Part shown: one piece after another, positions 1 to 64,000 of the stretch
Position numbering within the stretch: the stretch's first letter is position 1
Layout of the letters: every line of letters begins with the position of its first letter
NCBI GenBank assembly: GCA_947383695.1
Contig: OX376642.1
Coordinates: 372,001 to 436,000 of the forward strand
Reading direction: 5' to 3'
Source of the DNA: Actinomycetes bacterium
GTDB taxonomy: Bacteria > Actinomycetota > Actinomycetes > Nanopelagicales > Nanopelagicaceae
DNA length: 64,000 nucleotides
The notes under the pieces: model-generated
Database searches by the model: none
The model's input: only the letters and a program-made list of their open reading frames with translations
What the model was told of the DNA's origin: nothing
Program-made: the position numbers and the translations under genes

Positions 1-1
1 T

Positions 2-124
2 GTGAAGTACTCACTCAATGGGGGCGAATTTCACGTCAAGTACACCGCTTCTCTCAAGGAGGTAAGTATGGAGTTCATAGATTCAAATGGGACAAGTCGA
101 ACAGAGGTGTATCAGCGAAAATGA
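2..124 (+). CDS. C-terminal fragment of an unidentified protein (5' end outside window)
   Basis: Frame 2 is open from the left edge to a TGA at 122-124, giving about 40 residues that end in SRTEVYQRK. The TGA overlaps the ATG of the next gene as ATGA, the same coupling seen between undoubted genes in this window, so this is probably the real end of an upstream gene. The visible residues (beginning KYSLNGGEF) suggest a beta-rich, Ig-like tail, but nothing identifies a family. Given its neighbours, an exported protein is plausible; this is inference only. Confidence 0.5.
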   Translation: MKYSLNGGEFHVKYTASLKEVSMEFIDSNGTSRTEVYQRK

Positions 125-1416
125 GCAACCCATTTAACTTTATCAATCGTCGGGGGTTCCTAAAAACTTCACTTGTGGGAATCTTGATGAGCACGCCACT
201 ATCAAAGGCTATGGCCGCTCTTCCCATATCAGCGAAATTGATTGGGGAACCAACTTCAAGCTCATTTTCCGTAGCGATCTCCGCTACTTCGACGGTTCGG
301 GTTTATATTGAATATGGTTATAGCAAAAGCTCTATTAGCGGCAAGACCCCATTTATTAATATTGCAAAGGGTTCGAATCAAGCGCTGATTGTCTCTAACC
401 TAAAGTCAAACGCAACAATTTACTATCGAGTCAAATATGCCTTGGGCACAAGCCTTAATTACGCTTCTTTAACTCAACGGACAACTAAAACCTTGAGCGC
501 TCAACAATTATCCTCAAGTACTTTTGCCGTTCAGGCTGATCCACATATGGATGAAAACTCAAGTGCGGAAGTCTATGAAGGAACGCTGAAGCAAATCGTT
601 GCCGCCTCACCAGCATTTCTTATGGACCTTGGTGACATATTTATGGTTGATAAATTGCCTAACAAAACTGAGACCAATATCAGGGCTCGTTTTGAACTTA
701 TGAAAGGTTATTATCAAAAACTAGGGAGTATCCCTCTAAAGATTTGTTTGGGAAATCATGACGGCGAGCTTGGGTACAGTTCATTCAATACAAAGAAGTA
801 TCGAAAAGAGTATTTTCCAGATCAAACTGGCGATTTAGCCTACTTTGCATTTACTGGTCCTGATCAGCTACACATTGTTTTGGATCCATTCACCTACACC
901 GTCAAAAATCCAACACCAGCCGGATGGGAATGGACCTTAGGCAAGACACAATATGACTGGCTTGTTGAAACACTACGAAATTCTAAGGCGGCTCATAAGT
1001 TCATTTACATTCATCACCTCTTAGTCGGAGATCAAACTTCGCGAGGTGGGGTCGAAGTCGCACTTCGAAATGAGTGGGGTGGGAAAAATGTAGATGGCAG
1101 CTTTGGATTTGAGACAAATAGACCAGGTTGGGGTAAACCAATTCACGAGCTATTAATCGAACACAAAGTCGGATTTGTTTTCAAGGGACATGATCACTTG
1201 TATGTAAAACAAGAGTTAGATGGAATTATCTATCAAACTGTTCCACAACCAAGCCACCCAGGAAACAAGATCAACGTCAATCAGTATGGATACACATCCG
1301 GAAAAGGTGTTGGGGGATCGGGATTCATAAAAGTTTCAACTTCAGGAAATGTAGCAAAGGTTGATTTCGTTTTATTTGATGGAACAATCGGCGACGCATA
1401 TACGAGAAGCGCCTAA
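121..1416 (+). CDS. Tat-exported metallophosphoesterase with N-terminal Ig/fibronectin-like domain
   Basis: A 431-residue predicted secreted phosphoesterase. The N-terminus carries a twin-arginine signal (NRRGFLKTS at residues 9-17) followed by a hydrophobic stretch and an AMA-A cleavage-like site near residue 32. Residues about 40-130 look like the fibronectin-type domain found before purple-acid-phosphatase-like enzymes. The calcineurin-type metal motifs follow in order: DPH (about 140), GD in LGDIF, GNHD in CLGNHDGE, HH in YIHHLL and GHDH in FKGHDHLYV. The family hydrolyses phosphomonoesters or diesters with two metal ions. The Tat signal implies export of a folded, metal-loaded enzyme. 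The start overlaps the upstream stop (ATGA), and the PEBP-like gene begins 2 nt after its stop, so these are likely one transcript. The substrate cannot be told from sequence. Confidence 0.85.
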   Translation: MSNPFNFINRRGFLKTSLVGILMSTPLSKAMAALPISAKLIGEPTSSSFSVAISATSTVRVYIEYGYSKSSISGKTPFINIAKGSNQALIVSNLKSNATIYYRVKYALGTSLNYASLTQRTTKTLSAQQLSSSTFAVQADPHMDENSSAEVYEGTLKQIVAASPAFLMDLGDIFMVDKLPNKTETNIRARFELMKGYYQKLGSIPLKICLGNHDGELGYSSFNTKKYRKEYFPDQTGDLAYFAFTGPDQLHIVLDPFTYTVKNPTPAGWEWTLGKTQYDWLVETLRNSKAAHKFIYIHHLLVGDQTSRGGVEVALRNEWGGKNVDGSFGFETNRPGWGKPIHELLIEHKVGFVFKGHDHLYVKQELDGIIYQTVPQPSHPGNKINVNQYGYTSGKGVGGSGFIKVSTSGNVAKVDFVLFDGTIGDAYTRSA

Positions 1417-1418
1417 AG

Positions 1419-2573
1419 ATGAAGAGAATCTTTCTCGGGCTCCTAATCCTTTCAATCTGCATTCCCTCAGGCCCAGCTCAAGCTGTGACCTCAAAAAACA
1501 TTTCCTTTCAAGCCGAAATTTGGGCGGATAATTGGTTCTCGCTATATATAAATGGAAAGAAAGTTGGGGAGGACTCGGTCTCAATTTCAACTGAGCGATC
1601 CTTTAATAGTGAAAAAATCAAGTTCACCGCTTCTTATCCATTGACGATAGGAGTAATCGCAAAAGATTTTACTGAGAATTCATCCGGCCTTGAGTATATA
1701 GGTAAACCGAATCAGCAAATTGGAGATGGTGGGATCATCATTCAAATTCGCGAAGTCGCCACCGGAAAAGTAATTGCATACTCATCACGTGATTGGAAAG
1801 TCCTCACAGTCAATAAAGCACCGCTAAATCCTGAATGTGTTAAGTCGAACAATCCTTTGACAGAGTGCAAATCATTGATCACATCAATTCCTTCAACTTG
1901 GGCTTCATCAACGTTCAAAGACACCTCATGGAAGAATGCATCAGAGTACTCACGAGAAGCTGTGGGAGTGAAAGATGGATTCTTTGATTTCTCCTGGTCA
2001 CCATCTGCCTCATTAATATGGTCCTCCGATCTAAAACTGGATAACACCATTTTGTTGAGGCGAGTTATAAAAACTTCGACAATCTCTGGTAGCGCAGTAA
2101 AAAACTTGGTGCTGAGCAGCCCCGATTTCAAAGAGGGTGGTTCACTGCCAATAGATTTTACGTGTGATGGAAAAGGAGTTTCACCCTCTTTATCCTGGAG
2201 CGATGTTCCTGCTGAAACTCAATCGCTAGTTTTGATTATGGATACCGTGCCTGGACCCTTAAGACCAGGTGAAACAGATATCGGAAATCATTTCTACCTA
2301 ACGATTTTCAACATTCCACCCACCGTAACTTCAATTGCTGCTGGGGCAAGCAATGTTGGGGTTCTGGGACAAAATTTTCAAGGTAAGAAGCTTGGATATA
2401 CGCCTCCATGTTCCCAAGGTTCTGGAAATAAGAAATACACCTTCTATTTGTATGCACTTAATTCCAGGCTCAGTATTTCGGCAGCTCTAGCAACAGAAAA
2501 ATCCTTGCGTGAATTAATGGTGGGAAAGGTTCTTGCAACATCGGAACTTAATGTTTTTTACTCACGTCAATAA
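1419..2573 (+). CDS. Secreted PEBP (YbhB/YbcL)-fold protein with an N-terminal beta-sandwich region
   Basis: A 384-residue protein with a Sec signal (MKRIFLGLLILSIC, cleavage near AQA). The C-terminal part, about residues 225-384, matches the bacterial YbhB/YbcL phosphatidylethanolamine-binding/Raf-kinase-inhibitor-like fold: a start like LSSPDFKEGGSLPIDFTCDG, then SPSLSW, LVLIMDTVPG, GNHFYLTIFNIPP, GYTPPCSQG and YTFYLYAL. The first 200 residues are not part of that family. They contain WADNWFSLYINGKKVG and later W-rich stretches that resemble galactose-binding/jelly-roll modules which display ligands. It starts 2 nt after the metallophosphoesterase. YbhB-type proteins have no agreed function. 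The double architecture suggests an extracellular binding role, which is inference. Confidence 0.75.
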   Translation: MKRIFLGLLILSICIPSGPAQAVTSKNISFQAEIWADNWFSLYINGKKVGEDSVSISTERSFNSEKIKFTASYPLTIGVIAKDFTENSSGLEYIGKPNQQIGDGGIIIQIREVATGKVIAYSSRDWKVLTVNKAPLNPECVKSNNPLTECKSLITSIPSTWASSTFKDTSWKNASEYSREAVGVKDGFFDFSWSPSASLIWSSDLKLDNTILLRRVIKTSTISGSAVKNLVLSSPDFKEGGSLPIDFTCDGKGVSPSLSWSDVPAETQSLVLIMDTVPGPLRPGETDIGNHFYLTIFNIPPTVTSIAAGASNVGVLGQNFQGKKLGYTPPCSQGSGNKKYTFYLYALNSRLSISAALATEKSLRELMVGKVLATSELNVFYSRQ

Positions 2574-2590
2574 ATACCGGAGAAAATTCA

Positions 2591-2602
2591 AGTGCTAGCA
2601 CT
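2591..2602. promoter_or_regulatory. 12-bp perfect palindrome AGTGCTAGCACT upstream of the small secreted gene
   Basis: The palindrome lies in the 184-bp gap between the PEBP gene and the next secreted gene. That gap also holds an imperfect GAGGTACCCCTC at about 2661. It could be an operator or a short terminator-like stem. No U-tract follows, so an operator is slightly favoured. Confidence 0.3.
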
Positions 2603-2757
2603 CATCAAAAAATCAACACATAGTTCATGTTCATTTCGTGATGCATGTAATACCTTGTAAAGAGGTACCCCTCAGCAAAACCCTTTAATAACTTTTTCAA
2701 AGTGACACTCTTTTCCTTGTAAGAACAGCAGTAACTCAAGGAGAGAAGGAGTTAACG

Positions 2758-3414
2758 ATGAAACAAAATTACTCAAGAAAAGCAAAGGCGCTAGTTCTTT
2801 TTACAGCATTTACATTTTTGTTTGCACAAGGTGTACCAGCGAACGCAGCTAATAAAACGATTACCTGTTACAAGGGAACCACTGTTAAAAAGGTAACCGC
2901 TGCAAATCCAAAGTGCCCAACTGGCTACACAACCACCAAACCAAAGGCGACAACTAAACCAGCTGCAACCACAAAGCCTGTGGCTGGTGCAACCGTTGCA
3001 TTCTCTGGAACATATAAGGGAAAACTTTCGATTGTGTGGGGCGATACATACCTACAAGTAACAGGTGTTAACGGAACTGGTTCAGGAAATGTTCTAGGAC
3101 TAACAGATATGTCAGGAACTGCATCTGCCGCACCTGCTGGATTGTGTGACACATTTGATGCAAAGGGATCGATTGCAGGTGGAGGAAGTTCTCTTAACGT
3201 GAACTTTGACTCCAGCGCAAAAGGTTGCGCAGAAGATGAATCAGCACCAACAACAATCAAAATAACTGGAACTGCAACCATCACAGGTGGAACCGGAAAG
3301 TACGCGGGAGCCACTGGTGTTTTGAAGGTAACTGGAACCTTCAGTGTTAAGGGCGGTTCAAAAGAAGATGCTGCATTCACTATGGATGTCAGCGGAAACA
3401 TTAAAACTAAATAA
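2758..3414 (+). CDS. Secreted small protein with Thr/Lys/Pro-rich linker, unknown function
   Basis: A 218-residue protein with a Sec signal ending near VPANAA. It then has a short Cys-containing segment (ITCYKG...NPKCPTGY), a repetitive Thr-Lys-Pro-Ala linker (about residues 58-78) and a Gly/Thr/Ser-rich beta domain. The domain contains ITGTATITGGTGKYAGATG, the kind of repeat found in allene-oxide-cyclase-like or other beta-barrel secreted proteins. A strong ribosome site (aaggagagaaggag) precedes the ATG. It is followed within 30 nt by another secreted-protein gene with its own good ribosome site, so the three genes to 6073 probably form one unit. No enzymatic motif is seen. A surface or envelope protein is likely from the signal and low-complexity linker. 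Confidence 0.7.
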   Translation: MKQNYSRKAKALVLFTAFTFLFAQGVPANAANKTITCYKGTTVKKVTAANPKCPTGYTTTKPKATTKPAATTKPVAGATVAFSGTYKGKLSIVWGDTYLQVTGVNGTGSGNVLGLTDMSGTASAAPAGLCDTFDAKGSIAGGGSSLNVNFDSSAKGCAEDESAPTTIKITGTATITGGTGKYAGATGVLKVTGTFSVKGGSKEDAAFTMDVSGNIKTK

Positions 3415-3443
3415 CAGCTTTACAACAAACTAAGGAGATTCAC

Positions 3444-4394
3444 GTGAAGAGATTGATTTCATCAATAGTTGTCGTAGGTATGGCGACCTTGGGACTTGCC
3501 GTAACTGGTGGCTCAGCGTACGCAGCACCAGCAGCATCAACGCTCATTATGTCGGGTGGCAATGGTGTGTATGACCTTGGCCCAATCGTTATTAACGGAA
3601 CAGCAAGTGCACCTGGTGCGGTTGCATTTACAGTTAATGGAAAGGCTGTTGTTGGTTGTGAAGCCGTTGCAACAACTACCGTTACTCCTTTTGTTGCTAA
3701 GTGCTCATGGCTTCCAGCTGCTGCAGGGTTAACAGTAATTACAGGAGTATTTACACCAACAGATGCTGCTGCTTTTGCACCAGCTAACTCAAATACATTG
3801 AATGTGAAGATCGGTGTTCCAGTGCAGGGCGTTGTTTCTCCTGTTCACATCTATGTAGATACAGTGCTTGCAAGCGGATCAACTGGCGCTTTGGCACCTC
3901 GATTCAATGGCTGTGCGATCCAAAATGAGTACTTGATTGGGCAAACAATTGTTTTCCGCGTGTATGCCAACAACGCTGATCAAGGTGGCGCAGTAATGGA
4001 TACATCCAATACCTCAAAGGCATTTATTGAGGTAGCTGGCGTAAGTACACCAATTCAACTCGCGTATGGAAACCACAGCGGAGTTGCTTTCTGGACTGGA
4101 ATCCTAAAGACAGGTGCAGCTCCTTTGTACAGCACATTAGGTGTCATCAACTACAAAGTAACTCTCGTCGCCAAAGATTCAACAACAATGAAGGTGCTTT
4201 CAACAAAGCTAGTTCCAAAGCTAGAAAACGGTAAGCGCCTTGTCGGTAGCGATGGACGCACAGTCTATGAGCGCGTCAGCTACTACCGCACAGTCAATCT
4301 CTCAGTTCCACTCAAGGGTGCAACTGGCACATGGGCATCTAATTTCACTCAGACATCTCAACTCAGTCTGTTTGCTGTTCCAACAACTAAGTAA
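3444..4394 (+). CDS. Secreted Ig-like protein, unknown function
   Basis: A 316-residue protein starting at GTG, with aaggag 7 nt upstream. The Sec signal ends near GGSAYAAPA. Residues about 30-125 form an Ig-like beta domain (INGTASAPGAVAFTVNGK) with two cysteines that could pair. The second half contains an FRVYANNADQGG stretch and ends with a beta-rich tail. I do not recognise an enzyme family. The later segment (GCAIQNEYLIGQTIVFRVY, then FWTGILK and LGVINYKV) has the look of an exported beta-sandwich module that recurs in actinobacterial secreted proteins, but I cannot name it. Its position between two other exported proteins and the matched ribosome sites suggest a shared extracellular role. 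Confidence 0.7.
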   Translation: MKRLISSIVVVGMATLGLAVTGGSAYAAPAASTLIMSGGNGVYDLGPIVINGTASAPGAVAFTVNGKAVVGCEAVATTTVTPFVAKCSWLPAAAGLTVITGVFTPTDAAAFAPANSNTLNVKIGVPVQGVVSPVHIYVDTVLASGSTGALAPRFNGCAIQNEYLIGQTIVFRVYANNADQGGAVMDTSNTSKAFIEVAGVSTPIQLAYGNHSGVAFWTGILKTGAAPLYSTLGVINYKVTLVAKDSTTMKVLSTKLVPKLENGKRLVGSDGRTVYERVSYYRTVNLSVPLKGATGTWASNFTQTSQLSLFAVPTTK

Positions 4395-4414
4395 TTAGAG
4401 AATCGGAGAGAACA

Positions 4415-6073
4415 ATGAAAAGTAAGTTACGTTTCGTAGGGGCAGGCGCGGTACTTGTATTGCTTGCAAGCTTTATCGCACCTGCCTACGCAGCAGATAA
4501 TCCTGTAAAGCTAGTTGCTCCAAAGGAGATCGTTGGAATACCCGCGATTCCATTTACAGGGTTAAAGGCGCAGGCATTTTCAACTCCATCAAATATGGTC
4601 AATCTTGAGGTCTCACCATCTCAGGTTGTCATTGGTGATGCACTTACGATCACTGGAAAGGGACTTCCGGGAAACATTCCGGTGACTCTGACCTGGTCAA
4701 CAAGTGATGCAACATGGATCGCTGATGTTCAACCAAACACCGTTAACTACATGGGAACTTCATACTCAAAGTACAACGTCGTTATTGCAACAATTTCAAC
4801 TGATGCATTAGGCGGTTTTGTGTATAAGACAAAGGTGCCATCAGATTTTGGTGGCGTTCATGATATTTATGCCGTTAACAACAATGTTGCTGTGGCACAT
4901 GGTGGATTACAAGTTGCGCGTACCTTAACTATTAGCCCAAAGAGCGGACCAATAGGTACTCCAATAACAATTACCTACACAGGTCTTGGGCCTTCTCTGT
5001 ATGCAGCAGGTTCAGCTCTTTATTACGATGGAAAGTACACAGGATCCATGCAGGCTCGTTGGACTCGTGGAACAGCGACAACAACAATTCTTGCAACTGG
5101 TCCTGTCGGGAAGCATTACATTCAGGCAAATGAAGCGATTAGCTTCTCTTATCTGAACGCCATGCAATCTCCAGTTCCCTTTGCTAATAGTGAGATGGGA
5201 ACCTTTACTGTCACTAAGGATGCGGGTATTTTCAAGCCATACTTGATTTATCCACCACTTATGACTGCAACAGTTGATCAACGGACAACTTTGTCTGATG
5301 CAGGTCTGGATCCTGCAACAAAGTCAGTAATGACATTGTCCCCAGATCGCGGAGTCGTCGGTAGCAAGACAACAATCAAAGTGAGCGGTATTCCTACAAA
5401 GGGTGTTCACACAATCGTGTGGTCAACAGTCACTGGAAACCGAGTTAACTGCACAACTGGTACCTGCTGGATCTACAACCCACTGCCACTTGGCACTGTT
5501 GATGTAACAGATGGAACCGTAAATAAAGAGATAACAATTCCTGACCACCTTGGCGGATATCACGTAGTTCAAATTAAGTCAGGCGATGTCATCGAAGCTC
5601 AGCAAGTCTTTTATGTTAAAGAGAGCATTCAGCCATTGTTAGATTCAAAAGGAAAAGTAATCACAATGGGAGTTGCCAAGGCCGATCTATCAGGATCAGT
5701 TGATGCATTCCAACGTGGTGGTCAGGGAATACCTACCTATACATTTAAAGAGGGCGAAGAGTTCACTTTAAGTATGAAGGGTGTTGGCTGGACTCAGATG
5801 GATAACACTTTGGCTGTGGCATATGACAATAGCTATGTTGGTTACGGATGTGGATTTAACTCAAATGGATACCTAGTTGTTCACTTGAAGGCTATGGGAG
5901 GCGTGGGAACACACATCATTTCAATGCGCCCATTGCTTTACACACAGCAACCATCATTTGCTAACACTCCATATGGAATGGTGCCAATTCTTTCCTCAGA
6001 AAATGATCTTCCAGGTCTAGCACTTGGTTATCAGATTCCAACTGTTTACTTTGCAATCAGAATTGTGAAGTAA
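4415..6073 (+). CDS. Large secreted multi-domain IPT/Ig-like protein
   Basis: A 552-residue protein with a Sec signal ending near APAYAAD. The mature part repeats a pattern of S-P-x(3)-G-x-x-I/V-T followed by a Gly/Pro turn: SPSQVVIGDALTITGKG, SPKSGPIGTPITITYTG and SPDRGVVGSKTTIKVSG, plus a less exact FKEGEEFTLSMKGVG. Spacing of about 100-150 residues suggests three or four Ig/IPT-type domains. Two segments end alike (DFGGVHDIYAV and HLGGYHVVQI), supporting an internal duplication. No catalytic motif or sortase anchor is seen. It follows the 3444 gene by 20 nt with a ggagag ribosome site and is closed by a strong terminator. Likely a surface or extracellular adhesion or scaffold protein; function unknown. 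Confidence 0.7.
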   Translation: MKSKLRFVGAGAVLVLLASFIAPAYAADNPVKLVAPKEIVGIPAIPFTGLKAQAFSTPSNMVNLEVSPSQVVIGDALTITGKGLPGNIPVTLTWSTSDATWIADVQPNTVNYMGTSYSKYNVVIATISTDALGGFVYKTKVPSDFGGVHDIYAVNNNVAVAHGGLQVARTLTISPKSGPIGTPITITYTGLGPSLYAAGSALYYDGKYTGSMQARWTRGTATTTILATGPVGKHYIQANEAISFSYLNAMQSPVPFANSEMGTFTVTKDAGIFKPYLIYPPLMTATVDQRTTLSDAGLDPATKSVMTLSPDRGVVGSKTTIKVSGIPTKGVHTIVWSTVTGNRVNCTTGTCWIYNPLPLGTVDVTDGTVNKEITIPDHLGGYHVVQIKSGDVIEAQQVFYVKESIQPLLDSKGKVITMGVAKADLSGSVDAFQRGGQGIPTYTFKEGEEFTLSMKGVGWTQMDNTLAVAYDNSYVGYGCGFNSNGYLVVHLKAMGGVGTHIISMRPLLYTQQPSFANTPYGMVPILSSENDLPGLALGYQIPTVYFAIRIVK

Positions 6074-6090
6074 AAAATACCGGGACTAAG

Positions 6091-6126
6091 ACCCCGTTTA
6101 GCACTTAGGTGTTAGACGGGGTTTTT
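6091..6126. terminator. Two-way intrinsic terminator between converging genes
   Basis: accccgtttagcac pairs with gtgttagacggggt, allowing G-U pairs, around a short loop. It is followed on the plus strand by ttttt. On the minus strand the stem lies at the end of the MMPL gene, whose stop codon falls inside it, so it can stop transcription from both sides. Confidence 0.85.
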
Positions 6127-8168
6127 CCTTGCCCTGGCATCCACCAATTCCATTTGCCTAATAACATCATGGCGCTAGGAAGAAGCAATCCACGAATTAT
6201 TGTTACGTCAATGAGAACGCCAGCTGCTAGTCCGACTCCAAGTTGTTGCAAGCCTGCAAAGTGTCCAGTTATCAAACCGGTGAGAGCAGTTATGAAGATT
6301 AATGCCGCTGCAGTTACAACTGTTCCAGAGTTTCGCATTCCTTCACGAATTGATTCCTCATTACTTGCACCGCGATCCCATGCTTCACGCATGCGAGAAA
6401 CTATAAAGATTTCATAATCCATTGAAAGACCAAACAAGACGGCAAATAGCAATACGAGCACCCAGGCTTCAAGTTGCTCAAGTTGATAGGTGCCAATTCC
6501 AAATTTAAAGACCAGAACAAGAACAGCAAACGAAACTGCAATTGAGATTAAATCTAAAACAATCGCCTTTATAACCAATACCACTGAACGAAAAGTTCGT
6601 AACAAAATCAGGAAAGTAATGAGCAAAATTAAGGTGATTATCAGCGGCAGCGAAGCTGAAATTGCATCAAACAGATCAATGCCTTGCGCAGGGGCACCGC
6701 CCAGATAGAACTTTGTCCCTGTAGGAAAACCAGCTTCGGGGATGTACTTATTTCTTAGATCTGAAACTAGCCCTCTGGTTTCACTTGAGCCAAGATCATG
6801 GTTTCCAAAAACATAGATGCGCAGGTAACGCCCCGTCGGATCAACATATGGCCACTTCTCGCCATTAGCTACCGTGAAGACCTCTTTGTCAGCTGCGATT
6901 CTCTTCACAAACTCAAATCGAACATCAGCTAATTGCTGTGCGGTTGTATTTGGTCCTAGATCGACAACAATTTCTGAAGGAGTTATTACTCCCACGCCAA
7001 CCTTAGATGTCACTGCATTTAGCGCTTGTGCAGACTCAAGATGGTCAGGGATCGCGCTTAACGAACTTGGAGTGACTTGAAACCACGTCAATGCCGACAT
7101 TAGTAGCGTCACAACGGCTAGAGATGATGCAAGCACCATACGAGGTCGCTTGATTGCTACCTCAATTAAGCGGTCAAATGAAATGTTTAGAAAACCTTTG
7201 AACTTTGAATTGCCTGTCTTTGCCAGTGTCAGTAACAGAATTGGTTGAAGTGTTACGGCAGCAGCGATTGACACCAAAGGCAGGATTAAACAGGCAAGGC
7301 CTAAGGATTTAACAAAGGGGACAGGCACTAGCAACAAGGTTGATAGTCCAAGGGCCACTGTTGCACCAGAAATAACAGCTGTTCTGCCTGCAGTTTTCAT
7401 CGTTTCGGCTAATGGATCATTGCTAATACCAATTTCTCGGCGATAGCGACTAACCATCAAAAGTGAGTAATCAATCGCAATTCCTAAGCCAACCAATTCA
7501 ACAATGCTTGGAACATATAAAACCATTAAGAAATGTTGAGCCAGCAAATAGATAATTCCCAAAGTTGTTGAGATTGTTACTAAACCAAAAATGAGAGGAA
7601 TTAAAACCGCCCAGGTAAAGCCCAATGTAGCTACGAGAAGTAATGCTGCTAGTACAACTGCAATTACTTGACCTCGGTGTAAGTCACTAGAAAGGATTGG
7701 AACAACGTCGCTTTCAATTGCTGGGGGACCGCTGACTAATGCACCTTTCAGGCCTTGAGTTAATAATGCCGAGCGAAATGCCGTTGTGTATTCGGCAGCC
7801 TCTTTAAGATCAAATGGGGTTCCGATGTTTGCGTACAGAGTCCCTGCAATGGCTTTTTCTTGAGTAATTTCTGAACCCGGAATTACCGCAGCAGCTTCAC
7901 GAACCGCAATTTTAAAACCTTCGATTTCAGCCGTTGATGCCTGCTTGTACTTATACATAACGGTGAATGTGCCTTCGGTATTCTCCTTGAACTTCTCATT
8001 CAAGATTTCGTTGGCAGTTGCTGAAGAACTGCCTGGCACAACTAGTGAGGTCGTTAGGTATTGATCTAAGTTAGATGCGCCGAAGAGACCAAAAGCGGTG
8101 AGTGCAATCCATATGGCCAGAACAAGTGAACGAGCCTTTACAGCTGCTTGTGACCACTTGATCAACAT
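6105..8168 (-). CDS. MMPL-family membrane exporter
   Basis: A 687-residue RND-type transporter of the MMPL family, which in actinobacteria exports lipids, siderophores or envelope precursors using proton energy. The layout is typical: one N-terminal membrane helix (about 13-31), an external domain (to about 165), five or six helices, a central LTWFQVTP helix near 355, a second external domain, and a final helix bundle. Family motifs are present: GLGIAIDYSLLMVSRYRRE in the first bundle and FGLSMDYEIFIVSRMREAW in the second, each with the Asp-Tyr pair of the proton pathway. It converges on the secreted-protein cluster. There is no adjacent lipid-synthesis gene, so the substrate is unknown. Confidence 0.9.
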   Translation of the reverse strand: MLIKWSQAAVKARSLVLAIWIALTAFGLFGASNLDQYLTTSLVVPGSSSATANEILNEKFKENTEGTFTVMYKYKQASTAEIEGFKIAVREAAAVIPGSEITQEKAIAGTLYANIGTPFDLKEAAEYTTAFRSALLTQGLKGALVSGPPAIESDVVPILSSDLHRGQVIAVVLAALLLVATLGFTWAVLIPLIFGLVTISTTLGIIYLLAQHFLMVLYVPSIVELVGLGIAIDYSLLMVSRYRREIGISNDPLAETMKTAGRTAVISGATVALGLSTLLLVPVPFVKSLGLACLILPLVSIAAAVTLQPILLLTLAKTGNSKFKGFLNISFDRLIEVAIKRPRMVLASSLAVVTLLMSALTWFQVTPSSLSAIPDHLESAQALNAVTSKVGVGVITPSEIVVDLGPNTTAQQLADVRFEFVKRIAADKEVFTVANGEKWPYVDPTGRYLRIYVFGNHDLGSSETRGLVSDLRNKYIPEAGFPTGTKFYLGGAPAQGIDLFDAISASLPLIITLILLITFLILLRTFRSVVLVIKAIVLDLISIAVSFAVLVLVFKFGIGTYQLEQLEAWVLVLLFAVLFGLSMDYEIFIVSRMREAWDRGASNEESIREGMRNSGTVVTAAALIFITALTGLITGHFAGLQQLGVGLAAGVLIDVTIIRGLLLPSAMMLLGKWNWWMPGQGKTPSNT

Positions 8169-8221
8169 TGCTTCATTCTAATCTTTATGACAGTTCATTG
8201 TGTAGATGGCATCATTAGGGC

Positions 8222-8707
8222 ATGGGTCACGATGTAATCGTCGAAATTGTTGATGTCGATCAGTGGGCTCGAATACGCGATATTCGTTTGCGCTCTTTGA
8301 AAGAAAACCCTGAAGCATTTGGTGGAACATTCGAAAAGGAAAGTGCTGAGGATGAAGCTGCTTGGCGTGAAAAGTTCATCAAAAATGAGTTCTTAGTTGC
8401 ATCTGTCGATGGAGCTGATGCAGCAATTATGTACATTGAAGTTCTAGATGGTGATTTTGGAGCGACCTGTTGGATAGGCGGATGTTGGAGCGATCCTGCC
8501 TTTCGCGGCAAAGGTCTATTTTCAGCGATGATGCGATTTGTAGATTCGCAACAGCGAGGTTGGGAAGTCCAGGGTTTAGGCGTTTGGACAGATAACTTCA
8601 GTGCTATCGCTGCGTATGAAAAGTTAGGTTTTGTAAAGATGGGCGAAGACACACCAAGCACTCGCCAACCAGGAAAGTTTTACCAGCGAATGATTCGAAA
8701 GAGTTAG
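8222..8707 (+). CDS. GNAT-family N-acetyltransferase
   Basis: A 161-residue acetyltransferase of the GNAT fold, which moves an acetyl group from acetyl-CoA to an amine. The acetyl-CoA-binding motif is visible as WSDPAFRGKGLFSAMM (R/Q-x-x-G-x-G/A pattern), preceded by the beta-4 strand and followed by WTDNFSAIAAYEKLGF, the usual C-terminal motif. The substrate is unknown. Its stop overlaps the stop of regX3 on the other strand by 4 nt (TTAG). The start is the first ATG; there is no strong ribosome site, so it may lie a few codons further in. Confidence 0.85.
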   Translation: MGHDVIVEIVDVDQWARIRDIRLRSLKENPEAFGGTFEKESAEDEAAWREKFIKNEFLVASVDGADAAIMYIEVLDGDFGATCWIGGCWSDPAFRGKGLFSAMMRFVDSQQRGWEVQGLGVWTDNFSAIAAYEKLGFVKMGEDTPSTRQPGKFYQRMIRKS

Positions 8708-9393
8708 ATGTTTTCTAACTTATAACCAAGCCCGCGAATGGTTTGAATCAAAACCGGGTTTGCTGGGTCTGCTTCAATCTTTGCACGCAAGCGCTTAATG
8801 TGAACATCTAATGTCTTTGTATCGCCGTAGTAATCGCCACCCCATACGCGATCAATTAATTGCGAACGAGTTAGAACTCTGCCTGAATTACGCATTAAGA
8901 ATTCGAGGAGTTCAAACTCTTTAAGTGGAAGCGAAACTGGAACACCTTTAACTGAAACCTGGTGCTTTCCGATGTTTAGTCGGACGGGTCCAACTTCCAT
9001 TAAATCCTGTTCTTGAACAGAACCATCTTCTGGAACACCTCGGCGGAGCACCGCCTTAATTCTTGCAATGAGTTCACGTGATGAGTATGGCTTTGTCACA
9101 TAATCATCTGCACCGAGTTCAAGCCCAACAACCTTGTCAATTTCGGCATCTTTAGCGGTCAACATAATGATCGGAACATTTGAAGTAGTTCGGATTGTTC
9201 GACAGACCTCAACACCTGATACTTCAGGAATCATGAGATCAAGCAGGATTAAATCAGCGCCCTCTTTTGCAAAAATATCTAGCGCTTGTCGTCCATCTTC
9301 TGCGACAACGGTTTCAAACCCTTCTTTGCCTAGCAAGAAAGCTAATGCTTCAGAAAAAGATGACTCATCCTCAACAATTAGAATCTTCGACAT
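8704..9393 (-). CDS. regX3: OmpR-family phosphate response regulator RegX3
   Basis: A 229-residue two-component regulator. The receiver domain (residues 1-120) has the acidic pair at 8-9 (VEDE), phospho-acceptor Asp52 (LILLDLMIP) and the TKPYSS switch lysine. The C-terminal winged-helix DNA-binding domain (about 130-229) ends with VHIKRLRAKIE and TIRGLGYKLE, standard for OmpR/PhoB. The kinase gene ends in the same place it begins (TAATG overlap), and phoU-pst genes lie opposite. This matches SenX3-RegX3, the actinobacterial system that answers phosphate starvation. It likely binds the 11-bp direct repeats described at 10483 and 14090. Confidence 0.92.
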   Translation of the reverse strand: MSKILIVEDESSFSEALAFLLGKEGFETVVAEDGRQALDIFAKEGADLILLDLMIPEVSGVEVCRTIRTTSNVPIIMLTAKDAEIDKVVGLELGADDYVTKPYSSRELIARIKAVLRRGVPEDGSVQEQDLMEVGPVRLNIGKHQVSVKGVPVSLPLKEFELLEFLMRNSGRVLTRSQLIDRVWGGDYYGDTKTLDVHIKRLRAKIEADPANPVLIQTIRGLGYKLENI

Positions 9394-10454
9394 TACTTTT
9401 GTTCCTCATTTTCTTCGTAAATTGGTAATAGCAAAGAGAAAGTACTTCCAACATTTGGTGCGCTCCACACAGAAACATCTCCTCCATGCTTGGCAGCTAC
9501 GTGCTTCACGATTGATAAACCAAGCCCGGTTCCTCCTGTTTGACGTGAGCGAGCTGGATCGACGCGATAGAAACGTTCGAAAATACGATCAATCTCAGAA
9601 TCGGGAATACCAATTCCTTGGTCAGTTACTGAAACATCAACGATGCCATCGTGATTTTTGCAAGTGATAGAAACCTTGGTTCCTTCAGGCGAATAATTGA
9701 TCGCGTTTTCAAGCAAGTTATGAACCGCCATAATTAATTGATCCCGATCACCAAGTACTTGTGAAACCGATTTGTCATTGTATGCAACTTCAATTCTACG
9801 ATTTTCAGCATTAATTCGACACTCATCTATTGCTTCTCGAATTACATATTCAATACTCACGGCGTCAGCAACTTGCAAAGGATCTGAATCCTGCAGGCGA
9901 GACAAGTTGATAATTTCTTGCACCAAGTCAGTTAAGCGTTTTGCCTCAGATTGCATTCGTAAGGCGAACTTTTCAACTGAAGCAGGATCATCTTTTGCAC
10001 CAAGGACCGCTTCGCTCAGTAGCGATAGCGCACCAATTGGTGTTTTCAACTCATGCGAAACATTAGCTACGAAATCTCTACGAACATCATGAATTCTTTG
10101 CGCTTCGCTTTCATCGCTCATGTGGATCAAAACTAAATTGTCCTTAACCAGGGGCATCACATTTACGGTTAACTCGTGCTTGCCTTCGCCGATGGGTCCA
10201 CGTGGGATTTCAATCTGTCCGACCTGCTTTGAGTGGGTTCTGCGAACAACTCTAACGGTGGCCATAAGTTCAGGGCTTTGGATCTTGCCATCTCGCAAGA
10301 CGCCAAGCCGCTCGATCCCTTCAGTGGCAAATACTGGGACCTCACCTGGAGCCAAAATAAGTGAATCCCCATCGAGCTCTTCCAGGGTTTCAAGCAGGAT
10401 TTTGGGCAAAATTGAAGCCTCTAACCCGGGTGAATCCTTGCGGAAGAGCTTCAT
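9393..10454 (-). CDS. senX3: SenX3-like sensor histidine kinase without membrane segments
   Basis: A 353-residue histidine kinase. Residues about 18-115 resemble a PAS-like sensor region. The dimerisation box has the phospho-His in FVANVSHELKTPIG (His134). The catalytic domain shows the N box (HNLLENAINYSPEG), G1 (DQGIGIP), F box (FERFYRVD) and G2 (GGTGLGLSIVKH). SenX3 proteins normally begin with two membrane helices; none is visible here, so this version should be cytosolic. The start looks firm: TACAGT (10461-10466) lies exactly 6 nt before the ATG, typical of a leaderless start. Expected partner: RegX3, downstream in the same operon, with PhoU and the Pst transporter relaying phosphate status. 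Confidence 0.9.
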   Translation of the reverse strand: MKLFRKDSPGLEASILPKILLETLEELDGDSLILAPGEVPVFATEGIERLGVLRDGKIQSPELMATVRVVRRTHSKQVGQIEIPRGPIGEGKHELTVNVMPLVKDNLVLIHMSDESEAQRIHDVRRDFVANVSHELKTPIGALSLLSEAVLGAKDDPASVEKFALRMQSEAKRLTDLVQEIINLSRLQDSDPLQVADAVSIEYVIREAIDECRINAENRRIEVAYNDKSVSQVLGDRDQLIMAVHNLLENAINYSPEGTKVSITCKNHDGIVDVSVTDQGIGIPDSEIDRIFERFYRVDPARSRQTGGTGLGLSIVKHVAAKHGGDVSVWSAPNVGSTFSLLLPIYEENEEQK

Positions 10455-10482
10455 GAAGGAACTGTATAACGCTATCTAGGCA

Positions 10483-10526
10483 GTTTACCTTGCGTTCACC
10501 TAAGCGTCAGAATCTATTCATGACCG
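10483..10526. promoter_or_regulatory. PHO-box array shared by senX3-regX3 and phoU-pst
   Basis: Two adjacent 11-bp direct repeats, GTTTACCTTGC (10483-10493) and GTTCACCTAAG (10494-10504), fit the GTTCACC-type PHO box bound by actinobacterial PhoP/RegX3. A weaker third unit, ATTCATGACCG, starts 22 bp after the second. The array lies between two outward -10 boxes: TACAGT (10461-10466, minus, senX3) and TAGGTT (10532-10537, plus, phoU). Each is exactly 6 nt from its start codon. It overlaps the -35 area of senX3 and lies just above that of phoU. Confidence 0.75.
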
Positions 10527-10543
10527 CGCCCTAGGTTTCCAGC

Positions 10544-11194
10544 ATGGCTCTTATTAGATCAGTTTTCCAGGATGAACTCGACGGCGTATCTCAGTCACTA
10601 GTTGACCTCAGCAACATGGTTGCTGAATCAATTGCAAAGGCGACTAAGTCAATCTTAACAAGTGACTTGAAGCTCGCAGAAGATGTCATCGCCAGCGATG
10701 ATGCAATTGATGATTTTCAACATGATCTTGATGCACGCATCATCGACATCATTGCGCGTCAGCAACCCGTTGCTAGTGACTTACGTGCGTTGGTAACTGC
10801 TCTGCGCATGAGCGCCGATCTAGAGCGTATGGGAGACATGTCCCATCACGTTGCCAAAATTACACGTCTTCGTCACCCAAACTCTGCTATCCCTTCAGAA
10901 TTGACTCATATCTTTCAAGACATGGGTACAGCAGCAGAAAAGATTGCACGTAAGACTGGTTCAGTTATCGGCTCACGCGATACAGATGTTGCGCTAGAGG
11001 TTGAACGCGATGATGATGAAATGGATTCTCTGCACCGCGAATTAATTGGCTCACTCATTGCTCCGCAGTGGGCACATGGAGTTGAAACTGCAATCGACCT
11101 TACTTTGCTCGGCCGCTACTACGAGCGTTATGCGGACCATGCGGTTTCTGTATCTCGTCGCGTGTACTTCCTTGTAACAGGAAAGTTTGCGTAA
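10544..11194 (+). CDS. phoU: Phosphate regulatory protein PhoU
   Basis: A 216-residue protein with two three-helix PhoU domains (about 10-100 and 115-205). The E/D-x(3)-D metal-binding patterns of the family are visible as ADLERMGDMSHHV and GRYYERYADHAVS. PhoU links the Pst transporter to the phosphate-sensing kinase and dampens phosphate uptake. It is the first gene of phoU-pstC-pstA-pstB, with a predicted leaderless start (TAGGTT then 6 nt then ATG) below a PHO box. In many bacteria phoU is the last gene of the pst operon; here it leads. Confidence 0.93.
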   Translation: MALIRSVFQDELDGVSQSLVDLSNMVAESIAKATKSILTSDLKLAEDVIASDDAIDDFQHDLDARIIDIIARQQPVASDLRALVTALRMSADLERMGDMSHHVAKITRLRHPNSAIPSELTHIFQDMGTAAEKIARKTGSVIGSRDTDVALEVERDDDEMDSLHRELIGSLIAPQWAHGVETAIDLTLLGRYYERYADHAVSVSRRVYFLVTGKFA

Positions 11195-11199
11195 ATAAA

Positions 11200-12177
11200 T
11201 TGTCAACTGTGGCAACACCAACTCCACGCGAGATCTCAACTGAGCCTCGTAGATCTGACAAAGTTTTCAGATCAGTAGTAACTGCTGGCGGTTTATCCTC
11301 ACTTGTTATTTTAGGCCTAATTGCTTTATTTCTTGGGTATCGCGGATTTGAAGTTTTGCGCCAAGAAGGAATTGGATTTATAACGCACGCAGATTGGTCA
11401 ATCACAACCGACGATGCAGGCAATGTAACTGAAAGCCACTTTGGACTTTCTGCAATGCTTGTCGGAACAATCATGTGCGCATTGGTTGCTGTGGTCATTG
11501 CACTGCCGATATCGGTTTTTTCAGCGTTATTCCTTAACTTTTACGCACCAGGTTGGCTCAAGAAGTTTTTAGTTGCAATCATCGACATGATGGCCGCTTT
11601 TCCTTCAATCTTGTTTGGTATCTGGGGCTTCTTAGTGTTGATGCCAAGTGTTGAATATTGGGCGAAGTTGATTCACCGCTACTTGGGGTGGATACCTTTA
11701 TTTGATTTACAGGTACCTGTTTTTACACGTTCACCATTTGTAGCTGGCGTGGTTCTTGCAATCATGATTATTCCAATCATCACATCTGTTTCACGTGAAG
11801 TATTTTCACAAGCACCTCTTGATCGAATCCAGGCAGCATATGCGCTTGGTGCAACTCGCTGGGCAATGATCAAGGCGGTAGTTATTCCTCATGGACGCAG
11901 CGGTGTAATTGGTGGGGCGATGCTTGGTTTAGGGCGCGCAATGGGAGAAACGGTTGCTGTATTTACCGTTCTGAACATTGTTTTCCAGATCAACTGGCAT
12001 GTATTGCTAGGTGTGGGCGGCAATGTCGCTTCGCTGATTATTTTGAAGTTCGGCGATGCAAGCCCATATGAAATTAAAGCGTTGATGGCCGCAGGCTTGG
12101 TTCTGTTCTTATTAACACTTGTAGTAAATGCGGGAGCAAATGCAATCGTAAAGCGCACAGGAAAGTCGGGACGATGA
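11200..12177 (+). CDS. pstC: Phosphate ABC transporter permease PstC
   Basis: A 325-residue inner-membrane permease with about six helices. After a short cytoplasmic N-terminus come a first helix (about 25-47), a periplasmic segment and the ABC-permease core with IQAAYALGATRWAMIKAVVIP (EAA loop) and the GLGRAMGETVAVF segment typical of PstC. It forms the channel with PstA. The first start is TTG at 11200, only 5 nt after the phoU stop. A GTG at 11209 is an equally good alternative, giving a protein 3 residues shorter. The stop overlaps the start of pstA (ATGA). Confidence 0.93.
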   Translation: MSTVATPTPREISTEPRRSDKVFRSVVTAGGLSSLVILGLIALFLGYRGFEVLRQEGIGFITHADWSITTDDAGNVTESHFGLSAMLVGTIMCALVAVVIALPISVFSALFLNFYAPGWLKKFLVAIIDMMAAFPSILFGIWGFLVLMPSVEYWAKLIHRYLGWIPLFDLQVPVFTRSPFVAGVVLAIMIIPIITSVSREVFSQAPLDRIQAAYALGATRWAMIKAVVIPHGRSGVIGGAMLGLGRAMGETVAVFTVLNIVFQINWHVLLGVGGNVASLIILKFGDASPYEIKALMAAGLVLFLLTLVVNAGANAIVKRTGKSGR

Positions 12178-13217
12178 GTACAACTGTGCAACCTACAAAG
12201 CCTTGGAAGGCTTCAACTCAGGATCGCTTAATTGATTTTTCAATCTTTGCTGGATCCTTGCTGGCTTCTTACCTAATTGTAGAAGTAACGCCAATGAAGG
12301 GAAAGCTTGCACTTTTTGCTGTGTTCTTCCTGGTCTACATGTTTTTAACGGCGGCACTTAAGGGGTTGCAGCGAGGTAATGCTGCAGCAAAAGATGCACT
12401 GGTAAATTCCTTAGTAGCAATTGGTGCAATCGTTACCGTTATCCCAATCGGAAGTATCTTATTTACAGTGCTGCAAAAGGGTTTGCCGGGTATTAAGCCA
12501 AGCATTTTCACTCACGATATGTCTATGGCCACACCAACGGATCCACTTACTAATGGCGGCCTGTTGCACGCAATTACCGGAACATTGACTTTAGTTGCAC
12601 TAGCACTCGTTATGAGTGTCCCTATTGGAATTTTGACCGCTCTGTACTTAACTGAGATCAAAGGACGTTTTATTGGTCCTATTCGATTCTTGGTCCAAGC
12701 GATGAGCGGCGTGCCTTCAATTGTTGCAGGACTATTTATCTTGTCTGCGATTTTGTACCCAATTACAAAGTCGTACTCAGGATTTATGGGTGCACTTGCG
12801 TTAACTATTTTGATGATTCCAACAATTGCACGAACTTCAGAAGAAGTACTCAATTTAATTCCAAATGATCTTCGCGAAGCTGGTGTGGCACTTGGTGGAA
12901 CTCAGTGGCGCACAGTTGCCATGATTGTTTTGCCAGCTGCAAAGAGTGGATTGATCACAGCAGTAATTCTTGGCGTTGCTCGCATTGCCGGTGAAACTGC
13001 GCCGATCCTCTTGCTTACTGGTGGTGGCGACAGAGTAAATCCAAATGCATTCAATGGCCCAATGGGTTCATTGCCTTATTACATCTGGAAATCATTTAAT
13101 GCTGGATCTCCTGAAGCGATCACTCGCGCTTGGGCAGGTCTATTAGTTCTAGTTGGGCTTGTATTAATTCTTTTCACTTCAGCACGTTATCTAGGATCAA
13201 GAAAAGGTGCGAAATGA
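12174..13217 (+). CDS. pstA: Phosphate ABC transporter permease PstA
   Basis: A 347-residue partner permease of PstC. Helices lie at about 25-60 and 80-105, then the transport core from about 135. Family features include [38 protein letters not shown] (EAA loop) and [19 protein letters not shown]. It overlaps pstC and pstB by 4 nt at either end (ATGA), so translation of the transporter subunits is coupled. Slightly longer than many PstA proteins because of extra N-terminal helices. Confidence 0.93.
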
Positions 13218-14086
13218 GTAACACACCAGAAAGCGAGAACACAATGGAGACAGCTGTTCGTCCAAGTTCATTGGCGGATGTAGCAAGTTCGCACAACAAG
13301 GTTCCTGGAACACGGGCACTCGGTACAGGTCTTGAGACACGCGGTGTACACGCATGGTTTGGAAAGCACCATGCCTTAGCTGACATCAACTTAGATTTCG
13401 CCGCAGGAACAGTTACCGCACTGATTGGTCCATCAGGATGCGGTAAATCAACATTTATTCGCACAATCAACCGAATGCACGAGTTCATTCCCGGTGCTGC
13501 GATGGCCGGCGAAGTCCTTCTTGATGGAAAAGATGTGTATGCACCGGGCACAGATGTAACAAAGATTCGCTTACAAATCGGAATGGTTTTCCAAAAGCCA
13601 AACCCATTTCCTTCGATGTCAATCGGCGAAAATGTTTTGTCAGGTTTAAAGCTTGCACAGCTCAAGGTTGATAACAAAGATGATTTGTTAGAAGAGTGCC
13701 TAGAGCGCGCAGGTCTATGGAATGAAGTGAAGGATCGCCTTGGTGCACATGGTGGTTCGCTATCTGGTGGTCAGCAGCAGCGTCTTTGTATTGCTCGCGC
13801 TCTTGCGGTTCGCCCACAAGTTCTGCTGATGGATGAACCATGTTCAGCTCTAGATCCAGGTTCAACCTTGCGTATTGAAGAAACAATCCGTCACCTGTCA
13901 GACACAATGACAATCGTCATCGTTACCCACAATATGCAGCAGGCAGCTCGCGTCTCTGATTACACCGCCTTCTTCCTATCTGATGGGGGCCCTGGCCAGA
14001 TGATCGAATGCGCACCTACGAGCGACATCTTTTCTCGCCCTCAGGATCAGCGCACCGAAAACTATGTGACAGGTCGTTTCGGCTAA
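13214..14086 (+). CDS. pstB: Phosphate ABC transporter ATPase PstB
   Basis: A 290-residue ATPase that powers phosphate import through PstCA. Walker A is GPSGCGKST (about 72-80), the signature is [15 protein letters not shown] and Walker B is [16 protein letters not shown], with switch His in [15 protein letters not shown]. The ATG at 13214 overlaps the pstA stop (ATGA) and is preferred over any start further upstream inside pstA. About 40 extra residues precede the usual PstB start, beginning [10 protein letters not shown], and look disordered. Confidence 0.94.
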
Positions 14087-14089
14087 ATC

Positions 14090-14166
14090 GTTTACTTACT
14101 GTTCACCTAAAAGTCGAAGAGCGTTCGGATTCCGAGCGCTCTTCGTTCACTTTAGATCCATAGGTT
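14090..14166 (+). promoter_or_regulatory. PHO-box array and predicted promoter of pstS
   Basis: Starting 3 nt after the pstB stop are GTTTACTTACT (14090-14100) and GTTCACCTAAA (14101-14111), a canonical pair of 11-bp repeats. GTTCGGATTCC (14123) and GTTCACTTTAG (14145) follow at exact 22-bp steps. TAGGTT at 14161-14166 is the best -10 candidate, identical to the one of phoU. In both promoters units sit 38 and 16 bp above the -10. pstS therefore probably has its own phosphate-controlled promoter. Confidence 0.7.
14115..14145 (+). terminator. Stem-loop between pstB and pstS (attenuator-like)
   Basis: cgaagagcgttcgg pairs with ccgagcgctcttcg, a 14-bp stem with one G-U pair, but only a weak U-rich tail (ttcacttt) follows. 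It probably ends or slows the phoU-pstCAB transcript. It is interleaved with the PHO-box units of pstS. Confidence 0.6.
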
Positions 14167-14201
14167 TACCCCGTAGTTCAAACATCTATGAGGGGAAGTA
14201 C

Positions 14202-15350
14202 ATGAGAATTTCAAAGCTCGCGAAAGTTGCAGCACTTGCACTCGCGTTCGGTTTGGTAGCAGGAACTCCAGCATATGCAGTAGATCTTCAAGGTTCAGGC
14301 GCATCTTTCCCAGCGCTATTAATCGAAGGTTGCAAAGCTGGTTTCGCATCAAACACATCACACACATATGTTTATGCTTCATCATCATCAGGTACAGGAC
14401 AGGCAAACTCAGACAAGTCAATTGGTGACTTCTGGATGTCAGATGGTGCTTACACAGCTTCAACAAAGCGCGCATCACTAATTCACGTGCCACTAGTTGC
14501 AGCACCAATCGCAATTCTTCACAACTTGCCTTCAAAGACAACACTTCAGCTTTCAGCTTCAACAATCGCTGGAATCTTTGGCGGCACAATCACACGTTGG
14601 AACGATCCAGCGATCGTTGCTGATAACAACCGTTCAACAACAAAGACAATTTACAAGCTAGACAAGAACGGCAACCCAGCAAAAGATGCAAAGGGCAACC
14701 CAGTTGTTCTTCGTACACAGGTGATCACTGGTCACTACACACTTCCAGATAAGCCAATCAAGGTTGTGTACCGTTCAGATTCATCCGGTACCTCAGAAAA
14801 CTTTACTAACTACTTGAACAAGTCAGCTGGTTCAGTATGGACAAAGGCAAAGAACAAGGTATTCAAGGATTCATTCCCTGGAAACATCAATGATGTTGCA
14901 AACCTTGGTCGTGTAGTTGGCGCTGCATCTTCAACAGGTGTTGCACAGCTTGCTGGTAAGACTGCATACTCAATCACATACGCTGAAGTTAACTACGCAG
15001 CTGCAAACAATCTAAAGATTGCAAATGTTATTAACCCAGCTGGTTCATCAGTTGCACCAGATTCAACTGGTGTTGGTGCATTCCTTGCATCAGCAACTCA
15101 GGATGCAAATGGATTCCTTACTTATGATTACGCAACTAAGGAAAAGGGCGCTTACCCACTGGGTATCGTTTCTTACCTACTTGCAGACACTAAGTACCCA
15201 GATGCTGCTAAGGCAAAGGCTGTAAAAGAGTTCGCAACATACATCTTGAGCACAAAGTGCTCAAAGGATGTTGGTGGAGCTCTTGGATTCTCAGTAATCG
15301 ATGGCGAGCTTCTTAAGAAGTCACTCGCTCAGGTTGCGAAGATCGGCTAA
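14202..15350 (+). CDS. pstS: Phosphate-binding protein PstS
   Basis: A 382-residue extracytoplasmic phosphate receptor for PstCAB. A Sec signal ends near TPAYAVD and the mature protein begins with LQGSGASFPALLIEG, the usual phosphate-loop start. Later landmarks are FGGTITRWNDPAI and VVYRSDSSGTSENFTNYL, both phosphate-contacting motifs. No lipobox cysteine is seen, although Gram-positive PstS is usually a lipoprotein. A Lys/Asn/Gly-rich insert near KNGNPAKDAKGNPV is an extra loop. The gene lies last, after its own PHO-box promoter and with a gagggga ribosome site, which would allow it to be made in excess over the permease. Confidence 0.93.
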   Translation: MRISKLAKVAALALAFGLVAGTPAYAVDLQGSGASFPALLIEGCKAGFASNTSHTYVYASSSSGTGQANSDKSIGDFWMSDGAYTASTKRASLIHVPLVAAPIAILHNLPSKTTLQLSASTIAGIFGGTITRWNDPAIVADNNRSTTKTIYKLDKNGNPAKDAKGNPVVLRTQVITGHYTLPDKPIKVVYRSDSSGTSENFTNYLNKSAGSVWTKAKNKVFKDSFPGNINDVANLGRVVGAASSTGVAQLAGKTAYSITYAEVNYAAANNLKIANVINPAGSSVAPDSTGVGAFLASATQDANGFLTYDYATKEKGAYPLGIVSYLLADTKYPDAAKAKAVKEFATYILSTKCSKDVGGALGFSVIDGELLKKSLAQVAKIG

Positions 15351-15372
15351 ATATTCTTTAACGAGGGTATGG

Positions 15373-15407
15373 ATGGCGGCTGGGGAGACCTGGCCGCCAT
15401 TCTCTTT
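15373..15407 (+). terminator. Probable terminator after pstS
   Basis: atggcggc pairs with gccgccat around a 12-nt loop, followed by the pyrimidine-rich tctcttt. The stem is strong and GC-rich but the U-tract is imperfect. Confidence 0.6.
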
Positions 15408-15439
15408 GCCCCACTTTGGCTCAGTTAAATAGCCTCTAC

Positions 15440-15463
15440 ATATCACCCCTAGTAGGGTGATAT
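15440..15463. promoter_or_regulatory. 24-bp perfect inverted repeat upstream of the MalT/LuxR-type regulator
   Basis: ATATCACCC and GGGTGATAT are exact 9-bp inverted arms around CTAGTA. The site lies 40 bp above the start of the large regulator gene and looks like a dimer-binding operator, possibly for autoregulation. No U-tract follows, so it is not a terminator. Confidence 0.55.
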
Positions 15464-15502
15464 TTGCTTGATTCTCAGTTGGGCAGGCCTCACCCTTAAG
15501 GA

Positions 15503-18082
15503 ATGAGCCCAAAGGAAGTTATCACCCCATCCATTGATCGCTCACGCATCGTCGCACCCGCAGTTCCCGCCAACTTCATCTCTAGAAAACATCTTTTCCA
15601 CCTCTTTGAGACAGGGCTACCGGGCGTCACAGTTGTAGCTGCACCTGCCGGATATGGAAAGAGCTCACTCGTTTCTCATTGGGCAGAGAATTCACCCATT
15701 CCAACTGTTTGGCTCAACATTAATTCAGCTGATTCGACGCAAACATTTTTTGAACATGTTCTTGCCGCAATCAGAGTGCAATTTCCTGATTTTGGTTCAG
15801 ATTTTGAAAATGAACCGAGTGCAAATCCGATGTTAAATGTAAAGAGATTAACTGAGGCTGCTGGTGAGGTAAAAGAGCCCTTTAACTTTGTTATTGATAA
15901 TGGACCAACTGACAGTCTCGAAGTATCAACAGTTGCTCAAGCAATGATTGATTTCTTACCCAACAATGTTCACCTTGTCGTTGTTCGCAGAGTGACCCCG
16001 ACTACTTCTCTTGCTCGATATGCAAGCCTTGGAAATCTCAGTTTAATCACAAGCCAGGATCTTAGGTTTTCAGAGGATGAAGTTTTAAGGGTTGCAGAGC
16101 TCAATGGTGTCAATGAGGTTGAACCAAACTCTTCACGGTTGATTGAACGGTGTGAAGGTTGGCCTGCAGCGGTTCAAATGATGACTCGATCAATAGCTCG
16201 GGGACAACAACATTCACAGTTTGAAATGAGCAGTGCTTCCAACCCACTATCAATTCTTGCCCTGGAAACCTTTAATTCGCTCAATGAAGAGAATAAGTCG
16301 AAGATTTCACGACTACTGTTAATTGAAGAGTTTGATTTAGAGATTGCCGCCATTATTTTAGGCGAGGATTTTTCCGAAAGTTATGTCAACAAATTGGCAA
16401 CAGATGGAATCTTTGTCTCTGTTTCATCGGGAAGCAGCCGTGTCTTTAGGTTTAACGAAATCGTCTATGAAGGGTTGGCTGGAGTTAAGTTAAGCGATCA
16501 GGCTGAAAGAAAGAGGATTTACGAAAAGCTTTCTGATCATTTTTTGCTCAAAGGTAATTCCAATAAAGCCCTTGAATTCATCTTTAAATCAGAAAATTAC
16601 CAACGCGCACAGACTGTCCTAGAAACCAGTATCCGCGAGATGGCCGCTATTGGTCGCGGAGATCTTCTTATCAAGTGGGCGGATTTTTCGGGTGATTCTT
16701 CTATGCACGGTGAGGTAATGAAGAAGACAATTAAAGTGGTAGGCCATTTAGTTAATTTAGATTTTGCCAAAGCTGAGGCTATGGCAACAGAGCTCGAGTT
16801 AATTTCGACCCAGAGCAAGGAACTTGAATTCTTAACTCAACTGACTTCAATGGTTTTCGCGCATGTGTACTTTGCCCGCGGAGAATTCACCCGTTCTCTT
16901 GAGATGATCGAGAAAGCGCTGAACCATCAATCACCAACACCATCACTTGAGAACACCGATCGAATTGCCTTGCTTCGCCTAAAGGCTTCAATCAACTTTT
17001 TGTACGACCAACCTGATGAAGTTACCTCTGCACTTAAATCTGCTCGAGCGCTGATGAGTCAAGGCAACCCCATCAACGCTCCGTATCACCTCACCTGTAT
17101 GACAGCTCTTGCGTTGTGGAGCGAAGGTAGATTCTTTGAAGCTGCAGAGCATGCAGACATTGCGATTAATCAAGCGTTGCTGATTGGGTATTCATCGATC
17201 AGCGCCCCACTAGATGCTTACATGGTTCTTGCGCGCTGCCAGTTAGAGCTTTCACAGTTAGAAGATGCGACTGAAACTTTGACATTAATAATGGAAAAAG
17301 CAGGGGATTCACAAATGTGGCCCTGGTTCTTTATGGCTGAAGGAACTCGAGCTCGAATTAACATCACCAAGGGGCAGGTCCCACAAATGATGGAGATCAT
17401 CAAGCAGCAAAGAGATCGCGTAGCTAAGCTGAAATCTCCCAATGAACTTAGTTGGTTAATTGATATGACTGAAGTCTTTCTGCGCTTTACCCTTGATGAT
17501 TGGGAGCGAGCGGAAGAGCTATTACGCCGAATGCCTAAAACTGAAATGGTTCGGCAAATTGACTTAAATGCACGTTTCAAAGCTGATCCTAAAAAAATTC
17601 CCGCGATTGTTGATGCTTTTCCAGAAAACACTCCGCGAGAGCGCGTTAATAAGTATTTGTATCAAGCCACGATCAACATCGATCATGAAAACTTAGCGTT
17701 AGCCCACCTCAATAAAGCGCTAGAGATTGGCGCTGAGGTTGGTTATCACGAGTATTTCGTCCGTCAACACCGTCTATATCCAATCATGGTGAAAGCAGCA
17801 GCCGCGCAACCCACCGTCTTTAGAGAAAGTGTGGTTCATGAAATGACGCAGCGCATTCAAGCGATGAACAGCGATACCGGCTCACTTGAAGAAAAATTGA
17901 CTTCACGAGAGTTGGAAATTCTCAAGCATTTAACGACTGGCATTCCACTCAGCGCTATTGCAAAACAACTTCACATCTCTCAAAACACGATGAAGACACA
18001 TCTGCGAAACGTGTATCGAAAACTGGGGGTGGATGGCCGTCATACAGCGGTTGAAAAGGCGAGAAAACTGCTCTTAATCTAA
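15503..18082 (+). CDS. MalT-like (LAL-type) LuxR-family transcriptional regulator
   Basis: An 859-residue ATP-dependent regulator of the MalT/LAL (STAND) class. The N-terminal NTPase has Walker A APAGYGKSS (about 47-55). A long alpha-helical TPR-like middle (about 330-780) should be the inducer-sensing part. The C-terminal LuxR helix-turn-helix (about 796-859) reads LTSRELEILKHLTTGIPLSAIA, then NTMKTHLRNVYRKLGV. Members are activated by ATP plus a small ligand and switch on transport or catabolic genes. Two MFS exporter genes follow in the same direction and are possible targets. The ATG at 15503 has no well-spaced ribosome site (aagga touches the ATG). Confidence 0.88.
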   Translation: MSPKEVITPSIDRSRIVAPAVPANFISRKHLFHLFETGLPGVTVVAAPAGYGKSSLVSHWAENSPIPTVWLNINSADSTQTFFEHVLAAIRVQFPDFGSDFENEPSANPMLNVKRLTEAAGEVKEPFNFVIDNGPTDSLEVSTVAQAMIDFLPNNVHLVVVRRVTPTTSLARYASLGNLSLITSQDLRFSEDEVLRVAELNGVNEVEPNSSRLIERCEGWPAAVQMMTRSIARGQQHSQFEMSSASNPLSILALETFNSLNEENKSKISRLLLIEEFDLEIAAIILGEDFSESYVNKLATDGIFVSVSSGSSRVFRFNEIVYEGLAGVKLSDQAERKRIYEKLSDHFLLKGNSNKALEFIFKSENYQRAQTVLETSIREMAAIGRGDLLIKWADFSGDSSMHGEVMKKTIKVVGHLVNLDFAKAEAMATELELISTQSKELEFLTQLTSMVFAHVYFARGEFTRSLEMIEKALNHQSPTPSLENTDRIALLRLKASINFLYDQPDEVTSALKSARALMSQGNPINAPYHLTCMTALALWSEGRFFEAAEHADIAINQALLIGYSSISAPLDAYMVLARCQLELSQLEDATETLTLIMEKAGDSQMWPWFFMAEGTRARINITKGQVPQMMEIIKQQRDRVAKLKSPNELSWLIDMTEVFLRFTLDDWERAEELLRRMPKTEMVRQIDLNARFKADPKKIPAIVDAFPENTPRERVNKYLYQATINIDHENLALAHLNKALEIGAEVGYHEYFVRQHRLYPIMVKAAAAQPTVFRESVVHEMTQRIQAMNSDTGSLEEKLTSRELEILKHLTTGIPLSAIAKQLHISQNTMKTHLRNVYRKLGVDGRHTAVEKARKLLLI

Positions 18083-18126
18083 ATAAATGCAGCTGCTCTT
18101 TTATTACATGGGCTAGTGTTTCAGTC

Positions 18127-19338
18127 ATGGGTCCGGCATTTAATCGTTTGTGGGCCGGCAGCATCATTTCAAACCTAGCTGATGGCGTTCTTATCGCCGC
18201 AGCCCCACTTCTTGCAATTACCTTGACCGATAGCACCGTTTTGATCTCCATCATTGGCGCGATGGTGATGTTGCCATGGTTGCTCTTTGCCATGCCGATA
18301 GGTGTAATGGTTGACCGCGTTGACCGTCGCTTCATTTTGGCCGGGTCAAATGCCATAAGAAGTGCGGTAGTGGGAGTAGTGGCTTTAGGCATTGCAACGG
18401 GACATGTGACTATTTATTGGTTGATCTTTTCCGCCTTCATCATTGGCGTGTGCGAAGTTGCAACCGATACAACAGCTCAATCCTTGATTCCTCAAATTCT
18501 GGATAAAGAGCATTATGAAAAAGGAAATTCCCGGCTCCAGATTTCAGAGACCGTAATTCAGGGCTTTATCGGCTCGCCACTTAGTGGCTTCTTATATGCG
18601 CTCGCAATCTGGTTGCCCTTTTTCATCAACAGCATTGGCTACGCAGTAGCAACATTGTTGGCGCTGTCTATTCCAATTCAATACTTGCAAGATGTTCGAA
18701 CAGAAAGTTCAACGGAGAAAAAGCCGCACTTCATCGAAGACATCAAATTTGGAATTGCCTACTTGTATAACCACAAGGTTTTGCGACGTTTAGTGATAAC
18801 AACAGCAACTATTGGTGTGTGTTACTCGATGGGTACAGCAACCATGGTTTTGTTCATCATCAAAGAGCTTGAATTAGCACCGAAGTACTTCGGAGTTATT
18901 CTGACGATTCAAGGAGTTGGTGCTTTGCTGGGTGCGATCGTTGCCCCTAAAGCTTCAAAGATGTTTGGTCGCAGCATCATGATGACCTTAGGAATTACCT
19001 TGAGTTCAGTGGTCTTGTTACTTCAAGGCTTTGCCCCAAATATTTATGTATTTGTGGCCCTTGCAACTTTCGGAGGCTTTGCAATTGCCCAGTGGAATAT
19101 TTTGTTGATGGCCACTTACCAAACAGTCATTCCTAATGAACTATATGGACGCATCCATGGCACCCGTCGAACTTTGGTCTGGGGAATGATGCCTATTGGT
19201 TCACTCATCGGAGGAGTACTTGCGCACTTTAGTTTGCGACTTCCTATGTATGTCGGAGGAGTCATTGCAACTGTAATTGCGGTGTCATCAATTAAATTCT
19301 TCCTCAGCGTTGCGAAGAGTGCTGAAACACCACAATAA
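18127..19338 (+). CDS. MFS transporter (MFS_3 type), first of a tandem pair
   Basis: A 403-residue, 12-helix major facilitator of the enterobactin-exporter/MFS_3 branch. The start NRLWAGSIISNLADGVLIAA and the loop motif MVDRVDRR after helix 3 are typical, as is RIHGTRRTLVWGMMPIGS in the C-terminal half. Such proteins expel hydrophobic compounds. The next gene encodes a paralogue (same start pattern, same DR-x-DRR loop) 8 nt downstream, so they probably arose by tandem duplication or work side by side. TAGTGT ends 7 nt before the ATG, compatible with a leaderless start. Confidence 0.88.
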   Translation: MGPAFNRLWAGSIISNLADGVLIAAAPLLAITLTDSTVLISIIGAMVMLPWLLFAMPIGVMVDRVDRRFILAGSNAIRSAVVGVVALGIATGHVTIYWLIFSAFIIGVCEVATDTTAQSLIPQILDKEHYEKGNSRLQISETVIQGFIGSPLSGFLYALAIWLPFFINSIGYAVATLLALSIPIQYLQDVRTESSTEKKPHFIEDIKFGIAYLYNHKVLRRLVITTATIGVCYSMGTATMVLFIIKELELAPKYFGVILTIQGVGALLGAIVAPKASKMFGRSIMMTLGITLSSVVLLLQGFAPNIYVFVALATFGGFAIAQWNILLMATYQTVIPNELYGRIHGTRRTLVWGMMPIGSLIGGVLAHFSLRLPMYVGGVIATVIAVSSIKFFLSVAKSAETPQ

Positions 19339-19346
19339 TCTCTTCC

Positions 19347-20654
19347 ATGAAGACAAAGCTTGGACGTGCATACTGGAAGCTTTGGTCAGCGACAGCTATT
19401 TCAAATTTAGGTGATGGGGTATCGGCAATTGCCTATCCATGGCTTGCATCTGCCGTTACCCGTTCACCCATCCTCATTGCCGCAGCGGGATTTGCTTCTC
19501 GATTGCCATGGCTGATTTTTACCCTCCATGCAGGTGTGATTACCGATCGTTTTGATCGCCGAAAGCTGATTGTTGGAATGGATTTTTTTCGTGGTTTATT
19601 GACCGTGGTCGTTGGGGCAATAGTTTTGCTCAACCACGATTCATTGCCTTCTTTAAATGAGCTGAAATCGCTTACCGATTTGGATACTAATTGGGCCCTT
19701 TATGTGACCCTAGTGATTGCCTCATTCTTGTTTGGAATGGCGGAGGTTCTGCGAGATAACAGCGCTCAAACCCTGATGCCTAGCGTTGTCGCAGAAGAAA
19801 ACTTAGAAAAAGCAAATGGCCGAATTTGGTCGGCGGAATCCCTAACAAATAGTTTTATTGGACCTCCTTTGGGTTCATTGCTGATTGGAATTTCGATTTT
19901 CATTCCATTCTTTTTTGATGCTGTTTCATTTTTTGTTGCTGTCGCATTAATTGCATCAATCAGTGGAAGCTTTAAACCAATAAGTGAAGAACCTAGAGTT
20001 AAACTTAACTTCAAATCTGAAATCAAAGAGGGTTTTAAGTGGCTGTGGGGACACTCATTACTTCGTCCAATGGCAATAATTTTAGGGTTAATGAATGGTG
20101 TTGGGTCGATGGTTAGTGCGACCTATATTTTATTTGCACAAGAAGTTTTAGAAACATCTGTTTTTGTATTTGCAATTTTAGGTATGGCGGGAGCGGTCGG
20201 AGGAATTATTGGTGGGTTGCTAGCACCAAAGATCTCTGAAAAATTTGGAAGCGGACCGTCACTATGGGTGGCGCTAATCCTTGCACCATTGGGCACCGCA
20301 ATTATTGGCCTGAGCTCCTCATGGCAGATTGTCTGGGTAGTAACTGTTTTTCAAACGATCTCTGCAATTTTATGGAACACCATCACAGTCTCTTTGCGCC
20401 AAAGCATCATTCCATCTCAGTTGTTAGGCAGAGTAAATAGTGTTTATCGATTCTTTGCATGGGGTTCAATTCCCATTGGAATGGTTCTGGGTGGAGGTTT
20501 GGTAACCCTTAGTCAGCACTTTCTCTCACGTGAATCCGCACTTCGTGCACCTTACTTATTAGGAGCGATCTTGGGGGTCTTCATCTTCCTGATCGCAGCG
20601 CCTCGGCTGACTAGTTCAGCGATTGAAAAGGCTCGGGCCGACGCGAAAAAGTAG
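19347..20654 (+). CDS. MFS transporter (MFS_3 type), second of a tandem pair
   Basis: A 435-residue major facilitator, paralogous to the preceding gene: YWKLWSATAISNLGDGVSAIAYPW at the start, TDRFDRR after helix 3, and RVNSVYRFFAWGSIPIGMVLGG in the second half. An extra segment between helices 3 and 4 (HDSLPSLNELKSLTDLDTNW) is not in the neighbour. It lies 8 nt after the first MFS gene with no clear ribosome site. TAATCT sits 5 nt before the ATG. Drug- or metabolite-efflux role by family; substrate unknown. Confidence 0.88.
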   Translation: MKTKLGRAYWKLWSATAISNLGDGVSAIAYPWLASAVTRSPILIAAAGFASRLPWLIFTLHAGVITDRFDRRKLIVGMDFFRGLLTVVVGAIVLLNHDSLPSLNELKSLTDLDTNWALYVTLVIASFLFGMAEVLRDNSAQTLMPSVVAEENLEKANGRIWSAESLTNSFIGPPLGSLLIGISIFIPFFFDAVSFFVAVALIASISGSFKPISEEPRVKLNFKSEIKEGFKWLWGHSLLRPMAIILGLMNGVGSMVSATYILFAQEVLETSVFVFAILGMAGAVGGIIGGLLAPKISEKFGSGPSLWVALILAPLGTAIIGLSSSWQIVWVVTVFQTISAILWNTITVSLRQSIIPSQLLGRVNSVYRFFAWGSIPIGMVLGGGLVTLSQHFLSRESALRAPYLLGAILGVFIFLIAAPRLTSSAIEKARADAKK

Positions 20655-20701
20655 CCTCAGTCTCACCCCACCGTAAGGGAACGGTTATCTAGACGTTATA
20701 A

Positions 20702-20808
20702 ATCCACGCTCATGCAAAGAACTTGCGTGTTGCTACCTTGCCTTGCCTAAGGCAGACTTTCGTCACCAAAAGCGCCTATGGGGTGGTCGACTCTCCACAG
20801 ACGCTTTT
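20702..20808 (+). ncRNA. Structured 5' leader of the peptide-binding protein gene (candidate)
   Basis: Three possible stems lie between a TATAAAT-like -10 (about 20697) and the start codon. CACGC/GCGTG near 20703-20727; TGCCTT/AAGGCA with a 4-nt loop near 20739-20754; and AAAAGCG (20768-20774)/CGCTTTT (20802-20808), the last followed by cttt like a weak terminator. I do not recognise a known riboswitch class. A transport-gene leader or mRNA-stabilising structure is possible. Confidence 0.3.
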
Positions 20809-20830
20809 CTTTAACCCTCAAGGAGGAACT

Positions 20831-22669
20831 ATGAAGTTCACACGAAGTGCAAAGTTTGCACTCGCAGCTGCAGCATCAGCAGCGTTGGCAGTTTCACTGC
20901 TCACGCCTGCACAAGCTGCAACACGTTCAACTATCGTGATTCACGATACAAACTCATTAACATCATTTAACTCAAGCACACCTGATACCAACCTAACAAT
21001 CAACAGCAAGGTTGGAAATCTTTCAGGTATTGGTTTCTATTACATCAATGATAAGAAGAACGTTGTACGCAATACAACATTCGGTGATTTCAAGATTGTA
21101 AAGAACAATGCAACTGATTTCCGTATTCAGTACACAGTTAACAAGGGTCTTGTTTGGTCAGACGGAACACCAATCAACGCTGTTGACCTATTGCTAACAC
21201 ACGTTCTTTCAAGCAACACATACTCAAAGGCTGCCGGCCTTGGAGATCCTGACAGCGACAACGTTCCAGCGTTTAACTCAAACGGTTACGGCGGAACTTA
21301 TAACGACAACATTGTTGGTCAGCCAGTTCTTTCAGCTGACAAGATGTCAGTAACGCTTCAGTTTAAGCAGAAGATTGCTAACTGGGATCTTTACGGTCCT
21401 GGACCAGCACCTGTTCACACACTTGTTCTTCTTGCCGAAGGTAAGAACGGCTTGCAGTCAGTTAAGGACAACGAGGCAGCACGCGATCGCTTCCTAGCTG
21501 CATATAACTCAAAGAACACAGCTGTTCTGAAGGCAATGGGTAAGGTTTGGTCAGAGGCTTACAACATCACTGAAGTTAATGACAAGACAAACCCACTTCT
21601 ATTCGTAGGAAACGGTGGATTCCTTGTTGATAGCGCAGTGACAAAGTCATCTGTGACTCTCAAGGTCAACCCTAAGTACAACTCAGGTCCAAAGCTAAGC
21701 GGAACTATCGATACTGTTATCTTTAAGTTCATCTCAGACGGAACTGCAGCTGCTCAGGCACTCGCAAACGGTGAGCTTGATGTTTACTCAGGTCAGCCAA
21801 CAGCAGATGCTGTAGCTGCATTGAAGAAGCTCTCAAACGTTAACCTCATTGGTGGAATTAACGCTTGCTACGAGCACTGGGATACACGCGTGGGTAACGC
21901 TCCAGGACAGCCTGACTACAACGGAATCTTCAAGGGACATGGCGGAAAGGGTGCAGATCTACGTCGTGCATTCCTATTGTCAATTCCTCGTGAAGAAATC
22001 AACGAGAAGTTGATCAAGCCAATTAACCCAAATGCTCCAATCTTGGGTTCTACATTCATCGCACCTGGATTTGAAGGCTACGAGCGTCTCGTCGCTAACA
22101 ACGGTTCTGGCTATTATGTTGGATCACAGGAAGCACTTAACGCGAAGGCTGCTCGTCTACTAAAGAAGCACTACCCAAGTGCTAGCCCAAGCAACCCAGT
22201 AAAGGTGAACGTACTTGTTCCTGGTAACAACCCACGTCGCGCAGCTGAGTTCGCACTTGCTAAGGCAAACGCACTCAAGGTTGGCTTTGATCTAGTTGGA
22301 GATGTTCAAGCTTCATGGTCTCCAAAGATTCAGCTATCAACTTACGATGCACAGTTCTTTGCTTACTGCCCATCAGCAGTGACACAGGCTGGATCAAATG
22401 CAAACTTCCAGATCGGTGGCGGAAATAACCGTAACGGAATTAGCTTGCCTAACTTGGATGCAATTCTAAACAAGTTGCAACTTCCAATGGATAACCGCAC
22501 ATATATTTCAACGATTATCCAGGCTGAGCGCATCATCCACCAAGAGGGACTTACATCTGGAGTATTCCTGCACCCAGCAGTTACTGCAGTTAACAAGAAC
22601 CTCAAGGGCATCAAGCCATCACCACTTTCAGATGACGTTGTCTGGAACTGGTGGGAGTGGTCATACTAA
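20831..22669 (+). CDS. Peptide/solute-binding protein of a Dpp/Opp-type ABC transporter (SBP family 5)
   Basis: A 612-residue extracytoplasmic substrate-binding protein. The ATG at 20831 has a perfect aaggagg ribosome site and opens a Sec signal (MKFTRSAKFALAAAASAALA, cleavage near PAQA-A). The open frame reaches upstream to 20723, but that part has no signal peptide. Family-5 features are FRIQYTVNKGLVWSDGTPINAVDLLL (shown in two parts: FRIQYTV and WSDGTPI) and a C-terminal Trp-rich end (DVVWNWWEWSY). No lipobox cysteine is visible. It is followed by the two permeases and a fused ATPase, giving a complete importer for di- or oligopeptides or related solutes. Codon use suggests high expression, as usual for such receptors. 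Confidence 0.9.
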   Translation: MKFTRSAKFALAAAASAALAVSLLTPAQAATRSTIVIHDTNSLTSFNSSTPDTNLTINSKVGNLSGIGFYYINDKKNVVRNTTFGDFKIVKNNATDFRIQYTVNKGLVWSDGTPINAVDLLLTHVLSSNTYSKAAGLGDPDSDNVPAFNSNGYGGTYNDNIVGQPVLSADKMSVTLQFKQKIANWDLYGPGPAPVHTLVLLAEGKNGLQSVKDNEAARDRFLAAYNSKNTAVLKAMGKVWSEAYNITEVNDKTNPLLFVGNGGFLVDSAVTKSSVTLKVNPKYNSGPKLSGTIDTVIFKFISDGTAAAQALANGELDVYSGQPTADAVAALKKLSNVNLIGGINACYEHWDTRVGNAPGQPDYNGIFKGHGGKGADLRRAFLLSIPREEINEKLIKPINPNAPILGSTFIAPGFEGYERLVANNGSGYYVGSQEALNAKAARLLKKHYPSASPSNPVKVNVLVPGNNPRRAAEFALAKANALKVGFDLVGDVQASWSPKIQLSTYDAQFFAYCPSAVTQAGSNANFQIGGGNNRNGISLPNLDAILNKLQLPMDNRTYISTIIQAERIIHQEGLTSGVFLHPAVTAVNKNLKGIKPSPLSDDVVWNWWEWSY

Positions 22670-22721
22670 TAGCTTGATTTCTGGGCTATTAGTACCGTCG
22701 TAAAGGCGGAAAAAGTACTAA

Positions 22722-22759
22722 GCGAACGGCACTTGGTTGAAAAATCAAGTGCCGTTCGC
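22722..22759 (+). terminator. Long perfect stem-loop between binding protein and permease genes
   Basis: gcgaacggcacttg and caagtgccgttcgc form an exact 14-bp stem with a 10-nt loop, followed by gctattattt. Stems at this place in transporter operons often lower transcription or shield the upstream mRNA, giving more binding protein than permease. Confidence 0.75.
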
Positions 22760-22820
22760 GCTATTATTTGGCAATTGTTTTAATGAATAACTAACGGACC
22801 ATGCTGGCAAGGAGCATTTA

Positions 22821-24359
22821 ATGCTGAACTACATCCTGCGTCGAATCGGCGTATCGATCATGATCCTTTTTGGATCAAGCTTCCTGGTGTACAACCTTGC
22901 AGCGTATGCAAGTGATCCTTTAGCAGAGCTTCGTCTCAGCACCGATGATGGTGCCCGTCAACAGATCATTGCTTTGACTCGTGATCTTCAGCTCGATGTC
23001 CCACCACCGATTCGTTACTTTTTGTGGCTCAAGGGAGTCCTTGGATTATTTGTTGGTAATTTGAATCTAGGCATGACTCGTGAAGCATCCTCAGTTCAAG
23101 AAGAGTTAGCGTATGCAATTCCAGTAACTATTCGTTTGGTATTAGTTGCAACAATTACCGCTCTTCTATTGGGTCTAGCACTTGGAATCATCTCTGCGCT
23201 TCGCCAGTACAGCCGTTTTGACTACGGAATGACTTTCCTGGCCTTCCTCCTTTACTCACTACCAATTTTCTGGGTCGCCGTTCTTCTAAAAGAGTTCATG
23301 GCAATTCAGTTCAACAACTTCTTAAGTGAACCGAATATCCCCATTAAATGGATGTTTATATTCTCAATATTCACAGGAATCTTCTGGAGCTCGCTATTTG
23401 GTGGAGAGCGAAAGAGATTTTGGAGTGTCTTTGCAGGAGCCTTTGCCACCAACTTTGTGATTCTGTGGGCAATTGATTTAACTAATTGGTATCTCAATCC
23501 TGGCCTTGGCCCAATTCTAATTGCATTCCTATCTATTGGAATTGCCTTTGGTGTCACAGCCATTTCAACAGGACTGAGTAATTCAACCGCTAAAAAAGCG
23601 GCTCTCACAATGGCCGGCCTTGCTGTCGTTTGGTATTACCCAGCGCAATGGATCTTTAATAACTTTGGCTCATACTTGACGATCTTGATTATGATTTCAT
23701 TGATTGTATTGACGGGTATTGGGCTATCTCGTGTCTTTAGCAAAATTGATCATGGTCCGATAGCACGAACCGCAATCATCACTGGATTAATGTCTGGAAT
23801 CTTGATACTCGTTGATCGAATTATGCAGAGCTGGGCTGAATACAGCGCCACAGATGCGGTAAATGGACGCCCAGTGCCTACCTATGGCCAACGCAAAGAT
23901 CAGCTGGTTACTACTGATTTTTGGATCAATAACTTGGACATCATCATGCACTTGATCCTTCCAACACTGGCATTGATTTTAATTTCACTAGCTGGCTGGA
24001 TCCGTTACTCACGCGGAGCGCTACTGGAGGTATTAAATCAAGATTACATCCGCACAGCGCGAGCTAAGGGACTCAATGAGCGAGTAGTAATTACTCGACA
24101 CGCCTTTAGAAACATGATGCTTCCACTGTCCAGCCTCTTCGTAGGTGAGTTTGTGGGACTAGTTGGTGGCGCTGTTATTACAGAGCGCGTTTTTGGTTGG
24201 CAAGGAATGGGAACTCTTGGAATCAAGGCGATCAATAGTTACGACCTTAATTTGCTGATGGGCGTTAACTTGTTGCTTTCAATCTTGGTCATCTCAGGAA
24301 ACTTGATTGCAGACTTGGTGTATTCAGCTTTAGATCCTCGCATTAGATTGGGTAAGTAA
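22821..24359 (+). CDS. DppB-type permease with a large membrane insertion
   Basis: A 512-residue permease of the peptide/nickel ABC family; usual DppB/OppB length is about 310-340. The normal core is present: an N-terminal helix from LRRIGVSIMILFGSSFLVY, helices at about 100-160, and the C-terminal part with DYIRTARAKGLNE (EAA loop) and GLVGGAVITERVFGWQGMG. Between about residues 175 and 340 there are roughly 165 extra residues carrying five or six additional hydrophobic helices (for example 201-218, 230-248, 258-275, 285-302, 318-334). It pairs with the next permease. The insertion has no recognised function; it is in frame and well coded, so not a fusion artefact. Confidence 0.88.
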   Translation: MLNYILRRIGVSIMILFGSSFLVYNLAAYASDPLAELRLSTDDGARQQIIALTRDLQLDVPPPIRYFLWLKGVLGLFVGNLNLGMTREASSVQEELAYAIPVTIRLVLVATITALLLGLALGIISALRQYSRFDYGMTFLAFLLYSLPIFWVAVLLKEFMAIQFNNFLSEPNIPIKWMFIFSIFTGIFWSSLFGGERKRFWSVFAGAFATNFVILWAIDLTNWYLNPGLGPILIAFLSIGIAFGVTAISTGLSNSTAKKAALTMAGLAVVWYYPAQWIFNNFGSYLTILIMISLIVLTGIGLSRVFSKIDHGPIARTAIITGLMSGILILVDRIMQSWAEYSATDAVNGRPVPTYGQRKDQLVTTDFWINNLDIIMHLILPTLALILISLAGWIRYSRGALLEVLNQDYIRTARAKGLNERVVITRHAFRNMMLPLSSLFVGEFVGLVGGAVITERVFGWQGMGTLGIKAINSYDLNLLMGVNLLLSILVISGNLIADLVYSALDPRIRLGK

Positions 24360-24361
24360 CC

Positions 24362-25429
24362 ATGAAACTATTCGGACGCAAAGAAAAAGCAACTGGTGAA
24401 ATTCTTGCCGGTGGCGAAAATGCGATTGCTAATAAAGAGGTTGAAGGCTTAAGCCAAGGTCAGATTGTTCGTCGACGATTTTTCCGTCACCGTGCCGCTG
24501 TGATTGCTCTTGTAGCGCTTTCATCAATTATTCTCTTTGTACTAACTTCATTAGATACCAAAATAGGTCCAATACGTATTCCTGGATGGTGGAAGTGGAC
24601 AGTTGAAGATATCCCAGAGCTTCGCTTTGAGGATTGCCCTGGTGGAACAACGGGATGCCCAACACTTTCACTCAACCCAACTGGTGATTTTGGAATGGGC
24701 AACCATCCATTTGGCCAGGATGACATCGGTCGCGATTACTTTGCCTTAGTAATGAATGGTGCACGTCGATCACTCATGATTATGTTTGTGATCGGTGCTG
24801 TATCTGGATTTATTGGAGTAGTTGTTGGATCTATCTCTGGTTTTTACGGCAAGAGAGTTGATGCAGTTTTGATGCGTCTTGTTGACTTCATTCAGACAGT
24901 TCCAACGATCATCATCGCAGCAGTTATCGGTAAGGCCGCAGGCCGCGTAGGCCCATTTTTCCTAGCTCTTTTCCTAGGTATTCTCGGATGGACCGGGTTG
25001 GCTCGTTTAGTGCGAGCACAATTCTTGTCACTTCGTGAGATGGAGTTTGTTGATGCTGCACGTGTTGCTGGAGCATCAAATATTCGAATCGCTTTTAAGC
25101 ACATTCTGCCAAATGCGGTTGGACAAATTATAGTTTCAGTTACTTTGATTATGGCTGGTGCAATTTTGACTGAAACCGCTCTGTCCTATCTTGGCTTTGG
25201 TGTGGTTGCACCCGATGTTTCGCTGGGTCTATTAATTAGCCAATACGAGTCTTCATTTACAACACGACCATGGCTCTTTTGGTGGCCTGGCTTCTTCATC
25301 ATTTCTATTGCGCTATGCGTCAACTTCATTGGTGATGGTCTGCGTGATGCCTTTGACCCACGTCAACGACGTCGAATCACAAAGAAGGATCGCCTACAAG
25401 CGAAGCTTCAGATTAAGGCTGGTGAGTAA
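24362..25429 (+). CDS. DppC-type peptide ABC transporter permease
   Basis: A 355-residue permease. The cytoplasmic N-terminus ends in the family motif QIVRRRFFRHRAAVIAL, followed by the first helix (about 45-65). The periplasmic segment contains GTTGCPTLSLNPTGDFGMGN and HPFGQDDIGRDYF, typical of DppC. The ABC core has EMEFVDAARVAGASNIRIAF (EAA loop) and LTETALSYLGFGV. Two cysteines in the external loop (ECPGGTTGC region, DCPGG and GCPT) could form a disulfide. It starts 2 nt after the dppB-like stop and is followed 2 nt later by the ATPase gene. Confidence 0.9.
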   Translation: MKLFGRKEKATGEILAGGENAIANKEVEGLSQGQIVRRRFFRHRAAVIALVALSSIILFVLTSLDTKIGPIRIPGWWKWTVEDIPELRFEDCPGGTTGCPTLSLNPTGDFGMGNHPFGQDDIGRDYFALVMNGARRSLMIMFVIGAVSGFIGVVVGSISGFYGKRVDAVLMRLVDFIQTVPTIIIAAVIGKAAGRVGPFFLALFLGILGWTGLARLVRAQFLSLREMEFVDAARVAGASNIRIAFKHILPNAVGQIIVSVTLIMAGAILTETALSYLGFGVVAPDVSLGLLISQYESSFTTRPWLFWWPGFFIISIALCVNFIGDGLRDAFDPRQRRRITKKDRLQAKLQIKAGE

Positions 25430-25431
25430 CC

Positions 25432-27084
25432 ATGGTTGAAAAGAACGTACTTGAAATCACCGACTTCAATGTTGATTTCTGGGTAGATGGCGTTTGGTAT
25501 CCAGCAGTAATCGATATGAACCTTGGACTTGCCGCTGGCAAGGTCACCGCAATCGTGGGTGAATCAGGTTCAGGTAAGTCAACAACCGCACTGGGTCTAA
25601 TGTCACTACTCGCATCCAATGCTCGTATGCAAGGAAGTGTTGTGGTTAAGGGCGAGGAGATGCTCAATGCAAAATCTTCACGTCTTCGCGAATTCCGTGG
25701 AAAAGAAGTTGCATACATCTTCCAGGAGCCAATGACAGCTTTGAATCCGCTCTTTACTATCGGATATCAAATTGTTGAAACACTGCGTAACCACTTTGAG
25801 ATGGGTCCAAAGGAAGCACATGCTCGTGCTCTAGAACTCATCACAATGGTGGATATTCCAAACCCTGAGCAATCAATTCTTAAATATCCGCACCAATTGT
25901 CAGGTGGACAGCGCCAGCGCGCGATGATCGCTCAAGCACTTGCTTGCGATCCTGCGTTATTAGTTGCCGATGAGCCAACAACGGCTTTGGATGTAACAGT
26001 TCAGGCTGAAATCCTTGATTTAATGCGTGGTTTAAAGGACAAGCTCAATTCAGCGATTCTTTTGATTACCCATGACATGGGTGTAGTTGCAGATATGGCT
26101 GATGAGATCCTTGTAATGAAGGATGGAATCACCGTTGAAAAGGGAACTGCTGATCAGATTTTCAATAAGCCTCAGCATCCTTACACGCAGCAGTTGTTGG
26201 GCTCTGTTCCAAAGCTGGGATCATCAAAGAAGCGCGAACTTCCTTACAAGGAGAGTGCAAAGCCAGCTCCAGTATTGAAGCTCACTGATGTAACTATTGA
26301 ATATCCAAAGCGTGGACGCCAACCAGCATTTACAGCGGTGAAGAACTTCAGCCTTGAAATCTATCCAGGTGAAATTGTTGGCTTGGTAGGAGAATCTGGT
26401 TCAGGTAAAACAACTGTTGGTCGTGCATCAATTGGTCTGCTTCCAGTTAAGGCTGGAAGTATCGAGATTGTTGGCAAGGAGATCGCAGGTGCTGACTCAA
26501 AGCAGCTCTCTGCAATTCGACGTCACACAGGAATTGTTTTCCAAGATCCAGCTTCATCTCTTAACCCACGTTTGCCAATTGGTGAATCAATTGGTGAACC
26601 TTTATTCCTTGCAGGTCTTGCTAAGGGTGCAGAGCTTGCACATAAGGTTGAAGAGTTGCTTGATCAGGTTGAGCTTCCACGTAGCTATCGCAACCGTTAC
26701 CCACATGAGTTATCAGGTGGACAACGTCAGCGCGTAGGTATTGCACGTGCGCTCGCACTGACTCCAGATCTTTTGATCGCCGATGAACCAACATCTGCAC
26801 TTGATGTTTCTGTACAAGCTCGTTTCCTCGAGCTACTGCAAGAGCTACAGGGCAAGTTGAACTTTGCATGCTTGTTCATCTCTCACGACTTAGCTGTTGT
26901 TGACATCCTGTCTCACCGAATTGCAGTGATGCAAAATGGTTTGCTTGTTGAAGTTGGCGATCGCGACCAGATCTTGAAGAACCCTCAAAACGATTACACC
27001 AAGCGTCTTATTTCAGCTGTTCCTGTACCAGATCCAAAGGAGCAGAAGATTCGTCGCGAGGCTCGTTTAGCTCTTAAGAAGTAA
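25432..27084 (+). CDS. Fused DppD-DppF peptide ABC transporter ATPase
   Basis: A 550-residue protein with two complete ABC cassettes. The first has Walker A GESGSGKST (about 44-52), signature LSGGQRQRAM and Walker B LLVADEPTTALDV. The second, from about residue 280, has GESGSGKTT, LSGGQRQRVGIARAL and LLIADEPTSALDV. Each cassette ends with the oligopeptide C-terminal signature (PQHPYTQQLLGSVPK; PQNDYTKRLISAVP). In many bacteria these are separate DppD and DppF proteins. It drives the importer formed by the two upstream permeases. Confidence 0.92.
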   Translation: MVEKNVLEITDFNVDFWVDGVWYPAVIDMNLGLAAGKVTAIVGESGSGKSTTALGLMSLLASNARMQGSVVVKGEEMLNAKSSRLREFRGKEVAYIFQEPMTALNPLFTIGYQIVETLRNHFEMGPKEAHARALELITMVDIPNPEQSILKYPHQLSGGQRQRAMIAQALACDPALLVADEPTTALDVTVQAEILDLMRGLKDKLNSAILLITHDMGVVADMADEILVMKDGITVEKGTADQIFNKPQHPYTQQLLGSVPKLGSSKKRELPYKESAKPAPVLKLTDVTIEYPKRGRQPAFTAVKNFSLEIYPGEIVGLVGESGSGKTTVGRASIGLLPVKAGSIEIVGKEIAGADSKQLSAIRRHTGIVFQDPASSLNPRLPIGESIGEPLFLAGLAKGAELAHKVEELLDQVELPRSYRNRYPHELSGGQRQRVGIARALALTPDLLIADEPTSALDVSVQARFLELLQELQGKLNFACLFISHDLAVVDILSHRIAVMQNGLLVEVGDRDQILKNPQNDYTKRLISAVPVPDPKEQKIRREARLALKK

Positions 27085-27089
27085 TTTCG

Positions 27090-27704
27090 ATGGATCTAGA
27101 CCTACTGGTCTTTGGCCTTGACCTTGTTTCAACCTTTGCTTTTGCATTGGTGGGAGCACGAGTGGCTGCAAGCAAAGGTTTAGATTTTGGTGGAATTCTT
27201 TTCATCGCAGCGATCGCATCAATCTCTGGTGGAACTTTGCGTAACCTATTTATGGGCGAGCAACCACCATGGATTCAATACCCCTGGTTATTCCTGCCCA
27301 TCATTGCTGCATTTTTAATTACCGTAGCAATGGGAAAGACCCAAGATGTTGGCCGCTTTGCTTTGTCATTGGATACTTTGGGGCTAGCTGTTGCAACGGT
27401 TTCAAGTGTTCAGTTCGCACTATCGAACAATGCGCCATTAGTTGCAGCCGCTGTTCTTGGATTAGTCGGTGCGGTATCGGGCGGTTTGTTCCGCGACATC
27501 ATGTGCCAGACAGAGCCCGTGCTACTTCACCGCGAAACTATTGGAACCGCGTGTTTATCAGGTGCGGTTGTCTACTTAGCCCTTGATGCCCTTGACCTCA
27601 ATGAAGCTGTTGTCGTGGCGATTGCGGGTCTTGTGGTGGTTCTGGTCCGCGAGCTATCAATCAAGTACAACTGGAATCTGCCTAAGGTTGTAAAGAACCC
27701 TTAA
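27090..27704 (+). CDS. TRIC/UPF0126 (YicG) family membrane protein
   Basis: A 204-residue integral membrane protein with six or seven short helices. It has the two UPF0126 repeats: ASISGGTLRNLFMG in the first half and AVSGGLFRDIMCQTEP in the second, each with the Gly-Gly/Arg pattern of prokaryotic TRIC channels. Bacterial TRIC proteins form trimeric potassium or cation channels; some are annotated as glycine transporters. It follows the peptide-transporter ATPase by 5 nt, so it may be in that operon. Its stop and that of tgt interlock in TTAA (27701-27704). Confidence 0.85.
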   Translation: MDLDLLVFGLDLVSTFAFALVGARVAASKGLDFGGILFIAAIASISGGTLRNLFMGEQPPWIQYPWLFLPIIAAFLITVAMGKTQDVGRFALSLDTLGLAVATVSSVQFALSNNAPLVAAAVLGLVGAVSGGLFRDIMCQTEPVLLHRETIGTACLSGAVVYLALDALDLNEAVVVAIAGLVVVLVRELSIKYNWNLPKVVKNP

Positions 27705-28936
27705 TCTCTAGCTTGTCCGCTGCGGTGCAGATATCGGCCCAAGAAATCCGCCTTCATGTCGGCAAAGTTTCCATCAAGAAGTGCCTGACGCATCTGATCA
27801 ACCAATCGAACAATAAATCTTTCATTGTGAATCGTTGCTAAGGTCGCAGAAAGGATTTCTTTTCCGCGGAATACATGGTGCATATAAGCCCGTGTGTAGT
27901 GCGTACAGGTGTAACAGTCACATTCGCTATCAATGGGGGTGAAATCCCTCTTAAAACGGCTGTTAGACAGGTTAAAACGCCCCTCCATCGTGTACACGGC
28001 GCTAGTTCGTGCAATTCTGCTCGCTAATACGCAATCAAAGGTGTCACAACCATTTTCAACGCCAACAAAGAGATCTTCCGGCGCCCCAATTCCTAATAGG
28101 TGACGGGGTTTGTTTTCTGGCAAGGTTTCGTTGACCCAGGAAACAATTGTTCCCAGCTGCCCCTTGTCCAAAGCCCCGCCGATTCCAAAGCCATCAAAGG
28201 ATTGGCCATTGGATTCCATAGAACCCAGATCTGTCGCCGCTTTTTTCCGAAGATCCTCATATTGAGCACCCTGGATAACGCCGAACAATGCTTGGTAGGG
28301 CTTGCCCACTCGCTCTTGCGTCAATCGCTTATGTTCATCCAGGCAACGAATCGCCCAGGCATAGGTGCGCTCCATCGCAAGCTCTTGATAGGGACGGGTG
28401 TTGTGCAAGGTGGTGCACTCATCAAAGGCAAACATAATGTCGGCACCGATTTGATGTTGCACCTGCATAGAAACTTCAGGGGTAAAGCGATGCATTGATC
28501 CATCAAGATGACTCTTGAAAGTCACGCCCTCATCATCGACATGGGCCAAGCGATCCTTGTTGCCAGCGATCACATCATCATGTCGTGTTGTCTGCGCATC
28601 CATCGCCAAAACCTTTTTAAAACCAACACCTAATGACAAGACCTGAAAGCCACCAGAGTCGGTAAATGTTGGCCCGGGCCAATTCATGAATTTCGCCAGC
28701 CCACCAGCCTCATCCAGTACATCAGAGCCTGGTTGTAAATACAGGTGATACGCATTGGATAGCAAAGCTTGTGCACCTAAATCCTTCATGGATTCTGGCA
28801 GCACTGATTTAACCGTTGCCTTTGTTCCTACCGGAATAAAGGCTGGGGTTTGAATCGGTCCATGAGGGGTATTGATAGTTCCAACACGTGCCAGCGAATT
28901 ACTGTCGGCGTGCTGGATATCAAATGAAAAACTCAA
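27701..28936 (-). CDS. tgt: Queuine tRNA-ribosyltransferase
   Basis: Exchanges guanine 34 for queuine or preQ1 in GUN-anticodon tRNAs (His, Asp, Asn, Tyr). The catalytic segment DSGGFQVLSLG, GVIQGAQYEDLR, GFGIGGAL and GVENGCDTFDCVLASRIAR are present, and the Zn site is CDCYTC...H near the C-terminus. The chosen start is a TTG at 28936, 4 nt after the stop of the M13 peptidase, because it gives a family-like N-terminus (SFSFDIQHADS). ATG starts at 28969 and 29011 are open too but would lie inside the peptidase gene. No queuosine-synthesis gene is nearby, so salvage is possible. Confidence 0.9.
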   Translation of the reverse strand: MSFSFDIQHADSNSLARVGTINTPHGPIQTPAFIPVGTKATVKSVLPESMKDLGAQALLSNAYHLYLQPGSDVLDEAGGLAKFMNWPGPTFTDSGGFQVLSLGVGFKKVLAMDAQTTRHDDVIAGNKDRLAHVDDEGVTFKSHLDGSMHRFTPEVSMQVQHQIGADIMFAFDECTTLHNTRPYQELAMERTYAWAIRCLDEHKRLTQERVGKPYQALFGVIQGAQYEDLRKKAATDLGSMESNGQSFDGFGIGGALDKGQLGTIVSWVNETLPENKPRHLLGIGAPEDLFVGVENGCDTFDCVLASRIARTSAVYTMEGRFNLSNSRFKRDFTPIDSECDCYTCTHYTRAYMHHVFRGKEILSATLATIHNERFIVRLVDQMRQALLDGNFADMKADFLGRYLHRSGQARD

Positions 28937-28940
28937 AGTA

Positions 28941-30890
28941 TTACCAAATCTGAACTCGAGATTGTTCATCAAGCCATAGGGCATCATTTTCAGTGACGCC
29001 AAATGCTTCATAAAACGGAGTGAAGTTTTTTACGATCTGGTTGCAGCGGAATTCTGCAGGGGAGTGCGGATCAGTTGCGATACGACGGCGCATCTCTTCT
29101 GGGCGAACCTTTGCGCGCCACACCTGTGCCCATGACAACATCAAACGTTGTTCGCCAGAAAGGCCTTCAATGACAGGGGATGGCTTTCCACCCAATGAAA
29201 TTTGATACGCCTTGTAAGCGATTGTGAGGCCGCCAAGATCACCTATGTTTTCACCAATCGTCAAAGCGCCATTCACATTTACATCCGGTGCTTCCTCTGG
29301 CTTTAAGGCATCGTATTGCGCGATTAACGCCTTAGTGCGCTCCTCAAATGCTGCGCGATCTGAATCTGTCCACCAGTTATTAAGTGCTCCATCACCGTCG
29401 TACTTAGAGCCTTGATCATCAAAGCCATGGCCGATTTCATGGCCAATGACCGCACCGATTCCGCCGTAGTTCACCGCGTCATCATGATCTAACCCAAAAA
29501 ATGGTGGCTGCAAGATTGCTGCTGGGAAAACGATCTCATTCATGACCGGGTTGTAATACGCGTTAACGGTCTGAGGAGCCATATGCCACTCATCGCGATC
29601 TACAGGCTTTCCGATTTTAGAAAGTTCATGATCTCGTTGGAACTTAATTACGCGACCCACATTGCCATACAGATCATCAGGGGTTGTCTGCAAAGCGCTG
29701 TAATCACGCCACTTATCTGGGTAGCCAATCTTGGGACGGAACTTGCCTAACTTTTCTAACGCCTTCACCTTGGTGTCAGGGCTCATCCAGGCAAGTTCAT
29801 TAATGCTGACGCGGTAGGCCTCGATCAAGTTAGCAACAAGCTTTTCCATGCGGGCTTTGGCCTCTGCCGGAAAGTACTTCTGGACATAGACCTTTCCAAC
29901 AGCTTCGCCCAGTGATCCTTCGATCATGGAAACAGCACGCTTCCAGCGCTCGCGAAGTTCTGGTGTTCCAGACAATGTCTTTCCGAAGAATGCAAAGTTT
30001 TCATTGACTAGCTCATCTGAAAGATAAGGAGCAGCACCGCTGATGATGTGCCACTTCATCCAAGCCTTCCAGCTTTCAGGATCAAAGGCGGCCAAGATTG
30101 AATTGAGCCCTTCAAAAAATGATGGCTGCTGGACGATGACAGAGTCCAAAACAACGGCCGGGATTTCGCCATCAGTTAAGTACAGGTTCCAATCAAAGGC
30201 TGACATTAATGCTGTTACTTCAGCTCGGGTCTTCTTGTTGTAGGTCAGGGTCGCATCGCGATCCTTGACCTGGTCCCAATGATGGCTAGCGATACTGGTT
30301 TCAAGGGCCATGACCTTGGCCGCTAAATCTGCGCCATTGGCAACACCTGCCAACGCAAACATCTTTGCAACATGGGCCACATAAGCGATGCGAATATCTG
30401 CATACTTTTCATCGCGGTAGTACGCCTCGTCAGGCAATGAAATTCCGCCTTGCTGCAGATACATGATGTTGGTTGATGCATCCTTCATGTCGGCGTAAAT
30501 AAAGGTTCCAAAAATTCCTGACAAGCCACGAGCTTCCAGCTTTGAAAGAGTTGATGTGAAATCCTTCAGCGAGGTAATGGAATCAACCTCAGCTAACTCG
30601 CTAGCGATAGGGGAGCAGCCCTTTGCATTGACCGCATCTGCTGCCATGAAAGATGCGTAGATATTGCTGATCTTTGTCGCCTCATCTGAACCTGTTGCGC
30701 TTTCGATGATTTCTCGAACACGAGCCTCTGATTGAATTCGAAGGGTGATGAAGGCTCCATCGGTTGCTCGGTCGGCGGGGATAACCGCGGTCTTGAGCCA
30801 CTGGCCGTTGAAGTGACGGTAGAGATCATCCTGTGGTCGAACAGATGAATCCTTATGTGTGAAATCCAAACCAGCTTTACTCAAACTCAC
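28941..30890 (-). CDS. M13-family (neprilysin-like) zinc metallopeptidase
   Basis: A 649-residue peptidase with GTG start and an aaggag ribosome site 8 nt upstream. The zinc site is HEIGHGFDDQG in AVIGHEIGHGF (two His plus catalytic Glu). The third ligand is in GENIGDLGGL, and the substrate-binding NAYYNP motif precedes them. The C-terminus has RCNQ and the invariant final W (VQIW). M13 enzymes cut short peptides. No signal peptide is seen, so it is probably cytosolic and could process imported peptides; the peptide ABC transporter lies 3 kb away. Divergent from marR across a palindrome. Confidence 0.92.
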   Translation of the reverse strand: MSLSKAGLDFTHKDSSVRPQDDLYRHFNGQWLKTAVIPADRATDGAFITLRIQSEARVREIIESATGSDEATKISNIYASFMAADAVNAKGCSPIASELAEVDSITSLKDFTSTLSKLEARGLSGIFGTFIYADMKDASTNIMYLQQGGISLPDEAYYRDEKYADIRIAYVAHVAKMFALAGVANGADLAAKVMALETSIASHHWDQVKDRDATLTYNKKTRAEVTALMSAFDWNLYLTDGEIPAVVLDSVIVQQPSFFEGLNSILAAFDPESWKAWMKWHIISGAAPYLSDELVNENFAFFGKTLSGTPELRERWKRAVSMIEGSLGEAVGKVYVQKYFPAEAKARMEKLVANLIEAYRVSINELAWMSPDTKVKALEKLGKFRPKIGYPDKWRDYSALQTTPDDLYGNVGRVIKFQRDHELSKIGKPVDRDEWHMAPQTVNAYYNPVMNEIVFPAAILQPPFFGLDHDDAVNYGGIGAVIGHEIGHGFDDQGSKYDGDGALNNWWTDSDRAAFEERTKALIAQYDALKPEEAPDVNVNGALTIGENIGDLGGLTIAYKAYQISLGGKPSPVIEGLSGEQRLMLSWAQVWRAKVRPEEMRRRIATDPHSPAEFRCNQIVKNFTPFYEAFGVTENDALWLDEQSRVQIW

Positions 30891-30922
30891 GAAGTGCTCC
30901 TTTTTAAATGGTTATAAAAGTA

Positions 30923-30936
30923 GTTGAAGCTTCAAC
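30923..30936. promoter_or_regulatory. Perfect palindrome between M13 peptidase and MarR genes
   Basis: GTTGAAGCTTCAAC is an exact 14-bp palindrome in a 66-bp divergent gap, of the type bound by MarR dimers. It lies 9 bp above the predicted marR -10 (TAGACT, 30945-30950). It is the likely operator for autorepression and for the peptidase. Confidence 0.6.
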
Positions 30937-30956
30937 CTTTGCCGTAGACTGCACTC

Positions 30957-31442
30957 ATGGCACGTGAAAACGCTACCGCACCTAGGTGGCTCAACCCCAC
31001 TGAAATGAAGGCTTGGCGTCGCTACATCATCGCCAGTCGCCGCCTACTGGAGGCGCTCGATACCGATCTAGATGCCCATGATTTATCGATGCCAGATTAT
31101 GAAATTTTGGTTCAACTCAGCGATGCTCCAGATCGCAGTATGAGAATGAGTGAACTAGCAGCCAACGCCTTGTTATCCCGCTCCCGTTTATCTCACCGAA
31201 TGAAGGTGATGGAGAAAGAGGGCTGGGTTCGCCGAGAGCCATGCCCAGGTGACAAAAGAGGGTACTTCGCGGTGATGACCCCTAAGGGGTGGAAGGCGAT
31301 CGTTGCCGCCGCACCTGATCATGTTGAAAGTGTTCGTAATCGATTTATGGATCACTTATCAAAGAGTGATCAACAAACGCTGGCTGAAATCTTTGAACGT
31401 ATTGAGGAGTCTTTGCGTAAAGAAACACTTGAGGAAAAGTAA
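30957..31442 (+). CDS. MarR-family transcriptional regulator
   Basis: A 161-residue winged-helix repressor or sensor. The DNA-binding part is SDAPDRSMRMSELAANALLS, then RSRLSHRMKVMEKEGWVRRE and the beta-wing CPGDKRGYFAVMTPKGW. Flanking helices form the MarR dimer interface. TAGACT ends 6 nt before the ATG, so a leaderless mRNA is likely. The palindrome just upstream is its probable operator. It lies opposite the M13 peptidase gene, the most likely target. The ligand is unknown. Confidence 0.88.
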   Translation: MARENATAPRWLNPTEMKAWRRYIIASRRLLEALDTDLDAHDLSMPDYEILVQLSDAPDRSMRMSELAANALLSRSRLSHRMKVMEKEGWVRREPCPGDKRGYFAVMTPKGWKAIVAAAPDHVESVRNRFMDHLSKSDQQTLAEIFERIEESLRKETLEEK

Positions 31443-31470
31443 TCAGGTATAAAGATAAAAACTGCATAAA

Positions 31471-31503
31471 AAAACCCGCCACATAAAGTGGCGGGTTTTT
31501 TTA
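31471..31503. terminator. Two-way terminator between marR and the H1-like gene
   Basis: aaaacccgccac pairs with gtggcgggtttt around ataaa. A run of T follows on the plus strand (31495-31502) and of A precedes it, so it is a good intrinsic terminator in both directions for the convergent genes. Confidence 0.92.
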
Positions 31504-31518
31504 ATAAGCTGAAGGGCT

Positions 31519-31911
31519 TTACTTAGCCTTCTTTGCTGCCTTCTTGCGGCGCTTCTTTGGAGCTGCTGCTGGAGCTGCTGCCTTCTTGCGACGCTTCTTT
31601 GGAGCAGCCTTCTTAGCTGCTGCCTTCTTGCGCTTCTTTGGAGCAGCCTTCTTAGCTGCTGCCTTCTTGCGCTTCTTTGGAGCAGCCTTCTTAGCTGCTG
31701 CCTTCTTGCGACGCTTTGGAGCTGCCTTCTTTGCAGCTGTCTTCTTAGCTGCCTTCTTGCGCTTTGGAGCAGCCTTCTTTGCTGCTGCCTTCTTGCGGCG
31801 CTTCTTTGGTGCTGCTGCTACTGCAGCTGCCTTCTTGCGGCGCTTCTTTGGTGCAGCTGGTGCTGCTGCCTTCTTGCGCTTCTTTGGTGCTGCTTTCTTT
31901 GCTGCGGCCAC
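31519..31911 (-). CDS. Histone H1-like lysine/alanine-rich DNA-binding protein
   Basis: A 130-residue, extremely basic protein built almost only of Ala, Lys, Pro and Arg in repeats such as KKAAPKKRKKAAAKKAAPKR. It starts at GTG with aggag 7 nt upstream and ends KKAKK-like. Such tails resemble eukaryotic histone H1 C-termini and the basic arms of actinobacterial HupB and Lsr2-partner proteins. By composition it should coat or compact DNA, or bind RNA. No HU domain is present, so it is a tail without the globular part. Tandem 39-bp DNA repeats within the gene make its length likely variable between strains. Confidence 0.85.
   Translation of the reverse strand: MAAAKKAAPKKRKKAAAPAAPKKRRKKAAAVAAAPKKRRKKAAAKKAAPKRKKAAKKTAAKKAAPKRRKKAAAKKAAPKKRKKAAAKKAAPKKRKKAAAKKAAPKKRRKKAAAPAAAPKKRRKKAAKKAK
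31574..31720. repeat. Tandem 39/42-bp repeats inside the H1-like gene
   Basis: Two exact 39-bp copies (31616-31654 and 31655-31693) follow a 42-bp variant (31574-31615) and run into a diverged copy from 31694. All lengths are multiples of three, so copy-number change keeps the frame. Confidence 0.8.
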
Positions 31912-32137
31912 GTACTTCTCCTATCGGAATGGTTCGGATCCGTCACCCAAACCTGTTCGTGGATAAGCGTGACATCAATTGGGCAAAAATGCCAACATTT
32001 TGTGAGAAAAAATTTAGTGCGTGTCGCAAATTAATTTTTATATTTTTTTATGCATTTGCGAAAATTTCATCAATTTTTATTTCGCACATCATTTGAAATT
32101 GTGAAAATCGCCGAAAATCCCGCAAATCGGTGTCAAG

Positions 32138-33430
32138 TTATGAATTCTCGCCCTCTGATTGAGGGTTTGAGCGTAATTTTTCCGCCATTTTCTGATTTTC
32201 GAGGGCATATTTGTTGGTTCTGATGTCGAATTTTCTAAAATCTGGCAGAAAACTGGCCAGTAATACGACCACAATCACACAAATAATTCCGCCACTAGTT
32301 ACCGAAATACTTAATGTAGTAACCGCCGCCATTGATGCAGCTCGCATCTGACCGGCCAATGGTCCCAATGAATACGACAGTAATTCGATTCCTGCTAACC
32401 GTCCGCGAAGATTGTCGGGGATTGTTTGGTTCCACATCGCCGATCTAAAGAGGGCGCTGATCATGTCGGAGGCCCCAGCCAAGGTTAGAAATAGCAGCAC
32501 CAGCCATAGGTAATTAGTAGCTCCGGATAACGCGATCGCTACGCCCCATCCAATGGCTGCCCACATAATTGCCCGACCGTAGAAGTGAACATTTTTGGTC
32601 CAACCACTAGTCAAGGTAATTGCGATCGATCCAATTGTTCCGGCGGCGTACAACAAACCCAGGGCCCATGGCGCGCCAAGTTGATCTGCCCAAAATGGAA
32701 TCAACGCCGTTGGCATTGCAAAAAACATCGCCGCTAAGTCAATCAGGTACGTGCCCAGTAAATCCTTTCTACTGAAGGCGTATTTGACCCCATCGATTAA
32801 CGCTGACAGAGATGGGGCTTCAGCCTCGTGGGAGGGAGGGATCTTTTTCATAAAGGCGATTAAGGCGATTGAGATTACAAAGGTTGCGATATCTGCGGCG
32901 TAGCCAACAGCTACTGAATATGTCGAAATTAAAATTCCACCAATTGCAGGTCCCACGATCACTCCGACCTGCCAGCGAAGACTCATTAACGCTGCAGCCG
33001 CGGTCATATCTTCATGATCAACTAGCCGGGGTAAAGCGGCCTGCATCGCAGGTTGTCGCAAACCACTGGTGGCGGCAAAGAGGCCAGAGACAATGTAAAT
33101 CAATAACAAATTGGGCGAATCCATCATCGAATTAATCAGCAGCATTCCGGTGAATAAAAGGCTGAGCGCTTCAGTTACCCAGATCAATTTCTTACGATCT
33201 AGTGCATCGGCCAAGACCCCGCCATATAAGCCGAAGATTACAAGCGGGACGATCTCAACTAAGCCGCTGATAGCAACAGCGACATAGGAATCGGTTAACT
33301 CTTTGATCTGAAAAGGCACTGCAACGTAGGTGATCATCGAGCCGAAGTACGAGATCAAACCGGCAGCCCACAACAGTGAAAAGTCCTTGGACTTTCTTAA
33401 GGGAGCTAGATCAATTGCAAAATTGGCCAC
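32138..33430 (-). CDS. MFS transporter (MFS_3 type)
   Basis: A 430-residue, 12-helix major facilitator related to the tandem pair at 18-20 kb: DFSLLWAAGLISYFGSMIT at the start, LADALDRKK in the helix 2-3 loop region, and NLRGRLAGIELLSYSLGPLAG in the C-terminal half. The start is GTG with TAGAGT (33437-33442) exactly 6 nt before it, predicting a leaderless mRNA. The C-terminal tail after the last helix is long and charged (KFDIRTNKYALENQ). Efflux by family; the substrate is unknown. Confidence 0.87.
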   Translation of the reverse strand: MANFAIDLAPLRKSKDFSLLWAAGLISYFGSMITYVAVPFQIKELTDSYVAVAISGLVEIVPLVIFGLYGGVLADALDRKKLIWVTEALSLLFTGMLLINSMMDSPNLLLIYIVSGLFAATSGLRQPAMQAALPRLVDHEDMTAAAALMSLRWQVGVIVGPAIGGILISTYSVAVGYAADIATFVISIALIAFMKKIPPSHEAEAPSLSALIDGVKYAFSRKDLLGTYLIDLAAMFFAMPTALIPFWADQLGAPWALGLLYAAGTIGSIAITLTSGWTKNVHFYGRAIMWAAIGWGVAIALSGATNYLWLVLLFLTLAGASDMISALFRSAMWNQTIPDNLRGRLAGIELLSYSLGPLAGQMRAASMAAVTTLSISVTSGGIICVIVVVLLASFLPDFRKFDIRTNKYALENQKMAEKLRSNPQSEGENS

Positions 33431-33455
33431 ACACCAACTCTAGTTCTATATGGCA

Positions 33456-34283
33456 CTAGTTGAAGGTCTGTGCCTCGGTGGGGAAATTGCCTGCACGAAC
33501 ATCATCGGCAAACTCAGTTGTCGCCGCCAACATTTCAGCACGCAGGTTGCGATAGGCCTTTGCCAATTTGGGGGCTTTCTTAGTAATACCCATCAGATCG
33601 GTCCACACCAAAACCTGGGCATCGCAATTAACTCCTGCACCAATGCCAACAGTTGGAATTGAAAGGGCGGCGGTAATTCTGGCTGCTAGTTCTGCCGGAA
33701 CTAATTCAAGAACAATCGCAAAGGCACCAGCTGCTTCAAGGGCAAGGGCGGCTTCAACAATTGCATCTCCATCGGTACGACCCTGGACTCGGTACCCACC
33801 TAGTTGATGCATCGATTGTGGGGTCAGACCTAAGTGGCCCATCACCGGAATGCCGCTGGCAACTAACTTTTTAACGGTTTCAATATGTGCACCTTCTAGC
33901 TTTACAGCCATCACACCAGACTCTTTGAAAAATCGAATCGATGTGGCAAGGGCTAATTCTGCAGAAGCCTCGTATGAACCAAAGGGCAGATCTGCCACAA
34001 CCAATGCTCGCTTGGAGCCGCGAACAACGGCGCGGGCCAATGGAATTAACTCATCAACGGTGACAGGGATTGTGTTCGCTTCACCTAAGAAATTGTTGCC
34101 GGCGCTGTCGCCAACCAGCAGAACAGGAATGCCCGCCTCATCAAAGATCTCGGCGGTCATCGATTCATAGGCGGTGAGCATCGCCCACTTTTCACCACGC
34201 TTTTTTGCGGTGGCAAGATCGACAATAGTGACGCGTCGGTGCACAGCGCCGCCGTAAAGAGATTCCCCATTAATAGGTGTCAT
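33456..34283 (-). CDS. panB: 3-methyl-2-oxobutanoate hydroxymethyltransferase
   Basis: First enzyme of pantothenate (vitamin B5, CoA) synthesis: adds a hydroxymethyl group from methylene-THF to ketoisovalerate. 275 residues, family length. Motifs are MLTAYESMTAEIFDEAG, VGDSAGN (metal-binding Asp), DLPFGSYEAS, VKLEGA, MGHLGLTPQS and GIGAGVNCDAQVLVWTDLMG. The ATG has a ggagaggaag ribosome site. It lies opposite nadE, another cofactor gene, across a 73-bp gap with an inverted repeat. No panC or panD lies in this window. Confidence 0.95.
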   Translation of the reverse strand: MTPINGESLYGGAVHRRVTIVDLATAKKRGEKWAMLTAYESMTAEIFDEAGIPVLLVGDSAGNNFLGEANTIPVTVDELIPLARAVVRGSKRALVVADLPFGSYEASAELALATSIRFFKESGVMAVKLEGAHIETVKKLVASGIPVMGHLGLTPQSMHQLGGYRVQGRTDGDAIVEAALALEAAGAFAIVLELVPAELAARITAALSIPTVGIGAGVNCDAQVLVWTDLMGITKKAPKLAKAYRNLRAEMLAATTEFADDVRAGNFPTEAQTFN

Positions 34284-34318
34284 TGCTTCCTCTCCTCGAA
34301 GCCGCCTGAGCAGTCCCC

Positions 34319-34340
34319 GGGTACATGGAAAAGGGTACCC
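34319..34340. promoter_or_regulatory. Inverted repeat between panB and nadE
   Basis: GGGTAC (34319-34324) and GTACCC (34335-34340) flank a 10-nt spacer just above the nadE -10 (TACACT, 34345-34350). It may be an operator for either cofactor gene. It does not match a regulator I recognise. Confidence 0.35.
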
Positions 34341-34356
34341 CCGTTACACTTGAAAA

Positions 34357-36006
34357 ATGAAGTTGCGCGTGGCGCTGGCCCAAATCAACCCCACAGTTGG
34401 AGATCTTGCGGGCAATGCTGGGCTGATCGCAGCGGCGGTTGCAGCGGCACAAGAAGCTAACGCCAATCTGATCGTTTTTCCCGAAATGATTGTGACGGGA
34501 TATCCAGTTGAAGATTTAGCGTTGCGTCCATCCTTTCAAGCAGCAAGCATCCGTTCTGTTCAAGAGATTGCAGCCTCCATTACAGGCGACATCGTGGCCG
34601 TTGTTGGTTACTTGGACCAAGGGCCAAAAAACGCGGTTGCAGTTATTCATGATGGAAAAGTTCGGGCAACATATGTAAAGCGCCACCTACCTAATTACGG
34701 TGTCTTTGATGAGTTCCGAAACTTTGTGCCAGGGGATCAAAGCTTGGTCGTACGAATTCACGGAGTCGATGTTGCCGTTGCTATCTGTGAAGATATTTGG
34801 CACTCACTTGATTCCATTGCATCACGCACCCCAGGGTTACTGGTAGTTCCCAATGGTTCACCTTTTGAACGCAACAAGGATGATGTGCGATTGGCGCTTG
34901 TACAAAAGCGGGCTAAGGAAATTAGCGCCCCTGTTGCCTACGTCAATATGACAGGTGGCCAGGATGATCTGGTCTTTGATGGCGACAGCATTGTGGTGGG
35001 TAAGGATGGAACAGTTCTTGCTCGTACCGCGCAGTTTGATGATCAATTAATTGTTGTAGATATTGAATGTGCTGAAGGTGGCGCGCGGCCTGATGTAGTT
35101 ATTTCCGAAGAGCCGACTTCTTATTCGACCCCTGCAAATTCTTCAATTGCCACACCACTTTCTGATGAGGCTGAAATGTGGCATGCACTTGTTATGGGTC
35201 TTCGTGACTACGTAGGTAAAAATGGTTTTAGATCAGTTGTCTTAGGGCTTTCAGGTGGCATTGATTCTGCCTTAGTTGCAGCTATTGCAATTGATGCGCT
35301 GGGGGCCAAGCGGGTCAATGGTGTTGCGATGCCAAGTAAGTATTCATCTGGCCATTCAGTAGAAGATGCACAGGCCCTGGCAGATGCCACAGGTATTCAT
35401 TTCAGAATTACACCAATTGCACCCATGGTGGATGCCTTTATGAACAATGTTGTTTTAAAGGGTTTAGCTGAAGAAAACCTGCAGGCACGTGTTCGCGGAA
35501 CAACCTTGATGGGAATTTCAAACCAAGAGGGTCACCTAGTTTTGGCAACGGGCAACAAGAGCGAGTTAGCGGTTGGCTACTCAACTTTGTATGGCGATGC
35601 AGTTGGTGGCTTTGCTCCTATCAAAGATATTTATAAAACAGATGTCTGGGCCTTGTCTCGCTATCGAAATGCATTAGCTGTTGAACGTGGTGAGACGCCT
35701 CCAATTCCTGAGCGCTCAATCACTAAAGAGCCAAGTGCAGAACTTCGTCCAGATCAAAAAGACTCTGATTCGCTGCCGGACTATCCATTGTTGGATCAGG
35801 TATTGCGTGCCTATGTTGATGAAGACCATGGTTACGAGGCGCTGTTGGCTGATGGCTTTGATCCCGAATTAGTTCGTCGAGTTATTTCCCTTGTTGATAA
35901 GGCTGAGTACAAACGCCGCCAATATCCACCTGGCACCAAGGTTTCAGGCCGAGCCTTTGGAAAAGATCGTCGATTGCCGATGACCTCACGCTGGAATGAG
36001 AGCTAG
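34357..36006 (+). CDS. nadE: Glutamine-dependent NAD+ synthetase
   Basis: Last step of NAD synthesis: amidates deamido-NAD with ammonia from glutamine. 549 residues. The N-terminal nitrilase-type glutaminase (about 1-265) shows Glu in FPEMIVTGYP, Lys in YVKRHLPNYGVFDE and nucleophile Cys in AICEDIW. The C-terminal synthetase has the PP-loop LGLSGGIDSALVA and TGNKSELAVGYSTLYGD. The frame starts MKLRVALAQINPTVGD, typical of the family. TACACT ends 6 nt before the ATG, indicating a leaderless mRNA. A short 13-bp tandem repeat covers the stop codon. Confidence 0.95.
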   Translation: MKLRVALAQINPTVGDLAGNAGLIAAAVAAAQEANANLIVFPEMIVTGYPVEDLALRPSFQAASIRSVQEIAASITGDIVAVVGYLDQGPKNAVAVIHDGKVRATYVKRHLPNYGVFDEFRNFVPGDQSLVVRIHGVDVAVAICEDIWHSLDSIASRTPGLLVVPNGSPFERNKDDVRLALVQKRAKEISAPVAYVNMTGGQDDLVFDGDSIVVGKDGTVLARTAQFDDQLIVVDIECAEGGARPDVVISEEPTSYSTPANSSIATPLSDEAEMWHALVMGLRDYVGKNGFRSVVLGLSGGIDSALVAAIAIDALGAKRVNGVAMPSKYSSGHSVEDAQALADATGIHFRITPIAPMVDAFMNNVVLKGLAEENLQARVRGTTLMGISNQEGHLVLATGNKSELAVGYSTLYGDAVGGFAPIKDIYKTDVWALSRYRNALAVERGETPPIPERSITKEPSAELRPDQKDSDSLPDYPLLDQVLRAYVDEDHGYEALLADGFDPELVRRVISLVDKAEYKRRQYPPGTKVSGRAFGKDRRLPMTSRWNES

Positions 36007-36028
36007 TTGCAAACGCTAGTTGCAAACG
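36002..36028. repeat. Tandem 13-bp direct repeat after nadE
   Basis: GCTAGTTGCAAAC occurs twice back to back (36002-36014, 36015-36027). It sits 30 bp above the -10 of the cysteine leader peptide, so it may be a slippage duplication or a regulator site for the cys genes. Confidence 0.5.
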
Positions 36029-36059
36029 ATTGGCAACTCGCATTAATAATGTATTTCAG

Positions 36060-36065
36060 TAGAAT
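36060..36065 (+). promoter_or_regulatory. -10 box of the cysteine operon
   Basis: TAGAAT is a near-consensus -10 and ends 6 nt before the leader-peptide ATG (36072), so the transcript probably begins at that ATG. Confidence 0.65.
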
Positions 36066-36071
36066 TTAGGC

Positions 36072-36149
36072 ATGCGTTCAATCATCAACTGGTTATTTAC
36101 ACGAAACCGTGTTGTTGATTTCTGCCTTTCTACATCCTGCAGCTGCTGA
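36072..36149 (+). CDS. Cys-rich leader peptide upstream of cysK
   Basis: A 25-codon open frame, too short for usual gene calling. It begins MRSIINWLFTRN and ends RVVDFCLSTSCSC before TGA, with 3 Cys codons in the last 8. The R-x-R-x-V-D-x-C/x-x-S-x-S-x-C pattern fits the cysteine-rich leader peptides that precede sulfur genes in many actinobacteria (family knowledge). Its ATG follows a -10 by 6 nt, so it would be read from the 5' end of the mRNA. Stalling at Cys codons when cysteine is short would change access to the cysK start 62 nt downstream. No terminator stem is seen, so control by translation or Rho is more likely than classic attenuation. Confidence 0.72.
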   Translation: MRSIINWLFTRNRVVDFCLSTSCSC

Positions 36150-36211
36150 TTTTTGATTCACCTCAGCCGCCAACTTAATTTTTAATTCAAACACCAATTT
36201 CAGGGAGAATC

Positions 36212-37138
36212 ATGACAACTTTTAATAACATCACCGAAGCTTTTGGAAATACACCTCTTGTTCGCATTAACGCAATCAATGATGGTGCGGCCGGAAATGT
36301 GTACGCAAAGCTGGAGTTCTACAACCCAAGCTCATCAGTAAAGGATCGCCTCGGTATTGCAATGATCGATGCCGCCGAAGCAAGTGGCGCATTAAAGCCG
36401 GGCGGCACAATTGTTGAAGCAACATCAGGAAATACCGGAATCGCTGTCGCGATGGTTGCAGCTGCCCGCGGATACAAATCAATTTTTACAATGCCAGAGT
36501 CGGTATCAAAGGAGCGTCGCAAGCTCATCCGCGCCTTTGGTGCAGAGCTAGTTTTAACTCCAGCGGGCGAAGGTATGAAGGGTGCAGTTGCTGCAGCTGA
36601 AAAGCTAGGCGAGTCAGGTGCTGTTCTTGTTCGTCAATTTGAAAATGAGGCGGGCCCTGCAATTCACTACAAGACAACTGGTCCTGAAATCTGGCGCGAT
36701 CTTGATGGCAAGGTGGATGCATTTGTGTCAGGTATTGGAACTGGCGGAACAATTACTGGAACAGGTCGCTTCTTGAAGGAAAAGAACCCTGCAATCAAGG
36801 TATTTGGTGTTGAACCTGCTGCATCGCCAATTTTAAATGGTGGAGCTCCAGGACCACACCCACTACAAGGAATTGGACCAAACTTTATTCCTAACATTTT
36901 GGATCGCACTGTGTATGACGAGATCTTGGATGCAACGGCAGAGGATGCTATGAAGTATGCACGTCGCGCAGCTGCTGAAGAAGGAATCCTTGCTGGAATT
37001 TCATCAGGTGCAACATTGTGGGCAGCGATCCAAGTTGCAAAGCGTCCTGAGTTTGCAGGCAAGAACATCGCAGTTATTTGCGCATCTGCTGGCGAGCGTT
37101 ACCTATCAACAGTTCTTTACGAGGATTTGGTTGATTAA
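36212..37138 (+). CDS. cysK: Cysteine synthase (O-acetylserine sulfhydrylase)
   Basis: A 308-residue PLP enzyme that makes cysteine from O-acetylserine and sulfide. PLP-Lys in NPSSSVKDRLGIAM (about Lys 44), TSGNTGIAVAM and the phosphate-binding GIGTGGTITGTG are clear. A cagggag ribosome site precedes the ATG, and cysE follows 3 nt after the stop, making a two-gene cysteine operon behind the leader peptide. CysK and CysE usually form a complex in the cell. Confidence 0.95.
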   Translation: MTTFNNITEAFGNTPLVRINAINDGAAGNVYAKLEFYNPSSSVKDRLGIAMIDAAEASGALKPGGTIVEATSGNTGIAVAMVAAARGYKSIFTMPESVSKERRKLIRAFGAELVLTPAGEGMKGAVAAAEKLGESGAVLVRQFENEAGPAIHYKTTGPEIWRDLDGKVDAFVSGIGTGGTITGTGRFLKEKNPAIKVFGVEPAASPILNGGAPGPHPLQGIGPNFIPNILDRTVYDEILDATAEDAMKYARRAAAEEGILAGISSGATLWAAIQVAKRPEFAGKNIAVICASAGERYLSTVLYEDLVD

Positions 37139-37141
37139 TTA

Positions 37142-37654
37142 GTGCCAATCTTTAGCCGCATACTCGAAGATCTCGACAACGCGTTAAGCCATGATCCGGC
37201 TGCACGTAATCGTTTAGAGGTCGCTTTGGCATACCCAGGTGTGCATGCGGTATGGGGACATCGAATCTCGCACTTCTTATGGAAGCGTGGTTTGAAGTTA
37301 ATTGCACGAATTCACTCAAACCTTGTTCGGTCAACAACTGGAATTGAGATCCACCCAGCGGCAACTATTGGTCGACGTTTTTTTATCGACCATGGCATGG
37401 GGGTTGTCATTGGGGCAACATCAATTATCGGCGACGATGTGATGCTGTATCACGATGTAACTTTGGGAGCTCGCGGCATTGAACGAGGAAAGCGCCACCC
37501 AACTATTGGTAACGATGTAATTATCGGAGCCGGTGCTCGAGTTCTTGGAAATGTGACAGTTGGATCTGGCTCACGCATCAGCGCTAACGCTGTGATTACG
37601 AGTGATTTAGCCCCTAAGACCCTGCTGGATAAGGCTGATTTCTTCGTCATTTAA
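37142..37654 (+). CDS. cysE: Serine O-acetyltransferase
   Basis: A 170-residue acetyltransferase that supplies O-acetylserine to CysK. It starts at GTG 3 nt after the cysK stop. The N-terminal helices ([33 protein letters not shown]) are followed by left-handed beta-helix repeats ([59 protein letters not shown]). This is the shorter Gram-positive form rather than the 270-residue E. coli form. The C-terminus ends DFFVI; the final Ile is the residue that binds CysK in known complexes. Confidence 0.94.
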
Positions 37655-37685
37655 GCCAACTATGGCTAGTTAACATAGCCGTAAC

Positions 37686-37705
37686 CTGCATTTGTAAGAA
37701 TGCAG
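37686..37705. promoter_or_regulatory. 20-bp inverted repeat at the start of glnA
   Basis: CTGCATTTGTAAGAATGCAG has exact 7-bp arms and ends 2 nt before the glnA ATG. It may be an operator over the promoter or a stem that hides the start. It does not match the GTNAC-type GlnR site I would expect. Confidence 0.4.
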
Positions 37706-37707
37706 CC

Positions 37708-39012
37708 ATGTCAGCAGATACTAATAAGCAGCAGGAGTTCGTCCTTCGTACATTGGAAGAGCGCAACATCCGCTTCATCCGTTTGTGGTTTACGGATGTA
37801 TTGGGCTTTCTAAAATCTGTTGCAATCGCACCAGCTGAGTTAGAAAATGCTTTTGCTGAAGGTATCGGTTTTGATGGTTCAGCAATTGAAGGATTTGCTC
37901 GCGTTACAGAGTCAGATATGTTGGCCAAGCCAGATCCTGCAACATTTTCGATCTTGCCGTGGCGCACCGAAGCTCCGGGTGCTGCTCGTATGTTTTGCGA
38001 TATCGCAATGCCAGATGGAACTTCATCTCCTGCAGATCCACGAAATGTTTTACGTCGCACCTTAGATAAAGCGGCAAAGATGGGGTACACCTGTTACACC
38101 CACCCTGAAATTGAGTTCTTCTTATTTAAGAATCCTCCTGAAGCAGGTGTTGCACCAGTTCCCGTCGATCAAGGCGGCTACTTTGATCACACGCCAGCAG
38201 CGGTGGGACATGACTTCCGTCGCCAAGCTATTACTTTGCTAGAAGCTATGGGAATCAGCGTTGAGTTCTCACACCATGAAGGTGCACCAGGACAACAGGA
38301 AATTGATCTTCGTTATGCAGATGCATTAACAACTGCAGACAACATCATGACCTTCCGTCATGTGATCAAAGAGGTAGCGATGGACCAGGGCTTCCATGCT
38401 TCTTTCATGCCAAAGCCATTTACCGATCATCCAGGTAGCGGAATGCACACCCACGTTTCATTGTTTAAGGGTGAAGATAATGCTTTCTATGACCCAACAG
38501 CAGAGTTCAATCTTTCAGCGGTCGGTCGTAGTTTTATTGCGGGTCTAATTAAGCACGCACCTGAAATTACTGCCATCACAAATCAATGGGTTAACTCTTA
38601 CAAGCGTTTACATGGTGGAGGAGAAGCTCCAGCTTTTGCTAACTGGGGACAAAGCGATCGTGGCGCATTGGTACGAGTACCGATGTACAAGCCAAAGAAG
38701 GAAAATTCAACACGTATTGAGTTCCGTTCTCCCGATACAGCGTGTAATCCATACCTTGCATATGCGGTGATGCTTGCTGCAGGGCTGAAAGGCGTTGAAG
38801 AAAAGTACATTCTTGAGGATTCAAAGAATCCGGTAGCGCTACCTTCAAATCTCAATGAAGCGATCATTGAAATGGAGAAGAGCCAATTAGTTCGCGAAAC
38901 CTTGGGCGAGCATGTATTTGAGTATGTATTGCGCAATAAGCGTGCAGAGTGGCTTGATTACAGTCGTCAGGTAAGTGCTTTCGAACTCGATCGTTACTTG
39001 CCAGTCCTTTAA
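37708..39012 (+). CDS. glnA: Glutamine synthetase, GlnA2-type
   Basis: Joins ammonia to glutamate. 434 residues. Motifs: the N-terminal IRFIRLWFTDVLGFLKSVAI, EIEFFLF metal ligands, SFMPKPFTDHPGSGMHTHVS (catalytic loop), NSYKRL and RIEFRSPDTACNPYLAYAVM. The C-terminus (LGEHVFEYVLRNKRAEW) follows the short actinobacterial GlnA2 form. The adenylylation-site segment of GlnA1 is absent, so control by GlnE is not expected. The start comes straight after a 20-bp inverted repeat, with no ribosome site seen. Confidence 0.93.
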   Translation: MSADTNKQQEFVLRTLEERNIRFIRLWFTDVLGFLKSVAIAPAELENAFAEGIGFDGSAIEGFARVTESDMLAKPDPATFSILPWRTEAPGAARMFCDIAMPDGTSSPADPRNVLRRTLDKAAKMGYTCYTHPEIEFFLFKNPPEAGVAPVPVDQGGYFDHTPAAVGHDFRRQAITLLEAMGISVEFSHHEGAPGQQEIDLRYADALTTADNIMTFRHVIKEVAMDQGFHASFMPKPFTDHPGSGMHTHVSLFKGEDNAFYDPTAEFNLSAVGRSFIAGLIKHAPEITAITNQWVNSYKRLHGGGEAPAFANWGQSDRGALVRVPMYKPKKENSTRIEFRSPDTACNPYLAYAVMLAAGLKGVEEKYILEDSKNPVALPSNLNEAIIEMEKSQLVRETLGEHVFEYVLRNKRAEWLDYSRQVSAFELDRYLPVL

Positions 39013-39021
39013 TACTCGCGT

Positions 39022-39027
39022 TACCCT
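39022..39027 (+). promoter_or_regulatory. -10 box of the leuA leader
   Basis: TACCCT lies exactly 6 nt before the leader-peptide ATG (39034). The leuA transcript therefore probably begins at the peptide start codon. Confidence 0.6.
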
Positions 39028-39033
39028 TTACCC

Positions 39034-39081
39034 ATGATCAACCGCAGCCTCCTCCTTAGCTGCCGTGGCGGGGCCAAATAA
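39034..39081 (+). CDS. Leucine leader peptide upstream of leuA
   Basis: A 15-codon frame reading MINRSLLLSCRGGAK, with three successive Leu codons (ctc ctc ctt) and then Cys-Arg-Gly-Gly, ending at TAA. It sits between glnA and leuA at the start of a predicted leaderless mRNA and is followed by competing stems. This is the arrangement of classic leucine attenuation: ribosomes stalling at Leu codons favour one mRNA fold and transcription of leuA. The exact peptide is not known to me from another organism; the class is well established. Confidence 0.7.
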   Translation: MINRSLLLSCRGGAK

Positions 39082-39115
39082 CCGGTCCCCTCGCCGCGGG
39101 GTTTGTCGTACCGGT
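39064..39115 (+). promoter_or_regulatory. Attenuator region of leuA
   Basis: ggcgggg (39067-39073, inside the leader) can pair with cccctcgcc (39087-39094), while cccc (39087-39090) can pair instead with cgggg just before a tttgt run (39102-39106). ACCGGT copies at 39081 and 39110 can extend the second fold. The two foldings exclude each other. Confidence 0.5.
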
Positions 39116-39142
39116 TCACCCATGACAAAGCCCGCCCATTAA

Positions 39143-40876
<1,734 letters not shown>

Positions 40877-40898
40877 TTCACACACTACCTTTACCCGT

Positions 40899-41630
40899 AT
40901 GAGTTTGTACCGGGATGAGGCAATCGTCCTGCGCACCCAAAAATTAGGTGAAGCCGATCGCATCATCACCATGCTGACCCGTGATCATGGGCGTATCCGT
41001 GGCGTGGCAAAAGGTGTGCGACGCACAAAATCTAAGTTTGGTGCACGACTTGAACCTGGCAGCCATGTTGATATTCAGTTGTACACCGGAAAAACCTTTG
41101 ACACCGTTACTCAAGTGGAAGCGTTGATGAATTACGGAGAAGCGTTAACAGAGGATTACCAGCGCTGGACAATTGCTGCCGCGATCCTGGAAGCTGCCGA
41201 ACGATTTACTAGTCAAGAAAATGAACCCGCCTTACAAGAGTTTCAATTAGTTGTGGGCGGAATGAAAGCTCTGGCTGAAAATCGTTACGAGCCATTGTTG
41301 ATTCTGGATGCATTTCTACTGAGGTCACTTGCTGTTGCAGGGTACGCACCATCGATGACGATCTGTTCTCGATGTGAAAAACCTGGACCACATCGTTATT
41401 TTTCATTGGTCGGCGGTGGATCAGTGTGTGCAGATTGCCGACCATCAGCATGTGCAACACCAGCACCTGAAACCCTTGAACTTATGGGTGCGCTACTAAG
41501 TAGCGACTGGGATTTAGCGTCAGCAAGTGAAGGAAAGTATCGCCGAGAGGCTAGTGGTTTGATTGCAGCTTATTTACAATGGCACCTAGAGCGCGGCTTG
41601 CGTTCACTACCAATGGTGGAGCGGGTATGA
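40899..41630 (+). CDS. recO: DNA repair protein RecO
   Basis: Loads RecA on SSB-coated DNA and anneals strands in the RecFOR pathway. 243 residues. The N-terminal OB fold reads [22 protein letters not shown] and [23 protein letters not shown] zinc site [10 protein letters not shown]...CADC lies near 151-175. The stop overlaps the uppS start by 4 nt (ATGA). TACCTT ends 7 nt before the ATG, compatible with a leaderless or near-leaderless start. Confidence 0.94.
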
Positions 41631-42331
41631 CGATCAAGATTCCTCATCACGTTGCAATCGTTATGGATGGCAATGGACGTTGGGCACAGCAACGAGGCCT
41701 ACCACGCACCGCAGGTCATGAAGCGGGCGAAGCAGCACTCTTTGATGTTGTAGAAGGCGCAATTGAATACGGCGTTAAAGAGATTAGTGCGTATGCATTT
41801 TCTACTGAAAATTGGCGACGTTCACCAGATGAGGTGAAGTTCTTAATGGGCTTTAATCGCGATGTTATTCGTAGACGTCGAGATCAGATGAATGAGATGG
41901 GTGTACGCATTAGGTGGGTAGGTCGCCCAAAGCGTTTATGGAGCACTGTGATTAAAGAGCTCGAAGAAGCAGAGGAGCTGACTAAAAAGAACAAAGTACT
42001 TACTTTAAACATGTGCGTAAATTACGGCGGACGTTCCGAAATAGTTGATGCTGCAGCTGAACTTGCTCGCGATGTTAAGCGGGGCAAGATTAAGGCCGAT
42101 GCAATTACTGAAAAGGTGTTTTCTAAGTACCTTGATTCCCCACAAATGAGCGATGTGGATCTTTTCCTGCGCTCATCGGGGGAGCAGCGCACCAGCAACT
42201 TCCTGCCATGGCAAAGCGTTTACGCTGAATTTGTATTTATGGATGTGCTGTGGCCAGATGTCACACGCAAAACTTTATGGAAAGCGATAGAGGAATATTC
42301 ATCAAGAGATAGAAGATTCGGAAAAGCGTAG
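41627..42331 (+). CDS. uppS: Polyprenyl diphosphate synthase (undecaprenyl/decaprenyl type)
   Basis: Makes the long cis-prenyl carrier for cell-wall synthesis from isopentenyl diphosphate. 234 residues. Catalytic Asp14 is in [13 protein letters not shown], and later motifs are [14 protein letters not shown] and [20 protein letters not shown]. The ATG at 41627 overlaps the recO stop (ATGA) and gives the normal family N-terminus; the longer open frame reaching 41579 lies inside recO. The recO-uppS pairing is common in actinobacteria. Confidence 0.93.
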
Positions 42332-42369
42332 CGATTCCGAATTGAAGAGCTAGCGGAAAAGCGTAAAAA

Positions 42370-42735
42370 CTAGCACTTCGAACAGATGCCGAAGATTTCC
42401 GCTGTATGCCCAACATCTCTAAAGCCATGGTCCTCAGCCATACTTTTGGCCCACTTTTCAATTGCTCCGCCTTCAATTTCAACGGTGTCACCGCAGTTCT
42501 TGCACACTAAGTGGTGATGGTGGTGTTCTCCGCATAAGCGATAGATAGCCTCACCATCTTCTCGGCGCAGGAGATCCACAATCTTGTCATTAACCAAAGA
42601 TTGCAAAGAGCGATAAACAGTTGTTAGACCTATTTTTTCGCCTTCTCGCTGCATCAGTTTGTACACCTCTTGCGCGCTAGCAAAACCACCAGCTCGTTCT
42701 AAAGTGCTGAGAACGCGTGGATTAGATCTACTCAC
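42370..42735 (-). CDS. zur: Fur-family metalloregulator, probably Zur
   Basis: About 121 residues. The winged helix includes GLTTVYRSLQSLVNDKIVDLL. The metal sites show HHHHHLVCKNCGD and a C-terminal CSKC, giving the paired CxxC structural zinc site. The GTG at 42735 is chosen: it overlaps the zip stop by 8 nt and gives the usual start (SRSNPRVLSTLE). Two TTG codons further up (42750, 42747) are also open. Co-transcription with a ZIP transporter, and a Fur/Zur-type palindrome at their promoter, point to zinc rather than iron. The symbol is inferred from context. Confidence 0.82.
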   Translation of the reverse strand: MSRSNPRVLSTLERAGGFASAQEVYKLMQREGEKIGLTTVYRSLQSLVNDKIVDLLRREDGEAIYRLCGEHHHHHLVCKNCGDTVEIEGGAIEKWAKSMAEDHGFRDVGHTAEIFGICSKC

Positions 42736-43471
42736 CGATGTTTCCAACAATCAGCCACATTGCAACGACACCTGCAATTGTTGCAAGCATTGTTAAGCGA
42801 GATGGATGACGAGAGTGGGCCTCGGGCAAGATGTGAGAAGTTGCAAGGTAGATAACAAAACCTGAAAAGGCTGCCAAGTACAAAGCCATGGATTGATCTG
42901 AAAATGCGATGTAGCTTCCAAGTGCAGCACCGCTAATGCGCATCACAGCATCTGCGCCTAACAATAAAATCGAAGTCTTGGTCCAATGACCACTCTTAAT
43001 CAATAATGAAACAGTGTTGAGACCATCGCTAAATGCGTGTGCCAAGATTGCAATAAAGACGGCATAACCCAATGCATCACTAACTTTGAAAGCAAGACCA
43101 AGTGCAAGTCCATCTAGAAACACATGTCCTGCCATTGCAGCAGCACCTAGCGTGCCTGCGATGTTGAGCGAGTGTTCGTGATCGTGACCGTAATCGCTAT
43201 GGGCTGGTTCGTGAGAACCGAATAGCTGCTCAGCAAAGTGAAGTGTTAAAAAGCCGATCACTAATGCGATTGAAACAACGGGGACATTGCCGAAGGTAGA
43301 GGTATTCATCTCGAAAACTTCTGGCAATAGATCAAATGCGACAAGGCCCAGAAGAAGTCCGGCCGATAAACCTAGGACTAGGTGAAGACGATCCCTGACT
43401 TTGATGGCGATAAAGCCACCAGATGTTGTGGCTAGGGCTGTGAGTGCGGCAAGAGCAATGGCTGTATTCAT
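42728..43471 (-). CDS. ZIP-family divalent metal transporter
   Basis: A 247-residue membrane protein with about eight helices that brings zinc or iron into the cell. Metal-binding residues are in GHVFLDGLALGLAF (helix 4) and LAHAFSDGLNTVSLLI (helix 5), the ZIP signature. A His/Asp-rich loop (HEPAHSDYGHDHEHS) precedes them. Predicted leaderless: TAGGTT (43478-43483, minus) ends 6 nt before the ATG. The palindrome at 43492-43510 covers the -35, so metal repression through the co-encoded Zur is likely. Confidence 0.88.
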   Translation of the reverse strand: MNTAIALAALTALATTSGGFIAIKVRDRLHLVLGLSAGLLLGLVAFDLLPEVFEMNTSTFGNVPVVSIALVIGFLTLHFAEQLFGSHEPAHSDYGHDHEHSLNIAGTLGAAAMAGHVFLDGLALGLAFKVSDALGYAVFIAILAHAFSDGLNTVSLLIKSGHWTKTSILLLGADAVMRISGAALGSYIAFSDQSMALYLAAFSGFVIYLATSHILPEAHSRHPSRLTMLATIAGVVAMWLIVGNIGE

Positions 43472-43491
43472 GGATTGAACCTATCACAAAT

Positions 43492-43510
43492 GAAAATGAT
43501 TATCATTTCC
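43492..43510. promoter_or_regulatory. Fur/Zur-type box shared by zip-zur and a small monooxygenase gene
   Basis: GAAAATGATTATCATTTCC contains a perfect 15-bp palindrome AAATGATTATCATTT centred on 43501, close to the known Zur/Fur consensus. On one side the zip -10 (TAGGTT) lies 8 bp away. On the other, the monooxygenase -10 (TACGCT, 43524-43529) lies 13 bp away. One bound dimer could block both promoters. Confidence 0.8.
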
Positions 43511-43535
43511 ATCTGGAGCCCACTACGCTCAGCCC

Positions 43536-43820
43536 ATGCTCGCAATCGCTCGATTTTCAACACCCTTGGCTAATGCCTCCCATTTTGAGGCGCAGTTATC
43601 GGTTGCCCTCGATGCCTTTTCTGCGTGCGCGGGTTTTGTCAGCGGTGAGTTTGGGCAAAACCTGGATGACACAACTTTGTGGTCACTTGTTACCCATTGG
43701 GAAAATGTGGGTTCATATCGCAGAGCGCTCAGCAATCTCAATGTAAAGATGAATGCGATCCCGCTTCTGGCACAAGCTATCGATGAGCCAGGTGCATATG
43801 AAAGGCCATACTCAGAGTAA
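43536..43820 (+). CDS. Small antibiotic-biosynthesis-monooxygenase (ABM)-like protein
   Basis: A 94-residue dimeric alpha-beta barrel-type protein: [10 protein letters not shown] strand, then helix [21 protein letters not shown] and [20 protein letters not shown]-like folds include heme-degrading and quinone-oxidising enzymes but also proteins without known activity. The Asn/Trp/His of heme-degrading IsdG are not clearly present, although the [13 protein letters not shown] segment is similar to this group. TACGCT ends 6 nt before the ATG (leaderless). Control from the same palindrome as the ZIP gene is possible, so a metal-stress role is worth testing. Confidence 0.7.
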
Positions 43821-43921
43821 AATTCTCCTACGGAAGTAACACACGTTGCTTTTCGCCGACAGCCAGCCGGATGGGCAAGCCCATGTTTCACCGGCTCTTG
43901 AATTCGCCGGATGAGGTAGTG
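43818..43921 (+). promoter_or_regulatory. Promoter and structured leader of glyS
   Basis: TAAAAT (43818-43823) is a good -10 and would start an mRNA with a leader of about 90 nt. AGCCGG (43865) pairs with CCGGCT (43891-43896) around an inner ATGGG/CCCAT stem. Instead, CCGGC (43891-43895) can pair with GCCGG (43906-43910), close to the gaggt ribosome site. The folds exclude each other. The T-box core sequence is not present. Confidence 0.45.
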
Positions 43922-45301
43922 ATGGCAACGGACCGTTTAGAAAATATTGTAGGACTAGCAAAGCGTCGTGGGTTTGTTTACCCATCATCTGAAATTTATG
44001 GCGGACTTCGCGCATCATGGGATTACGGCCCACTAGGAGTCGAGCTCAAGAACAATGTAAAACGCCAATGGTGGAAGTCCATGGTTATGGGCCGCGAAGA
44101 TGTTGTCGGCCTTGATTCATGTGTGATCTTGGCAAAGGAAGTGTGGGAAGCATCGGGACACGTTGCAACATTTAGTGATCCACTCACTGAGTGCACCGCT
44201 TGTCACAAGCGTTACCGTGCAGATCACCTTGAAGAAGCGTACGAGGTAAAGCACAAGAAGAAGCCTGAATCCTTAACTGACATTAACTGCCCTGCATGCG
44301 GAAACAAGGGACAGTTCACAACACCAAAGCAGTTCAGTGGATTGCTTAAGACTTTTCTAGGACCTGTTGAAGATGAATCAGGTCTTGCATATTTGCGACC
44401 AGAAACAGCGCAAGGAATCTTTATTAACTTTGATCAGGTAATGACGACATCTCGCAAGAAGCCACCATTTGGTATCGGCCAAATTGGTAAATCTTTCCGT
44501 AATGAAATTACACCTGGAAACTTCATCTTCCGCACACGTGAATTTGAGCAGATGGAGATGGAGTTTTTCGTTGTTCCTGGAAGCGATGAAGAATGGCACC
44601 AGTACTGGATCGACACACGCCTTGCTTGGTATGTAGATCTTGGTATCAACCCAGATCGTTTGCGTATTTACGATCATCCAAAAGAGAAGCTGTCACACTA
44701 TTCAAAGCGCACAGCAGATATTGAATACAAGTTTGAATTCGCCGGAACTGAATGGGGCGAGCTCGAAGGTATTGCTAACCGTACAGATTTCGATCTGAAA
44801 GCCCACTCAGCTGCATCAGGTAAGGATCTTTCTTACTTTGATCAAGAAAAGGGTGAGCGTTGGACTCCTTATGTAATTGAGCCTGCGGCAGGTGTAGATC
44901 GTTGCACCCTGACCTTCTTGATGGATGCGTTCACTGAAGATGAAGCGCCAAATAGCAAGGGCGAGATGGAAAAGCGAGCAGTGCTAAAGCTTGATCATCG
45001 CTTAGCACCAATTAAGGCTGCGGTTTTGCCGTTGTCACGTAACGCAGACCTTTCACCAAAGGCCCGTGATCTTGCTACACAACTTCGCAAGAACTGGAAC
45101 ATTGATTTTGATGATGCAGGTGCAATCGGACGTCGTTATCGTCGCCAAGATGAGATCGGTACTCCATATTGCATCACCGTTGACTTCGAGACACTTGAAG
45201 ATAATGCGGTAACAATTCGCGATCGCGACACAATGGCGCAAGAGCGCATCGGCCTGGATCAGGTCGAGGCATGGTTAGCACCTCGTTTACTAGGTTGCTA
45301 A
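43922..45301 (+). CDS. glyS: Glycyl-tRNA synthetase (class II, dimeric type)
   Basis: Charges tRNA-Gly. 459 residues from the ATG at 43922; an open frame goes to 43871 but lies in the structured leader. The start [21 protein letters not shown] is usual. Motif 2 is [21 protein letters not shown], motif 3 is ...[14 protein letters not shown], and the C-terminal anticodon domain begins near [11 protein letters not shown] Cys-x2-Cys zinc-like pair (CTACHKRY...CPACGNKG) is present. This is the homodimeric type common to actinobacteria, archaea and eukaryotes, not the alpha2-beta2 type. Confidence 0.94.
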
Positions 45302-46437
45302 AGCCACTCTTACTTCCACTAGCAAGCGGTGATCATTTCATTGATCCGCCGGTTGTTCTCGCACCCATGGCCGGAATTACCAACGCACCATTTCGCACGC
45401 TCTGTCGCGAACAAGGCGCAGGTTTATTTGTTTCCGAAATGGTTACCGCACGAGCGTTAATTGAAAGACGACCAGAGACATTGCGAATGATTGTTCCTGG
45501 TAAAGATGAGTGGCCACGTTCAGTTCAGTTGTACAGCGTTGATCCAACAACGATGCGAGCTGCTGTAACAATGATTGGTAAGGAAAACCTTGCCGACCAT
45601 ATCGATATGAACTTTGGTTGCCCGGTACCTAAGGTGACTCGTAAGGGCGGGGGAGCAGCGCTTCCATTTAAGCGCAGGCTATTTACAAATATTGTGGGTG
45701 CTGCTGTTGAAGCTGCAAAACCATTTGGAATTCCAGTAACAGTAAAGATGCGCATTGGTATCGACAGCGATCATGAAACCTATCTAGAGGCAGCGCAATC
45801 TGCCGCTGATTTGGGAGTTGCCTGGGTTGCGCTGCATGCCCGAACCGCTGCGCAGATGTATGAAGGAAAAGCCGATTGGTCTGCAATCGCACGCCTAGTT
45901 GAGCACTTAAAGCCAACAGGAGTACCTGTTTTAGGCAATGGCGATATTTGGTCTGGCAGCGATGCGGTATCGATGGTGGAGCAAAGCGGATGTGCAGGAG
46001 TTGTAGTTGGTCGTGGCTGTTTAGGACGTCCGTGGTTATTTACCGATCTTGTGTCAGCCCTTAAAGGTGAAGGCAAACAAATTACGCCAACTTTGCATGA
46101 AGTCCGCGAAGTTATGTTCCGTCATGCAAATCTCATAGTTGAGTACTTAGAATCTGAAGATCGCGGAATGCGCGATATGCGAAAGCACATGGCCTGGTAT
46201 CTCAAGGGTTTCCGTGTTCCACGCGAGATTCGTCATGATCTAGGAATGGTTTCTTCTCTGCAAGAGATGCGTAATCTTCTGGATCAATTAGAGGATCAGC
46301 CATACCCAACTGAGGTTGGAGAAAAACCACGTGGTCGTACAAGTCATGGTCGCCCACCAACATTGCCTGATGGTTGGCTCAATGATCCCGATGAGCTAGT
46401 TCATGTTGAACTAGAGGATGCGTTTTCGGGCGGATAA
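45271..46437 (+). CDS. dusB: tRNA-dihydrouridine synthase
   Basis: Reduces specific uridines in tRNA using FMN. 388 residues from the ATG at 45271, which overlaps the end of glyS by 31 nt. A TTG at 45295 gives a start closer to the family's usual one. Motifs: [22 protein letters not shown] (FMN site), [23 protein letters not shown] (catalytic Cys), [35 protein letters not shown] and [14 protein letters not shown]. The C-terminus carries an extended tail ([20 protein letters not shown]). In actinobacteria it often lies near glyS and dgt-dnaG, as here. Confidence 0.92.
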
Positions 46438-47091
46438 GTGTTTCTCTTTAGATGGATTCGTCGCACAATTACCGTCATTGTGATTCTTGCCTTAATTGGT
46501 CCTGCCTACGGAATTTCGCAGGTATGGAGAGCTGCAAATAATCCTGTGGTGCGACAAGCTGATGTGATTGTTGTTTTAGGAACAGCGCAGCTCAATGGAA
46601 AACCTGGCGATGCACTTGAAGCCCGTTTGGTTGAAGCGCAACGAATTTACAAACTTGGATATGCGCCATCAATCATTACTGTGGGTGCAGGTGCTCCTGG
46701 TGATCGCACAACTGAAGCGGCCTCCGGAAAGTATTGGCTACGCAATAACGGCGTTCCTTCCAAGAAAATCACTGCAGTTGCAGAAGGTCGTGACACATTA
46801 GCAAGTACTAAAGCTTATGCAGCGGTCATGAAAAAGCGTTACGTCAGTGATGTCATTATTGTTACCGATCCTTTTCACTGCGCACGTGCAATAAAGATGG
46901 CTAATGATCAAGGAGTTCTAGGAACCTGTTCACCAGTTCAAACAGGGCCAAATACCCTTGATAACAGCGGATATCGCTATCTTCTGCGTGAAGCGGCAGC
47001 GTATTTGGCCTACATCACCGTTGGACGACGAGGCATTCATGTAAGTGATCACTTACCAGGTGCAGACATTGTTACTAAGGTACTTCCGTGA
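46438..47091 (+). CDS. YdcF/SanA-like DUF218 membrane-anchored protein
   Basis: A 217-residue protein starting at GTG immediately after the dusB stop. One N-terminal helix (about 8-26) anchors it. The DUF218 domain follows: VIVVLGTAQLNGKPGDALEARL, APSIITVGAGAPGDRTTEA and AVAEGRDTLASTKAYAAVM, then VIIVTDPFHCARAIKMA. Family members (SanA, YdcF, ElyC) are tied to cell-envelope integrity but lack a settled activity. Its stop overlaps dgt by 4 nt (GTGA). Confidence 0.82.
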   Translation: MFLFRWIRRTITVIVILALIGPAYGISQVWRAANNPVVRQADVIVVLGTAQLNGKPGDALEARLVEAQRIYKLGYAPSIITVGAGAPGDRTTEAASGKYWLRNNGVPSKKITAVAEGRDTLASTKAYAAVMKKRYVSDVIIVTDPFHCARAIKMANDQGVLGTCSPVQTGPNTLDNSGYRYLLREAAAYLAYITVGRRGIHVSDHLPGADIVTKVLP

Positions 47092-48302
47092 GCTACACCA
47101 ACCATGATCAAGAACGGTTTCTCGATGAACCTGCCAAGCGTGCAGGTAGAACCGAGTTCATGCGTGATCGTGCGCGAGTAATTCACTCAGCATCACTGCG
47201 ACGTCTTGCTGCAAAAACACAGGTTGCAGTCCCATGGGAAAATGACTTTCAACGTACTCGACTTTCACACTCTTTGGAGTGTGCTCAAATTGGCCGCGAA
47301 CTTGGAGAATCGCTGGGTGCAGATCCTGATCTTCAAGACACCGCATGTTTGTCACATGACTTAGGTCATCCACCTTTTGGTCATAATGGTGAAGAAGCAC
47401 TCGCCGAGATCTCTAAAGATTTTGGTGGCTTTGAAGGTAACGCTCAAAGTTTTAGATTGTTAGTTCGACTTGAAGCAAAGACAGTCGATGCTGATGGAAA
47501 GAGTATTGGACTTAATTTAACTCGGGCATCTTTAGATGGTGCGACCAAGTACCCATGGCCTAGATCTGAAAATCCTCGCAAGTTTGGTGTCTATGACGAT
47601 GATGTTGAGATCTTTACATGGATGAGAAAAGAGGCACCAGTTGGCAAGAAGTGTATTGAAGCCCAGATCATGGATTGGTCTGATGATTGCGCTTACTCTG
47701 TTCATGATCTAGAGGATGCAATCTTTGCAGGACAGGTTTCGGTAAAGAACTTCAGTAATGATTTTTCACAGTTGTATTCAGTAATGACGAAGGATTATAA
47801 GAGCGATGCAACTGAACAAGAGGCCATTGATGCTCATGCCCGTTTGTCATCATTGTCTGCTTGGCCGCATTACTACGATGGAAGCCACAGAAGCCTTGCC
47901 CGACTTAAGGATTCAACGAGCCAGTTAATCGGACGCTTTGTTTTAGCGGCCGAGCTTGAAACTCGCAAGGTTCATGGAGATGGACCCCTTTCTCGTTACA
48001 GCGCTGATTTAGTGATTCCACGTGAGCAAAAGATCGAAGTAGATTTCCTCAAGGCGATTGCCGGGCATTACTTAATTAATGCTGCACACTCGCAAGATCG
48101 CTATGCAAAGCAACATGTCATTATCAAAGAGCTTGTTGAGATGTTGCTCAAGCACCCACACGAGATGGACTCCTTTTTCCAAAAGCCTTGGAATGAGGCC
48201 TCCGATGAAACCGCCAAAATGCGCGTGATTATCGATCAAGTTGCCGCGCTAACTGACCCTGGCGCATACGCCCTTCATGCACGCTTACTAGCGAATCGGT
48301 AA
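47088..48302 (+). CDS. dgt: dGTP triphosphohydrolase-like HD protein
   Basis: Hydrolyses dGTP (or other dNTPs) to deoxynucleoside and triphosphate. 404 residues, GTG start overlapping ydcF. HD motif: LSHDLGHPPFGHNGEEAL, with earlier His in RLSHSLECAQIGRELG and later Asp in DWSDDCAYSVHDLEDAIF. N-terminal RARVIHSASLRRLAAKTQV is the family substrate and regulator segment. In actinobacteria dgt commonly precedes dnaG, as it does here, linking nucleotide pools and replication. Confidence 0.93.
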   Translation: MSYTNHDQERFLDEPAKRAGRTEFMRDRARVIHSASLRRLAAKTQVAVPWENDFQRTRLSHSLECAQIGRELGESLGADPDLQDTACLSHDLGHPPFGHNGEEALAEISKDFGGFEGNAQSFRLLVRLEAKTVDADGKSIGLNLTRASLDGATKYPWPRSENPRKFGVYDDDVEIFTWMRKEAPVGKKCIEAQIMDWSDDCAYSVHDLEDAIFAGQVSVKNFSNDFSQLYSVMTKDYKSDATEQEAIDAHARLSSLSAWPHYYDGSHRSLARLKDSTSQLIGRFVLAAELETRKVHGDGPLSRYSADLVIPREQKIEVDFLKAIAGHYLINAAHSQDRYAKQHVIIKELVEMLLKHPHEMDSFFQKPWNEASDETAKMRVIIDQVAALTDPGAYALHARLLANR

Positions 48303-48311
48303 GGTGAGGGT

Positions 48312-50162
48312 ATGAGCGGTCGCATTAAGGAAGAGGATGTTGCATACATCCGCGACCGTGCACCCATCGATGAGGTTGTTGCAGATTACGTTCAATTAAA
48401 AAATGCTGGCGGCGGTCAGAAAAAGGGTTTATGTCCATTTCATGATGAAAAATCACCGTCATTTCACGTAACACCAAGCAAGGGATACTTTCATTGCTTC
48501 GGTTGCCAAACCGGTGGCGATGTCATCGCATTTTTAATGAAGATCGATCATTTAACTTTCACCGAAACAATTGAACGTTTGGCAGATCGCATCGGCTACA
48601 CCCTGCGATATGAAGAAGGAAACTCCGCCGCATCAGGACCCGTTGTTACATCTGGTACTCGCAACCGTTTAATCGCAGCCCATGCAGAGGCTGCAAAGTT
48701 TTATCAAGAGCAGCTCAACACTTCTCCTAATGCAGCACATGGTCGGGATCTATTAACTAAACGTGGCTTTGATAAAGCCGCCTGCCAACAGTTTGGTGTT
48801 GGGTACTCACCCGATGAATGGGATGGATTAACAAAGCATCTGCGTGGTTTGGGATACTCAATTGATGAGTTAGAGCTGGCTGGTTTATCCAAGATGGGTC
48901 AACGCGGACCAATTGATAAGTTCCGCAATCGGTTGATGTGGCCAATTAAAGATATCTCTGGCGACATCGTCGGATTTGGTGCTCGAAAGTTAGCAAGTGA
49001 TGAAGAGGATCAAGGTCCTAAGTATTTAAATACCTCGGAAACCCCGATTTATAAGAAGAGTCAGGTTCTTTACGGCCTAGATGTAGCTAAAAAAGAGATT
49101 GCCAAGAAGCGCCAGGCGGTCATTGTTGAGGGGTACACCGATGTCATGGCTGCCCACCTTGCAGGAATTACAACCGCGGTTGCAACATGTGGAACCGCCT
49201 TTGGTGCAGACCACATCAGAATTTTGCGTCGTCTCTTGATGGATGATGATTCATTCCGCGGCGAAGTTATCTTTACCTTTGATGGAGATGCTGCAGGTCA
49301 AAAGGCTGCGCTTCGTGCATTTAGCGAGGATCAAAAGTTTGTAACGCAAACCTTTGTTGCTGTTGAACCAGATGGTTTAGATCCATGTGAACTACGCCAA
49401 GAAAAGGGTGATCTGGCACTTCGCGATTTGATCGCTCGCCGAGTTCCACTTTTTGAGTTTGCTATCCGTGCAGAGCTTGCACATCATAAATTAGATACCG
49501 CCGAAGGTCGCGTCAATGCATTAAATGCTGCAGCACCATTGGTTGCGCAGATTCGAGATAAATCATTGCGACCTGAGTACACACGTTTGTTAGCAGGGTG
49601 GTTAGGTGTCGAGGTTGAGATAGTTACACGCGCAGTTGCACAAGGTGCCAAAGCTGCTCCACAACAATCTGGCCAACAAGTTGAAGAAGTACCGGCACAA
49701 TCAAACTTCAGACCAGATCCCAACGAGGCTCGATTGATTTTAGAACGTGAAGTTCTTAAGTCTCGTTTGCAAGAGCCACAACTTTTTGATGGTGATCTGT
49801 GGAGTTCAATCGAGCCGGGCGCATTTACACACCCTGCTTACAGCGCCATGCGCACTGCGATTGATGCACACCAGAAGATTTCACCAGAGGTAATCAACGA
49901 TGAAAACTTACGAGCGCTGTTTACTGAACTAACTGTCGAACCAATCCGCGCCGATGGAAAGCCAACTCAGCTCTACGTTGCAAGCATTGTTGCTCGGCTG
50001 CGTGAGGTAGCAATTTCACGTTCTATCGCCGATCTCAAATCATCACTGCAGCGCCTCAATCCTGTAGAAAATGAGATTGAGTACAACGCCGCCTTTGCCC
50101 AGTTAGTGGCCCTCGAAAGTGCCCGTCGCTCGCTGCATGATCTGGCGCTCGGAAGCCTTTAA
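48312..50162 (+). CDS. dnaG: DNA primase
   Basis: Makes RNA primers for replication. 616 residues. The CHC2 zinc finger at the start reads CPFHDEKSPSFHV and GYFHCFGCQTGGDVIAF. The Toprim core is VIVEGYTDVMAAHLAG and FTFDGDAAGQKAAL. The C-terminal helicase-interaction domain is shorter than in E. coli. The upstream TAAGGT, which contains the dgt stop, ends exactly 6 nt before the ATG, so an internal leaderless promoter is possible besides read-through from dgt. Confidence 0.95.
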   Translation: MSGRIKEEDVAYIRDRAPIDEVVADYVQLKNAGGGQKKGLCPFHDEKSPSFHVTPSKGYFHCFGCQTGGDVIAFLMKIDHLTFTETIERLADRIGYTLRYEEGNSAASGPVVTSGTRNRLIAAHAEAAKFYQEQLNTSPNAAHGRDLLTKRGFDKAACQQFGVGYSPDEWDGLTKHLRGLGYSIDELELAGLSKMGQRGPIDKFRNRLMWPIKDISGDIVGFGARKLASDEEDQGPKYLNTSETPIYKKSQVLYGLDVAKKEIAKKRQAVIVEGYTDVMAAHLAGITTAVATCGTAFGADHIRILRRLLMDDDSFRGEVIFTFDGDAAGQKAALRAFSEDQKFVTQTFVAVEPDGLDPCELRQEKGDLALRDLIARRVPLFEFAIRAELAHHKLDTAEGRVNALNAAAPLVAQIRDKSLRPEYTRLLAGWLGVEVEIVTRAVAQGAKAAPQQSGQQVEEVPAQSNFRPDPNEARLILEREVLKSRLQEPQLFDGDLWSSIEPGAFTHPAYSAMRTAIDAHQKISPEVINDENLRALFTELTVEPIRADGKPTQLYVASIVARLREVAISRSIADLKSSLQRLNPVENEIEYNAAFAQLVALESARRSLHDLALGSL

Positions 50163-50223
50163 GCAACCCTCTAATTTTTGCCCTTCAGCGTGTGTGCGCT
50201 AGAGTTTGCGCTTGCACGCCTAA

Positions 50224-50295
50224 TCCCTGATAGCTCAACGGCAGAGCAGTCGACTGTTAATCGACAGGTTCTTGGTTCGAATCCAAGTCAGGGAG
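50224..50295 (+). tRNA. tRNA-Asn (GTT)
   Basis: Cloverleaf: acceptor TCCCTGA/TCAGGGA, D arm GCTCAACGGCAGAGC, anticodon arm GTCGA CTGTTAA TCGAC (anticodon GTT), T arm CTTGG TTCGAAT CCAAG, discriminator G. No CCA is encoded. The 72-nt form has a short D loop. The Rieske gene begins 4 nt after it. Confidence 0.95.
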
Positions 50296-50298
50296 CAT

Positions 50299-50682
50299 AT
50301 GAAACTCACACGCCGATCCGCTCTTCGCATGGCTTTGGCCGGCGTTGCAACATCACTTGTTGGAAGCAGAGCACAGGCTGCCAGCGCTCAAATCATCCGA
50401 CTCACCAAAATCAAGGTCGGCGGAACCTATCAATTCCAATTACCAAATGGTGCTCCTGCGCTCTTGTTTCGTACAAAGACAGGTGTCTTTGCATATCAAA
50501 CTATTTGCACCCACCAAGGTGGATTAACCAAGTACTTCAGCCCAAAAAAGTTATTGGTGTGTTCAGTGCACAACGCAAGCTTTGATCCATTTAAAAAGGG
50601 CGCAGTTGTGACAGGTCCTGCGGTAGATCCACTTCCAACTGTGAAGGTTGCAGTAAAGAGCGGCTGGGTAGTTTTAGCTTAG
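50299..50682 (+). CDS. Tat-exported Rieske iron-sulfur protein
   Basis: A 127-residue single-domain Rieske [2Fe-2S] protein. The twin-arginine signal is TRRSALRM at the N-terminus, followed by a hydrophobic segment and AQA cleavage site. Cluster ligands are Cys70 and His72 in CTHQGG, and Cys88 and His91 in CSVH. No oxygenase or cytochrome domain is attached, so its electron partner is unknown. The ATG lies 4 nt after tRNA-Asn. The tRNA 3' end (gggag) would serve as ribosome site with short spacing. A frame start at 50272 would lie inside the tRNA and is rejected. Confidence 0.87.
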   Translation: MKLTRRSALRMALAGVATSLVGSRAQAASAQIIRLTKIKVGGTYQFQLPNGAPALLFRTKTGVFAYQTICTHQGGLTKYFSPKKLLVCSVHNASFDPFKKGAVVTGPAVDPLPTVKVAVKSGWVVLA

Positions 50683-50721
50683 ATTTACAAAAATAGTCGT
50701 GGCGATAAACTCAATTAGAGA

Positions 50722-50727
50722 TAAGAT
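50722..50727 (+). promoter_or_regulatory. -10 box of the ACT-domain gene
   Basis: TAAGAT ends 6 nt before the ATG at 50734, giving a predicted leaderless transcript separate from the Rieske gene. Confidence 0.6.
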
Positions 50728-50733
50728 TTTCAC

Positions 50734-50970
50734 ATGGCACTATTTCAACTTAATGTAGCAATCCCAGATCGCCCGGGTTCACTTGGATTATTGGCTTCTG
50801 CAATTGGAGCAGCTGGTGGAGATATTCGTGCGCTCGCAGTTGTGAAATCTGAAGATGGTCGTGGTTACGATGACATCACTGTTGCTGTGCCAGGAAGCGA
50901 TCCAACCGATTTGCTCAATGTATTAGGTGCAATCGGTGGGGTAGAAGTTCTTTCAATTACCCCTTTGTAA
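50734..50970 (+). CDS. Stand-alone ACT-domain protein
   Basis: A 78-residue protein that is a single ACT fold: FQLNVAIPDRPGSLGLLASAI, then GDIRALAVVKSEDG, DDITVAVPG and a final GGVEVLSITPL. ACT domains bind amino acids or other small ligands and regulate enzymes. Alone like this it probably acts on a partner encoded elsewhere, perhaps in serine or one-carbon metabolism; not shown here. Its stop is directly beside the galK stop, with no space for a terminator. Confidence 0.85.
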   Translation: MALFQLNVAIPDRPGSLGLLASAIGAAGGDIRALAVVKSEDGRGYDDITVAVPGSDPTDLLNVLGAIGGVEVLSITPL

Positions 50971-52107
50971 TCAGCGTCGAGAAAGTAGCTCTGCGCCTTG
51001 ACTTGGCAAAGAGGTAAAGAAGCGTGGAGCTTTAAATCCTTTTTGTGAAAATGCTTTTTCTATCGCTTTAATTGTTTCAGTAGTTTTTGAAGCCTGAATC
51101 AATGCGATAGCGCTTCCACCAAATCCTCCACCTACCATTCGCGAACCTAAGGCACCTGCAGCAAGTGCTGCATCGACCGCGGTATCTAATTCGGGGCAAG
51201 AAACGGTGTAATCATCACGCAAAGAGATGTGCGATTGGTTGATCAACTGACCTACCTTTTCAAAATCGGAGGCACTCAACGCGTCGACACAATCCAATAC
51301 CCGCTTCATTTCAGTAACAGCGTGACGAACACGAATGAACTCTGTTTCAGTAAGTAAAGCAGCAGATTCTTGTAGCTTTTCTAGTGTTAATTCGCGCAGC
51401 GAGGTAATGCCGAGCTTTGCAACCGCTGATTCACAGGATGCACGACGTTCTGCATATCCACCATCAGTCAAAGCGTGATGGGCCTGGGTATCAATGATCA
51501 GTAGTTCTAAACCGCTGGATGCAACATCAAATGGAATGTTCTTGGTAGAAAGATCCCGGCAATCTAGAAGTAACGCTGATCCTTGTGTCGCCATCAAAGA
51601 AACAGATTGATCCATGATTCCGCATGGAACTCCCACATATTGATTCTCAGCTTTTTGAGTTAAACGGGCTAACTCTTCAAGATTAAATCCCAAATCAAAG
51701 AGGTGGTTCATCGCAGTTGCAACTGAGCACTCAAGGGCGGCAGATGATGACAAGCCAGCACCTAGTGGAACATGGCCATCGATCATGAGATCCACACCAG
51801 ATTTAACTCCCATAGACCACAAGACGCCCAGGGCGTAACGCTCCCATTCACCCTTGAGCCCAGGCTTAACCTGATTGATATCAACTGTTACCACCTTGTT
51901 TCTGCGTTGAGCAGATGCGATACGAACCGTTGAGTCACTGCGTTTTCTGGCGGCAACTAGAGTTCGATCTTTAATTGCAAAGGGCAGAACAAAACCATCG
52001 CTGTAATCAATGTGTTCGCCGATCAGATTTACACGACCAGGTGCTGCGGCAACTAAATCGGGCTCTTCACCAAAGGTCTCTAAAAACTTTTCTTCAATCC
52101 TGCTCAT
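50971..52107 (-). CDS. galK: Galactokinase
   Basis: Phosphorylates galactose with ATP, the first Leloir step. 378 residues. GHMP-kinase motifs: GRVNLIGEHIDYSDGFVLPF (galactokinase signature), VPLGAGLSSSAALECSVA (ATP loop) and GSRMVGGGFGGSAIAL. Catalytic Asp is in GIMDQSVSLM. Last gene of galT-galE-galK, starting 2 nt after galE. Its end abuts the ACT gene stop. Confidence 0.95.
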   Translation of the reverse strand: MSRIEEKFLETFGEEPDLVAAAPGRVNLIGEHIDYSDGFVLPFAIKDRTLVAARKRSDSTVRIASAQRRNKVVTVDINQVKPGLKGEWERYALGVLWSMGVKSGVDLMIDGHVPLGAGLSSSAALECSVATAMNHLFDLGFNLEELARLTQKAENQYVGVPCGIMDQSVSLMATQGSALLLDCRDLSTKNIPFDVASSGLELLIIDTQAHHALTDGGYAERRASCESAVAKLGITSLRELTLEKLQESAALLTETEFIRVRHAVTEMKRVLDCVDALSASDFEKVGQLINQSHISLRDDYTVSCPELDTAVDAALAAGALGSRMVGGGFGGSAIALIQASKTTETIKAIEKAFSQKGFKAPRFFTSLPSQGAELLSRR

Positions 52108-52109
52108 GA

Positions 52110-53063
52110 TTAAGCCATTGATTTAAGGGTATCGGCGACCATTGTTGTCATATCTCGGGTTGGTTCCCACGCAAGCATTCGCTTGGCCTTTGAAATATCT
52201 GCGATGAGTACCGCTGGATCTCCAGCTCGACGTGGTGAGTCAACAAATGGAATCTGATGACCGATGGCATCGCTTGCAGCTTTTACTACTTCGCGAACCG
52301 AGTAACCAGAACCACTACCCAAGTTGTAAATTTCATGTCCTGCTGCGCCTAAAGAGTTCAGCGCCTTTATATGCGCATCAATTAAATCAATCACATGAAC
52401 ATAATCTCGAATGCAGGTGCCGTCAGCTGTGGGCCAATCTGTACCAAAAATCTTTACTGGGTTTGCTTGCGTGCTGCGCAAAACATTTGGAATCAAGTGA
52501 GTCTCGGGGTTGTGGCGTTCTGCGAGCCAGCCACGATCTGCTTTCAGAGCACCAGCTACGTTGAAGTAACGCAGTGAGGCCGCAGAGATTCCATTCTCTG
52601 ATGCTTCCTTAGTAATCATGTGATCAATCGCCAACTTTGTTGCACCATAGGGGTTTGTTGGGTTGGTTTCTGAGGTTTCAAGGATTGGAACAACCTTTGG
52701 TTCACCGTAAGTTGCAGCAGATGATGAAAATACGATCTTTGTAATTGATTGCTTGCGCATTTCATCTAGCAAAATTCGGGTTCCATCAACATTGACCGAG
52801 TGATACAAATCTGGCTTTTCAACTGATTCGCCAACAAGGGATTTACCAGCAAAGTGCATGACCGCGTCACATCCAGTTAGGGCATCGGCAACCTCAGCGG
52901 AATTGAGCAGTGATCCTTGTATGAAACGCACACCCGCTGGCACAGTGTCGGCATGCCCCATGCTGCAATCATCAAGAATTGAAATCTCAAAGCCTTGACC
53001 AAGCAAAATCTCAACAGCGGTAGATCCGATATAGCCAGTTCCACCAGTGACTAGTACTCGCAT
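52110..53063 (-). CDS. galE: UDP-glucose 4-epimerase
   Basis: Interconverts UDP-galactose and UDP-glucose with bound NAD. 317 residues. Rossmann start TGGTGYIGSTAVEIL, catalytic Ser in VFSSSAATYGEP, YGATKLAIDHM (Tyr-x3-Lys), and later motifs DYVHVIDLIDAH and NLGSGSGYSVREV. Its ATG overlaps the galT stop (TAATG), and galK follows, so translation is coupled in the operon. Confidence 0.94.
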   Translation of the reverse strand: MRVLVTGGTGYIGSTAVEILLGQGFEISILDDCSMGHADTVPAGVRFIQGSLLNSAEVADALTGCDAVMHFAGKSLVGESVEKPDLYHSVNVDGTRILLDEMRKQSITKIVFSSSAATYGEPKVVPILETSETNPTNPYGATKLAIDHMITKEASENGISAASLRYFNVAGALKADRGWLAERHNPETHLIPNVLRSTQANPVKIFGTDWPTADGTCIRDYVHVIDLIDAHIKALNSLGAAGHEIYNLGSGSGYSVREVVKAASDAIGHQIPFVDSPRRAGDPAVLIADISKAKRMLAWEPTRDMTTMVADTLKSMA

Positions 53064-54175
53064 TACAAAACCACTTCGCGAAGTTGTGCAGCAGATTGCT
53101 CTGGTCGCATATCCATAATGAAAGCACCCATTGCTGACTCAGATCCTGCTAAGTACTTTAACTTTCCTGGTGCACGTCGAACACTTGTAATCTGCCAATG
53201 TAGGCGCAGTAGATCTCTTCCGACACGAACCGGTGCTTGATGCCAAGCGGCGATATATGCCATTTCAATTCCAAATACGCCATCTAAACGTCGAGTTACT
53301 TCAAGTGCGATTTCAGGGAATGCATCCCGATCTAAATCGGTAAGTTCAGTTAAATCTGCAACCGGGTTCAGAGGCGTGACATGAATTTCAAATGGGTAGC
53401 GGGCGGCGTAAGGTACATAAGCAACCCAACGATCATTGCGGGCAACGATTCGTTCTTCATCCAAAAGCTCGCGTGCAACGATCTCGTCAAAGAGAACCTT
53501 GCCAGTTTCCTCGTGGTACTTACTTGCCGCTGCCAGCATTTTCTCTACACGTGGAGGCAGGTAGGAGTACGCATAAATCTGTCCATGAGGATGAGAAAGG
53601 GTTACGCCGATTTCTTCACCACGATTTTCAAATGGTGCGATGTGCTGAATAAAGCTTTCCTTTGATAACTCAGCGGTTCTATCAATCCACGCCTCTAGCA
53701 AAACTCGAACACGCTGGGCAGATAAATCCTTAAATGCATTTCCATGTTCTGCGGTAAAACAAATTACTTCACACTTTCCAGCTGCAGTTCCTAAATCGGT
53801 ATCTGGGCCGACAATGTCAGGAAGCGCCCAATCTCCAACTGGTGGTCGCAACGAAGGGGAGCGGTTATCAAAGACAACAACTTCAAAATCTGATTCAGGA
53901 ATCTCAGTTAAAAGCTCACCCGTAGTTGGGCACAGAGGGCACAACTCTTTAGGTGGCAAAAAGATTCGCCCCTGTCGGTGAGCTGCCATTGCGATCCACT
54001 CATTGACCAATGGATCTAAGCGAAGTTCACCAATTCCAGGTTGTTCCTCTTGAGGGCGAACATCGAGAGCGTTACGCGCTTGGCCAGCGGTGTCGTAATA
54101 ACGAATTGTTCGGCCATCTGCCATCTGGCGATCATTTCTGGTGACGCCGGCGTTAAGTTTTTTACTCTCGCTCAT
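53063..54175 (-). CDS. galT: Galactose-1-phosphate uridylyltransferase
   Basis: Transfers UMP from UDP-glucose to galactose-1-phosphate. 370 residues. The zinc cysteines are in LCPLCPTTGELL, the active His triad is TLSHPHGQIYAYSYLPP, and other family motifs include NEWIAMAAHRQGR, VVFDNRSPSL and FEIHVTPLNP. The gene begins galT-galE-galK. A short 20-bp gap separates it from the alpha-galactosidase gene, with a shared -10 core in between. Confidence 0.95.
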   Translation of the reverse strand: MSESKKLNAGVTRNDRQMADGRTIRYYDTAGQARNALDVRPQEEQPGIGELRLDPLVNEWIAMAAHRQGRIFLPPKELCPLCPTTGELLTEIPESDFEVVVFDNRSPSLRPPVGDWALPDIVGPDTDLGTAAGKCEVICFTAEHGNAFKDLSAQRVRVLLEAWIDRTAELSKESFIQHIAPFENRGEEIGVTLSHPHGQIYAYSYLPPRVEKMLAAASKYHEETGKVLFDEIVARELLDEERIVARNDRWVAYVPYAARYPFEIHVTPLNPVADLTELTDLDRDAFPEIALEVTRRLDGVFGIEMAYIAAWHQAPVRVGRDLLRLHWQITSVRRAPGKLKYLAGSESAMGAFIMDMRPEQSAAQLREVVL

Positions 54176-54183
54176 AGTGTCGT

Positions 54184-54190
54184 TACTCTA
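54184..54190. promoter_or_regulatory. Symmetric divergent promoter of galTEK and the alpha-galactosidase
   Basis: TACTCTA reads as -10 TACTCT on the plus strand (6 nt before the GTG start at 54196) and as TAGAGT on the minus strand (9 nt before the galT ATG). The whole gap between the genes is 20 bp, so both transcripts must use this core. Confidence 0.65.
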
Positions 54191-54195
54191 CCTTT

Positions 54196-56298
54196 GTGAG
54201 CAAGCAATCTGCACTATTGAGCGCCCCTACATCTGCCTTGTTACTTGAAGTAGTAGATGGAGCGCTCATCATTCAACACTGGGGAGCACCTCTGCAGGGA
54301 GAGCTCGCATCGGTGCAAACAGCAATTCGCCCATCAATTGCAAACAGCTCGTGGGATGTTCCTCAATTTCCAGGAATTATGCGTGAAAGCTCTCGAGGAT
54401 TTTTAGGACGTCCAACTTTGTCAGGACATCGCCAAGGAAAGGCGTGGTCAACAAAGTTTGAGGTAACAGATTTTCATCACAACACTAATCATGTCGCAGT
54501 TACCTTGCGAGATTTTCATGCCGAATTAGAGCTTGTCATTACCTTTGATCTCGATGCACACGGAGTCTTGACCCAAAAGAGTTCAGTGAAGAACATTGGA
54601 TCAACTAATTACTCCCTCAACGAATACATCCATTGGCTTCCACTTCCAAAGGAAGCAACACAAACCTTAGATTTTGCAGGTCGTTGGTCAAATGAGCGAA
54701 ACCCGCAGAGAAAAGATATCGCCACTGGTACCTGGGTTCGCGAATCTCGTGAAGGCCGTAGCGGACACAACTTCTCGATTGCAGATATTGCATTAACTCC
54801 GCAAACTTCATTCCAATTCGGAAATGCTTGGGCGACAAGTATTGCTTGGAGCGGAAATTCACATTACTTAGTTGAAAAACTCTTTGATGGTTCAGTCTCT
54901 ATTGGTGCAGGAGAGTTGTTACTTCCTGGCGAATTAACTCTTGCTGCAGGAGAAAGTTATGAAGCACCTGCACTTATTTCTGTTTTCTCATCTGAAGGTT
55001 TAGATGGCGTTAGCACCGCGTATCACTCACATCTTCGTGCACGTCCAATGCATCCACAACGCCCACGCCCATTAACCCTCAATATGTGGGAAGCGCTGTA
55101 CTTCGATCACAATGAAGAAAAGATCAAAGCGCTGATCGATGTTGCAGCTGAAATCGGCATCGAACGGGTAGTTCTGGATGATGGTTGGTTCCACTCACGC
55201 CGAGATGATCGAGCCGGTCTTGGTGACTGGGTCATCGATCCTGCTGTTTGGCCTAATGGTTTGTCACCCATCATTAAGTACATCAATGACAAAGGAATTG
55301 AGTTTGGTTTGTGGTTTGAAGGAGAGATGGTTAATCCTGATTCAGATCTTTACCGCGCTCATCCTGAATGGATTTTGCATGAAGGAGATCGAGTTCCTCC
55401 GCTCTGGAGACATCAATTAGTTTTGGATTTAGGACATGAGGGCGCCTTCATTCATGTCTTGGAGCAAACTTCTGCCGTGCTTTCAGCACATAACATCGCT
55501 TATATAAAGTGGGATCACAACCGTGTACTTGTCGATGCTGGCCATCTTGGTCAAGCAGGAGTTCACCGCCAAACACAAGCTATTTATCGATTGTTTGCAG
55601 AGCTCAAGAAGCGTCACGCCGGTTTAGAGATTGAATCCTGTGCATCAGGTGGTGCACGTATTGATCTTGGAGTAATTGACTTAGTAGATCGTTTCTGGAC
55701 TAGTGATAACAACGATGCACTTGAGCGCCAAACAATTCAACGTTGGACAGCACAAGTAATTCCACCAGAATTACTTGGTACCCACATTGGTCCAACTCAT
55801 GGACATCAAACGGGGCGCACCCTTGAATTATCAATGCGTGCTGCTACTGCTCTATTTGGTCACGCCGGTATTGAATGGAATATCACCGAAGCAACTGAGC
55901 AAGAGCGTAAACACCTTGCAACCTGGGCTAAGTACTACAAGGAAAATAGAGGGCTGTTGCATACCGGCAAGATGGTTCGTGTTGATTACCCAGAAGCACA
56001 TGCCTACCTTCATGGTGTAACAGCACATGATCGTTCACGCGCAATCTTTGCTTATGTTCAATTAACACCAAATGTTGCTATTCATCCATCACCACTAAAG
56101 TTTCCTGGTTTAGATCAATCAGCAAGCTACACGGTTAAAGCGGTGTTCCCTGCGGGTAAGCCACGATTCATGTTGATTACTCCACCTGAATGGATGAGCG
56201 GAGTTACTCTTTCAGGATCTGCACTTGCATCAATTGGTGTAACTGCGCCAATACTTGCGCCAGCAAACGCCTTCTTGATTGAGATTACGAAAGCTTAA
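54196..56298 (+). CDS. Alpha-galactosidase, GH36 type
   Basis: Cuts terminal alpha-galactose from melibiose or raffinose-type sugars or galactolipids. 700 residues. The N-terminal supersandwich (about 1-285) is followed by a catalytic barrel with [16 protein letters not shown] and [18 protein letters not shown]. Probable nucleophile Asp is in YIKWDHNR and acid/base Asp in [15 protein letters not shown]36 hallmarks [15 protein letters not shown] and [13 protein letters not shown] are present. No signal peptide, so the substrate must enter the cell first. Starts at GTG, predicted leaderless. It feeds galactose to GalK, GalT and GalE encoded next to it. Confidence 0.94.
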
Positions 56299-57782
56299 TC
56301 AATCCAGTTCAAGGTTCGCTCAACAGCTTTCTTCCAGCCGGCGTAACCAACTGTTCGTTGCTGTTCAGTACTAGTAGCGCTCCAACGCCTAGATTGTTGC
56401 CACTGTTTTCTAACCTCATCAGTTGATGACCAGAATCCAACTGCAAGACCTGCTGCATAGGCGGCACCAAGAGCTGTTGTTTCACCAATTAATGGGCGGG
56501 TGATATCAATTCCCATTACATCGGCCTGCATCTGCATACATAAAGAGTTAGCGGTAATTCCACCATCTACACGCATTTCTTTCATGGGCACCCCACTATC
56601 TGCAACCATCGCATCCATAACATCGCGGGTTTGGTAACAGATCGCCTCAAGTGCTGCTCGTGCAAGGTGGGCCTTGGTTGCAGCCCGTGTTAAACCAACA
56701 ATTACTCCACGTGCATCACTTCGCCAGTACGGTGCAAATAATCCTGAAAAGGCTGGAACAAAGTAGACGCCAGCGGTATCTGCCACAGATGAAGCAAGCG
56801 CTTCAGTTTCAGCCGCGTTTGAGATGATTCCTAATTGATCGCGTAACCACTGAATCGCAGAGCCTGTTACAGCAACCGATCCTTCTAAGGCGTAATGCGC
56901 AGGTTGATCACCTAACTTGAAACATACAGTTGTTAATAGACCATTTTTCGATCTAACAATCGCTGTTCCAGTATTGAGAAGTGCAAAGTTACCGGTGCCA
57001 TATGTGGTTTTTGATTCACCACGTTCAAAACAGACCTGGCCAACCATTGCAGATTGCTGATCTCCCAAAATTCCTGCAATTGGAATCGCTGTTCCAAATG
57101 GTCCATGGGGATCGGTCATTGCATAAATTTCAGATGAGGATTTGATATCAGGTAAAGCAGAACGAGAAACTCCAAAGATCGTAAGCAACTCTTCATCCCA
57201 ATCAAGGGTTTCTAAGTTCATCAAAAGGGTGCGGCTTGCATTAGTCACATCAGTTGCATGAACTCCGCCGCGAACTCCACCAGACAGATTCCAGAGCAAC
57301 CAGGAATCAATAGTTCCGAAACGGGCGTTCTCACCCTTTGCTGCTGGAACATGGGATAGAAACCAGTTCATCTTGCTTCCGGCAAAGTACGGAGCGATCG
57401 TTAAACCGGTTTTGTGCCGAATTGTGCTCTGTTGTTCTTGGGTCAAAGTTGAAAGGAAATCTGTTGTACGAGTGTCCTGCCACACAATTGCATTGCTCAG
57501 GGGCTGGCCTGTCGTTACATCCCAGACAACGGTGGTTTCACGTTGATTGGTTAAACCAATTGCCGCTAAATCTGAGCCCAAGATATTGGCTTGCTTTAAC
57601 GCTCCTGCGATGACTTCTTGCACCCGCTCCCAAATTTCAGCGGCATCATGTTCCACCCAACCAGCCTGAGGCAGGATCTGACGATGTTCTAGTTGGTGTT
57701 GTCCAACCACTTGACCCGAGTGATCAAAGATCATAAAACGAGTACTACTGGTTCCTTGATCCAAGCTGCCGATATAAGCCAC
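56295..57782 (-). CDS. glpK: Glycerol kinase
   Basis: Phosphorylates glycerol to sn-glycerol-3-phosphate. About 495 residues. FGGY-kinase motifs: [41 protein letters not shown] and [12 protein letters not shown]. The GTG at 57782 gives the family-like start AYIGSLDQG; a TTG at 57791 is also open. GAGAGG lies above both. Its stop interlocks with the GH36 stop in TTAA (56295-56298). It faces glpD across 66 bp with a symmetric -10 core. Confidence 0.95.
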
Positions 57783-57814
57783 GATGCACAAAACCTCTCG
57801 CTGTAAGTTAGTCT

Positions 57815-57821
57815 TAGAGTA
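57815..57821. promoter_or_regulatory. Symmetric divergent promoter of glpK and glpD
   Basis: TAGAGTA reads as -10 TAGAGT on the plus strand (glpD) and as TACTCT on the minus strand (glpK). The core lies within the perfect palindrome GAGTACTC (57817-57824). Both transcripts would have short leaders (about 20-30 nt) with ribosome sites, unlike the gal pair. Confidence 0.6.
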
Positions 57822-57848
57822 CTCAGTCGTAACGGAGATTCAACGCAT

Positions 57849-59510
57849 ATGTTCTTGTCGCAACTTGGCCCAGACCAGCGTGACTCTGCGATCTCACAAT
57901 TAGCCACCGAAAATTTCGACATTGTGGTCATTGGCGGGGGAGTTACCGGTGTTGGTGCCGCCCTTGATGCGGCATCTCGAGGACTGAAAGTTGCTTTGAT
58001 TGATTCTCAAGATATTGCATCTGGAACATCGAGCCGATCTAGCAAGTTAATCCATGGCGGTCTTCGTTACCTAGAACAGTATGACTTCAAACTTGTTCGT
58101 GAAGCGTTGCATGAACGCGAGCTCATGGTTTCAACCTTGTGTCCTCATCTTGTAAAGCCGGTTGGTTTTCTCTTTCCTTTAACTGAAAAGTTTAAAGAGC
58201 GCACATATGTTGGCGCAGGTCTTGCTCTGTACGATGCTCTTCGCGGATTCCAACGTGCATTGCCATGGCACAAACACTTAAGCCAAAAGCAGATTAATGA
58301 GATCGCACCATCGCTGCGCCATGACATTGTTACTGGTGCGATTAAGTACTTTGATGCACAAGTTGATGATGCAAGGCACACAATGTCAGTTGCACGGACA
58401 GCTTCCCGTCACGGTGCAATTATCGCTACACGTGTAGCTGCAGAGTCTTTGATTCGTGAAGGCAAGCGTGTTGTTGGTGTTAACGCCCGTGATCTTGAAT
58501 CCGGAAAGAAGATTGCAATAAAGGCCGGAGCCACAATTATGTGTGCAGGTATCTGGAGTGATGAGCTTCATGAAAAGTTTGAGTTAAAAGCCGGCTATGG
58601 CGTAACCATGAGCAAGGGCGTGCACATTGTGCTGCCAGGTTCTGCGATTAAATCTGATGCAGGAATCATCTTAAAGACAGCGGTTTCTGTGCTGTTCTTA
58701 ATTCCTTGGGGAGACAAGTGGATTGTTGGAACAACAGATACTCCATACGATGGAGATCGCGCTGAACCGTACGCTTCACGTGAGGATGTTCAGTACATCT
58801 TGGATCAAGCAAACCGCGTTCTAGAGCCAAAGTTAATGGCTGAAGAGATTATTGGTGTGTACGCAGGTTTGCGTCCATTGGTAGCAAATATAAAGAGTGC
58901 AACAACAACAAAGCTTTCTCGTGAGCACACAGTTGATCGTCCTGCGCCAGGTTTTGTTTCCATCGCCGGAGGAAAGTACACAACCTATCGAGTCATGGGT
59001 AAGGATGCGGTAGATCGGGCAGTTATTGAACTTCGTCGTATTACTCAAGACTCTGTTACTGAAAAACTTCCACTCGTTGGAGCAGATGGATACTTTGCTT
59101 TGGAACAACAAAAAGAGCGCATCGCCCAGGAATCTGGTCTAGATGTCGAGACTGTTACCCACCTGCTTAATCGCTATGGCTCGCTGATTAGCGAAATTCT
59201 TGAGCTCATTGCGCAAGAGCCAAAGCTTGCCAAGAAGTTAGATGCAGATCTTCCGTACATCAAAGCCGAGATTGTTTACGCAGCAACTCATGAAGGTGCG
59301 CGCACTGTTGATGATGTTATTTCTCGCCGTACACGGTTGGCTTTTGAAGCTGAAGGTCATGGCGTACATCTTGCAGATGAGGTTGGCGCATTGATTGCAC
59401 CCGTTCTTGGATGGAGTGCGAAGGAGCGTAAAGAATCAATTGCAGCGTACGAAGAGCTTGTAGATCGAGAACTAGCAGCGTTAGATGAGCTACTTGAGGC
59501 TAATTCTTAA
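57849..59510 (+). CDS. glpD: Glycerol-3-phosphate dehydrogenase (respiratory, FAD)
   Basis: Oxidises glycerol-3-phosphate to dihydroxyacetone phosphate at the membrane. 553 residues. The FAD fold FDIVVIGGGVTGVGAALDAA starts near residue 24; SSKLIHGGLRYLEQYDF, then PWGDKWIVGTTDTPYDGD and SIAGGKYTTYRVMGKDAVD are family motifs. The C-terminal cap domain (about 400-550) has AATHEGARTVDDVISRRTRL. The last 11 nt overlap the GH25 gene on the other strand. Confidence 0.95.
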   Translation: MFLSQLGPDQRDSAISQLATENFDIVVIGGGVTGVGAALDAASRGLKVALIDSQDIASGTSSRSSKLIHGGLRYLEQYDFKLVREALHERELMVSTLCPHLVKPVGFLFPLTEKFKERTYVGAGLALYDALRGFQRALPWHKHLSQKQINEIAPSLRHDIVTGAIKYFDAQVDDARHTMSVARTASRHGAIIATRVAAESLIREGKRVVGVNARDLESGKKIAIKAGATIMCAGIWSDELHEKFELKAGYGVTMSKGVHIVLPGSAIKSDAGIILKTAVSVLFLIPWGDKWIVGTTDTPYDGDRAEPYASREDVQYILDQANRVLEPKLMAEEIIGVYAGLRPLVANIKSATTTKLSREHTVDRPAPGFVSIAGGKYTTYRVMGKDAVDRAVIELRRITQDSVTEKLPLVGADGYFALEQQKERIAQESGLDVETVTHLLNRYGSLISEILELIAQEPKLAKKLDADLPYIKAEIVYAATHEGARTVDDVISRRTRLAFEAEGHGVHLADEVGALIAPVLGWSAKERKESIAAYEELVDRELAALDELLEANS

Positions 59511-61119
59511 TCTGTCCTCTGCACCCATCGGTTGTTGGCTTCTTAGTTGCAGTAGGTGATGGTGTTGGTTTCGGGGTTGGTGTTGGCCCCTGAAGCACTT
59601 CAAAGGTAACTGGAAAAGTAGATTCTGCATGGGTTCCGGAAATATCTTGGAATAAAACCTTACCGATGTAACTTCCAGCAGGAACTCCCTTAAGGGCTAA
59701 GGTCCACACTCCACTTGTTTCACGCAAAATTGTTTGAGTTGGTTTTTCTGCAGGCTGTGTAGTTTTATCAAATACCAGCTTCACATTTCCAGTTACAACA
59801 GGCGATCCACTTGGTCGTACGACATTGACCTTAAAGGTAACTAATTTGTTGGTGGTACTTGCCGATTGATTCACCACAGTCAAAACCGTTGGCTCTTGTT
59901 GTGGCATTAGATCAACTAGAGAAGGTGTCCAGCTTCCCTTTGCTAACGCTAGGAAAGAAGAAGGCGTCCCTCTGAAAACATTGAGATCTAATCGATTGCC
60001 AGGTACTCCGTACTTAGGGGCGATACCGCAGGAGGAGTATTGCCACACAGTCCATTGCGAATCACAGTTAGCGCCAGTCCATGAATGAACATAGCAACCA
60101 CCATTTTTTAATCCAGGTTGGTTTATTGGATTTGCTGGATCAATCGCATATTGAGCAAGCCACAATGGATATTGGGCAAGTTCGGGTGTGCGAGTCATCG
60201 AGCTTTCAAGAAAGTTGGCATATGAATAAAGGATCGGAGTGCGACCCGTTTTTTCCTTGAGCGATGCCAAGAAAGTTGTTGCCCACAAAGTTACCGCACT
60301 TCGTGTTGCATACTTTTGGCAAGCACCCGAAGATGAATACCGAACACACTTATTTTCAAGATCTAATGCATATGGCAAATCTCGATCTGAGTACCCACCC
60401 ATAGACGCTAATCGCCACACCACTTTTTGAGCTTGTGCCAGGGCATCCTTCTTAACATCTTCGGGATCGGTTACATCTGGCAATACCGCGTAGTGATAAA
60501 AACCTGTATAGATTCCTGCAGCTTGCGCAGCATGATGATCCATCGCTGCATACTTAACCGCCAGCAGATCGGCAGATTCACGGGTATCGGATGCCTTAAT
60601 AAATACAAAACGCATTCCCGCTTCATACATCTTTACAAAATCAATGGGCTTGTCATTGGGGTGTTGCCATCTACTGACATCTGCGCCATGAATTCGACCA
60701 CCTGGTCCGAGCAAATCAATAAATTGTGCAGGGTCTGCATTTGAAATCTCGGGTTGCTGCTTAACGGTGATTGCCCGAATAGGGGAGTACAAACTCTTTC
60801 CAGCAATTACTGAAACTGCGCGATAGCGAACCTGTGCATCAAGTGCCGTTGCAAGTGCGGTGACTTTCCAGGTTCCAACCTTGGTTACCTTTGTTGTAAA
60901 CCGTGTTGTCGTCCACTTGCCACCCATATCAACTTGAATCTTTACCGTTGTGCCTGATTTGTTGGGCTTCAAATTTCCATACATCGTTAGTAGAGATTCA
61001 GATGCGCTGGGGGTTTGTCGGATCTGCATACTCAAGGTCGATGCAGCAGCTAGCGATTGCGGTGCACCTGCAACGCCAAGTACCAGCGCTACCGCCAGTA
61101 GAAATACCTTAATTTTCAT
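59500..61119 (-). CDS. Secreted GH25 (lysozyme-like) protein
   Basis: A 539-residue exported protein, signal MKIKVFLLAVALVLGVAGA with cleavage near SLAAAS. Residues about 30-130 are an Ig-like domain. The GH25 muramidase barrel runs about 142-380 with HGADVSRWQHPNDKPIDF, VFIKASDTRESAD, GFYHYAV and catalytic-type LDLEN. After an Ig-like domain, the C-terminus is a Pro/Thr-rich tail (TPKPTPSPTATKK) and one Cys. The family cuts peptidoglycan between MurNAc and GlcNAc. Its start overlaps the small upstream gene (ATGA). Possibly in cell separation or lysis of competitors. Confidence 0.87.
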   Translation of the reverse strand: MKIKVFLLAVALVLGVAGAPQSLAAASTLSMQIRQTPSASESLLTMYGNLKPNKSGTTVKIQVDMGGKWTTTRFTTKVTKVGTWKVTALATALDAQVRYRAVSVIAGKSLYSPIRAITVKQQPEISNADPAQFIDLLGPGGRIHGADVSRWQHPNDKPIDFVKMYEAGMRFVFIKASDTRESADLLAVKYAAMDHHAAQAAGIYTGFYHYAVLPDVTDPEDVKKDALAQAQKVVWRLASMGGYSDRDLPYALDLENKCVRYSSSGACQKYATRSAVTLWATTFLASLKEKTGRTPILYSYANFLESSMTRTPELAQYPLWLAQYAIDPANPINQPGLKNGGCYVHSWTGANCDSQWTVWQYSSCGIAPKYGVPGNRLDLNVFRGTPSSFLALAKGSWTPSLVDLMPQQEPTVLTVVNQSASTTNKLVTFKVNVVRPSGSPVVTGNVKLVFDKTTQPAEKPTQTILRETSGVWTLALKGVPAGSYIGKVLFQDISGTHAESTFPVTFEVLQGPTPTPKPTPSPTATKKPTTDGCRGQIKN

Positions 61120-61373
61120 TGTTCCCGGATCTCCACCTTTAAACCAAGGATTTGATCGATAGAAGCGATTAACGCTGCCTTGAGATTGGGACGTGTCTCT
61201 GAGTACTCATGAGATGTTGCAAATTTACGGCTGTCGGAAAAATCTAGGGTTATGACCCCATCCTGGAATGAGATTAATCGCGCATCAAAGTATGCGATCC
61301 ATGCAACGCGATTGTGAGATTCGAGGTTATCTAGAACATCGTTCCAGCGGCTGCGAATCTGCTCTATCTCCAT
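61116..61373 (-). CDS. Small free-standing DnaX C-terminal-like domain protein
   Basis: An 85-residue protein starting IEQIRSRWNDVLDNLES, then RVAWIAYFDARLISFQDGVI, TLDFSDSRKFATSH and a C-terminal LKAALIASIDQILGLKVEI. This resembles the C-terminal domain of actinobacterial DNA polymerase III gamma/tau (DnaX), where the same RxxWxxVL, helix and strand pattern occurs; this is recognition by eye, not a search. The ATGA overlap couples it to the GH25 gene. TAAAGT lies 8 nt before the ATG. If right, it could be a lost or split piece of dnaX, or a protein that competes for the same polymerase contact. Confidence 0.6.
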   Translation of the reverse strand: MEIEQIRSRWNDVLDNLESHNRVAWIAYFDARLISFQDGVITLDFSDSRKFATSHEYSETRPNLKAALIASIDQILGLKVEIREQ

Positions 61374-61413
61374 AGGGCTGAACTTTACCTTTCAACCCCG
61401 TGACATTCTTTTC

Positions 61414-62079
61414 TTAGTGAGTCGGCGCGCCAATCCACTTGAGATACTCATTAATCAATTGAACCCTCATGTTTTTTCTGTGATCTGGCTGAATATTCAA
61501 AGTAATAGCAACCCGAGAAAGGATCTGCTCAATCGCCTTTTCGCTCACAAATCGTAAACGTCCTATTTCGGCGTTGGTTAATCCATTAGCAACATGGCGA
61601 AGGGTTTCAATCTGAAGATCTGAAAGCTTTGACATCAGTGATCGAGACTCCTTGTCATGCAAAGTAACACCGCCATTGACCCAAGAAACAGGAGTATCTG
61701 GCTCAAATGACCGTGACGCTGAAATCGCATCACATAAAGCGTTAACCGTATTTATCGTGCTTTTCAAAACTAACAAAGAACCGCTAGGCAAACTCGATAC
61801 ATCTTCTCCAAATAATCTGACATCTGCACAAGCCACCAAGATAACCACACCAATAGTTGGTGCCTCTTTTCGAATCGCAATGGCGATATCGATAGAGCTT
61901 TCGTTGGTTTTATGCATATCTATGAGTAAAACATTGGGTTGCATACTTCTGAATAGATTGATCGCTGCACTCTTTTTTCGCGCCTCGCCAACAACATCGA
62001 CGCTATGCAGCTTTAACGCTGCACCAACACTAGATAACTCAAAGGGATCATCAATGATCACCAAAACACGATCACTCAT
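61414..62079 (-). CDS. NarL/LuxR-family response regulator, orphan
   Basis: A 221-residue regulator. The receiver domain keeps the acidic pair (IIDDPFE), phospho-acceptor Asp54 (LLIDMHK) and Lys in LVLKST. The C-terminal LuxR helix-turn-helix reads LSDLQIETLRHVANGLTNAE, then IGRLRFVSEKAIEQILSRVA. No sensor kinase is adjacent; the cognate partner is elsewhere or phosphorylation is not needed. TAACTT ends 7 nt before the ATG. It lies between nnrD and the DnaX-like gene; regulon unknown. Confidence 0.85.
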   Translation of the reverse strand: MSDRVLVIIDDPFELSSVGAALKLHSVDVVGEARKKSAAINLFRSMQPNVLLIDMHKTNESSIDIAIAIRKEAPTIGVVILVACADVRLFGEDVSSLPSGSLLVLKSTINTVNALCDAISASRSFEPDTPVSWVNGGVTLHDKESRSLMSKLSDLQIETLRHVANGLTNAEIGRLRFVSEKAIEQILSRVAITLNIQPDHRKNMRVQLINEYLKWIGAPTH

Positions 62080-62165
62080 ACCTCTAAAGTTACGCTGAGT
62101 AATCTTGATAGTGAAGCATGGAGTACTAACTATGAGAGTTAGCGCCAGATAGGGCTTCCCCTACA

Positions 62166-63017
62166 TCATTGTCGCTTAAGAAGTTTGGCTACCGTTTCAG
62201 GGATTGCCACAATGATTGCCTCAGCATTTATTGGTCCGCCAGCAGATGCTTTCTCCGCCGCTTGGTTGTGAATGAAGGCCGCTGATGCAGCAACGTATGC
62301 AAGGTGGTTGTAATCATTGAGAATCTCAATTGCATTAGTTGCAACCAACGCTCCCATGATTCCCGCCAAAACATCGCCGCTACCTGCAGTTGCAAGCCAT
62401 GGTGTTGCCACAGGTAACTGAATTAAAACCTCATCATTGGCAACATAGGTTGTTGCACCCTTGAGTAAAACTGTTACTCCCAAAGTATCGGCTGCATTCT
62501 GCACCCACTTCTTAGGATCTCCTTCAATCGCCTCTGCTGTTACCTGCACACCACGTGCTGAAAGCAAGGTCGCAAGCTCGCCGCTATGAGGAGTAATTAC
62601 CGTTGGCTGTTCCAATGATCCAGCTAATGACAAAGCTCCAGCATCCAAAATTGTCGGAACAGATTGCAAACGAATTAATTTGAACCAGCGATGACGCAAC
62701 CAGGTTGTGAAGTCTGAGTACTTCTTGGCACTAATTCCACTTCCTACCAACCAAGCTGCAACCTTTCCTGGTTGAACAACTGCAGATGGAGTTGTATGCA
62801 AAACAAGATGGGCTAAACCTGATGAACTATGAAAACGCACCATGCCAACACCGGTTGCTGATGCTGCAGCTGTTGTTAATACAGCAGCTCCTGGAAACTG
62901 CGCAGAACCTGTGATCAGACCCAACACTCCGCGACTGTATTTATGGTCTAAGTCTGATGGGGAGATAATGCATTTCGCAGCATCTCTTGCGCTCCACTTT
63001 TTCACTGTTCTCGTCAT
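62166..63017 (-). CDS. nnrD: ADP-dependent NAD(P)H-hydrate dehydratase
   Basis: Repairs damaged (hydrated) NADH and NADPH. 283 residues from the ATG at 63017; a TTG at 63023 would add two. Ribokinase-like motifs: TVITPHSGELATLL, VLLKGATTYVAND and ATPWLATAGSGDVLAGIMGAL (nucleotide site), all typical of the CARKD/NnrD family. The epimerase part (NnrE), often fused or adjacent, is not in this window. The N-terminal SRGVLGLITGS keeps the family glycine-rich loop. Confidence 0.93.
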   Translation of the reverse strand: MTRTVKKWSARDAAKCIISPSDLDHKYSRGVLGLITGSAQFPGAAVLTTAAASATGVGMVRFHSSSGLAHLVLHTTPSAVVQPGKVAAWLVGSGISAKKYSDFTTWLRHRWFKLIRLQSVPTILDAGALSLAGSLEQPTVITPHSGELATLLSARGVQVTAEAIEGDPKKWVQNAADTLGVTVLLKGATTYVANDEVLIQLPVATPWLATAGSGDVLAGIMGALVATNAIEILNDYNHLAYVAASAAFIHNQAAEKASAGGPINAEAIIVAIPETVAKLLKRQ

Positions 63018-63093
63018 GATCAAAGCCTATCTCTCATAATTTGCGGGCAAACACAACGCAACCCATACTTAGGTCAGTTCACTGTATTCATAG

Positions 63094-64000
<907 letters not shown>

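Follow-up and report, generated by a model that had tools for sequence, protein, structure and literature searches.

A conserved 21-bp site between zip-zur and an ABM-fold gene, a probable Zur operator in a Nanopelagicaceae genome

The window, that is, the whole stretch of 64,000 nucleotides analyzed here (positions 372,001 to 436,000 of contig OX376642.1), originates from an Actinomycetes bacterium of the family Nanopelagicaceae. It contains a zip-zur operon, coding for a zinc transporter and a Fur-family regulator, and a divergently oriented gene for a small ABM-fold protein, hereafter referred to as the ABM gene (Table 1). The intergenic region between zip and the ABM gene comprises 64 bp, in which the plus strand carries, in this order, AACCTA, TGAAAATGATTATCATTTCCA and TACGCT.

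Table 1. Genes and regulatory elements of the zip-zur/ABM locus; positions are those of the window.
Feature	Position	Strand	Evidence and remarks
zur, Fur-family zinc uptake regulator, 126 aa	42370-42750	-	overlaps the end of zip; FurB/Zur matches; zinc ligands
zip, ZIP-family zinc transporter, 247 aa	42728-43471	-	Pfam Zip, E 7.5e-18; first gene of the zip-zur operon
zip-zur extended -10 element, TGATAGGTT	43478-43486	-	sequence; TA and the extended -10 TG kept across 41 loci
Zur operator (predicted), TGAAAATGATTATCATTTCCA	43491-43511		21 bp; two overlapping 7-1-7 units; intergenic
ABM gene -10 element, TACGCT	43524-43529	+	TA-GCT columns at ~2 bits across relatives
ABM-fold protein, 94 aa	43536-43820	+	Pfam ABM, E 1.4e-5; AF2 pLDDT 92; divergent from zip-zur
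glyS	43871-45301	+	Pfam; conserved downstream neighbor of the ABM gene

The 15-bp palindrome AAATGATTATCATTT, which the preliminary description had placed between the two -10 elements and across both -35 positions, is found exactly there, at positions 43494-43508, and forms the core of a 21-bp element with which it shares its center at position 43501. The element consists of two overlapping 7-1-7 units, namely TGAAAATGATTATCA at 43491-43505 and the weaker TGGAAATGATAATCA, which is located on the other strand at 43497-43511. The -10 element of zip (TAGGTT on the minus strand, 43483-43478) ends 6 nt ahead of the ATG at 43471, and 6 nt also separate the -10 element of the ABM gene from its own ATG. 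Since each -10 element ends this close to the start codon and the spacing is conserved, both promoters are probably leaderless. Assuming a 17-bp spacer, both expected -35 positions coincide at 43501-43506, within the operator. The site thereby overlaps the core promoter of the zinc uptake gene, lying 19 bp from the zip ATG and covering the expected -35 position. The published 7-1-7 consensus of Zur boxes of Streptomyces, TGAAAATGATTTTCA (PMC2823685), is matched at 14 of 15 positions by the first unit and at all 15 in many relatives, and the operator sequence also fits the actinobacterial 21-bp Zur motif (PMC2823685, PMC5472717).

With a tolerance of three mismatches, the 15-mer is no commoner in the window than expected by chance (three matches found, 3.9 expected). 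The 19-bp core, searched with up to two mismatches, has a single location in the 1.43-Mb genome; the reversed pattern, used as a control, has no match in it. All other genomic matches to the 15-bp sequence with up to two mismatches fall within long open reading frames, leaving no second intergenic match of this kind as a further Zur target, and the Zur regulon of this genome apparently consists of a single intergenic operator. ZnuA was also sought in the genome and was not found. The strongest argument for a real site is its conservation: across 41 aligned loci, nearly all columns of the 21-bp operator are conserved, and conservation in the spacer toward the ABM gene is at most 0.5 bit. The distance between the box and the zip ATG is fixed at 19 to 21 bp (sd 0.7), as opposed to 24 to 48 bp (sd 5.1) between the box and the ABM start.

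The preliminary description had left open whether the site responds to zinc or to iron, and the regulator itself settles this in favor of zinc. The best solved matches of the zur product in phmmer searches are FurB of Mycobacterium tuberculosis (2o03, E 3e-40) and Zur of S. coelicolor (3mwm/7vo0); the FurB/Zur structures range from E 3e-40 to 2e-37, and the next matches follow at around 1e-19. The structural four-cysteine site is complete (Cys83, Cys86, Cys123 and Cys126), and the ligands of both regulatory sites are present, with Asp59, Cys73, His78 and His80 in one and His77, His79, Glu98 and His115 in the other. All three zinc sites, C, M and D, are thus retained. The additional H36 site of S. 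coelicolor Zur is absent from this protein. The site names follow PMC11077047. Judged by its sequence, the co-encoded Fur-family regulator is Zur and not Fur.

The genus Ca. Planktophila offers a comparison of loci with and without this regulator. Among the loci around the ABM gene of 80 named relatives, 38 carry both zur and the box, three carry zur without the box, 36 carry neither, and none has the box without zur; the remaining three are cut by contig ends, and the box is visible in two of these. The operator is therefore present in 38 of the 41 loci in which zur lies close to the ABM gene, as opposed to none of the 36 loci lacking zur. This pattern makes the co-encoded Zur the likely reader of the operator, in line with the earlier proposal that a metalloregulator site is read by the Fur-family protein encoded next to it. 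Alternatively, the site could be an iron operator that is read by another Fur-family protein of the iron or peroxide type. The core resembles the generic Fur box, and the genome does encode a second Fur-family protein (G000:C1:102327); however, this second gene occurs in most of the genus irrespective of the box, including the complete genome G098, in which a genome-wide search for a close zur yielded none. The zip/ABM spacers of loci lacking zur are devoid of the box, which in the window fits the Zur consensus and adjoins a zinc importer gene. Since the box follows zur rather than the second Fur-family gene, the iron reading was dropped and is considered extremely unlikely.

In the loci lacking zur, zip abuts uppS and the spacer between zip and the ABM gene is 31 to 32 bp long, once 51 bp. 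In these Planktophila strains (L130, L135, L164 and others), two leaderless -10 elements stand back to back between the start codons of zip and the ABM gene, and with the two ATGs only 31 to 32 bp apart, each -35 position would lie inside the coding sequence of the opposite gene. The three loci with zur and without the box are of two kinds. In L150 (1938-5285) and L152 (1973-5270), a znuA-znuC-znuB-zur operon takes the place of zip-zur; the DNA further upstream was read for one of the two, L152, and has Zur-like sites ahead of znuA. In this locus, the ABM gene follows 36 bp behind zur and is preceded by a Shine-Dalgarno sequence. The third exception, L168, carries zur, a degraded form of the box, TGAAAATGACAACCA, and a spacer of greater length. 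A further genome contains two copies of zur around 1.1 kb apart with identical match scores (G160:C1:354862-356370).

How many independent events underlie the contrast of 38 to 36 loci can be judged from gene trees. On a tree of glyS DNA, 16 changes in the presence of zur are counted, of which no fewer than 11 are forced by well-supported branches, and a single clade of zur presence is rejected. Only two changes are required on the zip tree and six on the tree of the ABM gene, and zur, zip and the box all lie within 1.2 kb. These trees suggest that strains have probably swapped the zip cassette as a unit, be it with zur and the box or without them; the region concerned runs from uppS to the ABM gene in loci L125-L204. 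The treatment of the contrast within the genus as many independent events was therefore dropped. Exchange of the cassette as a unit is the simplest reading, which calls for caution on INDEPENDENCE: the association of zur and box within the genus would then rest on few independent events. In other families, the box is located upstream of the ABM gene in 7 of 20 loci in which zip or znuA is divergent and in none of 34 loci without this layout (Fisher p 4e-4, a value that is indicative, as related genomes are included).

Taken together, the 21-bp site most probably is a Zur operator that represses zip-zur in the presence of zinc, with any effect on the ABM gene being a by-product; we assign this reading a probability of roughly 0.85. 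Under zinc-sufficient conditions, zinc-loaded Zur would occupy the operator and block the leaderless zip-zur promoter. When zinc is low, Zur would leave the operator, allowing production of the ZIP importer and of Zur itself, so that the circuit would amount to simple negative feedback. Sequence comparison provides good support for zinc-dependent autorepression of zip-zur, and the autoregulation predicted in the preliminary description gains support from the conserved operator and its constant register with zip. Zur binding, repression, zinc dependence and the effect on the ABM gene are inferred here from knowledge of the family and from geometry. As Zur would also cover the -35 region of the ABM gene, whose start, on the opposite strand, is at a distance of 64 bp, it would probably lower transcription of this gene as well. 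In the window, repression of the ABM gene by Zur is thus probably a by-product of compact divergent promoters, a co-repression that the geometry renders plausible for this genome, and such an effect would be a consequence of promoter compaction rather than evidence for a function in zinc homeostasis.

It had been suggested that the ABM-fold protein takes part in the response to zinc or iron starvation. This would fit a scenario in which Zur controls the ABM gene in its own right, from an operator meant for both promoters, and the protein is of benefit under zinc starvation. Both -35 positions lie inside the box in the window, roughly half of the loci inspected across the class have the ABM gene next to zip, znu or zur genes, and in one lineage the ABM gene is apparently part of a znuACB-zur operon with Zur-like sites before znuA. 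However, the spacing between the box and the ABM gene is loose, varying between 24 and 48 bp; the ABM gene is retained in 36 loci that have neither zur nor the box; the box is retained where the ABM gene has been lost; and the family lacks conserved cysteine or histidine residues that would hint at a zinc-related role. Such a loss is seen in G138, a member of another genus of the same family, in which glyS has become the divergent neighbor of zip-zur (L287:3876-4022) and the Zur box has nevertheless been kept 19 bp from the zip start. Variable spacing, persistence of the ABM gene without zur and persistence of the box without the ABM gene speak against the box being maintained for the sake of this gene, which makes a deliberate dual operator rather unlikely; a role of the ABM gene in zinc starvation is not supported. 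Zur might also activate the ABM promoter or leave it unaffected, at least in those loci (9 of 39) in which the box is 40 to 48 bp away from the ABM start. There is a precedent in the Streptomyces gene zitB, which is activated by Zur from a box located 8 nt upstream of the -35 element (PMC5472717). In the window, however, the gap measures 30 bp and the box lies over the -35 position, from which repression is predicted, and activation or a lack of effect is regarded as very improbable.

A single Zur site shared by two divergent leaderless units has already been described in C. glutamicum, in which one 21-bp Zur motif in the 29-bp intergenic region of cg0042 and cg0043 was proposed to control both (PMC2823685). 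The locus described here resembles this case in combining a single motif, a short intergenic region and two divergent leaderless units; it differs in its target genes, and binding and expression were tested in C. glutamicum. The 15-bp 7-1-7 motif and the type of Zur are the same as for the znuA and zitB boxes of S. coelicolor (PMC5472717), whose Zur, however, controls a large regulon by repression as well as activation, in contrast to the single strong intergenic site found here. The literature searched contained no account of an ABM gene in Zur regulons, nor of Zur in acI bacteria, and no description was found in it of a Zur regulon with apparently just one site or of the cassette exchange, which are additions. 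The locus would represent a minimal zinc circuit in a highly abundant group of freshwater bacteria, consisting of one sensor, one importer and apparently one operator, and the lineages without both sensor and operator provide a natural experiment in unregulated zinc uptake.

The assignment of the ABM protein is based on a Pfam ABM (PF03992) score of 25.6 bits, above the curated cut-off of 23.1, and all 15 diverse family members match this model. Invariant residues are R6, G33, W55, G59, R62, R63, A64 and A87; among the 15 sequences, no conserved cysteine or histidine was found. Foldseek searches with the AF2 model retrieved SnoaB, RslO4 and PA3566 with TM scores of ~0.7-0.8. Comparisons of both profile and fold place the protein nearest, among solved structures, to the SnoaB-type enzymes, which are cofactor-independent ABM monooxygenases, at around 20% identity and without a polyketide pathway context at this locus. 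IsdG-type heme oxygenases, which also possess the ABM fold, are classic Fur targets, and IsdG is generally known to belong to a metal starvation regulon; the view that such a role is unusual for ABM-fold proteins was thus too strong. Unlike the IsdG/MhuD-type heme degraders, the family lacks a conserved histidine. Models of heme-degrading enzymes gave no significant match to the ABM protein (best, HmuQ, E 0.011), and an IsdG-type heme-degrading function was dropped for want of the catalytic histidine and of a significant profile match.

Across the class, the ABM protein was detected in 100 of 148 sampled genomes (E 0.001, some by weak matches only), and 30 of the 54 loci inspected have its gene beside zip, znu or zur genes, a recurrent neighborhood that seems to be undescribed in the literature searched. 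It is tempting to speculate that the ABM protein has a functional link to zinc uptake throughout the Actinomycetes, with its gene placed divergently from zip-zur or znuACB-zur or in one operon with them and co-expressed with them when zinc is scarce, which would make it an unrecognized member of the zinc starvation response; such a link is distinctly doubtful. The conserved ABM family beside zinc genes deserves to be flagged, with the proviso that a common operator is not proof of a common function. On its other side, the ABM gene is followed by glyS in nearly all class-wide loci. The true start of glyS may be near position 43922, as relatives align from around residue 18. GlyS carries a CxxC...CxxC zinc ribbon, and glyS adjoins zinc genes in many families.
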